From: an uncultured Pirellulaceae bacterium | GTDB lineage: Bacteria > Planctomycetota > Planctomycetia > Pirellulales > Pirellulaceae | Reading direction: 5' to 3' | Assembly (NCBI GenBank): GCA_937967505.1 | Contig: CALCJM010000109.1 | Span: 1 to 40,824, forward strand | DNA length: 40,824 nt | Part shown: in pieces, positions 1 to 40,824 of the stretch | How the letters are laid out: each line of letters starts with the position of its first letter | How positions within the stretch are numbered: the stretch's first letter is position 1 | The notes under the pieces: model-generated | Told to the model about the DNA's origin: nothing | Databases searched by the model: none | What the model saw: only the letters and a program-made list of their open reading frames with translations | Translations under genes and position numbers: made by a program

Positions 1-60
1 CTCCTTTCTCTGTGATTCTCCGTGTTCTCCGTGTTCTCCGTGGTGATCTTTTTTTTCACT
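1..60. repeat. Short tandem repeat, unit ttctccgtg
   Basis: The first bases contain a degenerate tandem array of the 9-mer ttctccgtg (positions 15-41), ending in ggtgatc and a T-run. It lies just upstream of the fmt stub and outside any gene. The array is seen directly; its origin is unknown. It may be an interspersed intergenic repeat or slippage in a non-coding stretch. Confidence 0.5.
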
Positions 61-80
61 TTCGTTAAATATTATTCCAA

Positions 81-167
81 TTGAAAATAGTATTCATGGG
101 AACCCCAGACTTTGCGGTTCCGTCCTTAGACATTTTGGCTCCGGGCAGCGGTTTTCCGCCGAAGTGA
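81..167 (+). pseudogene. fmt: 5' stub of methionyl-tRNA formyltransferase
   Basis: A 28-codon frame opens with TTG (81) and reads LKIVFMGTPDFAVPSLDIL before ending at TGA 165-167. This is the conserved N-terminus of Fmt, which formylates initiator Met-tRNA; the family is normally about 310 residues. After roughly 19 codons the similarity stops, and no other frame continues it before the yidC 3' end at 206. The stub therefore looks like the start of a gene cut off by a deletion or rearrangement that joined it to the tail of yidC in the opposite orientation. An intact fmt would be expected elsewhere. The motif match is strong; the history is inference. Confidence 0.6.
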
Positions 168-205
168 TTTTGCCGGATTGATTTTGCCGTATCCGGCAGT
201 GCGGT

Positions 206-2821
206 TTATTTTCGTTTCTTCTTTTTGCGATCGGCGACGCGCTTGCGTTTTTCCTGGACGGCAGAACGCTGCTGTTCCATCACTTTTTTCTGGGCTCGGG
301 ACAGCGGAGTTTCCGAAGTTGAGGTGCCGATACCGTCGAGCCCCAGCGCGCTGGTGTCCAGCACCGGTTTGGGTAGTAATTTCTTTTCCAGAATCGCCCA
401 AATACTGGAGGTGATAAAATACAAACATAGCCCTGACGGGACTTTGAAAAACATCAGCCCCATGAACAGCATCATGAACCCCATCATCTTCTGCATCATT
501 TTTTGTTGTTCGTCCACCGCAGGCGGCGTGAACATTTTTTGCTGCACGTAAAACAGCACGATGGTCGCCAGCGGCAGGATGTTCAGGTACGGCCCCAGCC
601 AACCGGTTTCCGAACCGAGGACTGCCGGCATCCAGTCTTTCCAGTACAGAAACTGGTCAGGCGCAGAAAGGTCACTGCACCAGTTCATGCCCGGAAACAA
701 TGGTTGATCCCGCAACGCGATGTCGGCTGAGAGGCCCCGGTACAGGCCAAGGAACACGGGCAGTTGGATAAACATCACCAGGCAACCGCCCAGGGGCTGG
801 TAATTATGCTTTTTGAACAGCTCTCTTTGTGCCAGCCCGCGCTCCTGAAGATCCTCGTACTTGTCCGTAATCTCTTTCATTTGCGGTTGAAGCGCCTGCA
901 TCATCTGCGCGTTCAACGCTGCCTTGCGGGAGAAAGGGATCATCAAAATACGAACCATGATCGTCAGCAGGATAATCGGCAGCCCATATGAAATGCTGAA
1001 GGTCATCACGTACAACAGGTTCAACACCCACAGCAGAGGTTTCGAACACCACCAAAACCAACCGAACGCGCGGTTGTCATCCAGACCATAGTGGATCAAC
1101 GCATCGTGATCTTTGGGGCCGGAGAACACTTCAAAGGTGCGTTTGATACTGCCGCCGGCGGGGACTTCGAAGTCCTCGTAGATCAAGCATGTGCAATCTA
1201 CCAATCGTTTAAGTTTTGAGTTCTTGGGGATTTCGGCACCGTTGGTGACGGCGTTGATGTTGTTGACCACCGATTGTTGATCGACGTTGATCAGCGAAAC
1301 GTTGAAGTATTGGCTATCGACTCCCACCCAGTTCCAACGCCCCTTTTGCGGATAGGTTGCAGTCTCGAAAGGGCTAATCAGAAAGGTGGGTTCCGGAGGC
1401 GTCTGGCCGGTGTTGGTCAGGATCTCGTTACCGCTGATGAAACTGTAGTTACTCTCGGGGGTTGAAAAGGTCACATCGCGGGCACCGGCAACGCCCATCA
1501 GCGAATTGCCCCCGAAGATTTTATTGGCATACCACCATGTTTCCGACGGTGTGCCGGTTGGGCCAACCAGCGAATAACCCAGCTTCTGATCGATATCCGA
1601 ACGGTTGAAAACCTCGATCTCCAGGTTCCAGTGCCACGACCGCGAATTGATGTCCAGCAACTGTTCGTTGGTGGCTTTGGGAAGAATGTATCGTTTGACG
1701 ACCTCGATTGGCCCCTTTAATCCCAACGGTGTCAGTTTGTCTGCGCTTAACACAAACCGTGCTTCCAACGCATCATTCCCGTTGATGTTCGAACGTGCAA
1801 TATCCCAGTGGCCGGTTTCCATTTCCGCATCGATCGATTCCCACAAAAGTTGCGCTTCGGCAAAAGGCTTCTTCAGCATCAACGAGAACGATTCGGTGAA
1901 CGAATGAGTTGGATCCAGCTGGCCGGGTTCCGGGCGAACCAATTCGATCGGTTTTTGACCCAGCGTGATTGAAAATGACAGCGCCGACCCATTGCGGTTG
2001 ATGCCAACGAGGGCAGTTTGCCCGGGTTTGGTTTTCGCCAACATCAGTTCGAACTCATAACGTCCGGGGACGGGTTCGTCGTTAAAAGTTGTGATGATAT
2101 CTCCGGCAGCCAATCCTCCCTGCACACCCGGGGCGGTTGCGTCGAATGCCGGCGTGCCGTGGCCAACCACGCCAACCACGCAACCAGCGGCCGTATCTTC
2201 CAGTTCCAGAACGCCGATGTAGCCGTATCGCAAATCGCCATCGCGGTAACGCAAACGCCCTTTAAAGTCCCGGCTGTTCACTTCCACGCGGCGAAGTGTT
2301 CCCCCGCGGCTGTTCACGGTCAGCAGATACCGTTGGCCGCTGTCGGGTGCCAAAGAGCCGATACTGGTCAGGGTGCCGCGGTTTTCCGGGGCGCGGTAAT
2401 TCCAAGTATTGAGAATGGCGTTCTTATGCGCGTTTTCCGGTTGCCGCTGCTCCGTCAGGTCAAGAATTTCTTTGTCCGTCAGTCGTCCACCGTCGGTGCC
2501 GCTCAAGCGCGCTGTCGGTTGGGCGTCTTGATTCGATGGTGCGGCTTCGTCTGCCGTGCCTTCGGCAGTTGCACCTTCAGCGGCTGTAGCTTCCCCATCT
2601 TTGTCCGTTTTCTTTTGGGCGGCCATCTGACTGGCCATCTGGTGGGGAGTCTCAGCGGGCGCGTCAGATTCGGTCTGCTGGGCATCACCATCCTGATTGA
2701 CCGATGCAGGAGTGGCTTTGTCAGGGTCATTCTGGCCGACATCGGGGGCGGGGCGCATCGCCATCGCCGCCAGCATGATCAGTGTGGAGAGAAAAACGAA
2801 AAGAATCGCTCGGCTGTTCAC
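206..2821 (-). CDS. yidC: Membrane protein insertase YidC with PDZ-like periplasmic insertion
   Basis: YidC/Oxa1 insertase of the inner membrane; it inserts membrane proteins with or without SecYEG. The GTG at 2821 is chosen because TM1 (SRAILFVFLSTLIMLAAMAM) then starts at residue 3. A TTG at 2911 would add 30 unconvincing residues. Length is 871 aa, against about 550 in E. coli. Order: TM1; an Ala/Glu/Gln-rich linker (about 25-130); a PDZ-like segment (about 198-290, with GYIGV, GGLAAGDIITTFNDEPV and KPGQTALVGINRNG); the P1-type beta domain; then the C-terminal insertase core from about 600, with the groove arginine in IMVRILMIPFSRKA and PLGGCLVMFIQLPVFLGLYR. The tail is very basic (ends KKKKRK), as expected for ribosome contact. 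The family call is firm; the PDZ assignment is by eye. Confidence 0.95.
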   Translation of the reverse strand: MNSRAILFVFLSTLIMLAAMAMRPAPDVGQNDPDKATPASVNQDGDAQQTESDAPAETPHQMASQMAAQKKTDKDGEATAAEGATAEGTADEAAPSNQDAQPTARLSGTDGGRLTDKEILDLTEQRQPENAHKNAILNTWNYRAPENRGTLTSIGSLAPDSGQRYLLTVNSRGGTLRRVEVNSRDFKGRLRYRDGDLRYGYIGVLELEDTAAGCVVGVVGHGTPAFDATAPGVQGGLAAGDIITTFNDEPVPGRYEFELMLAKTKPGQTALVGINRNGSALSFSITLGQKPIELVRPEPGQLDPTHSFTESFSLMLKKPFAEAQLLWESIDAEMETGHWDIARSNINGNDALEARFVLSADKLTPLGLKGPIEVVKRYILPKATNEQLLDINSRSWHWNLEIEVFNRSDIDQKLGYSLVGPTGTPSETWWYANKIFGGNSLMGVAGARDVTFSTPESNYSFISGNEILTNTGQTPPEPTFLISPFETATYPQKGRWNWVGVDSQYFNVSLINVDQQSVVNNINAVTNGAEIPKNSKLKRLVDCTCLIYEDFEVPAGGSIKRTFEVFSGPKDHDALIHYGLDDNRAFGWFWWCSKPLLWVLNLLYVMTFSISYGLPIILLTIMVRILMIPFSRKAALNAQMMQALQPQMKEITDKYEDLQERGLAQRELFKKHNYQPLGGCLVMFIQLPVFLGLYRGLSADIALRDQPLFPGMNWCSDLSAPDQFLYWKDWMPAVLGSETGWLGPYLNILPLATIVLFYVQQKMFTPPAVDEQQKMMQKMMGFMMLFMGLMFFKVPSGLCLYFITSSIWAILEKKLLPKPVLDTSALGLDGIGTSTSETPLSRAQKKVMEQQRSAVQEKRKRVADRKKKKRK

Positions 2822-3159
2822 CAAATTGGTCCCGTGAAAACTGTATCGAAAGGCGAGGGGGGAGTGACGACACCGCCAATATCCAAGCCGTATTACCCGG
2901 ACATCGGCCAATCTTGCAAGGCGATGTCACAGAAACGAAGGATTGTAAAACAAACAGCGCTTTCCCGTTATTCCAAAGATCGGCTTTTTAGGGAAATTCC
3001 GGCTCGCAAACACTCAAAACGACCGTGCACGGGGTTTAGGGCGACTGGTAGTTTGGGATTTACCATCCGTTGGCGACGCTGAGAGCGTCGGAGCGAAGCT
3101 GGCAGCATCGCCAACGGTGAGCTTTCAACTGCCAATCGCCTAAACACCGTCCGCAGCGT
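2822..3159. other. Intergenic region between yidC and metallophosphoesterase 1
   Basis: This 338-base gap carries the palindromic repeat copy R1 (3035-3144) near its right end. The rest, upstream of yidC, should hold the yidC promoter, but I see no convincing -35/-10 pair. No gene is supported here. Confidence 0.6.
3035..3144. repeat. Palindromic interspersed repeat, copy R1
   Basis: About 110 bp starting tttagggcgactgg and ending ccaatcgcctaaa. The outer ends are inverted copies of each other, and an inner pair (ccgttggcgacgctg / cagcatcgccaacgg) extends the palindrome. Centre: gagcgtcggagcgaagctgg. Related copies lie at 17671-17732 (shortened), 25962-26068 and 38240-38346, all outside genes. 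Size and terminal inverted repeats fit a REP/MITE-like element; no protein is encoded. Confidence 0.8.
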
Positions 3160-3906
3160 CTACCGGCCTTCCATCAGTCTGTCGCCCAAGAAATTGTCGA
3201 GCGTTTCGATCTGATGGATCTTGTCGCGCGTGGGTGCCGGATCGTAGTCGATTCGGCGGAACTCGATCTTTGCACCGTCCACAATGACGTAGCTGCAACG
3301 AGGATCGCCGTCGCGCGGCTGGCCAACGCTGCCGACATTGACCATCAGCTTTTGTTCGCCCAGTTCAAATTCGTTGCCGATTTCTGTTGGCGAGTAGAAG
3401 CGGCAGTTCTCGGTAAAAATCCCCGGGACATGCGTGTGTCCCTGAAAGCAATACTGCTGGATAAATCCAAACAGCCTTTCCATTTTTCGCTGGTTGTAGA
3501 CATCTTCGGGGAAAACGTATTCATTCAGCGGGCTGCGCGGCGATCCGTGCACGAACAGAAAATCACCATCGCGAAAGGTACGGGGCAATTTTGCTAGGAA
3601 GTCCCAACGCTCCTTGGCACCGGCGATGGAACGATCCTCCAGCTGTTGCCGGGTCCAGAAGATCGCTCGTTCGGCACCGCTACTGAAACCGTCAGGGTCA
3701 AACAGAGCTCCGTTGTCGTGGTTTCCCAACAGGACCATTTTGAAATCCCGACAGGCATCAATGCACTCGCGCGGGTTGGGACCGTAACCGACCACATCAC
3801 CCAAGCAAAAGACCTCTTCGACCTGCTGAAGTTCTATGTCAACCAGCACCGCATTGAGCGCTTCAATGTTGCCATGAATGTCACTGATAATCGCTCGTTT
3901 GGTCAA
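3160..3906 (-). CDS. Calcineurin-like metallophosphoesterase (paralog 1)
   Basis: A 248-residue single-domain metallophosphoesterase of the YfcE/MJ0936-like type. The full set of metal-binding motifs is present in order: SDIHGN near the N-terminus, [19 protein letters not shown] and GHTHVPG. The protein is cytoplasmic, with no signal or membrane segment. The substrate cannot be told from sequence; relatives act on phosphodiesters or nucleotides, and some are phosphoprotein phosphatases. The start is TTG at 3906, giving [12 protein letters not shown]; no good Shine-Dalgarno precedes it. It follows the paralog at 4025-4783 on the same strand with a 118-bp gap, so the two may be co-transcribed. 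Confidence 0.88.
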
Positions 3907-4024
3907 ATCTGGCTCGGCGGCTGAATTGGAACGCTTGGTGATGGCAAATCATCAATCTCAATTGTCCAATATATCGCCGCTTGCCACGGTGAGAACCCGA
4001 CTTGGCCAACAACCGGCAGAAAAA

Positions 4025-4783
4025 CTAACGTCCGCCCAGCAACCGGTCTCCCAGCATATCGTCCAGGTCGGCGATGGCGTAAATTTTATCGCGCGTCGTT
4101 TCCACCGCATACTCGACCCGGTGGTACCTCACGGTGCGGGCTTCGGTGTCCAGCACCACGAAACAGGAGTCGCGGTTGTCATCACGTGGTTGGCCAACCG
4201 AACCTACGTTGAACATGCATTTTTCATCGCCCAAGTTATATGTGGAGTCGGACAATGTGGCGGGGGCCATAAACTTGCGTGATTCGGTAAATACGCCGGG
4301 CAGGTGAGTGTGCCCCTGAAAGCAAAATTTCTCAAAACGACTCAGCAGCGCGTCCATCATCGCGGTCTGGTAGATGTGTTCCTCGAACACGTATTCGTTG
4401 GTCGGATCGCGGGGCGAGCCGTGCACGAACAAAAATTCTCCTTCGTCGTGCCGTCGTGGCAAACCTCCCAGATAGTCCCAACGCTGGTCGGCACGATCCA
4501 TGTCGGGGTCGTTTTCAAGCTGCTCGCGCGTCCAGAAAATCGCTTTCATTGCAACGGGGTTGAATCCCTCGGGATCAAAAATGGCCGCTTGATCGTGATT
4601 GCCGAGAATCACCAGGTCGCAACGCTCCGAGACCGTATCGAGACACTCAACCGGGTTGGGGCCGTAGCCGATAACATCTCCCAGACAAGTGATCGTATCG
4701 ACGCCAATCGAATCAATTTTTGCCAGTACGGCAGTGAGCGCTTCGAGGTTGCCATGGATGTCACTGATAATCGCTCGTTTCAC
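4025..4783 (-). CDS. Calcineurin-like metallophosphoesterase (paralog 2)
   Basis: 252 residues, closely related to the next gene downstream. The motifs SDIHGN, GDVIGYGPNP, GNHD, VHGSPRDPTNEYVF and GHTHLPG line up one for one with paralog 1, as do the C-terminal [12 protein letters not shown] and the ending GDRLLGGR (paralog 1: GDRLMEGR). All metal ligands look intact in both, so neither is obviously dead. The start is GTG at 4783, preceded by agaagg at about 8 nt spacing. The pair looks like an old tandem duplication. Specific substrate unknown. Confidence 0.88.
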   Translation of the reverse strand: MKRAIISDIHGNLEALTAVLAKIDSIGVDTITCLGDVIGYGPNPVECLDTVSERCDLVILGNHDQAAIFDPEGFNPVAMKAIFWTREQLENDPDMDRADQRWDYLGGLPRRHDEGEFLFVHGSPRDPTNEYVFEEHIYQTAMMDALLSRFEKFCFQGHTHLPGVFTESRKFMAPATLSDSTYNLGDEKCMFNVGSVGQPRDDNRDSCFVVLDTEARTVRYHRVEYAVETTRDKIYAIADLDDMLGDRLLGGR

Positions 4784-5303
4784 TTGGAAGACCTTCTGTT
4801 ATTCAAACGTCCATGCTCGATTACCGGGAACTCATCTCGAGAGAAGAAGGCTCAGCGGCCTGTGAGTCAGGAATCCATGGTGGGGAAATGATGGCAAATT
4901 ACCGACAGCCCTTGTTACTGCTGGAGGGGCGCCGGTGGTATCAGTGGTTACTGGGGGATCGGAAGTAAAAGGGGTTGTAGAGTCATCGGCACATCCGTCC
5001 AACGATCAGGCGACAACACCGTGAAGTTACAATTAAAACCGATGGTTGGCGGTGATGATGCATGGGTTTTGTCAAATAATTCTTGATTTTCGGAAAAAAC
5101 ACACCTGTCCCAAACCGTCAGCTTCAGCGAAAACGATCTGCAGAATGGTGACTGGTATTTCTCACTTGCCTGTATGTTAACAAAAAACGTTGGCAGTTGC
5201 GTAGAACACAACCATTTATTTTTGGCTTGGGTAGACTGCGCACGGCATTTTCGCAATATTCAGAGCCCCAATATGACCAACCCTGTCGGTAAACCCTATT
5301 TTT
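4784..5303. other. Divergent intergenic region
   Basis: 520 bases between the minus-strand metallophosphoesterase and plus-strand tsaB. It must contain the promoters for both directions, but no strong -35/-10 pair, hairpin or repeat stands out. A 102-codon minus frame (4948-5256) has no recognisable protein character and is not called. Confidence 0.5.
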
Positions 5304-6071
5304 ATGTCGTTTTTTAATCTCGCAATCGAAACATCGGGTCGGAACAACGGTGTGGCGTTGTCAGTGGATGGAAAAATTGTCAGCAAGACGGATGCAAATT
5401 CGTTCTTGAAGGACCGCGCTCGCCATGCCACTGGCATCTCCGGTGTGCTGATGCCGATGATTCAGTCTGTTTTGCAAGCCGCCGGTGTTGCACCCGGTCA
5501 GTTGGGCCTGATCTCGGTGACCAGGGGACCGGGGATGTTCACAGGCTTGCGAGTGGGAGTTGTGACGGCCAAAACGTTGGCCTTTTCGATTGACTGCCCG
5601 CTCGTTGCGATCGATACCTTGAAAGCTTGTGCGATTCGGTCGGCGGTACAGCACCAATTAAAACCGGGCCAGGTCGTTAGCGCCGTCATCAATGCGCAGC
5701 GCGGTCAGTTGTTTGCCGCCAATTTTCAGGTGGGGGACGACTTGAGTTCTGGCACCGGGTGCCAAAGCGTGGACGACGCACAAGTACTCGATCCGGGCCC
5801 CTGGATCGCCCGGTTGACCGGCGACGAATTCCTGACCGGACCCGGATTGAAGTTGGCTCAGAATGAGTTGACGTCAATCAGGAATCGTCTTCCGGGCTTG
5901 CAACTGGAAGACGAAGATAAACGGGCCTGCGATGTCGCGACGGTGGCGGCGATCGGCGAACACAAGTTTCGTAACGGCCAGTTGGAAAGCCCGTGGGAGC
6001 TGAAGCCGGTTTACTTCAGACCCAGTGCCGCCGAAGAAGTGCGACTGGAAAAAGGTGACGGCCCCGGATAG
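5304..6071 (+). CDS. tsaB: tRNA t6A biosynthesis protein TsaB
   Basis: 255 residues. TsaB is the non-catalytic ASKHA-fold partner that binds TsaD in making N6-threonylcarbamoyladenosine at position 37 of ANN-decoding tRNAs. The N-terminal LAIETSG signature, the conserved TRGPGMFTGLRVGVVTAKTLA segment (about residues 75-95) and the following VAIDTL are diagnostic. It lacks the TsaD metal-binding histidines, which separates it from the catalytic homolog. The start is ATG 5304; no Shine-Dalgarno is evident. It converges on the DUF1559 gene, whose stop lies 37 bp downstream. The middle region (about 150-200) is more divergent, as is usual in TsaB. Confidence 0.93.
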   Translation: MSFFNLAIETSGRNNGVALSVDGKIVSKTDANSFLKDRARHATGISGVLMPMIQSVLQAAGVAPGQLGLISVTRGPGMFTGLRVGVVTAKTLAFSIDCPLVAIDTLKACAIRSAVQHQLKPGQVVSAVINAQRGQLFAANFQVGDDLSSGTGCQSVDDAQVLDPGPWIARLTGDEFLTGPGLKLAQNELTSIRNRLPGLQLEDEDKRACDVATVAAIGEHKFRNGQLESPWELKPVYFRPSAAEEVRLEKGDGPG

Positions 6072-6108
6072 AGGCGATCGCTGCGTTTCCGACACTGACA
6101 CCATTTGG

Positions 6109-7140
6109 TTAGAACGACTGATCGACTTCCGCACCGTTGATCGTTGATTTCGCTTGATAGGCATCTAGTTGAATATTGTCATTAACCAACGCGACGTGAC
6201 CGTCACCACTAAGAAACTGGGCTCCTCCGGGATGGGCGCTGCCAAACGCGCCGTTTCTGCGCTGCGACGTGATTCCCGCTCCCGGAACTTCATTCAAACG
6301 GTTGCGTGTCGAACGCATCGAGTCCGCCTGTGCCAAAGCGTAGGACCACAGATTGGAAGATTCCCAAGAGTCTGGCGCGGTGACTTCACCGATTAAAAAT
6401 GTGTTGGACAGACCGTCGGTAAACTCCGCAACCCGGCGTCGTTTTTTGTAAACGAATGCGCCGTTGTTTTCGTATTTCGCTTCAAATTCGTCCGCATCAG
6501 GGCCGAGGGTGCCCATGGATGCCGCGTAGGACGAAGTGGCGCTGATCACCGGATCGTAGACGTCACTGATGCGTTCCCCCGGTTCACTGGGACACCAATA
6601 AACGGCCAACTCCATCATAATGCCCTCACGCTTGCGCATCTCCATCCACCAACCCAAATCGTCCACGTCCCGGTTCCACAAACCACCCTCGCGAATGTTC
6701 AGCATGCGTTCCAGTGGTTGGTGCTCCAGCTGCGGGAGAATTGCGACAAATGTGCCGGCACCGCATTTTTCGGCTGCCCGTAGCCCGGCAGGACAGGCTG
6801 GGGTTGGATGCGTGTCCGCGACATCATCACACCCCACTCTCCCGGGGGGAAGCTTCATGAAGGATGTCTCGTAGTTCAATATCGCCAGACCGATTTGCTT
6901 GAGATTGTTTTGGCAACCGGTCCGCCGCGCTGCTTCACGAACCGACTGGACCGCCGGAAGGAACATCGCAATGAGTATGCCGATAATGCTGATCACGACC
7001 AGCAACTCCACCAACGTGAGGCCACTTTCTTTGCTAAACCGAGGCGGGGGCGACGAACGTCGGGCTGCAAATCGACTTCCAAGGAAACCTATTTGATCGC
7101 AATTCAAGAAAATGGCATGATTTTCTAAAAAGTTTGACAT
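6109..7140 (-). CDS. DUF1559 prepilin-like protein with H-X9-DG C-terminus
   Basis: 343 residues from ATG 7140. The N-terminus carries a long leader ending KESG followed by LTLVELLVVISIIGILIA, a type IV pilin / type II secretion prepilin cleavage and transmembrane segment with Leu instead of Phe after the Gly. Next come AREAARR-like and CQNNLKQIGLAILNYE segments, a hallmark of DUF1559. Near the C-terminus HPGGAQFLSGDGHV matches the H-X9-DG motif. These proteins are very abundant in planctomycetes and are thought to be pseudopilin-like envelope proteins. A TTG at 7191 would add 17 residues; ATG is preferred. The divergent neighbour is an ECF sigma factor, so the intergenic region is a candidate target of that factor. 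Confidence 0.9.
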   Translation of the reverse strand: MSNFLENHAIFLNCDQIGFLGSRFAARRSSPPPRFSKESGLTLVELLVVISIIGILIAMFLPAVQSVREAARRTGCQNNLKQIGLAILNYETSFMKLPPGRVGCDDVADTHPTPACPAGLRAAEKCGAGTFVAILPQLEHQPLERMLNIREGGLWNRDVDDLGWWMEMRKREGIMMELAVYWCPSEPGERISDVYDPVISATSSYAASMGTLGPDADEFEAKYENNGAFVYKKRRRVAEFTDGLSNTFLIGEVTAPDSWESSNLWSYALAQADSMRSTRNRLNEVPGAGITSQRRNGAFGSAHPGGAQFLSGDGHVALVNDNIQLDAYQAKSTINGAEVDQSF

Positions 7141-7228
7141 TCTTGTGACACTTGGACAGTGAAGGAGGTGAGAGCAGCAACTATTTATCAAAGACGATTG
7201 CCGATAGACTGAGTCTAGCTGGTAAAAA

Positions 7229-7843
7229 TTGATTTTGGAAGAAAAGACTTTGGTAAATAGCAGGGGGAATCAGTCACGGTACTGGATTGAAAAATCTGGA
7301 CACGATGTCGGACGGAGGTTCGCCTGCATCGCGGCGGCCATTACAGGCGATCGCTCAGGTGCCGAGGACATCGTTCAACAGGCCGCTGCAATTGCGATCG
7401 CGAAAGATCAACGTTTTACCGGCCAAGAGCAGTTTGACGCGTGGATGGCGGGGATTGTCAGGCACTGTGCACTGAACGCCCGGCGAAAAAAAATAAGAAG
7501 AAAAACTCATAGCGTAGACCCTACAGATTTGTCAGGTGTCGCAAATTACGAAAACCCTGAAAATGAGAAACCGGCATTCTCCCGCCAAACGGGGGAGATT
7601 TGTTCATTGCAACGAGCATTCGATGACGAGCTTAAATCGGCACTACAAAGTCTCTCTCCGGAGGCTCGCACCTGCTTACTATTACGTACCGTAGAAAACC
7701 TTAGCTACAAAGATATTTCAAATCTTATGTCCATCCCGGAAGGGACCGCCATGAATCACGTTCACCGCAGCAAAAAACGACTGCGCACCATTCTTGGCGA
7801 AAAAAACACACAAAACAAGAAGGAAGGAGGTCGAGATGAATAG
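7229..7843 (+). CDS. ECF-type RNA polymerase sigma factor
   Basis: 204 residues. Region 2 is recognisable but weak (SGAEDIVQQAAAIAIAK, then EQFDAWMAGIVRHCALNARR). Region 4 is clear: LSPEARTCLLLRTVENLSYKDIS..MSIPEGTAMNHVHRSKKRLR, a helix-turn-helix for -35 recognition. It directs core RNA polymerase to a small stress or envelope regulon, unknown here. The only start that keeps region 2 is a TTG (7229; a second TTG lies at 7235), since the first in-frame ATG is inside region 2. Its stop codon overlaps the start of the downstream membrane protein by 8 nt, implying translational coupling, as is common for a sigma/anti-sigma pair. Confidence 0.85.
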   Translation: MILEEKTLVNSRGNQSRYWIEKSGHDVGRRFACIAAAITGDRSGAEDIVQQAAAIAIAKDQRFTGQEQFDAWMAGIVRHCALNARRKKIRRKTHSVDPTDLSGVANYENPENEKPAFSRQTGEICSLQRAFDDELKSALQSLSPEARTCLLLRTVENLSYKDISNLMSIPEGTAMNHVHRSKKRLRTILGEKNTQNKKEGGRDE

Positions 7844-8699
7844 CGAAAACAATAACGACCTCAACGTCCTGCTGGACCAGTTTCTGGACGGACAAATGGA
7901 ATCGCAGCAGGCCGTCGTTTTTGCCAGTCAAATTCAGCAGGATGAAAATCTTCAGGCCGAACAATTATTACAGGTCAAAATTGATGCCAGCCTGAAGCGT
8001 TTGTTTCAATTTGACGGCACACGCGCTTTAGCAACGCATGCTGATGTTCTGGATGCTGATGTTCTGGATGCTGATGCTCCGGATCTCGATTCCCCGAAGG
8101 TACACCAGACTCAATCCAATGGTGAATCGGCGACGGTTTCACCGCAAATAACCACCGACCGAGGGGATCGAGCGACGTTTCTCAAGATCGTCCTGGCGGC
8201 GTCGCTGCTGCTGTTGGCTTCCTTGATCGCGGTTAACTATTCGGTCGATCGTACGGTCCCGGTCGCGGTTCACTTCCAACAACAGCCCTTGCGGGATATC
8301 TTTCAACAGACCGTTGATCGCGGATTTGACCCGTATTATTTGTGTGATGACTTGGACCGATTCGCGGCCGTTTTTGAAAAACGGCAGGCCGTTCGTTTAA
8401 CCTTGGCGGAAATGCCACCGGGACGCAAGATGCTGGGACTGTCCTATCCGGGCGGGATCAGCCGCAACACGACCGCGATGCTGTGCCGGGCCGATGGCCA
8501 GTCGGTCATGGTGTTCGTCGATGTGCCCGATAACGAGGGTGATGTCGAATTATTACAGTCCGCGCTGACCGCCGACCCCGATCAGACTCCCTGCGGCCGA
8601 CTGAATGTTTTCCAAGAACGAAAATATGGGCTGGTGTTCTACGAGGTCACGCCGCTGGAACAACCAACGATGATTGAGCTGTTCAAAAGGCTGCCATAG
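7836..8699 (+). CDS. Putative transmembrane anti-sigma factor
   Basis: 287 residues. The start is ATG 7836, with a strong GGAGG 5 nt upstream, embedded in the end of the sigma gene (ATGAATAG overlap). Order: a short acidic N-terminal cytoplasmic region with LLDQFLDGQM, as in many anti-sigma N-termini but without the HxxxCxxC zinc motif; an Asp-rich repeat (ADVLDADVLDADAPD); one membrane segment (ILAASLLLLASLIAVNY-like, about residues 115-135); and a C-terminal domain of about 150 residues of unknown fold. Position, coupling and topology support an anti-sigma role; the sequence alone does not prove it. Confidence 0.7.
   Translation: MNSENNNDLNVLLDQFLDGQMESQQAVVFASQIQQDENLQAEQLLQVKIDASLKRLFQFDGTRALATHADVLDADVLDADAPDLDSPKVHQTQSNGESATVSPQITTDRGDRATFLKIVLAASLLLLASLIAVNYSVDRTVPVAVHFQQQPLRDIFQQTVDRGFDPYYLCDDLDRFAAVFEKRQAVRLTLAEMPPGRKMLGLSYPGGISRNTTAMLCRADGQSVMVFVDVPDNEGDVELLQSALTADPDQTPCGRLNVFQERKYGLVFYEVTPLEQPTMIELFKRLP
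8040..8084 (+). repeat. In-frame 15-bp tandem repeat
   Basis: Three copies of gctgatgttctggat (the last diverged to gctgatgctccggat) encode ADVLD-ADVLD-ADAPD in the linker before the membrane segment of the anti-sigma candidate. Because the unit is a multiple of three, copy-number change would lengthen the acidic linker without breaking the frame. Confidence 0.85.
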
Positions 8700-8790
8700 C
8701 GCGTAGCGATTGTCCTTGGCGACCGACCACAGCGATCGGTGGAATTGAAGTGTTGATGGAACCGGTGAACATAAAACCGTGACTGAAACG

Positions 8791-9609
8791 CTAATCCGAA
8801 ACGACGACGCCACCCACCAGGCGGATCGTTTTGTCTGCTGATTTGGCCAGGCCGACGTCGTGGGTCACCATGATCACTGTCAGGTTTTCCTGTTCTCGCA
8901 AGTTGTCCAGCGTTTCCATCACCTCGCCGCCATTTTCTTCGTCAAGGTTTCCCGTCGGTTCGTCGGCAAGAATAACCGAGGGATTGGAAATCAACGCCCG
9001 CGCGATTGCGGTACGTTGCATCTCACCGCCGGACAATTCGTTGGGGCGGTGTGCCATGCGGTGCCCGAGGCCAACCATTTCCAGCAACTCTACAGCGCGT
9101 TTTTTATAGGCGCGTTTGTTCCGTAAATAGGAAAAGAATCCGTCCTGTACCATCTTGGGCACCAGCACGTTTTCCAGCATCGATAATTCGGGCAGTAAAT
9201 GATAGAACTGGAAGATCAAACCAAATTGCCGGTTGCGAATTGTCTCGCGCTGCCTAGGTGATAAATTGTCAATGCGGCGATCCTGAAAGTGGACCGCACC
9301 CTGGTCCGGGGCATCCAGTGTCGCCAACAAATGTAACAGCGTGCTTTTTCCCGAACCACTTTGCCCGACGATCGCGGTAAAACTTCCTGCGGCGATTTCG
9401 AGGTTGACCCCTTTGAGAACCGGTACTTCCAGCTCACCCTTGCGATAGCTTTTATGAATGTTTGATGCTGACATCAGGGTCGGCATCGCCAACTTCAGCG
9501 GCGGGGTGGCACCAGCACTGAGTTGGGTGGCACCAGCACTGTGTTTTTTCAATTCCATCGATCCCATGGAATCGATGGTGACTGGTTTCGTTATCGTTGA
9601 CCTACTCAT
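8791..9609 (-). CDS. lolD: LolD-type ABC transporter ATP-binding protein
   Basis: 272 residues, MacB/LolD-type ATPase. Walker A GQSGSGKST, Q-loop FQFYHLLPELS, signature LSGGEMQRTAIARAL, Walker B ILADEPTGNLD and switch VTHD are all present. With the permease it should extract lipoproteins from the inner membrane or drive a MacB-like efflux system. ATG 9609 overlaps the permease stop by 8 nt, suggesting coupling. The first 41 residues precede the normal domain start and include a duplicated SAGAT segment encoded by a 21-bp tandem repeat. An internal ATG at 9486 (MPTLMSASNIHKSYRKG) would give a family-typical length. The function call is firm; the exact start is not. Confidence 0.88.
   Translation of the reverse strand: MSRSTITKPVTIDSMGSMELKKHSAGATQLSAGATPPLKLAMPTLMSASNIHKSYRKGELEVPVLKGVNLEIAAGSFTAIVGQSGSGKSTLLHLLATLDAPDQGAVHFQDRRIDNLSPRQRETIRNRQFGLIFQFYHLLPELSMLENVLVPKMVQDGFFSYLRNKRAYKKRAVELLEMVGLGHRMAHRPNELSGGEMQRTAIARALISNPSVILADEPTGNLDEENGGEVMETLDNLREQENLTVIMVTHDVGLAKSADKTIRLVGGVVVSD
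9504..9545. repeat. 21-bp tandem repeat, two copies
   Basis: Two adjacent copies of gggtggcaccagcactg followed by agtt or tgtt (9504-9524 and 9525-9545). They fall in the N-terminal extension of the LolD-type gene. Just beyond is an inverted repeat, ccatcgat / atcgatgg (about 9556-9579). This stretch may be an intergenic repeat that the reading frame happens to traverse. Confidence 0.75.
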
Positions 9610-11509
9610 ATCTTAAAGCCTCTACGGGATGCAAACGAGCGGCACGTAACGCCGGCAGGACGCTGGCCATCACTGCGATCAGGATGGCCCCCAGTCCAAC
9701 CAGCAGCACCATTGTTGGGCTGACGATGGTGGGGATTTCGGAAAAATAGTAAATTTCCGGATCAAAAACTTCCTGCCCGGTAACGACCTGGACAACTTCC
9801 GCGATTTCATTGATGTAGCGCACAAACAGCAATCCCAGCACCACTCCGGCACCGGTGCCAACCAGGCCAAGCGCCATGCCGTAGCCCAGAAAGATTGACA
9901 TCACGCCGCTGCTGGGAGCCCCCAGCGCCTTCAACACACCAATGTCTTTGGTTTTTTCCACCACGATCATAAAAAATGTTGCCAGGATGCCGAAACCTGC
10001 AACCGCGATGATCATAAACAACAACAGGTTCAGAATCGTCAATTCCATGTGAACCGCCGACAGCAGTGGCCGTTGGGTGTCTTGCCAGGTGTGAATGTCA
10101 TAGGGGTAGCTTTCCGGGGGAAACTGCGCCATTAGTTTGTCGCGCGCGGCGTCGAGGTCCGCCCCCTCTTTCAGTTTGATTTGAATCGTGGACACCGATG
10201 CATCGCCGGTCAACGGGTCCACCATGCCGCGAATCTTCTGTAATTCTTTCAAGGGAACAAATGCGAACGACGAATCGTACTCGTGCATGTTGGATGAGTA
10301 AAAATCGACCAGCGTGCAGTTTTCGCTGATTGGTTTGGCCGATCCGCCAACTGTCGGGAACATGATCTGTACGTCGTCGCCTGGACGCACCATATAGAAA
10401 TCCTTCAGTTCGCCGTCCTCACCAATCGTTTTGCGTTTGGCGATTGCTAGGCCTAGAATAATACCGGTGTACTGGTCTTTTTCAGGATCAAAGAAATCCT
10501 CCACGGCGGGTTCCGGGCTGTATTTTGCATAGGGATCAACCGGGTCGAACTTGCGGAACTCTCGTGTGGTTTTTCCATCGTTGAAATGATGCGTGGGGGC
10601 AAATCTTAGCGTGGCGGATGAATCGGCCGCTTCCACGCCCGCTGTTTCCTGCGCGTGGATTGCGGCAAAATCCGGAGCCTGATCCGGCAGCGGCACGTGC
10701 TGAAATCCTGACGCACTCATGTGCTTTTCAGGGGCACGCGGAACCGGTTGTTCCGGACCGATGAATGTCGCTTGGCTGGCCGCGATCGGTTGTCTGGTAT
10801 CAGGGGACTGGACGTTTGAATTGTAGTTGGCATTGACCGCTTCCCCATTGCGGGGTGCTTGAGTGTCGCCGGCGGCCTGCGCTGCGTCCCAAGCACGGGA
10901 TTTCGCGGCTTGCTGTTCAAGGTATTCAGCGGCGGCAAGATCGTAGAGTTTTTCCTGTTCGAGTCGTCGCGTTTCCGCTTCCCTGATTTTGCTGAATTTG
11001 CGGCGTCGGTAATCCCATGCGGAATCCGTCGTCCAGTCGGGGCACCCTGCGGATACCCATTGGGGGTATCCCTGTTCCTCAAGGCTAAATGAGAACTGCT
11101 CGCGTTTGTGGGTGTTTTGTAGATACGGATGAAAGTCAGTGACTGATCCAAATGATTCGTCGTCGATACCCAACAGCATGACCTGTTGGGTCCACTGGCG
11201 ACCGTTGACATCGAACGTCAGCAGGGCGGGGTTGCGGACCACGCAAGTCATGCTTTCGATATCATCGCCCAGCACATCGCGAATGATGCGGGTGTGGTAT
11301 TCCGGATTGTGGATCTGCCCCAGCAGCGGCGCGGCAACCTCAACATCCGAAAGAATGCCGTGCAGACGCGACTTCATCTCGAAAACGAAGCCCGACATGA
11401 CGCTGTTGACGACAATCAGTGTCGCCACGCCCAGCGTGACGCTGATGATCGATGCCAACGCAATGAATCGCGTACGCAGATAACGCCACGACAACAACAG
11501 TTTATACAT
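9602..11509 (-). CDS. LolC/LolE-family ABC transporter permease
   Basis: 635 residues, inner membrane. The start is ATG 11509, with AAGGA 7 nt upstream; a TTG two codons earlier is less likely. TM1 lies at about 13-38 (FIALASIISVTLGVATLIVVNSVMSGF), followed by a large periplasmic domain and a C-terminal FtsX-type core with three membrane segments starting near NLLLFMIIAVAGFGILATFF and ending AARLHPVEALRYE. The VEKTKDIGVLKALGA coupling region is typical of LolC/E and MacB. Compared with E. coli LolC (about 400 aa), the periplasmic part is enlarged by a low-complexity Ala/Gln/Pro insertion (about 175-330). It sits between lysS and lolD on the same strand. Confidence 0.88.
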   Translation of the reverse strand: MYKLLLSWRYLRTRFIALASIISVTLGVATLIVVNSVMSGFVFEMKSRLHGILSDVEVAAPLLGQIHNPEYHTRIIRDVLGDDIESMTCVVRNPALLTFDVNGRQWTQQVMLLGIDDESFGSVTDFHPYLQNTHKREQFSFSLEEQGYPQWVSAGCPDWTTDSAWDYRRRKFSKIREAETRRLEQEKLYDLAAAEYLEQQAAKSRAWDAAQAAGDTQAPRNGEAVNANYNSNVQSPDTRQPIAASQATFIGPEQPVPRAPEKHMSASGFQHVPLPDQAPDFAAIHAQETAGVEAADSSATLRFAPTHHFNDGKTTREFRKFDPVDPYAKYSPEPAVEDFFDPEKDQYTGIILGLAIAKRKTIGEDGELKDFYMVRPGDDVQIMFPTVGGSAKPISENCTLVDFYSSNMHEYDSSFAFVPLKELQKIRGMVDPLTGDASVSTIQIKLKEGADLDAARDKLMAQFPPESYPYDIHTWQDTQRPLLSAVHMELTILNLLLFMIIAVAGFGILATFFMIVVEKTKDIGVLKALGAPSSGVMSIFLGYGMALGLVGTGAGVVLGLLFVRYINEIAEVVQVVTGQEVFDPEIYYFSEIPTIVSPTMVLLVGLGAILIAVMASVLPALRAARLHPVEALRYE

Positions 11510-11556
11510 CGCCAATCCTTTGGCTGGTGTGATTTTAGTTTTTAGTCAGTCAAGCA

Positions 11557-13134
11557 CTAATTGCCCGACTCGGCTCGCAGTAACGGGAACAAAACAATGT
11601 CCCGAATCGTCTGCGAGTTGGTTAGCAACATCACCAGACGGTCGATTCCAATCCCGAGTCCACCTGCCGGAGGCATGCCGTTACGCAGTGCGGTTACAAA
11701 ATCGTGATCCATCTTCGCCATCGAATCCTCTTCGGACATCCCGTCCAGTTGGGTCTCGAACAGCTTTTGTTGCAGATCGGGATCGTTCAGTTCGGTGTAC
11801 GCATTGGCGACCTCCATGCCATGCACGAACAGCTCAAAACGCTCTGCAACGTCGGGATTGTCCGTTTTCCGTTTGGTCAGTGGACAAATGCTGGCAGGAT
11901 AGTCCGTTACAAAGATTGGGCCGACAAGTGCGTCTTCGACTTTTTCTTCAAAAACGTCACTCTTGATGACGTCCGGGTGCCGTCCTTCGACATCAAAACC
12001 CAGTTCACTCGCATAAGTTTTTACCGCAGCGGCATCTTGGGGGTCAACGCCAGTATGGGTCCGGAATAGCTCGTCGTACGTTTTGCGCTCAAACGGCGTG
12101 GAGAAATTGATTTCCTTGTCTCCCCAAGGCAATGTTTCGCTAGCACCGATGGCCTGAATCGCGTCCGAGATCACCGCTTCGGTCAGATCCATCATCGATT
12201 CATAGTCGCCGTAGGCCTGATAGACCTCCAGCATTGAAAACTCAGGGTTATGTTTGGGGCTGATTCCCTCATTGCGGTATACCCGTCCCAATTCGAACAC
12301 GCGTTCCATCCCGCCGACCATCAACCGCTTCAGGTGCAGCTCCAGCGCGATTCGCATGTACAGCTCCATGTCCAGCGCGTTGTGATGCGTGATAAAGGGT
12401 CGCGCCGCTGCACCACCGGCGATCGAGTGCAGCGTTGGGCCCTCGATTTCAACGAAGTCTTGTTTCTGTAGGGTATCGCGTACCGATTTGACAATCCGGC
12501 TACGATCCAGAAACCGGTCGCGCACGCCCTCGTTCCAGGCCAGATCGACGTAGCGTTTGCGTTGACGGACCTCGGGGTCGGTCAAACCCACGTGCTTGGC
12601 CGGGGGTGGGTCAAGCGTTTTGGTCAGAAAGTGGATTTTTTCGGCGAAGATCGATAGCTCGCCGGTCTGCGTGCGGCGCAGCATGCCGTCGATCCCGATC
12701 AAATCGCCTAGGTCCAGGCATTGAATCAGTTCCCAATTTTCTTCGCCAACCTGTTTCTGGCCGACGAATAACTGAATCTTGCCCGTCCAGTCCTCGATAT
12801 CGATGAATTGCAGTTTGCCTTTGTCGCGGTGCAGCACGATTCGTCCGGCCGCGCGGACCTGAGGCCCATTAAGCTTGCCTTTGCCTTGTTCGCTGGCCCA
12901 CTGTTTCAGCGGCGTCGTTTCCAGTTCCGATTCGGCAGGCAGATCAATTTCTGTACCGTCTTCAAGGACGTATTTCACTTCGGTAGCACGAGCGCGAATG
13001 TCGCCGATCATGGTGCGGTTGTCGAACCGATGGCCCCACGGATCGTGTCCCAGAGCAATAATTTGGTCCAGCTTACGGCGACGGGATGCTTCGGGGCTCT
13101 CGCCCTGATGGTCGTTGGGGGATGCGTCAGTCAT
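11557..13134 (-). CDS. lysS: Lysyl-tRNA synthetase, class II
   Basis: 525 residues from ATG 13134. The OB-fold anticodon-binding domain (AAGRIVLHRDKGKLQFIDIED) is followed by the class II catalytic core. Motif 2 is visible as FELGRVYRNEGISPKHNPEFSMLE-type sequence; motif 3 as GGLGIGIDRLVMLLTNSQTIRDIVLFP near the end. It charges tRNA-Lys in the cytoplasm. An upstream TTG (13173) would add 13 residues with no support. The permease starts 47 bp downstream of its stop, so lysS likely heads the lysS-permease-lolD transcript. Confidence 0.96.
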   Translation of the reverse strand: MTDASPNDHQGESPEASRRRKLDQIIALGHDPWGHRFDNRTMIGDIRARATEVKYVLEDGTEIDLPAESELETTPLKQWASEQGKGKLNGPQVRAAGRIVLHRDKGKLQFIDIEDWTGKIQLFVGQKQVGEENWELIQCLDLGDLIGIDGMLRRTQTGELSIFAEKIHFLTKTLDPPPAKHVGLTDPEVRQRKRYVDLAWNEGVRDRFLDRSRIVKSVRDTLQKQDFVEIEGPTLHSIAGGAAARPFITHHNALDMELYMRIALELHLKRLMVGGMERVFELGRVYRNEGISPKHNPEFSMLEVYQAYGDYESMMDLTEAVISDAIQAIGASETLPWGDKEINFSTPFERKTYDELFRTHTGVDPQDAAAVKTYASELGFDVEGRHPDVIKSDVFEEKVEDALVGPIFVTDYPASICPLTKRKTDNPDVAERFELFVHGMEVANAYTELNDPDLQQKLFETQLDGMSEEDSMAKMDHDFVTALRNGMPPAGGLGIGIDRLVMLLTNSQTIRDIVLFPLLRAESGN

Positions 13135-13448
13135 TGGAAGGCGCGGGATCCTGTTTAAATTGGGGGAATCCAACCGGTGTTGGAGGCCCTATTCTATGGA
13201 TTCTTTCCCGTTTGGAAACGCCACAATCGGATAGATCGCTTAATCACAGTGCCCGAGCAATCGCAGTGCCCGAGCAATCGCAGTGCTTGGTCAACCGGAG
13301 GGCCTCTCGCCGTCGGCGGATTGATTCAATCAAGGTCGGCTGCCGCCGGTTACCGCAGACAAAAACAGGGCTCCCGGATGAAGGGGAAGCTGATTTGGAG
13401 TTCCGGGTTGGATTGGCGTAGATTCGTTCCGTTGTTCCATTTGCTCGT
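13135..13448. other. Intergenic region between the diguanylate cyclase gene and lysS
   Basis: 314 bases holding a tandem repeat (13247-13286) and little else. The lysS promoter should be at its left end, but no clear promoter boxes are visible. Confidence 0.5.
13247..13286. repeat. 17-bp tandem repeat, 2.4 copies
   Basis: Two perfect copies of cagtgcccgagcaatcg (13247-13263 and 13264-13280) and a partial third (cagtgc) lie between lysS and the diguanylate cyclase gene. Seen directly; no function evident. Confidence 0.85.
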
Positions 13449-14363
13449 TTACGCAAATGCCCGGATGACGATCTGGTTGCGTCCCGCATCTTTGGCGACG
13501 TACAGGGCTTTGTCCGCATTCTGGATCAGTCTGTCGGAGCAAGTGTCGTGTGGTTTACCGGTGAAGGTCGTCCCCCCGATGCTGATGGTGCAGGAAATCT
13601 TGCCGGCGGTGGTTTGAAACGGGGCGGTAGACACGGCATTTAGGCATCGGCGCGCCACCACTTCTGCCTGTTGGGAATTGGTTTCGATCAGCGTGATTGT
13701 GAACTCTTCGCCACCGTAGCGTGCCAACAGGTCTTCCTCGCGCAGTTGATTTGACAGTCGAACAGCAAACTCGCGCAACACCTCATCACCTACCAGATGT
13801 CCGTACTGGTCGTTGACCCGTTTGAAATGATCCATGTCCAACATCAACAGTGTCAGCGGTAATTTGGATCGTACCGAACGTCGCACTTCACGATTCAGCA
13901 TGTCCAGAAAATAGCGTTTGTTCCAGACATTGGTTAGACTATCGGTCGTCATCATCGAATAGGCCGCCTCGTGATATTGGGCCTCGATATGATCTGAAGT
14001 CAGAAATTTGTAAACGTGGCTGCCAACACGAATCGTGTCACCCGCCTGCAGTTCCATGCGCTGGTCCAGTAACTGATTGTCATTCAGATACGTGCCGTTG
14101 GTCGAGCACAGATCAATCAACAGATAGTTTCCATCCTTTTTCGTGCGGCGGATTTCGGCGTGAGAGCGCGAAACGGAATCTTCAGCGATTTTCAGACTGC
14201 AATAATCTTCCCGACCGATCAGAAAGGGTTTTTCGCCGATTGGCAGCATCCCGCAGTTCAAATCCATCGGGTGAATCTTTAACAGGCAGCCCTGTTTGGT
14301 ATTGCTTGGGCCTGCGAAAAATGGAGAAATGTCAGCGAATGTCTGCGGGCTGGTGTCGATCAT
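13449..14363 (-). CDS. FHA-GGDEF diguanylate cyclase
   Basis: 304 residues, cytoplasmic, no membrane segment. An FHA phosphothreonine-binding domain occupies about 28-120 (IGREDYCSLKI, SRSHAEI, STNGTYLND). A GGDEF domain follows at about 138-300, with the active-site GGEEF at 217-221 and an allosteric RxxD inhibitory site (R208-D211) at canonical spacing. Both LMLDMDHFKRVNDQYGH and the metal and substrate residues look intact, so it should make cyclic-di-GMP from GTP and be feedback-inhibited. The FHA domain suggests control by a Ser/Thr kinase. ATG 14363 is the natural start. Confidence 0.92.
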   Translation of the reverse strand: MIDTSPQTFADISPFFAGPSNTKQGCLLKIHPMDLNCGMLPIGEKPFLIGREDYCSLKIAEDSVSRSHAEIRRTKKDGNYLLIDLCSTNGTYLNDNQLLDQRMELQAGDTIRVGSHVYKFLTSDHIEAQYHEAAYSMMTTDSLTNVWNKRYFLDMLNREVRRSVRSKLPLTLLMLDMDHFKRVNDQYGHLVGDEVLREFAVRLSNQLREEDLLARYGGEEFTITLIETNSQQAEVVARRCLNAVSTAPFQTTAGKISCTISIGGTTFTGKPHDTCSDRLIQNADKALYVAKDAGRNQIVIRAFA

Positions 14364-14605
14364 GGTTGGTCGTTTCGGGCGGGGGCAACGGCAGTACCGG
14401 GGCAGTCTTTTTCATCGCCGGATTCAACAGGATATCCAGCAACCCTAAATTCTAGGTTTCTCCCACAGCAATGGACGGTGGGGGGACAAGAAACCCGGAA
14501 ACAGCGTTGACCGGGTTGGAATTATCGGGCACGTCGCGATTGGAGCGATTACAACGGCAAAGTAGTCAGAGTGGCATTCGCACCAAGGGGTTGGCCGGGG
14601 ACCGA

Positions 14606-15118
14606 TTACTGAGTACCGGGTGCCGCAGTCAGCGGATATTTGACAAACCCCAAGTGCAGTTCCGCGTGCCGCAAGTTCATTTTTTCGCGCAGCGCTTCGC
14701 TGACCTTGCCAAAAGCCGGACTGAAATGAACCGCCGGCTCATTCTGCATCCGCGCGAGAGCCATTTTGTACCGCGCGATTCCAGCGTGTAGTTCCATGTC
14801 TTCCTGGCCGGTGGTACCGTCGGGGACACCGGGGATCTTGAACCCGGCCGGAATGCCTTTGCGGATCATTCGTTTCATCACCAGCTTGGAAATCCAGCGC
14901 ATGAAAAACGGCGGCGCTTTAATCGGATACCCGTCATACCCGTACTCAATCCAGGCGGCCAAGTGAGCCATGATTTGCCCCGCCGTCCAGTTGCCGGTAA
15001 CTTCCAGCGCACCCGCCCGGGCCGCCGCAGCGATCCGGTCCAGTTCCGCAACGCACTGGTCTACCGTGGGTAGACTTAGAATGCGTCGTTCACAGTTTTT
15101 GGTGTTGATCCGGGCCAT
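14606..15118 (-). CDS. DUF1569 domain-containing protein
   Basis: 170 residues from ATG 15118, which has a good GGAG Shine-Dalgarno 6 nt upstream; a TTG at 15157 would overlap the preceding gene. The pattern NWTAGQIMAHLAAWIEYGYDGYP, then a basic helix and ...MELHAGIARYKMAL and HFSPAFGKVS..L..RHAELHLGFV, is that of DUF1569, a DinB-like four-helix family with His residues that may bind metal. No defined biochemical function. It starts 28 bp after the short-chain dehydrogenase gene and probably shares its transcript. Confidence 0.75.
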   Translation of the reverse strand: MARINTKNCERRILSLPTVDQCVAELDRIAAAARAGALEVTGNWTAGQIMAHLAAWIEYGYDGYPIKAPPFFMRWISKLVMKRMIRKGIPAGFKIPGVPDGTTGQEDMELHAGIARYKMALARMQNEPAVHFSPAFGKVSEALREKMNLRHAELHLGFVKYPLTAAPGTQ

Positions 15119-15146
15119 GGAGGGCTCCTCTGTTTGGGGTACGCGG

Positions 15147-15935
15147 CTATTGGCCAAATTTTGCCATCAGTCGATTGGCCAATCCCGGGATCAATCGGTC
15201 CAACCAAACCAGAATCCGCCCGCCGCAGGTCAGGATGATTTCATGCCGCCGTTTGCGGATCGCGCGTACGGTTCTGGCGGCCACCGCTTCCGGAGACATC
15301 GCCCCGCGTTTCTTCCAGTCCTTGTTCGTTTGATCTTCAATCGACGCGTCAAAAAACTCACTGTCAGTCGTACTGGGGCTGACCAGCAATACTTCCACAC
15401 CGTCGGCAGCAAATTCCGCGCGAATCGAATCGCTGAATCCGTGTACTGCAAATTTACTGGCGCAGTATTCGCTTTTCAAGGGAGCACCGCGATGGCCCAG
15501 AACGCTGCTGATGTTGACCACGATCGGATCGTCGCCCCGTTTAAGCAACGGCAGTCCGATCCGAATCAGCTCCGCCAGTGCAAAAAAGTTGACTTCGAAG
15601 ATCTGCCGCAATCGTTCTGGTCGCGCTTCATCAAAACGGCCCATCGCGCCGATCCCGGCGTTATTCACCAAAATATCCAAACCGCCAAATTCGCGCTGGC
15701 ACAGGTCCACCAGCTGCCGGCGACAGGCCTCATCGGCAACGTCACCGGCAAAGACGACTGCCGTACCACCGGCGGCAGTGATCTGCCGCGCCAATTCGTC
15801 CAAACGCTCTTTGCGTCGCGCACAGATCATCACTCTGGCCCCCTGGGCGGCCAATTGAACCGCCAAATGCCAGCCGATCCCGCTGGAAGCTCCGGTGATC
15901 AGGACGCTTTTGCCGGATATATCCCTTTTTGCCAT
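15147..15935 (-). CDS. Short-chain dehydrogenase/reductase
   Basis: 262 residues from ATG 15935. A classical SDR Rossmann fold: TGASSGIG cofactor motif near residue 14, ICARRKERLDEL suggesting NADP(H) preference (Arg-Arg after beta-2), NNAGIG, catalytic Ser in NISSVLG and YCASK (Tyr-x-x-x-Lys). The substrate cannot be predicted. The C-terminus (about 225-262) is basic and hydrophobic (RRHEIILTCGGRILVWLDRLIP), as in SDRs that associate loosely with membranes. An upstream in-frame start at 16007 is possible but gives 24 unlikely residues. Confidence 0.9.
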   Translation of the reverse strand: MAKRDISGKSVLITGASSGIGWHLAVQLAAQGARVMICARRKERLDELARQITAAGGTAVVFAGDVADEACRRQLVDLCQREFGGLDILVNNAGIGAMGRFDEARPERLRQIFEVNFFALAELIRIGLPLLKRGDDPIVVNISSVLGHRGAPLKSEYCASKFAVHGFSDSIRAEFAADGVEVLLVSPSTTDSEFFDASIEDQTNKDWKKRGAMSPEAVAARTVRAIRKRRHEIILTCGGRILVWLDRLIPGLANRLMAKFGQ

Positions 15936-16094
15936 AAATTTTGCGGTGCGGTTCAGTGATTTAACCAGTTTAAATCTTCGGAGGTTGTCGCTCCAAGCGA
16001 CCACCATCAGTCCGTGTCTATTTATTTGTTACTATATGTGTCAGCAGATCAGAAAGATATCGCTGGTACTCGTAAAACCCGTTTTCGCGAATCA

Positions 16095-17438
16095 ATGATG
16101 ATTAATAAATTGAACCGACCTTTTGCATGGGCTGTTTTCCTGACCGGCGCGGTAATCGTGGCAACCGCTTGCTCCTTCGCCTCGCCTGTTTCGGCCCAAA
16201 CCACTGCGGCCCAACCATTGAGCGCCCCTGCCAATGAGGCCGAATTCCGAAAACTGTTGCACTCGATCTCGCCGGACGCCGCCGAGGAAAAATGGCGGCG
16301 AACACCGTGGGTCCCCAGCATCTGGACGGGCATCCGGATGGCTCAACAGCGACAACAGCCGTTGTTCCTGTGGGCGATGAACGGCGACCCGCTGGGCTGT
16401 GTCTGAAACAATGGTGTTACGGGCCGTGTGTCCGTTTTCTCGGATCAGCGCATCATTGATTTTATTACGGAACATTTTGTTCCCGTTACCACCGACATTA
16501 ACCAATCTCAACATCGCAAAGACTTTGAAGGTGATTATTTCCGCAAAATCGCCGAACAGGGCCACTACGCCGGACGCACCAAACCAACTTCCACACGACA
16601 AGGGCTGTACGTGGCGACCGCAGACGGTCATTTACTGGCGTCGGTCAATTCGACCAAAGCTGATCAGGTGTTGAAAATGATGAAGCAGGCGGTTGCCAAA
16701 TGGCAGCAACGCCAGGCGCTGGGTGTGGCCGATTCAGGAAAGAAAATTCCCGCACGGATTCAGCGGGACAAAAATTACAGCGTGCCGTTTCCTGATGGCG
16801 GTTTGATCTTGAAGGAGACTTGCCGTGACTTGCTGCGTCCTGACAACCCGTCCTTCAAAAACTGGCGTCACAATTTTGACAACGTATGGCTGACTGCAAG
16901 TGAAGTCGATCAGTTCAAACCAGTCAGTCGCGACGGCAAGGGTGGCCCCGGACAGGCTTCCAGAGGGCAGAAGTATAAAATAGATCGCGCCGTGATCAGT
17001 CGGCTTGCACGGTTTCATTTTGTGGATCAGGTCAACGGTGAGGCCTCCGCGTGGGATGATTCGGATGTCAAGGAAGCATCTTTGACGGCAGAGGTTGCCG
17101 AGGTCTCTGCGGAGAGTGTCAAAATTCGGTTGAGTGGACGGGCGAAGTGTATCAAGCCGCCAACGGGGGTTCGGAATCCGTATTCAGGTACAAAAATCGA
17201 CAAAGAACGTGGCGTGGATTTGCTGGTGTCGGGGTATCTTGCTTATGACCGTCAGTCTGACCAGTTCACCGCATTTGATTTGGTCGCACACGGCCAGCGT
17301 TGGGGCGCGGCGACCTACAATTTTCGCCAGCAGGACATGGGGCCCGAGCCGATCGGATTCGCGTTTCGCTTGATCGACAAGAAACCGGAAAACATGACCC
17401 AGCCAAAGTTCCTAGTCTGGGGTTATTTTGATCGTTGA
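16095..17438 (+). CDS. Exported thioredoxin-like protein with in-frame TGA; candidate selenoprotein
   Basis: Open from ATG 16095 to TGA 17436-17438 except for one TGA at 16404-16406. Read through, it gives 447 residues. Residues 1-34 form a Sec signal peptide ending SPVSA before QTT. Around the TGA the protein reads LFLWAMNGDPLGCV-U-NNGVTGRVSVFSDQRIIDFI: Cys102-Val-U104, placed after a hydrophobic strand as in thioredoxin-fold active sites, then the conserved-looking EHFVPVTTDINQSQHR. The second half (about 220-447) has no recognised domain. Frame and protein character continue on both sides of the TGA, with no frameshift and no other stop. The options are selenocysteine insertion (favoured, given Cys nearby and the hairpin just downstream) or a single nonsense mutation. 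Confidence 0.6.
16404..16439 (+). promoter_or_regulatory. Possible bacterial SECIS hairpin following the in-frame UGA
   Basis: Immediately after the UGA the RNA can fold as GAAAC (16405-16409) with the G-U-rich 16434-16439 arm, GG (16413-16414) with CC (16432-16433), a 3x3 internal loop, and UACG/CGUG (16418-16421 with 16425-16428) closing a GGC loop. The apical loop with its leading G lies 15 nt after the UGA, near the spacing known for bacterial SECIS elements bound by SelB. The fold was drawn by hand with several weak pairs. Confidence 0.4.
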
Positions 17439-17920
17439 ACTTAAGTGAGTTGCGATCCGCCGGTCTTTTTTTGGTTTGGCTGTGCCTCTCTTGGAGAAAA
17501 AGACCTGCTCGTAACCGCGTCACTGACCTTCAGCCACTAAATTCCCTGAAGCAACCTGCTACCGCCAGCGCTGATGCAGAATGTTGCTAGGAAAAGCTGG
17601 TAATCCTCTTTCCAATCCGCTACCATGTCACTGAAGCAAGCTGCAACGAGGGGCAAACGCGGGTGCGCGATCCATCCGTTGGCGATGCTGCCAGCGTCGC
17701 CAACGGTAAGCTTTCAACCGCCAATCGCCTTACCGTTGAACCAATCGCCAAGCCTTCTCCAAGGCACCCCGATAGATCGCAATTCGTCAGATTGATACGG
17801 AAGCTACCGCGCTCAAGTGGATCATCCCAAATCACAGTTTTAGGGTGAGCTACCGGTGGTCGTTGAGCAGTCAACGCTCCTGTTTGCGCATTAATGACAG
17901 AAAGCGGGAGGAACTGAAGG
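17439..17920. other. Intergenic region with shortened repeat
   Basis: 482 bases without a supported gene. Contains the shortened palindromic repeat R2 (17671-17732). Two similar blocks, ctgaagcaacctgct (about 17549) and ctgaagcaagctgca (about 17631), lie upstream of it. The right end carries the gggagga Shine-Dalgarno of the next gene. Confidence 0.5.
17671..17732. repeat. Palindromic interspersed repeat, shortened copy R2
   Basis: Reads tccatccgttggcgatgctg, then ccagcgtcgccaacgg and ccgccaatcgcctta. The left terminal arm (ttaggcga...) and the central gagcgaagctgg segment of the full element are missing, so this is a deletion derivative of the R1/R3/R4 family. Confidence 0.65.
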
Positions 17921-18442
17921 ATGCCGAAGTACTACGTCACACTGATAGACCGTGCGTCCAATCAGATGCAGGTGCCGGTCAAGGCAGACTTGAACCCGTA
18001 TAATCAACGACAAGCCTACTGTGCTGGAATGCCGCAGATCTTTGGCGGCACCGATATGGACGATCGACCGCCTGCCATCGTCCTCGGACAGGAGGTCACC
18101 CAGGAATCGCGCCGCACGCTGAAACTGACCTCGGATTCTCCTTCCTACTTCTTCACCGAGGGGAATATGTTCTTCTACTGGGCTTCGGAGGACCAGTGGC
18201 AACGGACCGGGAACCCTTGGGAGCAGCCACAAAGCAACGAAGAAGCCGAGATGGAACGCATTGTCGTTGTAGACTTGACACAGTTTGATAACGGCATGAA
18301 TGACAACGAGATCATTATGGAACTGGTCGCTCAGACCGGGTGTGGGGAAGCGCCGCATCAGGGAGTTTTGGATTTCAACGCGTCCGCGACTCGTACTGCA
18401 TTTATCATCCTGATTCGCATGCACTTGGCCGACCAGCTTTAG
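17921..18442 (+). CDS. Hypothetical protein, 173 aa
   Basis: Not recognised. Starts at ATG 17921 with gggagga about 8 nt upstream. The N-terminus is beta-like (MPKYYVTLIDRASNQMQVPV) and the middle is rich in aromatic residues (SYFFTEGNMFFYW). No signal peptide or membrane segment is seen. It is followed after 101 bp by another unrecognised gene, and both differ in style from the housekeeping neighbours. A longer frame on the opposite strand (17891-18556) exists but reads as low-information sequence and lacks a good start. The plus-strand call is preferred for its ribosome site and composition. Confidence 0.6.
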   Translation: MPKYYVTLIDRASNQMQVPVKADLNPYNQRQAYCAGMPQIFGGTDMDDRPPAIVLGQEVTQESRRTLKLTSDSPSYFFTEGNMFFYWASEDQWQRTGNPWEQPQSNEEAEMERIVVVDLTQFDNGMNDNEIIMELVAQTGCGEAPHQGVLDFNASATRTAFIILIRMHLADQL

Positions 18443-18543
18443 ACCGAACAGCTTTAGAGCACCGTAAACAACTTTGGCATTGTAGATACCCCGTTCAATG
18501 CTGATATAAACAGACTGGGGTACAACCCAAACAGGAGATTTTC

Positions 18544-19383
18544 GTGAGCGATTCATTTACCAAAGAAGACTTGCCATTCCTTGTAGAAGCGATGGAAAAA
18601 ATGTCAGGAATTCACGATCCAATGACCCTAGCAGCAGGCGAAAGTGCGGGCGGTAAAGGTAAGGTCAGCGGCGATATGAGTATCCCCAAGCCACTTGAAG
18701 TCGATGTGAATGGCACAATGAGTGCCGAAGACTACAAGGCATGCGCCATGGTGATGGCGGTCTGTCAAAATATGGTTCAGAAATCAATTACAGATGCAGC
18801 GAAGGCCGCGGGCATTGAAGCTGCTGATGCACTTAAGAACATGCAGGCTTGGGTGCAAGGGTACGTGGATTTTCCATTCCCGTTCTTTAATTTTAAAGAT
18901 ACGCAAAGTAGCGATTACAAGAAAGATGATTTTTCCCTCACCGCTGACCCGGATGTCGTTGCAGAAATCGTAAACATTAAGGACGTCGATGGACTAAAGG
19001 ACGCGGTAGTCGGGGCACTGAAGAAATCCGGCGGAAATCTGGCCAGCTATGAAGGCACGGACCGTAAATTTAACTACTTCGGGGTTATCACAGCTTACAA
19101 AGAAACCGAGATCGCCACCAGGGTCATTAAGTTCCAAATGAACCTCAAAACAACGAAAGTGGATTCCTTGTGTGTCCATTACACTCAGACAAACCTTGAC
19201 ACGACATACGATACGTATCAATTCGTTGCAGACAAAGATCTGATGATCAAGATGCAGGCGAAAATGGGCGATCAACTGGTTGAATATATGGCTGACAAGT
19301 TGCTCGAATTTGTCAAAGCATTTTATGACAAACAGCTGGCTAAATATCAGGAGAACCTAGCTGACCTGCTGAAAAAGAAGTGA
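18544..19383 (+). CDS. Hypothetical protein, 279 aa
   Basis: Not recognised. GTG start at 18544 with AGGAG 6 nt upstream. Soluble, no signal peptide. N-terminal part: acidic helix, Gly-rich GGKGKVSGDMSIPKPLEVDV. Middle: a helical AMVMAVCQNMVQKSITDAAKAAG segment, then a mixed alpha/beta domain (FNYFGVITAYKETEIATRV). C-terminus: an amphipathic, Lys-rich helix (VKAFYDKQLAKYQENLADLLKKK). Possibly a pair with the preceding 173-aa gene. Base composition is somewhat more A-rich than the flanking genes, which could indicate transfer. Confidence 0.8.
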   Translation: MSDSFTKEDLPFLVEAMEKMSGIHDPMTLAAGESAGGKGKVSGDMSIPKPLEVDVNGTMSAEDYKACAMVMAVCQNMVQKSITDAAKAAGIEAADALKNMQAWVQGYVDFPFPFFNFKDTQSSDYKKDDFSLTADPDVVAEIVNIKDVDGLKDAVVGALKKSGGNLASYEGTDRKFNYFGVITAYKETEIATRVIKFQMNLKTTKVDSLCVHYTQTNLDTTYDTYQFVADKDLMIKMQAKMGDQLVEYMADKLLEFVKAFYDKQLAKYQENLADLLKKK

Positions 19384-19558
19384 TGGTGCAAACCTGGTCA
19401 ATTGGAATTTGACATCGCGACCGACCTCTGCTTTTTCATCTCTCAAGCGATGCCAGCACGTACCTCCTCCGTCAATGCGATCGATTCGTTTGAAGAGTTT
19501 GGGATTGTCGCGGTGAAAGCTGGCATCATAGAGGTGTGTCGGTCGGGTTAACTGGCCA

Positions 19559-19573
19559 AAACGCCAGGCGTTT
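19559..19573. terminator. Possible bidirectional hairpin between convergent genes
   Basis: aaacgccaggcgttt is a perfect inverted repeat sitting between the end of the 279-aa gene (19383) and the end of hflX (19604). The stem is short and there is no clear U-run, so a terminator role is only suggested by position. Confidence 0.3.
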
Positions 19574-19603
19574 AACGTCGTGTTTATAGATCACACTGAT
19601 CGT

Positions 19604-20944
19604 TTATCCCGCGACGGCAGCTTTTTGATCGTCCTCTTCATCGCCTTCACTCACCCATCCGGCGGGATTGTGAGGTGTGATTTTTGCATTCTTTGGATCG
19701 ATCTTGCCAAGGTGTTTTTGCGGGATGCGGCAATGAACTTTGACGTGGTCCTCGCTGTACTGGGTGGAAACGACTTCCCCGCGGGCTGCTAGGTAGGCGA
19801 GCAACTTGCCGTTGCCCACGCTGGTGACAATATCCACGTCGCGGAACGAACGCGACAGTGCATCGCTGACCACTTGATGTAGATCTCCAAAACCGGATTT
19901 TGATTTTGCACTAATACAGACCGCGTTGGGATACCGATTTTTTAGTGCGGCCAGTTGGGACGGGTTTTGGATTTGGTCCGTTTTATTCAATACCAGCAGT
20001 GCGTCTTTTTCCTCGATACCGATTTCCTTCAGCACGTCGTACACCGAAGCGATTTGGTCAACGACCCCGGGATTGCTCGCATCGGCCACATGGAGCAGTA
20101 GATCTGCCTGGCGCGTCTCTTCGAGCGTCGCTTTGAAGCTGGCGATCAGACTGTGAGGGAGATCGCGAATGAATCCAACGGTGTCGCTTAACAGGACCGG
20201 TCCCCACTTGGGTAAATGCCAGCGCCGCGTGCGCGTGTCTAGGGTTGCGAACAGCATATCTTCGGCCAATACTTTTGCGTCGGTCAGTCCGTTCATCAGT
20301 GTGCTCTTGCCGGCGTTGGTGTATCCGACCAGCGAAACGGTCATCGTCTCGCGCCTTGAGCCCACCTGACGCTCTTTGCGTTGTTCTACTTTCTCCAGTT
20401 CTTTTTTCAGGTCATGGATTCGTTTTTCCACCAGACGCCGGTCGGTTTCCAGCTGTTTTTCACCCGGACCGCGCATTCCCACACCCATCTTCAGTCGGCT
20501 AAGGTGGGTCCACATGCGTTTCAGACGTGGTAACGCGTATTCGAGCTGCGCCAGTTCGACCGCCAGACGCGACTCCCAAGTTTGTGCGTGGGTGGCAAAA
20601 ATATCCAGAATCAATTCCGTGCGGTCGATGACCTTCACTCCCAGTTCAACCTCAAGGTTGCGGGTTTGGGCCGGAGACAGGTCGTTGTCGAAAATGATGA
20701 CGTCTGCGGCGTGGAACTCGACCAACTCCTTTAATTCTGCAACCTTTCCTTTTCCCATGTAGGTGGTGGTGTCCGGACGAGGACGATTCTGGATCAGGCC
20801 GGAAACGACCAGCGCCCCGGCGGTTTCGGCCAGCCCCTGTAACTCCTTGAGTGGATCGAGATCAACACGCGCGTCGGGTAACAACACACGCACCAGAATC
20901 GCGACCTCTTCTTTTACTTTTTCAGACTTCTGACGATCGTGCAC
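19604..20944 (-). CDS. hflX: Ribosome-associated GTPase HflX
   Basis: 446 residues, GTG start at 20944. N-terminal HflX domain with the glycine-rich YMGKGKVAEL and IFDNDLSPAQTRNLE signatures, a coiled region (MRGPGEKQLETDRRLVEKRIHDLKKELEKVE), then the G domain: G1 GYTNAGKST, G3 DTVGFIRDLP, G4 NKTD, G5 SAKS. HflX splits stalled or heat-damaged 70S ribosomes. The C-terminal extension (about 365-446) is usual for the family. Lies 117 bp downstream of the YdjY-domain gene on the same strand. Confidence 0.95.
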   Translation of the reverse strand: MHDRQKSEKVKEEVAILVRVLLPDARVDLDPLKELQGLAETAGALVVSGLIQNRPRPDTTTYMGKGKVAELKELVEFHAADVIIFDNDLSPAQTRNLEVELGVKVIDRTELILDIFATHAQTWESRLAVELAQLEYALPRLKRMWTHLSRLKMGVGMRGPGEKQLETDRRLVEKRIHDLKKELEKVEQRKERQVGSRRETMTVSLVGYTNAGKSTLMNGLTDAKVLAEDMLFATLDTRTRRWHLPKWGPVLLSDTVGFIRDLPHSLIASFKATLEETRQADLLLHVADASNPGVVDQIASVYDVLKEIGIEEKDALLVLNKTDQIQNPSQLAALKNRYPNAVCISAKSKSGFGDLHQVVSDALSRSFRDVDIVTSVGNGKLLAYLAARGEVVSTQYSEDHVKVHCRIPQKHLGKIDPKNAKITPHNPAGWVSEGDEEDDQKAAVAG

Positions 20945-21061
20945 TTACGCCGAACCTTGTAGATATTTGAGAATGCCTTGAGAAAACACAATGTTCCATT
21001 ATGGCGCAGCGACTCCAGCGAAGGAAGGTCACATCTGCTGCCAAAAGGTTCACTTATCGCG

Positions 21062-21946
21062 TTACTTCCCGGCAGAGCCCTCGGCGGCATCTTGAGGTTT
21101 TTCTACTGGCTGTCGCGGCGTGGTATCAGGAGCAAAGATCATATAAACCTGAGTGTTAGGCGGTGGTATGTTTTCTTGATTGGCCTCGAACAGTAACCCG
21201 TCCGCCGCATCGCTGCTCTGCATGGGCACATCCAGCATCGCGGTAGAAAAATTCGACAGACAGACCATTTCACCGGAGTCCGCATAATAGATTTTCTCGC
21301 CGGAGACATTATCGACGTAGATCTGGCTGCCGCCAAACACCCAATCCTTTTCCAAGGTCTTGTTCGTTCCGGAAATCTTGACCATCTGCCGCGCGTTGAC
21401 CTCATGGTAATCATCGCCCTGCTGCCAGCGCACCAGTATCTTCACCGATGGCCCCTGTACCGGCGTGTAATCAGGATCCCATTGAACCGGTTTTCCTGGA
21501 TTGACCCCCAATGCCAGGAAGCACTGATGAATCTCGGAGGATTTTGCCTCGACTGCGATTACTGATTCGTGAGCCTTGCTTCGACCTGGGCAGGCAAACA
21601 TTTCCAGAGCCCCTTCCTGAAGGCAAATCCGTCCGCGCACCATCACCTGTTTGTCCGTGTGATTGATCCAAATTTGATTCTTGCCCAGACGCTTCCATTT
21701 GTCTTCAATCACCAGCGATTGTGTATTGTTCAGGTGCGGAGCTTCTTCAAAATCAATCTCTTGTCCGTTGGCGTCGGTGTCAACACTTGGAACAGTGTCC
21801 TGATCGACGGCGGTTGCATCGGCGGTTTTCGAATCTTGTTGGGCAAACGCGCACGAATTGTCCAGTATCGCAGCGGTTGCGATCGCCACAAATACAAACA
21901 GAAAAAGAACAGGCGCTAGTCGCACTGCGATAGGGCGTTCTGTCAT
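21062..21946 (-). CDS. Exported YdjY-domain protein
   Basis: 294 residues from ATG 21946; an ATG at 21979 would add 11 residues. Signal peptide 1 to about 35 (LAPVLFLFVFVAIATAAILDNSCAFA, then QQD). An acidic linker is followed by a YdjY-like domain with VRGRICLQEGALEMFACPGRSKAHESVIAVEAKSSEIHQCFLALG, where the Cys and the K-x-HES block are the recognisable part. Function unknown; such proteins are common in planctomycetes and sometimes occur near redox genes. The domain call is from memory of the motif, moderately sure. Confidence 0.7.
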   Translation of the reverse strand: MTERPIAVRLAPVLFLFVFVAIATAAILDNSCAFAQQDSKTADATAVDQDTVPSVDTDANGQEIDFEEAPHLNNTQSLVIEDKWKRLGKNQIWINHTDKQVMVRGRICLQEGALEMFACPGRSKAHESVIAVEAKSSEIHQCFLALGVNPGKPVQWDPDYTPVQGPSVKILVRWQQGDDYHEVNARQMVKISGTNKTLEKDWVFGGSQIYVDNVSGEKIYYADSGEMVCLSNFSTAMLDVPMQSSDAADGLLFEANQENIPPPNTQVYMIFAPDTTPRQPVEKPQDAAEGSAGK

Positions 21947-22249
21947 GGTGTAACAAGAGGAAACAAAGGTTGAAGGCATAGTACCGTGAGTTCAAAGAGT
22001 GAATGATGTTGCCGGACAGGTGTTGTAGTTTAACCGATTATTGGGCGGGTAATCCAACAATTCAACCACGCCGTCGCCTACAGGGCCTTCCGGTTGCTGG
22101 TACCGGTGGTATCATCCCTAACCCAACCTGCCAGCGTTCGGCTTGGAAATAACCGGGCCCAACAGCCAGGGTAGCGCTCGGTATCGCCCTCAGGCAGAAA
22201 ACTGCAATATCAAAATGCTCGGGTTAGTTTTTCACGATTGAAAGCCACT
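21947..22249. other. Divergent intergenic region
   Basis: 303 bases between the YdjY-domain gene (minus) and the 589-aa gene (plus). No gene, repeat or clear promoter recognised. Confidence 0.45.
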
Positions 22250-24019
22250 ATGTCTGGCCCTACAGAACTCAAATCGCCAGCCTCCGGCGCTCCGCCCTGC
22301 CCCGATTCGATCGCCGGGCTCGAACAAGCGCTGGCCAATCTGGACAATGGTCCGTTACCGCCAAACGCGATCGAATTGATCGCGCACAATGCGACGCGCC
22401 ATCAAGACCTGTTTCCTGACGGTGTTTCTGCGACGTTGACTTGGATGTTGGATCTTTCGGAGATCCACCACCCGCGCGATGCAGGTGTTGCCGATATCGG
22501 CCAGTTGTTAACAGGCTGCCATACGATGATGGCCGTTGACTGCGCGACGCGGCTTCATGAAGCGCATTCTATCGAACAACTGACATGGTGGATCCGTTTG
22601 CTGCGCCAGTCGATTCTTGACGGAGCCATGGAGCACCTGGATGTTCTGCAGCGCCAGTGGCAACTGGTGGAACTGCCGCTGACATTGGCGTGCAGCCTGG
22701 ATTCGGTGCTGGAGACATCAGGTATCGTTGAAGTGGCACTGGAGTCATTCAGGGAACTGGTTGACGCCGCACTGGACAGCGACGGTTGGCCATCGGCGAA
22801 CGCAGCCGGGGATTTTGGACCACTTTGCGCGTCCTGGTTTCGTTGTCTGCGAATCGGCGGTCTGGTCGCGCCATCCTCCGAGGCTCGTAGCGAATTGCAG
22901 TCGTTGCAGGAAATGGTTAGCTCTCTGGCCAGGCAGCTGATGCGACTGTTGCGCGGTGACCGAACGTTAATGATGACCACACGGTCAGCGCGGTTGCCTG
23001 ACGCGATGTTGTCCGCGCTGCTGACGGTATCGACGGACCAGGCTGACCATTTGATCCTCGAACGTACTGGCGAACGTCCCATGAAGCCACGCCCCAACCG
23101 CGTGGCATTGGACCGGTCACGAAATACGGTTTCTGCCTGGGGAAGAAGTTTTCTGTTCCAAGATGGATGGGAACGTAACGCGTGTAAAATTGCCACCATG
23201 TTCGATGCGGCCGGTTGCCGGATTGAGATTGGCAAGAAGCATGCGCTGATTCAGGGGAGTGCTTTTCCTGAAGTTTCATTGGCGGGGCAACCGTTGGTTG
23301 TCGAAGGTCAGCCGGAATTACTGGTGTCGCAGTGCGATGATGACGTTGCATTTGCAGAAATTCAGTGGACGTTTCATGGTGATGTGAAGTTGCAACGTCA
23401 TGTGATTTTGTCGATGGAAGACAAATTTGCTTGGATCGGTGATGTGGTTTTGACGCCAGGCTCCGACGATGAAATCGACTATCGTTGCGACTGGCCGCTG
23501 GCGAAAGGGATCACAACCATTGCGGAGTCAGAAACGACCGAGGGCTATTTGTACGATGGCAAAAAAATCCGGGCGTTGGTAGTCCCTCCCGCTTGCCCGG
23601 AATGGAAGGTGACAAGCCCGACCGCATTGGGCAAGGAATCGACGCCGGTAGCATCTGTATCCAGATTGGAGTTTCAGCCCGAGTGCTTTACGCTGGCCCG
23701 GTCAGGTGCCGGACGTGCGATGTACGTGCCACTGTTTCTGGATCTAAGCCCCAAACGCAGTCAGCGGCCGCGCACGTGGCGGCAGCTGACCGTTGCGGAA
23801 CAACTGGAAATTGTGCCCGCAGACAGGGCGGTCGCCTATCGCGTGCAGGTTGGTAAAAAACAGTTCGTGATGTATCGATCGCTGGGAAATTCGGGTAGCG
23901 CTGACCATGGTGCCAGCGGTGTCAATCGGACGTTTTTCGGACAGAATGTGATTACGGAATTATTTTTGGGGCGGTTGGAAAAAGATCGGACGATGACGGA
24001 GCTATTACAAGTTGAATAA
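22250..24019 (+). CDS. Conserved hypothetical protein, 589 aa
   Basis: Not confidently recognised. From ATG 22250 (a TTG at 22238 is possible). No signal peptide. The N-terminal half is helical, rich in Leu/Glu/Ala. The C-terminal half (about 290-589) is beta-rich with repeated strands such as QWTFHGDVKLQRHVILSMED and KFAWIGDVVL, and might be a heparinase II/III-like or other beta-sandwich domain, but no catalytic motif is identifiable. Its stop overlaps the TTG start of yggS by 8 nt, so the two are translationally linked. Likely planctomycete-specific. Confidence 0.8.
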   Translation: MSGPTELKSPASGAPPCPDSIAGLEQALANLDNGPLPPNAIELIAHNATRHQDLFPDGVSATLTWMLDLSEIHHPRDAGVADIGQLLTGCHTMMAVDCATRLHEAHSIEQLTWWIRLLRQSILDGAMEHLDVLQRQWQLVELPLTLACSLDSVLETSGIVEVALESFRELVDAALDSDGWPSANAAGDFGPLCASWFRCLRIGGLVAPSSEARSELQSLQEMVSSLARQLMRLLRGDRTLMMTTRSARLPDAMLSALLTVSTDQADHLILERTGERPMKPRPNRVALDRSRNTVSAWGRSFLFQDGWERNACKIATMFDAAGCRIEIGKKHALIQGSAFPEVSLAGQPLVVEGQPELLVSQCDDDVAFAEIQWTFHGDVKLQRHVILSMEDKFAWIGDVVLTPGSDDEIDYRCDWPLAKGITTIAESETTEGYLYDGKKIRALVVPPACPEWKVTSPTALGKESTPVASVSRLEFQPECFTLARSGAGRAMYVPLFLDLSPKRSQRPRTWRQLTVAEQLEIVPADRAVAYRVQVGKKQFVMYRSLGNSGSADHGASGVNRTFFGQNVITELFLGRLEKDRTMTELLQVE

Positions 24020-24728
24020 TGAACAGAAGACAGAGATTTTTCGCGCCAATCTGGATGCGGTACAGACGCGCATTGAGGCTGCCGCGCGATCAGCAGGCCG
24101 ATCGGCCGACGACGTGACATTGGTGGCGGTGACAAAATACGTCGATGCACAGACCACTGCGTTGCTGGCAGATGCCGGTGCGATTGTCCTAGGAGAAAAT
24201 CGCCCGCAAGTCCTAGATGAGAAATTTAAGGCACTGACCGGACGCAAGATTCGGTGGCATTTGATTGGCCATTTGCAGACCAACAAAGTCAAAAGGGTGA
24301 TCCAGCAGGCCGCGCTGATTCATTCGGTGGATTCGATCCGTCTGATCGACGCGATCGAGAAGCACTCTGTGGCGTTGGGGCTGACGACCCACGTGCTGCT
24401 GGAGGTCAATGTCTCGGAAGAATCCGCCAAACATGGCATTGCCCCGGAAGGACTCCCGGCCATGCTGGAGCACTGCCAAAGATTGACTGCGGTACGCATT
24501 GACGGGTTGATGTGCATGGCCGGGCTGGGCGCAGACGCTGGAGAAACACGAGAGCAATTTTCACTGTTGCGGCAGTTGCGGGACGCTCATCGTGGCAGCG
24601 GTTGCGATCACATTGCACTGGAAGAGCTGTCCATGGGGATGAGTGGCGATTTTGAAATGGCGATCGCAGCAGGAGCGACATTGGTGCGGGTCGGTTCGAC
24701 CCTGTTGGAGGGGATTGAGCGCGGATAA
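24012..24728 (+). CDS. yggS: YggS/PLPBP-family pyridoxal phosphate homeostasis protein
   Basis: 238 residues. A single TIM-barrel PLP-binding protein without known catalysis that buffers PLP and affects amino-acid pools. The PLP lysine is in LVAVTKYVD (about residue 42), followed by LGENRPQ (usually GENRVQ), WHLIGHLQTNK, HSVDS, VLLEVNVSEESAKHG and the phosphate-binding MSGDFEMAIAAGATLVRVGS. The TTG start at 24012 lies inside the preceding gene; no other in-frame start would keep the N-terminal helix. It converges with the TPR gene, leaving 6 bp between stops. Confidence 0.93.
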   Translation: MNNEQKTEIFRANLDAVQTRIEAAARSAGRSADDVTLVAVTKYVDAQTTALLADAGAIVLGENRPQVLDEKFKALTGRKIRWHLIGHLQTNKVKRVIQQAALIHSVDSIRLIDAIEKHSVALGLTTHVLLEVNVSEESAKHGIAPEGLPAMLEHCQRLTAVRIDGLMCMAGLGADAGETREQFSLLRQLRDAHRGSGCDHIALEELSMGMSGDFEMAIAAGATLVRVGSTLLEGIERG

Positions 24729-24734
24729 TTGGTG

Positions 24735-25835
24735 TCAACGCCACCACATTAACCAGTTCCAAAAAGACGCTGGCCGCTTCTTTCCTTTTTTTCCCCCGGC
24801 ATTGGCCAGTGTTCTTGGGCATGCGCGTTCCCCCGTTTCCACCGATCGTATCAACCGACCGGTATGTTCGTTAACACGGTCGGACGGATTTAGCCGGATT
24901 GCAGCATCAATCGTTTTCCGTGCGGCGGGAACTTGCTGATTCAACAGGTAGCAAATCGCCAGATTACCCAAGGTCTGTTCACTATCGGGAAACAGGGTCG
25001 CCTCCCTGATCGATACGGCCAGCGCCTGTTCGATCCTGTCGGTCGCGAGGCAAGCCGAGGCCAGTCCGCGACAGACGTTTTCGCCCTCCGGGTTGATTTC
25101 GAAGGCGCGGTTGAATGCTGTGTAGGCGTTTTCCACGTCACCGATCGATTCGCGCCCTTTGCCAATAAAGTAATGGGCGCGCCAAAAATCGGGATGATGC
25201 GCTACGACCTCGACCAGCCCTGCCACCGCTTTTTCGACCTCCGCGCGAATCTTTCCGCGCAGTCGAGGCTGACCGGGTGAGATGCTGTTTCGCTGGATCA
25301 ACGAAGCGGAGGTCTCGTAGAGTGCCTCGACAGGGGTTTCAGTGCGACCGATATAAACCAGTTCGCCCGTCTCTTTATCGCGGAACACTTCCACGCTGCC
25401 GTCGAGCCGCACAAATTCTAGGTCGTTCATGCGATGCCGGTTACCGAAGGTCAATCCGGACCCATTCTCGGGACTCCAACCGGCCCGGGCAGTAACGGTT
25501 TCCGGATTGGAGCCTGTCTTCCAGGCAATGATGCCTTTTTGATATTGGGCTACCTCAAGCCATTCGCAGTACGGCGTGACCTCTAGGTCAAATTCGTTGA
25601 CGATGACGAAGTCCGATCCTGGTCCGGTCGAGGTATTGAAGCCGATTTCGTCCAGACGTTGAACAAATGCGGCGGCGTCGGATTCAGCCATGAACGAGCA
25701 CCGCCACAGGTCGCCATCATCGAGCGCCGTATTGTTCGGGGCCAGCGTGGTGAGATCCTCGTGCGAAAGATGATCGGCAGCCTCAATGGCCTGCAGGTTG
25801 CCCACAACGCAAAATGCTTCGACCGCAATCGCCAT
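24735..25835 (-). CDS. TPR-repeat protein
   Basis: 366 residues, ATG 25835 with AAAGGA about 9 nt upstream. The N-terminal ~190 residues have no recognised domain (contains RFGNRHR-like and VRLDGSVEVFRDKETGELVYIGR strands). Residues about 210-330 hold three to four tetratricopeptide repeats (FWRAHYFIGKGRESIGDVENAYTAFNRAFEINP; GLASACLATDRIEQALAVSIREATLFPD; GNLAICYLLNQQVPAARKTIDAAIRLNP). These serve protein-protein contacts. The C-terminus is basic and ends in Trp-rich FWNWLMWWR, unusual for a soluble protein. Confidence 0.8.
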   Translation of the reverse strand: MAIAVEAFCVVGNLQAIEAADHLSHEDLTTLAPNNTALDDGDLWRCSFMAESDAAAFVQRLDEIGFNTSTGPGSDFVIVNEFDLEVTPYCEWLEVAQYQKGIIAWKTGSNPETVTARAGWSPENGSGLTFGNRHRMNDLEFVRLDGSVEVFRDKETGELVYIGRTETPVEALYETSASLIQRNSISPGQPRLRGKIRAEVEKAVAGLVEVVAHHPDFWRAHYFIGKGRESIGDVENAYTAFNRAFEINPEGENVCRGLASACLATDRIEQALAVSIREATLFPDSEQTLGNLAICYLLNQQVPAARKTIDAAIRLNPSDRVNEHTGRLIRSVETGERACPRTLANAGGKKGKKRPASFWNWLMWWR

Positions 25836-25961
25836 CGATGATTGTCCTTTCGCAATGCGGTCAAACTATACGTTCGGAGAGTGCATTTCAAACGCAGGGT
25901 GAGTTAAACGGCTTCGTCGCGCTACCTTGCCGGCACTGCCGGTGGCCAGCGCCCCTGCCAC

Positions 25962-26068
25962 TTAGGCGATTGGCAGTTGAAAGCTTACCGTTGGCGATGC
26001 TGCCCGCTTCGCTCCGACGCTCTCAGCGTCGCCACCGGATGGTAATTTATTAACTGCCAGTCGCCTTA
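25962..26068. repeat. Palindromic interspersed repeat, copy R3
   Basis: Full-length copy in reverse orientation relative to R1: starts ttaggcgattggcagttgaa, then ccgttggcgatgctgcc, a centre containing cttcgctccgacgctctcag, then gcgtcgccaccgg and ends aactgccagtcgcctta. Lies between the TPR gene and accC; the 296-base gap holds nothing else recognisable. Confidence 0.8.
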
Positions 26069-26131
26069 TCGTGACGCACTGTGACGAAATTGTCAATGAA
26101 ACAGCCGTCGAACGCCTCCCGCAACGGGGGG

Positions 26132-27481
26132 CTAATCGTCGCTCAAAAAATCACGCTCCACCCATTTGGTGTCAACTTTGCAATCAATGAAATCCTGACT
26201 CTCCAGTACCTGCACCTGAAAATCGGCAGACGTTTTGATACCGTCAATCCTTAGCTCTTTCAGTGCACGGACCATCGTTGCAATGGCTTCGGTGCGTGTG
26301 GGGCGATGAACGATCAGTTTTCCAACCATCGAATCATAGTGCGGCGGCACCGTGTATCCCGCATGCACGTGAGAATCCCAACGCACGCCCATCCCGCCAG
26401 GAATGTGGATCTGTTTAATCAGTCCGGGGCAAGGTTGAAAGTTCTTTTCCGGATCTTCTGCATTGATCCGGCATTCCATTGCCACACCCGAGCACTTGAT
26501 ATCGTCTTGAGTGAAGGCTAGTTTTTCACCGGCGGCGACTTTGATTTGCTGTTGAATCAAATCGATCCCGGTGACCATCTCCGAGACGGGGTGTTCGACC
26601 TGAATTCGGGCGTTAACCTCGATGAAGTAAAAATTGTGATCCTTGTCGACGATAAATTCAACGGTGCCCGCATTGTGATAATCGGCCGCCTTGACCATCC
26701 GGACCGCTGCATCGCAAATGGCTTTGCGAGTCTTTTCGGGCAAGGTTGGTGCCGGACTTTCCTCGATCAGTTTTTGATGGCGGCGCTGTGTGGAACAGTC
26801 GCGCTCCCAGAGGTGGACAATGTTGCCGTGATGATCGGCCAGCACCTGAACCTCGACATGACGAGGGCGGTCAATGAATTTTTCTAGGTACACGCCGCCA
26901 TTACCAAACGCTGCTTCGGCCTCCTGGGCGGCCTGTTCGACGGCCGTCTTTAGTGCTTGTTCATTTTCGGCGACACGCATTCCTTTGCCACCGCCACCGG
27001 CGGTCGCTTTGACCAGCACCGGGTATCCGATTTCTTTTCCGTCCGCGATGGCTTGTTCGGGAGATGTGATCAGCCCTGCACTGCCGGGCACTACGGGGAC
27101 ATCGGCCTTGCGGGCCAGCGAGCGCGCCGTGTTTTTGTCACCCAACATCTGCATCGCCTGGGGGGAAGGCCCAATAAAATCGATGTTGCAGTCGCGGCAG
27201 ACCTCGTTGAAGTGTGCGGATTCAGCTAGGAATCCAAATCCGGGATGAATCGCTTCTGCGCCGCCAATTTCGGCAGCACTAATGATGCGGTCGATCTTCA
27301 GATAACTGTCACTGGAACGCTCGCCACCAATGCAGTACGCTTCGTCGGCCAGGTCCAGATAAGCACTGTCCTTGTCGCCGCGACTGTAAACGGCCACGGT
27401 CTCGATGCCCAGTTCCTTACAGGCGCGGATAATGCGAAGTGCGATCTCGCCACGATTGGCAATCAGAATACGGTTATACAT
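26132..27481 (-). CDS. accC: Acetyl-CoA carboxylase biotin carboxylase subunit
   Basis: 449 residues from ATG 27481 ([17 protein letters not shown]). ATP-grasp enzyme that carboxylates biotin on AccB using ATP and bicarbonate, the first step of malonyl-CoA and fatty acid synthesis. The N-terminal domain, the glycine-rich ATP loop [12 protein letters not shown], the lid, [22 protein letters not shown] and the C-terminal [17 protein letters not shown] are all intact. A longer frame reaching 27586 adds Arg-rich residues without family support. Downstream of accB by 153 bp, same strand. Confidence 0.96.
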
Positions 27482-27634
27482 TCGAACTCGGTGGATGTTG
27501 CTTTTAAAGTGAAGACGGGATGCGGATCGGCGGAACGCGGAAGGCAACGGCCAAAGGGGGGCCGCCGCACGGATCGTCCGTTTCAATCGGCCGGCTGTCG
27601 TGCCAATCCGGCCAGTGGACCCGCGCGTGGGCCG

Positions 27635-28120
27635 CTAGTTTTTCCTGATGCGGAACAGCGGCATATCGACGTGCACCGCCTGCTCATTCTTCACCAGGAT
27701 TTCAACGACCGTTCCGGACACGCCCGCCGGGATTTCATTAAACATTTTCATCGCCTCGACCAAGCAGATAATCGTGTCTGGCGTCACCGTATCGCCGACC
27801 TTGATAAAATCGGCCGCATCAGGTTTGGGTTTGGAGTAGTAGGTTCCAATGGTGGGGCTGAGAATCAGATCGGTATTGTCTTCGGCTGCCGGGGCCGCCG
27901 GTGCCGTAGCGGCTGGTGCTGCCGGGGCGGCGATTGCCGCAGGAGCCGCCGGTGGGGCTGCCGCGTAAGCGAGGGGGCTGTCGCCGCCGCGACGCAGGCG
28001 GATGCGCTGGTCGGCTTGCTTCAAATCCACTTCGTTCAGATCATGAGTCTCCATTAACTCGATCAGCTCACGGACCTGTTTGACGTTGAAAACCGAAGTC
28101 GCTTCTTTTTCTTTTCCCAT
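27635..28120 (-). CDS. accB: Biotin carboxyl carrier protein of acetyl-CoA carboxylase
   Basis: 161 residues, ATG 28120 with GGAG 7 nt upstream. N-terminal helical dimer segment (VRELIELMETHDLNEVDL), an Ala/Pro-rich flexible linker at about 50-80, and a biotinyl domain with the target lysine in EAMKM (Lys125) and the thumb residues before it (TIGTYYSKPKPDAADFIKVGD). Works with AccC; accA/accD are not in the window. Gene order accB-accC is the usual one. Confidence 0.96.
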   Translation of the reverse strand: MGKEKEATSVFNVKQVRELIELMETHDLNEVDLKQADQRIRLRRGGDSPLAYAAAPPAAPAAIAAPAAPAATAPAAPAAEDNTDLILSPTIGTYYSKPKPDAADFIKVGDTVTPDTIICLVEAMKMFNEIPAGVSGTVVEILVKNEQAVHVDMPLFRIRKN

Positions 28121-28367
28121 TTATTTCTCCACGAATTCCTGTTTCCGCTCTGCGCCTCCGGGAGGGGGCAGCGGAGGATCGTTGTTTTCCTTGTTTAAGC
28201 TGTTCGCCAGAATCGTCCAAAAACGAGTGAGTGCCCCTCCGGGTGTGGATGGGGCTGCGTATTGTATCTCAAAACTCGCACTGTTTTATAGGGGAACGCG
28301 GTTCTGTTGAAGCCGATTGTTGATGTTTTGCCACCTGATTGTCAATCTTTCGCAGGTGACCGAAGCC

Positions 28368-29468
28368 CTATTTTAGTGCTTTGGGCAAATTGCTGATGAC
28401 TTCCGCGTTTTTTGCGGTGACCCAAACGTCATCCTCGATCCGGACGCCGCCAAAACCCGGCAGATAAATTCCCGGTTCGATCGTGATCACCATGCCCTCT
28501 TTCAACACTCCGGTCGAACGTGGCGAGACCCCCGGGCCTTCGTGGATCTCCAGCCCGATGCCATGCCCGAGGCTGTGGGAGAACTGCGGTCCGTAGCCCG
28601 CGTCAGCGATGACATTTCTGGCGATCGTGTCGATCTGTTTGATCTCCATGCCCGGTTTGATTGCCGCAATGGCTGCCTCCTGCGCCGCCAGGGTGATGTT
28701 GTAGATTTCGGTGTACCGCTCAGGAGCGGGCCCGGTGAACAGGATGCGGGTCAGATCGCTGGCGTAACCCTGATAGTTCAGGCCCCAGTCAATCAACGTA
28801 AATGACGATCGGTTCAGTTTGACGTTGCCGGGGCGATAATGGGCCAGCGCTGAATTGGCACCCACGGCGACGATCGGTTCAAAAGAGCAACCGTCGGCAC
28901 CGTGTTTGCGGCCGCGGTATTCAATCTCGGCTGCCACATCACGCTCGGTGGCGTCATCGCCAATCGCCCCGCAAACTTCCTTAAATACAATCTGATTCAG
29001 CTCGACCGATTTGCGAATCAAACCAATTTCGATGGCGTCTTTGACCGAGCGTAACCCCTCGACGATTGATTTGCTGCCGATCAGTGCGCCGTCGAACGCC
29101 TCGGTTAACTCCAGCCACGATTTGTGGCTGGCCGTGTTTTGCTCAAACAGAAAATCACCCGAAAAATGTTGTTGCATGGTTTCGGCGATCGAGCCGATCA
29201 TGGTTCCTCCCATGGGGCGGATAACGGAGGCCAGGCCGGGGCATTGGATGGTCAACTGTTCTTCGTAACGTCCGTCACTGATGATGATGCAGTTATCCGG
29301 TGATACCAGCAGTGCCGCGGATGATCCGGTAAAGCCCGTCAAATAGCGGATGTTGGGCAGAGACGTTACCAGCAGGTTCCGGGTGGGAGAAGCGTTTTGC
29401 GGGTCCTGAAGCCGGTCGTTCAAGGTCTGCCGCAGATTGGCGATTCGGTTTTCGAAATGTGCATCCAT
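28368..29468 (-). CDS. M24-family Xaa-Pro peptidase
   Basis: 366 residues. N-terminal creatinase-like domain (NIRYLTGFTGSSAALLV), then the pita-bread M24 catalytic domain with dinuclear metal ligands: Asp in LIDWGLNYQGYASDLTR, His in FSHSLGHGIGLEIHEGP, Glu in VITIEPGIYLPGFGGVRIEDD. Aminopeptidase P/prolidase type; cleaves N-terminal residues before proline or Xaa-Pro dipeptides. Cytoplasmic. 45 bp downstream of the 454-aa gene on the same strand. Confidence 0.93.
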   Translation of the reverse strand: MDAHFENRIANLRQTLNDRLQDPQNASPTRNLLVTSLPNIRYLTGFTGSSAALLVSPDNCIIISDGRYEEQLTIQCPGLASVIRPMGGTMIGSIAETMQQHFSGDFLFEQNTASHKSWLELTEAFDGALIGSKSIVEGLRSVKDAIEIGLIRKSVELNQIVFKEVCGAIGDDATERDVAAEIEYRGRKHGADGCSFEPIVAVGANSALAHYRPGNVKLNRSSFTLIDWGLNYQGYASDLTRILFTGPAPERYTEIYNITLAAQEAAIAAIKPGMEIKQIDTIARNVIADAGYGPQFSHSLGHGIGLEIHEGPGVSPRSTGVLKEGMVITIEPGIYLPGFGGVRIEDDVWVTAKNAEVISNLPKALK

Positions 29469-29513
29469 GAGTGTTTTTCAAAGTGGAAATAGTGTCTGCG
29501 GCGATACCGCACT

Positions 29514-30878
29514 TCAACTATCATCAACAACATCTTCCAAAACAACAATCGGCCATCGGCAAATTTCTGCCAGGCGTTCAGCATCCGCCGTGTGTTTTAC
29601 AAAAGCAAATGCGTCATCAATACCAATGGTGTTTAAATCCAGATCGCCTCGCAAACGCCATTCTTTTTCCGTGCTCCAGTCGATCTTTCCGTTGGCGGTG
29701 GTTTTCATTTGAAACCACGGTCGGTCCTCGGGGGACATTGCCTCCCAGGTGGATTGGTCGCCATAGGTTACCGCTTTGATTCCGGCGGACAGTAGCGTTG
29801 ATTTTCGAATGGCCAATCCATAAGGGACAAAATCCCACCGCGCCAAATGCTTGCGGAAAACGGTATGCTGCGGCAATTCTCCAACGGGAACCGCGGAAAA
29901 ACAAACGACAGGTGCGGAAGCGCGTGTTAGATTGGCCGCCGCGATCAGCCGGTTGCTGGCGATGATTCGACACAGCGTCATCATTTCATGGTAGCGGTCT
30001 TCGGTGGAGCCAAAAATCAGGCGGTCAAGATGAGCGTCCGGGTCTTGATCAGGCCATTGGGCACTCTGCTGTCGTGCCCAATGGATGAGGTATTGCGATT
30101 GGTCAATCGAATCCAATGGCAGGAGGCGTGCCGGTCGTCTGGCGAGTTGAACCCGGTCGCCATTTTCAGTCCTCTCGTCCGGCAACAACAGCCAATCGAT
30201 CGCCCCGGATTCCAACAGCGCGGTGCGCGTTTTGGTTTTGGTCAGCGCGTTGTTGTGTAGTAATCGTGTTGGCGTGATCGCGGTCGCCGTTTCCCAATTG
30301 AGTCTTTGCACCATCCCCCGGTAAACGTTGCCGCCGTGCCTGACCGACAGGGCGTGCACCGTATGAGCCGCCTTGATTAGATCGGCATCGATCGAATGTG
30401 GCTCCGATTGCACCAAGAACACCGTGTTGCAGGTGTGGTTGGGGGCAATCGCCAACGCGCGTAATTTTTCTGGTGGGCAGAACCGCACCTCGATGAGATC
30501 GATTCCGAACAGTTTGCCGATTCGCCTGACATATTGGTCGGCCGTCGTGCCAGCCACGGTCACCAGCGCGTGGGTGTCCGGGTCCAAACGCGTCCCAATC
30601 GTGCGCAGTGCATCAAACCATGCGCTGTGGCCCCGAAGGTTCTTCGGCAAACGCGAACTGGCGATAAATGTCGATTTCTTTTGCAAGATGCCGGTATTCC
30701 AAGTCTGGCGATCAACGATCGCCGGGGGCATTTGTTCGGAACTGTTCCAACCAATGGTAGGTAGTTGGTTTAGCAATACCCATGAATCGGAAACGGCAAT
30801 CGCCTGCCCGTCCTTGCACGGATTCATCGCAAGTGCTTCGACAACCAACGCAATGGTCTTGCTGCAGTCGTTGGACAT
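29514..30878 (-). CDS. Conserved hypothetical protein, 454 aa
   Basis: Not recognised with certainty. ATG 30878. Soluble. The first ~210 residues suggest an alpha/beta fold (KSTFIASSRLPKN..., HALVTVAGTTADQYVRRIGKLFGIDLIEV). A second half ends with YGLAIRKSTLLSAGIKAVTYGD and EKEWRLRGDLDL, a pattern like the C-terminal part of some uncharacterised DUF2971/AbiGi-like proteins, where the same W-R-(x)n-G-DL ending occurs. That resemblance is weak. Probably co-transcribed with the downstream peptidase. Confidence 0.75.
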   Translation of the reverse strand: MSNDCSKTIALVVEALAMNPCKDGQAIAVSDSWVLLNQLPTIGWNSSEQMPPAIVDRQTWNTGILQKKSTFIASSRLPKNLRGHSAWFDALRTIGTRLDPDTHALVTVAGTTADQYVRRIGKLFGIDLIEVRFCPPEKLRALAIAPNHTCNTVFLVQSEPHSIDADLIKAAHTVHALSVRHGGNVYRGMVQRLNWETATAITPTRLLHNNALTKTKTRTALLESGAIDWLLLPDERTENGDRVQLARRPARLLPLDSIDQSQYLIHWARQQSAQWPDQDPDAHLDRLIFGSTEDRYHEMMTLCRIIASNRLIAAANLTRASAPVVCFSAVPVGELPQHTVFRKHLARWDFVPYGLAIRKSTLLSAGIKAVTYGDQSTWEAMSPEDRPWFQMKTTANGKIDWSTEKEWRLRGDLDLNTIGIDDAFAFVKHTADAERLAEICRWPIVVLEDVVDDS

Positions 30879-31042
30879 GAATCAACCTAACCCGGGATCC
30901 GTTATCTCGACCTGACAGGTAAACGCGCCCGGCAGATCGTGTTTTTTACTGTTGCGGCAATCGTTGTATTTGTCGATTGACCGTAAGGCACCGACCATCT
31001 TCCCCCTGCCGCCGACGGCCTCAATCACAAGTGTCTCACCGG

Positions 31043-32668
31043 TTAACCGAACCGGATCAGCGGCAGGATCAACACCACGTACACCAATGCCAATATGATT
31101 TGGACCAGTGCATAAGGGATCGCGGCTTTTACGAACGCGGCAAACGACAGCGGCAGGTTGTGCTTGTGCATGATCGTGACCGCGACCAGCGTTGAAGCGG
31201 AACCGATCGGTGTGATGTTGCCACCAAGATTGGCTCCAAAAATTACCGACCACCACAATGTCGAACTCTCCGGTGCGTTAAGGTTACCGAGGATGCTGGC
31301 GAACATCGCTGCCAGCGGGATGTTGTCCGTGACGCTGCTAAAAAGGGCTGAACCGACTAGCAATAATGATGCGTCCATCGCCGATGGGGTTTCCGCCGAA
31401 ATATCCGACATGACCATTTGCAGGCCATCGCCAATCCTCTCCAGCACTAGGGCGTGTTCCATGACGTAAATCACCATGAACAGAGCAATAAAAAATCCCA
31501 GCAAATCCCAGTCAACCGCGCTGTAGAATCGGTTCACGTCTGACTTGAAACGCCACAGCATGACCACCGCAAACGTCATCGCCACAAAACCCATCCCCAG
31601 CTTGCTGATGCCGGGTAACGCCGATGTGGTTGCGATCGTGACGATAAACAATAGCAACAGCGCGACTGAAAACCGGAAGAATCCCCAGCTTTCCACCCCG
31701 TCGTTTTCATCAAATCCAGCCACCAGTGACCGCGCCTCGTCTTTCGCCGCCCGGTCCTTGAGCCTGTGAATACCGAACAGCATCGACCCCATCCACAACG
31801 TTACCAAAGTCGCCACGACCACAAATGGAGCCGATTTTACGAAGAACGTGACGAAGCTGATATCGGCGGCCGTGCCGACAATGATGTTGGGGACACTACT
31901 GATCAAGGTCAACAAACCGCCGACATTGGTCAGCAATCCCTCGATCAACAGAAAACCCAGCAGCAGTTTGTTCTGTTTCAACTTGTCCAGCGATACCGCC
32001 GTCAGTGAACCGACAATGATCATCGCGGTCACATTGTTCAGCACGGCCGAAAACACAACGGTCATCAACCCATAGAAAAACAGCAGTCTTCGCGGATCGC
32101 CACTGGACGCTTTGGTGACCTTGATCGCAATCCAAGTGAACAAACCGGATTTGCTGGTCACATCGACAAACAGGCTGGAGCCCAAGATGATCGCGATCAC
32201 ACTCCAATCGACACCAGGTATATAAACGGGCGTTGACAGCCGGTGCCCGTCCAGGTGCAACGCATGTTTTTCCATCGGCGCGTGATCATGGTGGCTATCT
32301 TGATCGCCATGATCATCGTGGGCGTCCACGGCGGATTGGGCCGGATCGTCCGCCTTGGGAGCGTCGCCGGTCACCCCAACTTTTTGGCACAACTCGGGAT
32401 GGTCCTCCGAATAAACGAGCACCTCGATTTCTTCGTTGGCCGGGAGTTCGGCACGGTGGCTGCCGACGACGATTTTTTCGAAGCTCAGAATCCCCGTAAA
32501 CGTGCCCAGCAACAAACAGATGGCGGCAAAGGATCCGGCGATGATCGATTTTTTTGCGTGGATTTTTTCTTCGAGTGCTAGGCACACAATCAATCCGACC
32601 AATATCAATGCAAACATGGTCGTGATTGACCAGTGAACAGAATGCGCGTTGGCAATCAACAAATCCAT
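31043..32668 (-). CDS. nhaD: NhaD-type Na+/H+ antiporter (ArsB/NhaD superfamily)
   Basis: 541 residues with 11-13 predicted membrane segments. Ion-transporter signatures: SSLFVDVTSKSGLFTWIAIK, VFSAVLNNVTAMIIVGSLT, LLTNVGGLLTLISSVPNIIVG, SVTDNIPLAAMFAS and GANLGGNITPIGSASTLVAV. Expected to exchange Na+ for H+ across the inner membrane. Distinctive: after the first two TMs there is a soluble insertion (about 60-150) ending in a His/Asp-rich run with HDDHGDQDSHHDHAP, which could bind metal or sense pH. ATG 32668. The Usp-like gene ends 50 bp upstream on the same strand. Confidence 0.88.
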   Translation of the reverse strand: MDLLIANAHSVHWSITTMFALILVGLIVCLALEEKIHAKKSIIAGSFAAICLLLGTFTGILSFEKIVVGSHRAELPANEEIEVLVYSEDHPELCQKVGVTGDAPKADDPAQSAVDAHDDHGDQDSHHDHAPMEKHALHLDGHRLSTPVYIPGVDWSVIAIILGSSLFVDVTSKSGLFTWIAIKVTKASSGDPRRLLFFYGLMTVVFSAVLNNVTAMIIVGSLTAVSLDKLKQNKLLLGFLLIEGLLTNVGGLLTLISSVPNIIVGTAADISFVTFFVKSAPFVVVATLVTLWMGSMLFGIHRLKDRAAKDEARSLVAGFDENDGVESWGFFRFSVALLLLFIVTIATTSALPGISKLGMGFVAMTFAVVMLWRFKSDVNRFYSAVDWDLLGFFIALFMVIYVMEHALVLERIGDGLQMVMSDISAETPSAMDASLLLVGSALFSSVTDNIPLAAMFASILGNLNAPESSTLWWSVIFGANLGGNITPIGSASTLVAVTIMHKHNLPLSFAAFVKAAIPYALVQIILALVYVVLILPLIRFG

Positions 32669-32718
32669 CTTTTGACTTTCTAAACTCTAAAACGCTAACC
32701 TGCGGACGCCGTGTGTCG

Positions 32719-33612
32719 CTACACCAGCAAAATCGGTGTTTTCCGTAATTCGACCACCAACGGATAAGCCATGCCGTGCATGGCCAGTTGGTCATCATCG
32801 CGCGAATTCATGACCAGCAGGTCAATGTGACGATCTTCGATCAGATGGCGATAGTCTTCAATCCGGTGTCCGAAGGTCACCAGCGGTTTAATGGAGTTCT
32901 GCACGCCCCCGGTTTGTAACACTGATCGACAAGATTCGATGTAGTCCTGTGGCTCAGACAGCAACTGCTTGCCAATCGCTTCGCGCGCCATCTCTGAATC
33001 CAGATCGGGGATTTTATCGATGGCTTTCATGTATCGATCAAACGCATACTGATCTTCGATATGGCTGAGAATCAGTTCTCCATCGTCGGTGACAAAACGA
33101 ACGGCCATACTGACCAAGTGGTGATCTCCGGCCAAGTGATCGGTCACCACCATCACATGTCGGGTTGTGTCGGCCAGCGGCGATGGATCGGATTTTTCGG
33201 CATCCTTGTAGCTGGCCAGCACTTTCGGTTCGGGCAGCAGCAGCGTCGGGATATCGGTCGCCTGAGTCAGCACGTTGACGTAGGCGCCGAGGCTGAACGG
33301 GTGGTCGGCGGTTTCCGCGTGGAGGTTCCGATAGGTTACCACCAGATCGGGTCGGGGGTTCTCAATTCGGTCCAACAGTTGCTGAACCGAATTGAATTCA
33401 TTGCCACAAATCTGCGAGTATCGTGGGAGTTTTTCAGGCTGCGCCACGTCCAACGCCGTCAGAAACGCCTGAGCCTGATCGGCAAACAGGGTCGTTTGTG
33501 CCGCATCCATGTCGGTGACTATCAGAATATCACGGACGTTCACAGGCTCGAGTTGGAATACGGGTTTGCTCGCCTTGCGGAACAGGCTTTCAAATTGGTC
33601 TATTTTGGTCAT
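32719..33612 (-). CDS. Tandem universal-stress-protein-like protein
   Basis: 297 residues, ATG 33612. Two Usp-like alpha/beta units: the first about 25-135 (DILIVTDMDAAQ..., PTLLLPEP), the second about 155-297 (HVMVVTDHLAGDHHLVSMAV, HIDLLVMNSRDDDQLAMHGMAYPLVVELRKTPILLV). The classical ATP-binding GxxG loop is replaced by SRDDDQLAMHGMAYPL, so ATP binding is uncertain. Directly upstream of nhaD in the same direction; it may sense stress for, or regulate, the antiporter, as Usp domains often accompany antiporters. Confidence 0.75.
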   Translation of the reverse strand: MTKIDQFESLFRKASKPVFQLEPVNVRDILIVTDMDAAQTTLFADQAQAFLTALDVAQPEKLPRYSQICGNEFNSVQQLLDRIENPRPDLVVTYRNLHAETADHPFSLGAYVNVLTQATDIPTLLLPEPKVLASYKDAEKSDPSPLADTTRHVMVVTDHLAGDHHLVSMAVRFVTDDGELILSHIEDQYAFDRYMKAIDKIPDLDSEMAREAIGKQLLSEPQDYIESCRSVLQTGGVQNSIKPLVTFGHRIEDYRHLIEDRHIDLLVMNSRDDDQLAMHGMAYPLVVELRKTPILLV

Positions 33613-33873
33613 ACCGACAATCTACCCGTTGTCCCGTTTAAAATACACTGCAATTTGACTTGGGAAAGGTTGATGCCTGAGCGATAGTTGCCAATTGGGG
33701 CCGTTCACCAGAGCCGTTTCGCGCGCCCGTTTGGCAAATATGTCGCTGGCGGTGGCCGGCAGATCTCCAAATTAGACAATCAAAACCGGCGACAGTGCGC
33801 GCCCCTTCAAGTACAATTTTTTTGTCGATCGCTGTTACTTAAACATCCCTGATCATCCACACGGAGTTGACTT

Positions 33874-35937
33874 ATGGTTCGTTCTGAAACCCTGCAAGTG
33901 GAAAGTCTCGAAGATCGCATGATGCTGTCCACCGTACAAATTTACGCTGCTGGTGCATCCGGACAGGAAACACTGGCGCTGCGTGTGGACGATCAAGTCG
34001 TTGCGGAATTTAACAATATCGGTGGTGATGCCTCGGCACGTGAATACATCGAACTTGAGTATCAGACCGCTCAATCGATCAGTGGCGGGCAACTGCGTAT
34101 CGATTTCACCAACGATCTGTTCGATGCAGCAACAGGGCTGGATCGCAACCTGTTTATCGATCGCATCGTCATCGACGGGGTGACTCATCAAACCGAGGGC
34201 CCTTCCGTTTTTCATACCGGGCTTTGGCGGGATGGGAGCGTTACGGGGCCGGGCTTTCTTAATACAGAGACGCTCAATATTAACGGGTCGATTTTTTTCT
34301 CCGACGCCAACGAGCCACGTCCCCCGACTGACCAACGGCAGGTTGCATTCGTGGCACGCGGCACAACCGGCGATGAAATTGTGTCGTTGAGTATCGCCGG
34401 TGTTCAAGTGAAATCTTTTCAGTTGAGTCAAGTCAATCAGCAATACCAATTCAAGACTGACCGGGGTTTCTCGGTGGATCAAATTCAGTTTTCATTTGAC
34501 AACGATTTGTTTGATGCTGAAAACGGTGTCGATCGAAACATCATTCTCGAGTTTTTGGAATTTGAAAATCTTGCCACCGACCAAGTTACCCGATTCACGG
34601 GTGATTCGCCGAATGTGTTCTCAACGGGGACCTTTCGGCCCGAAGACGGTATCACTTCGGGATTTGGGCGCGGCAATACGCTGCACGCCAACGGGTTCTT
34701 CCGCTTCGGCAATGGAACTCCCGCTCTAGGTGGTTCTCTGATTCGCTTTGCCGCTGCGGGCACCACGGGTGAGGAAATGGTGCAGGTCTTGGTCGATGAT
34801 TCTGTCGTCTTTGAGACCGAAGTGTCACGAACATTTGGGTCTTTTGGCCGAATGACCCGCAGTGAGTACGAGGTACGGCTGGATCGTGATGTTGATCTGT
34901 CGGATATTAGACTGGCATTTGTGAACGATGGCCAAACCGAAACCGGTGAAGATCGTGACTTCTTGTTGGACTATATCTACGTGCGTGATCTGGAAACCGG
35001 AGAGGTCCAACGCACCACGGGTGCCGATTCCAGCACGTTCTCAACCGGCACCTATGTGGATGGAGCGCTGATGGCCGGATTTGGGCGAGGATTTACGCTG
35101 CATACCAATGGCTTTTTTCAGTTCGCCAATTCCAGCAGGGTTCTGATCAGCGCCAGCGGGACATCTGGCGAAGAGCGTTTTCAGGTTCTGGTCAAGGAAC
35201 AGGTGGTTGCCGAATTTGGAATTGGAGATGGAACTGCGGTGGAATGGAGACCGTCACCTCAAACGGCCTTCGCTGTCGATTTGCCGGAAGCCGTAGCGAT
35301 TGAAGATGTGCGAGTCCAATTCATTAACGATGGTGTATCAGCCGATGGAATTGACCGAAATCTGAACGTGTTTTCCGTGCGGCTTGATGGTCGTGCGTAC
35401 GATACCGACAGCGCGTTTTCGACGGGGACCTTCCTTGATACTGATGGCGTTGTGCCGGGGACCGGGCGTGGGTTTACGTTACACACCAACGGTTACTTTC
35501 AGTTTGGCGCGGTCGCTGATCCCGGCCAAGTCCAATTACCAAACTTTCGTTCCACTGCCACGGTAACAGCGCGTTGGTTACCGTTGCCCAACGCGAGCCG
35601 CAATCCCTTTGGTCCTTTCACGACGTTTCCGGAAGAGCGCGGAGACATTGTGTTACGACTGGAACGCACCAACGGTCTGGATGGGCCGGCCTCAATCACT
35701 TTTCAAGTGTTCCCGTCTTCCAGTCAGGGAGGGCCGGTCCCCGGCAACGTTTCTCAGACACCAGTGACGGTTGTTTTTGAGGACGGTCAGCTGGCGGCAA
35801 ACCTTGTCATTCCCGTCACGGACAACACTGTTCCCGATGCAGGCTTCTTCGAAATTCGCACGATCGATTCATCGGCGGGGCTTGAAAACGGTGTCCCCGT
35901 CTCGACCTTCCAACTTCAGGATTCAGACGGTGCATAA
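33874..35937 (+). CDS. Exported repeat protein with four CBM60-like modules
   Basis: 687 residues, ATG 33874 with GGAG 8 nt upstream. Residues 9-19 (VESLEDRMMLS) are the planctomycete LEPRxLLS-type N-terminal motif seen on surface and exported proteins; there is no classical signal peptide. Four repeats of about 125 residues follow (21-143, 156-278, 288-418, 422-546). Each pairs a beta-sandwich resembling Ca-dependent xylan-binding CBM60 modules (AxGxxGxE start, then FxNDxxxxxxGxDRN) with a conserved tail (FSTGTF...GRGxTLHTNGFFQF). Residues 560-687 look like a Calx-beta-type domain. No catalytic domain. Probably a cell-surface polysaccharide-binding protein; the CBM assignment is by motif. 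Confidence 0.8.
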   Translation: MVRSETLQVESLEDRMMLSTVQIYAAGASGQETLALRVDDQVVAEFNNIGGDASAREYIELEYQTAQSISGGQLRIDFTNDLFDAATGLDRNLFIDRIVIDGVTHQTEGPSVFHTGLWRDGSVTGPGFLNTETLNINGSIFFSDANEPRPPTDQRQVAFVARGTTGDEIVSLSIAGVQVKSFQLSQVNQQYQFKTDRGFSVDQIQFSFDNDLFDAENGVDRNIILEFLEFENLATDQVTRFTGDSPNVFSTGTFRPEDGITSGFGRGNTLHANGFFRFGNGTPALGGSLIRFAAAGTTGEEMVQVLVDDSVVFETEVSRTFGSFGRMTRSEYEVRLDRDVDLSDIRLAFVNDGQTETGEDRDFLLDYIYVRDLETGEVQRTTGADSSTFSTGTYVDGALMAGFGRGFTLHTNGFFQFANSSRVLISASGTSGEERFQVLVKEQVVAEFGIGDGTAVEWRPSPQTAFAVDLPEAVAIEDVRVQFINDGVSADGIDRNLNVFSVRLDGRAYDTDSAFSTGTFLDTDGVVPGTGRGFTLHTNGYFQFGAVADPGQVQLPNFRSTATVTARWLPLPNASRNPFGPFTTFPEERGDIVLRLERTNGLDGPASITFQVFPSSSQGGPVPGNVSQTPVTVVFEDGQLAANLVIPVTDNTVPDAGFFEIRTIDSSAGLENGVPVSTFQLQDSDGA

Positions 35938-36171
35938 ACTTGCGAAGGAGCGGTTAACGCATCTAACGCAGCGATGATCAGTAGAAAGTAGAACGATTTA
36001 CGTGCCTTGTTTTGTTCAGCCCCGCTATTCTACTTGCCGGTCGTTTTGCAAATGGTTGCGGTTGGGACGGCGGGCTGTCTATGGCTACATTCGTGCTGTC
36101 AAAAAACTGGCCGAATTCAGCAAACGCGCGCTCGAAAAGATCACTCAATCACAGGTCTTCTAACTGATTGA

Positions 36172-37182
36172 TGCCTGCCAAAGTTTTCGATTGAAAACCT
36201 TCCCGACCCGCTTTTATCGAGTCGCGGATTCACCGTCGTTCGCTGGGGACACTGTTGGGTTGTGCTCTGTGTCGTCATTGAAAGCCCGCGAACGCCCGGA
36301 CGACACTTCGCGTTGCCGATTCTCGCTCGGTTGTATCTCAACAAGAAAGCCTGCCAGAAATGGAATCGCGTCAGTCGTAGCAAGCCCGAACTGATGCTCG
36401 AAATGCTCAAGCTTGTGCAGGCTCACGATCGCGAGCAAGCCTTGCATTTCCTTGGTGATTCGGCGTTCACTTCGGCTTCGATGCTCAGCAAGATGCCGCG
36501 AGAGATTGCGGTCACTGGCAGGATCGGAACCAACTCGCGAATCCATGCTCCGGCTCCCCCGCGCAAAGAAGGCCGCGGGCGACCACGTGTTCGCGGCGAG
36601 CGACTTGATACGCCTGACGAAATGCTTGACGCCAAAGGACTACGGCGGGTTGAGTTAAAGTTGTATGACAACACCGAGTACAAAGTGCGGTTGGCGGAGC
36701 AGGATGGCTTTCTGTTCAAGGCTCCCGAGCGTGCCGTTAAAGTTGTCGCGATTGAACACCAGCGGGGCGGTCGAGGCCGTGAAGTTTTCTACAGCACCGA
36801 AGTTGCAGCCCAAGCAACCATGATTCTATTGTGGTTCTCATGGCGATGGCCGATTGAAGTCACTTTCCTTGATAGCAAGCAACATTTAGGATTAGGAGAA
36901 GCAGAGAATGGAAAAACGAAAGCGGTTCGTCGCACCGTTCCAACAGGGCTGCTGATGTATTCGCTGATCGTTTTGTGGCACGAGTGCATTCGTGAAAAGC
37001 CCGCCCCTTCACTTCGCAAATGGAGTGGGAAGCAGCACGCTTCTTTCGCCGAGATGGTGGCCGCATTGAGAACCGACTCTTTAGCCGATTTCCGGAGAAA
37101 ACATTTATCAACACCCGGCATTCCAAGGGCGGTTCATAAAATACTCAAGCCACTGGAATACCTCATCGCACTCGCTGCATAA
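36172..37182 (+). pseudogene. 5'-truncated DDE transposase
   Basis: The frame is open from 36172 to TAA 37182, but the first plausible start is a GTG at 36262 inside conserved sequence. Upstream in frame it reads DPLLSSRGFTVVRWGHCWVVLCVV, matching the interior of DDE_5/IS701-like transposases. The remainder includes FALPILARLY, VVGD-like FLGDSAFTS and the late WRWPIEVTFLDSKQHLGLGEAENGK with its catalytic Glu. Roughly the first 100 residues are missing, so the gene is a remnant. I see no terminal inverted repeats. A 140-bp repeat starts 6 bp after its stop. Confidence 0.75.
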
Positions 37183-37187
37183 CTGCG

Positions 37188-37335
37188 AAAGACATCTAAA
37201 GGGCAACGGCGGGCTTCTTGAACAAAGCGTTTGAACTTCGGCGGGATCAAACGGCGTTCCAGCGGGCAACATCAAGGAACATCTTCAACTCGTTCAGATT
37301 CCAAAAACTGCACCCGCGAAGTCAAACGCTCAATT
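37188..37335. repeat. Direct repeat pair, copy 1
   Basis: About 148 bp, starting aaagacatctaaagggcaac and ending cgaagtcaaacgctcaatt. Copy 2 is at 39406-39541. Relative to it, copy 1 carries an extra ~10 bp around 37253-37262 that breaks the reading frame. Both share the coding-like phrase GFLNK(A/V)FELR(R/L)DQT. Confidence 0.85.
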
Positions 37336-37440
37336 GTTTCACGAGTTTGTGGCAGTGGATTCACGCCGGGAAGTCCACAGCGGGACGATTGGTCGTGCAG
37401 AGTGATCATAGCCGATGTTTTTGATGGTGCAAACGAGAGT

Positions 37441-37866
37441 TCAGACTCGCCCAGCCATGTAGTCATTTAGTCTTGGGTTAATTGTTTGCGCATAAATCCC
37501 GTGATAGTAGGGTAACCGAACCTCCCGAAACAGGATGAGCGTCGTAATTACTGCCTGAGATATAGTGATACCAAGTATTGAAATGTTCCCAGTTGAAATC
37601 CAAACGAGGCAGTTGACAACAAATGTTGTGGCCCAAATCAGTTCGGGTTTGCGACGTATCCGAAACACGTTGCAGAACAAAAAGAAGTGCAAGACGACAA
37701 ATATGATTAAGGTGGACAGCCCAAGCGTAAACGACCAAGTTGCGATGGTGAGTACGACTGCAACAACCAGTACGCAACCATCTAGCACAGAGAAACGCAA
37801 ACCGTGCGCTCGGGGCTTGCCGGAGTAAGTTAGGCCAATATCAGATTCAGCTTCGTCATCCACCAT
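37441..37866 (-). CDS. Small integral membrane protein
   Basis: 141 residues, ATG 37866. Three to four hydrophobic segments: DGCVLVVAVVLTIATW, LSTLIIFVVLHFFLFC, LIWATTFVVNCLVWIS and ISILGITISQAVITTLILF. Basic loop FRIRRKP. Not recognised. It sits 22 bp after a ~100-bp structured element (37889-37992), as a cassette-borne gene would. Codon use is less GC-rich than the core genes of the window. Confidence 0.65.
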   Translation of the reverse strand: MVDDEAESDIGLTYSGKPRAHGLRFSVLDGCVLVVAVVLTIATWSFTLGLSTLIIFVVLHFFLFCNVFRIRRKPELIWATTFVVNCLVWISTGNISILGITISQAVITTLILFREVRLPYYHGIYAQTINPRLNDYMAGRV

Positions 37867-37888
37867 TCAACGTGCCTTTGGAGTAGCC

Positions 37889-37992
37889 TGATAGCGGTTG
37901 CGATCACCCGGTCGCCGCGAGCAATTCTCCATTTGAAAACGCACCGTCGGAGACTCGGCGTGCATGTACGCTCAGCATGGGCGTGTTGTTGT
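37889..37992 (-). repeat. Cassette-boundary-like structured element A
   Basis: About 104 bp. In minus orientation it begins acaacaacacgcccatg and ends gaccgggtgatcgcaaccgc-tatca. It shares its termini (ACAACAA... and ...CGGTGAWCG...TATCA), length and position relative to a gene start with element B at 40637-40735. Resembles an integron attC in arrangement, but lacks a clean GTTRRRY core. Confidence 0.5.
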
Positions 37993-38027
37993 GGGGTGCG
38001 TTGATGTTTGTCGTAGACAAAGGTCAA

Positions 38028-38240
38028 TCAGTCCCCTGTACTTCGTTCCAGTAATTTGAAACCGGGAGCAGTATACCCAATGTAAAACCCAAAATCAAAT
38101 TTAGTACGGGGCGAGGGCAACTGCAATCTCGGTAACGAATCGTGGGGAGGAAGCCCGTGAATGTGTTCGGTAAGCTGGCAGAGAATCGTCGTTAGCCACA
38201 TTCTCGCCAAGACCCGCCAGGCTACGAATAGAAACCTCAT
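38028..38240 (-). CDS. Possible small protein, 70 aa
   Basis: ATG 38240, ending TAG-type stop at 38028. Starts MRFLFVAWRVLARMWLTTIL, which could be a signal or membrane anchor, and ends YTAPGFKLLERSTGD. No homology recognised. It lies just upstream (minus sense) of element A, where a cassette gene would be. Short and without a Shine-Dalgarno, so uncertain. Confidence 0.3.
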   Translation of the reverse strand: MRFLFVAWRVLARMWLTTILCQLTEHIHGLPPHDSLPRLQLPSPRTKFDFGFYIGYTAPGFKLLERSTGD

Positions 38241-38346
38241 TAGGCGACTGTCAGTCAGGAATCTACCACCCGTTGCCGACGCTGCCAGCGTCGGAGCGAA
38301 GCTGGCAGCATCGCCAACGGTAAACTCTCAACTGCCAATCACCTTA
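38240..38346. repeat. Palindromic interspersed repeat, copy R4
   Basis: Full copy in the same orientation as R1: ttaggcgactgtcagt..., cgttgccgacgctg, centre ccagcgtcggagcgaagctgg, then cagcatcgccaacgg and caactgccaatcacctta. Stops about 5 bp before the group II intron-like sequence. Confidence 0.8.
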
Positions 38347-38351
38347 GGCCG

Positions 38352-38850
38352 GTGACTCCGGGTGAACGTGCTTGTCAACGCGAAACCGAACCGGAAATAT
38401 CAGGGCTCAGGTAGATGGAGAGCTTGGCGCGGACACAACACGTTGCTTCGACACGGCTGAGAGATCAGGCGAAGGTCGAAGCCCCCTTATCTGGGGAGAT
38501 CCGATTAGCGTACCGGCGAGTAGGGCTTGCCCGAAAGGCGGGGCCGTGCATGCGAAAGTTACTTTGGTAGCTCGCGGAAGTCAGCAAAGGGCATAGTAGT
38601 CGACCAACTTGGTCGTCGAAGGCCCGAAGGGAACGAGCAAGTACGTATTTCAGTCAGCTCGCTTCGTGAGCACCCTCGGGTGCAAACCGCCGCACGGCGG
38701 TTCAAGCGAGCGCGGCGCTGACTGCGATCCAATGGCTTGAGTCTTTGCGGTAACGTGAAGACTTAAAACTCGTACTCAACCGCTTGAGTAGCGGACCCGC
38801 ATGCTAGGTGGTGTGGGAGGGGGCCGGTCAAAGCCGGCCCCTATCCCGAT
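38352..38850 (+). mobile_element. ORF-less group II intron (ribozyme remnant)
   Basis: About 500 nt with group II intron character. The 5' part contains the block seen just upstream of intron-encoded proteins (gaagtcagcaaagggcatag, tagtcgaccaacttggtcgt, cgaaggcccgaagggaacga). The 3' end has a domain V-like hairpin (gagtagcggacccgcatgct, aggtggtgtgggag) followed by a domain VI-like stem (gggggccggtcaaagccggc, ccctatcccgat). The reverse transcriptase/maturase expected between them is absent; only ~160 nt remain. It cannot move unless a maturase acts in trans. The 5' boundary (gtgac rather than GTGYG) is approximate. Confidence 0.6.
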
Positions 38851-39405
38851 CGTTTTGTTCAAGTAAACCACTATCGCGGTGGGTGTTTGCGTTAATTTTT
38901 TCGCACACCGATTTAAGTTTGACTACTCTTGTCAGTGATACTTTTTCCCTTCTTTAAAAGGACAGCATAATGGCAAAGCGTAAACCACAAAAAAAGTTCA
39001 CAACCACGGCGGCCTAACTCTACGGCAGCAGATGAATTACGGCTGGGCGTCACCCAACTGCAAGTTGAAGTTCCAGTACGTACAAATGCTGGTTTACTTT
39101 TACTTGGGTTGGTGCTGGTTGATGAAGCAGGCCGAGGTGGTGACTGAAATTGCAAAGCCACTGACGCCGTGTCCTGATTGCAAGGTTGGCAAACTGTATC
39201 TTACGATGATCACCGATGCGGCGGGCTGAGCCATCTTCCGCCGCTCGTTGCCAGAGCACAGTGTTGCGTATCTCGATTCCGGGTGAGCCCCGTCCGAGAC
39301 AACAACCTAAAAGCAACCGAATTCTTTGAAGCCCCCAGCGGCAGAGAGCCTTTACGCTGCGCGGTTACTGAATCCAGAGCCAAAAATCCAAAGGTCGAGA
39401 GCAAA
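38851..39405. other. Gene-fragment mosaic without intact genes
   Basis: Contains a 15-codon frame at 38970-39017 (MAKRKPQKKFTTTAA) with a good AAGGA site, as if the start of a gene had been fused to foreign sequence. Downstream are coding-like fragments in two frames: one reading TAADELRLGVTQLQVEVPVR (about 39021-39080), the other reaching CPDCKVGKLYL (a zinc-ribbon-like pair of cysteines) and ending at 39229. None is long enough or consistent enough to call. Confidence 0.4.
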
Positions 39406-39541
39406 AAAGACGTCCAAATGGCATTGGGGGCTTCTTGAACAAAGTGTTTGAACTTCGGCTGGATCAAACGGGCAACTTTAAGGAACATCTTCAACTCGTT
39501 CAGATTCCCAAAAGTGCTCCCGCGAAGTCAAACGCTCAATT
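39406..39541. repeat. Direct repeat pair, copy 2
   Basis: About 136 bp related to 37188-37335. In this copy the frame is continuous: RRPNGIGGFLNKVFELRLD, then QTGNFKEHLQLVQIPKSAPA and on to a stop near 39558. It looks like the 3' end of a gene. Confidence 0.8.
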
Positions 39542-39545
39542 ATTA

Positions 39546-39854
39546 TTATCCGTCTGATGCCATGGTTCGGTCAAACCAATTTTTGCGATCAGATGCAGCG
39601 TGCCTGAGTCCGAAAACTGTGGTGATATCTTTGTCGATCGTAAATACAACAACATATGGGAAGCGTTCGAGGAGTGCGCCGCGAAACTCACCACCTATCC
39701 GTCCAAACGATTCGGGGCGATCAACGACATCCCCTAACGTTGATCGTACATGAACACGAAACCGTCTTCCGAGAGTTTCCGTTATCGAGTCGTAGTACTT
39801 GCATGCGTCTCTTAGATCGGCCGCGAATAACGGGTGGTATCGTTCAGTCGCCAT
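39546..39854 (-). CDS. RelE/ParE-family toxin
   Basis: 102 residues from ATG 39854. ParE-type fold: YHPLFAADLRDACKYYDSITETLGRRF, then RPESFGRIGGEFRGALLERFPYVVVFTIDKDITTVFGLRHAASDRKNWF. The pattern (Y/F)(Y/V)(V/I)xF...HAxRxP-like ending is typical. Expected to inhibit gyrase or cleave ribosome-bound mRNA. Its start overlaps the antitoxin gene's end by 11 bp, so the pair is co-translated. Confidence 0.85.
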   Translation of the reverse strand: MATERYHPLFAADLRDACKYYDSITETLGRRFRVHVRSTLGDVVDRPESFGRIGGEFRGALLERFPYVVVFTIDKDITTVFGLRHAASDRKNWFDRTMASDG

Positions 39855-40053
39855 CGACCCGCCGCCACAATTCATCAGCATCAATGGCGATCGACGGGTT
39901 AGCAAGCATCTCTTCTCGCCTCCGATTCATTTCTGCCAACTCGTCTTCAGGCAGCGTCAATCTAGCTGATTTCGCTAAATCGTCCCAGAGTTGGGTCACG
40001 ATCTCAAGTTTTTGCGATGGCGGAAGGGTCCGCAGCGAATCTTGTAGCGACAT
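39844..40053 (-). CDS. Antitoxin of addiction module (CHP02574 type)
   Basis: 69 residues, ATG 40053. N-terminal SLQDSLRTLPPSQKLEIVTQLWDDLAKSA and C-terminal LPEDELAEMNRRREEMLANP match the short putative addiction-module antitoxins that precede RelE/ParE toxins. The C-terminal half would wrap the toxin. First gene of the pair; a promoter lies 37 bp upstream. Confidence 0.82.
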   Translation of the reverse strand: MSLQDSLRTLPPSQKLEIVTQLWDDLAKSARLTLPEDELAEMNRRREEMLANPSIAIDADELWRRVDGD

Positions 40054-40089
40054 GGCACCGGTCCAGTTGGCGGAGGTTGTTGTTGAGAG

Positions 40090-40118
40090 ATTATATCACG
40101 GACTCTAAGGAGTTTCCA
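40090..40118 (-). promoter_or_regulatory. Promoter of the toxin-antitoxin operon
   Basis: Minus strand: -35 TGGAAA (40113-40118), 17-nt spacer, -10 TATAAT (40090-40095, perfect consensus). The antitoxin ATG is 37 nt downstream. A palindromic tatcacgcgata lies upstream (about 40136-40147) and may be an operator. Confidence 0.5.
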
Positions 40119-40159
40119 GCCAACGAGTAATTATTATCACGCGATAGTGATTCGCTTAA

Positions 40160-40594
40160 CTACTGGCGCCGGACAATCCAGCAAGAATCATGTTGCGTCA
40201 TCCCGATGTGTCGGTAATAGTCTGCCGCTGCAGGTGCAGCAAGCAAGACAAGGGTTGTGTTGAGCCCAGCTTGCTCGTGAGTGAACTGCGTGAGGCGTTT
40301 GCCGACCCCTTGTTGTTGGTATGACGCGTCGACAGCGAGATCCGAGAGGTAGGTGCAGTAATGGTAGTCTGTAATCGCCCTCGCGACACCCACCAGCTTC
40401 TTTTCGTGGGTTCGGGCTGTTGCAACGATGTCGGCATTGGCCAGCATTCCGCGGATCGTTGCTTCGTCTTCAACCGGACGGCGCTCAGCAAGCGTTGATC
40501 GCTTTAGAATATCAACGAACTCGCTTGGTTGGAGACTCTGTTCAAGTTGTAGCTGAATGTCGCCGAGCGATGTCTTTAGGGTTTCTGTATTCAT
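40160..40594 (-). CDS. GNAT-family N-acetyltransferase
   Basis: 144 residues from ATG 40594, with AAGG 5 nt upstream; an in-frame start at 40648 is possible. Motif A is clear: [23 protein letters not shown] (acetyl-CoA pyrophosphate loop QQQGVGK), with beta-strand [13 protein letters not shown] before it and [16 protein letters not shown] after. Substrate unknown. Such small acetyltransferases are frequent cassette genes. Structured element B lies 43 bp upstream of its start. Confidence 0.85.
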
Positions 40595-40636
40595 GACACC
40601 TTTGACACAGCCTATGAGAGAAGGTTCGCGTGAGCG

Positions 40637-40735
40637 TGATAACGTCAACGTTCACCGGGCCGCGGCGAAAGACTTGCAAGCAGAAAAAGCCGCGCGGCCC
40701 GCGGCTTATGGTCATTCCGCATCGAGAATTGTTGT
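40637..40735 (-). repeat. Cassette-boundary-like structured element B
   Basis: About 99 bp. In minus orientation it begins acaacaattctcgatgcgg, holds a perfect 8-bp hairpin (aagccgcg / cgcggctt, 40687-40707), and ends gcggcccggtgaacgttgac-gttatca. It shares ends, size and placement with element A at 37889-37992. Confidence 0.55.
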
Positions 40736-40795
40736 CTGCAACGGGAGCCGGAACGAAGCTCGGAGTTGGCAGACAACAGTTTAAGGCTGATGCGG
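40717..40795. repeat. Compound inverted repeat
   Basis: Outer arms ccgcatc (40717-40723) and gatgcgg (40789-40795) enclose a perfect 10-bp pair, tgttgtctgc (40730-40739) with gcagacaaca (40769-40778). Inside that is gagc/gctc with a short loop. It overlaps the end of element B and may be part of the same recombination-type structure. Confidence 0.65.
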
Positions 40796-40824
40796 CGAAA
40801 TTGCAAATTTTGGAATTATGCTGT

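Follow-up and report, generated by a model that had tools for sequence, protein, structure and literature searches.

Does an in-frame TGA in a planctomycete gene mark a damaged gene, or does it encode selenocysteine (Sec)? The question is raised by a reading frame in the stretch of DNA analysed here (40,824 nucleotides from an uncultured Pirellulaceae bacterium, hereafter the window). On the forward strand, positions 16095–17438, which include a terminal TGA, hold a frame of 447 codons, and translation confirmed that a single internal TGA at 16404–16406 interrupts it at residue 104, in the context LGCV-U-NNG. A preliminary description had proposed that this is the gene of a new exported selenoprotein and that annotation would break it in two. 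Indeed, an ORF finder cuts the frame at the internal TGA, into 16014–16406 (130 aa from a GTG) and 16428–17438 (336 aa, again from a GTG). The divergent upstream neighbour, a short-chain dehydrogenase gene (SDR; 15150–16007, minus strand; Pfam adh_short, E 1e-51), lies outside the finding, and at 38543–38624 the window has a group II intron D1-D4-1 match above the gathering score.

Conservation of the TGA codon

The genome is a 5.03 Mb draft in 183 contigs (completeness 88.9), and a single TGA in such an assembly could be an error; in that case a sequencing error or a nonsense mutation would have split a once intact gene. Relatives, however, align across the TGA. A contig scan, which reaches close relatives only, found it at the same codon in three of them (72, 69 and 53% identity over the best segment), so it is not there by chance. 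Moreover, dN is far below dS on both sides of it (0.22 vs 1.8 before and 0.17 vs 3.2 after in the comparison with locus L039); dS is saturated and some comparisons gave none, so that only the direction of the difference counts. Judged by these substitution patterns, both halves of the gene are under purifying selection.

The family survey covered Planctomycetota. A protein search (E≤0.001) found family matches, a few of them weak or non-Sec, in 105 of 392 genomes. After three segments that fell short of the site were dropped, 114 segments covered residue 104, with TGA in 105 (the window's own copy included), Ser in six, Asp in two, Asn in one and Cys in none. The survey was widened by profile searches of 23 genomes (all from the first set), 347 and 154 (both partly new). 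From these we took 30 loci per search and 20 further regions, which is part of the matches and, together with the earlier loci, includes every listed stop-free match spanning the site from the 347- and 154-genome searches. The resulting 214 loci gave 226 domain hits, of which 20 (12 TGA, two Ser and six gaps) were dropped for having fewer than 300 matched columns or a gap at the site; merging identical sequences left 182 distinct near-full-length members, including the window. At residue 104, 163 of them have TGA, eight Ser, five Asp, two Cys (L234 and L235), and one each Thr, Arg, Pro and Gly; the non-TGA share is more likely overestimated than underestimated, since stop-free members were deliberately collected and TGA members only sampled. 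Most of the family matches listed contain exactly one TGA and no other stop. The recurrence of TGA at one codon refutes a pseudogene or sequencing error, to which we give next to no probability.

On a quick FastTree tree, nine changes between TGA and another residue are needed, which indicates that Sec was lost or gained several times. The preliminary description had held that Sec or Cys at this position in homologues would favour Sec, and varied other residues a nonsense mutation or sequencing error. The first part is borne out by the 163 TGA members and the two with Cys; as Ser and Asp are commoner than Cys among the non-Sec homologues, the second part would count partly against Sec. Two groups of sequences deserve separate mention. 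Genome G280 has 17 family profile matches, some weak and most with one TGA, possibly a large expansion of thioredoxin-like selenoproteins in which some matches may belong to related families. Loci L247–L252 form a divergent subgroup with a Cys directly before Sec (C-U rather than C-x-U).

Decoding of the TGA

A translated TGA could also be read by a near-cognate tRNA, or as some amino acid other than Sec. From the comparison of relatives it follows that the codon is translated, but not which residue goes in, and Ser or Asp stands at the site in 13 of the 19 non-TGA homologues. A simple reassignment of TGA is countered by the family genes themselves, 49 of 114 of which end in TGA. The preliminary description had named the Sec machinery as a check, and the window's genome contains all of it: selA (560.6 bits), selB (342.6 bits, adjoining selA on contig C64) and selD (269.5 bits), each above its cut-off, and tRNA-Sec (70.3 bits, cut-off 47), on which ARAGORN agrees (tRNA-SeC, anticodon tca). 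VPGUxxT type 2, an already catalogued selenoprotein family, is also represented in the same genome, by a member with TGA in its VPGU motif.

Across genomes, selB (taken as present at E≤1e-72, a proxy for the curated cut-off) occurs in 95 of the 105 family-matched genomes vs 140 of the 287 others sampled (Fisher p 2.6e-15, kinship ignored). Ten family-matched genomes lack it by this proxy. Five of these carry the TGA form, and selA is found in all five (four sequences inspected, G281 from the match listing), so that selB is probably absent from the drafts only. In three others, which have no selA either, the members are of the Ser or Asn/Pro type, and one of these genomes (G296) is only 61% complete; the last two, likewise without selA, contribute very weak family matches (E 3e-4 and 4e-4). 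Four genomes have neither selA nor tRNA-Sec above the cut-off, and none of the family members found in them has TGA: the residue is Cys in G607, Ser in G097 and G174, and Pro/Asn in G296. The Cys form of G607 (L235), from a genome that is 99% complete, argues for Sec as the residue otherwise inserted. The second Cys form (L234) comes from G611, a genome with tRNA-Sec whose selA-like matches are only weak and which has a TGA form besides; this TGA form without selA over the cut-off runs against the general pattern. Four paralogues are found in G611 (L234, L239, L240 and L253), which between them have Cys, Gly, Asp and TGA at residue 104; this lineage may be on its way to losing Sec, or the assembly may have a gap. 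Some genomes with Ser, Asp, Thr or Arg forms do have tRNA-Sec (G774, G776, G770, G396, G643), and non-Sec forms are thus not confined to machinery-free genomes. On this genomic evidence, the TGA form follows the Sec machinery. In two genomes, too few to be given weight, selA is about 3 kb away from the family gene: G478 (L254), with the order family gene, CDP-alcohol phosphatidyltransferase and, on the opposite strand, Pyr_redox_2 fused to a SelD-like AIRS part, selA and selB; and G466 (L255), where nearness was judged by distance only.

Bacterial SECIS elements have their loop 16–37 nt after the UGA and a G among the first two loop bases. A candidate hairpin at 16419–16435, on the same strand, fits this rule, with a 6-bp stem (16419–16424 with 16430–16435) and the loop CGTGT (16425–16429) beginning 18 nt past the TGA. 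Taken alone the window's hairpin is weak (−6.5 kcal/mol), and 36% of its own synonymous shuffles do as well. In the family, a hairpin of at least 6 bp in the permitted place was found in 113 of 156 sequences vs 75.8 expected (sd 5.6, maximum 90, 200 runs); the control swapped synonymous codons between relatives, which does not fully remove relatedness, and flanking stretches served as a check. Upstream, 30 of 160 had such a hairpin vs 23.3 expected, and further downstream 36 of 159 vs 29.6 expected, corresponding to z of 1.9 and 1.5 vs 6.6 at the hairpin site; for at least 7 bp, z was 6.7 at the site vs 0.0 and 1.4 in the flanks. Only one of the 19 non-TGA members has a hairpin of at least 6 bp.

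The position of the stem points the same way. With position 0 at the T of TGA, stems of at least 5 bp whose inner pair is 20/26 occur in 49 of 101 distinct regions vs 27.5 expected (synonymous swap between relatives, sd 3.5, maximum 36, 300 runs), and the six stem pairs are standard in 76.6% of cells vs 34–42% when slid by 1–3. Pairs 16-30 (C-G, T-A) and 17-29 (G-C, C-G, T-A) vary on both sides, and the loop of other members begins about five bases later. The placed hairpin was above the mean of its own synonymous shuffles in 81 of 105 Sec forms vs four of nine non-Sec forms. The 60 nt starting at the TGA showed no signal in their total folding energy (mean z 0.00 over the 105 Sec forms), and Rfam had no match at E≤5 in the gene region. 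A SECIS hairpin just downstream of the UGA is supported by these counts at the family level, and weakly for the window alone.

With the machinery, a hairpin of the bacterial SECIS type and a site that, as described below, holds the nucleophile position in a thioredoxin active site, insertion of another amino acid appears very improbable. We consider instead that the conserved TGA, the machinery, the hairpin, the predicted fold and the position of the codon in it make Sec in this protein almost certain, in strong support of the reading first proposed. SelB and tRNA-Sec would decode the TGA of codon 104 as selenocysteine, helped by the hairpin just downstream.

Predicted fold, active site and function

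In the predicted structure (pLDDT 91), a signal-like helix is followed by a thioredoxin domain and a beta domain at the C-terminus. The signal peptide (residues about 1–35, 16095–16199) and the thioredoxin-like character that the preliminary description had read from the sequence both agree with the model: the former, and its boundary, was seen by eye and coincides with a signal-like helix at residues 8–27, and the predicted domain at residues about 48–208 (16236–16718) resembles solved thioredoxin-fold domains. The large second domain (residues about 237–427, 16803–17375), absent from that description, has no clear PDB match and no Pfam match.

The active-site motif C102-V-U104-N-N-G107 (16398–16415) was placed by the alignment of members and by structural alignment, in which Sec104 and Gly107 fall on the first and second Cys, respectively, of the CVNC of 3f9u. 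The C-x-U motif noted earlier thus stands insofar as Cys is usually found at −2 and is incomplete as a description, since Sec replaces the first Cys of CxxC and the second is Gly; the typical motif of the family is CxUxxG. A classical CxxC arrangement was not found in the window (U-N-N-G), and only two of the 163 Sec forms have Cys at +3. Cys at −2 is present in 138 of the 163 Sec forms vs two of the 19 others. Cys is absent from −2, −1 and +3 alike in twelve Sec forms, and five of the 19 non-Sec forms keep one at −1, which indicates that the link between the Cys partner and Sec is incomplete.

What would such a site do? The selenol might serve mainly as a metal or metalloid ligand, in a sensor, chaperone or sink, and not as a redox catalyst. 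The cis-Pro of thioredoxins hinders metal binding, and where 3f9u has a Pro before the last strands the window protein has Gly170, with Gly in 66 of 68 rows of the family alignment; the resolving Cys is missing as well. The frequent Cys at −2, however, would suit a redox pair and a ligand pair equally, and we regard a ligand role as rather improbable. Gene neighbours, which were clustered and are mostly unannotated, offer no lead for either role. No operon partner was found in the gene context of the family loci; a divergent SDR gene recurs beside L039–L041 and a similar gene stands elsewhere beside L028, and none of the remaining clusters of neighbours, which are mostly unannotated, exceeds eight loci.

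Overall, we are highly confident that the locus encodes an exported thioredoxin-fold selenoprotein, most likely an oxidoreductase. Export itself is strongly expected, and redox catalysis seems reasonably probable. The product would cross the cytoplasmic membrane, and in its mature thioredoxin-fold domain Sec104 would take the nucleophile position of the CxxC site, with no resolving Cys at +3 (Gly107) and with Cys102, at −2, as its likely partner. As an extracytoplasmic selenol/thiol oxidoreductase, the protein would use Sec104 to attack its substrate, be it a peroxide, an oxidised group or a disulfide, and the selenol would be regenerated by Cys102 or by an external thiol. A special case would be an exported Sec peroxidase whose C-terminal domain positions or binds the substrate. 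The thioredoxin fold, the single catalytic selenol and the conservation of Arg111, Asn106 and Gln169 (68, 63 and 59 of the 68 rows, respectively) speak for this version, which we consider possible yet on the unlikely side.

Relation to known families and significance

No Pfam or NCBIfam model scores the window protein above its cut-off. Its only NCBIfam hit, NF041382, scores 12.6 bits (cut-off 350), and NF041383 is not among the hits listed. Both models describe the VPGUxxT family (hypothetical protein OS_HP5 in PMC13188914), which shares a thioredoxin-type domain with Sec at the same place. By profile-profile comparison of our family with ten planctomycete VPGUxxT members (probability 94.7%, E 5.8e-8, 118 columns), VPGUxxT is a distant relative. 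The ten members have VPGU followed by xxC, with Cys for Sec in two, whereas the new family has PLGCxUxxG; in VPGUxxT type 2 the thioredoxin part is followed by an MsrA-like region, in the new family by the beta domain without a Pfam match. Three VPGUxxT type 2 loci (L132, L133, L141) have two in-frame TGA, one in VPGU and one in FAM[TS]UFW or a close variant, the latter where the MsrA-like region begins; Pfam PMSR (cut-off 23.7) scores 28.7 bits in L141, over the cut-off, and 20.2 in L132, under it. From their reading frames, these loci look like double selenoproteins, whereas PMC13188914 gives this family one Sec.

Other relatives are more remote. The thioredoxin domains of the C-terminal (gamma) part of DsbD and of DsbH/DUF255 (3f9u, 3ira, 1uc7) are 9–15% identical to the window protein; 3f9u and 3ira carry CxxC, and 3f9u also the Pro at the strand, in contrast to U-x-x-G and Gly170 here. 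Thioredoxin_7 (PF13899) matches seven of 68 family members weakly (best E 0.0011); the window protein, with no match at E≤0.1, does not reach the Pfam gathering score, and a Cys-form relative scores 16.0 bits (cut-off 27). Eukaryotic SELENOF is also a thioredoxin-like CxU selenoprotein. We know of neither the extra C-terminal domain nor UxxG in the SELENOF or Sec.1/PF13192 families, and PF13192 has no hit in the window protein. Sec.1 selenoproteins, listed with PF13192 in PMC13188914, share the Cys two residues before Sec. Table 1 of that 2026 paper (119 families or subfamilies) has no recognisable entry for the family, a statement limited by the fact that names alone cannot exclude one. Nor did the literature searched, including passages of PMC12013277, PMC4807772, PMC5029168, PMC1794560 and PMC1242214, show the family, though a prior description is possible. 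With no Pfam match, one sub-threshold NCBIfam hit and no recognisable literature entry, we call this an apparently undescribed family within the thioredoxin-fold selenoproteins.

The residue at the site is Sec in about 90% of distinct members across the phylum and otherwise mostly Ser or Asp. The non-Sec forms usually have no Cys nearby (12 of 19), which suggests that the original chemistry was abandoned and not carried over to sulfur. We therefore suggest, tentatively and at somewhat less than even confidence, a Sec-dominated enzyme family in which Cys is almost unable to replace Sec. According to a 2025 method paper (PMC12013277), all known selenoproteins now seem to have Cys homologues, and its own finder may miss those without; with Cys in only two of 182 members, the family lies close to the blind spot of finders relying on Sec/Cys pairs. 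If the Sec reading is right, a family with matches in 105 of the 392 sampled Planctomycetota genomes is liable to annotation as truncated protein pairs, and its exported selenoenzyme candidate, with an unusual CxUxxG site, is directly testable. If Sec does dominate in this way, the family would be easily missed by such finders and would hint at an exported, selenium-dependent reaction.
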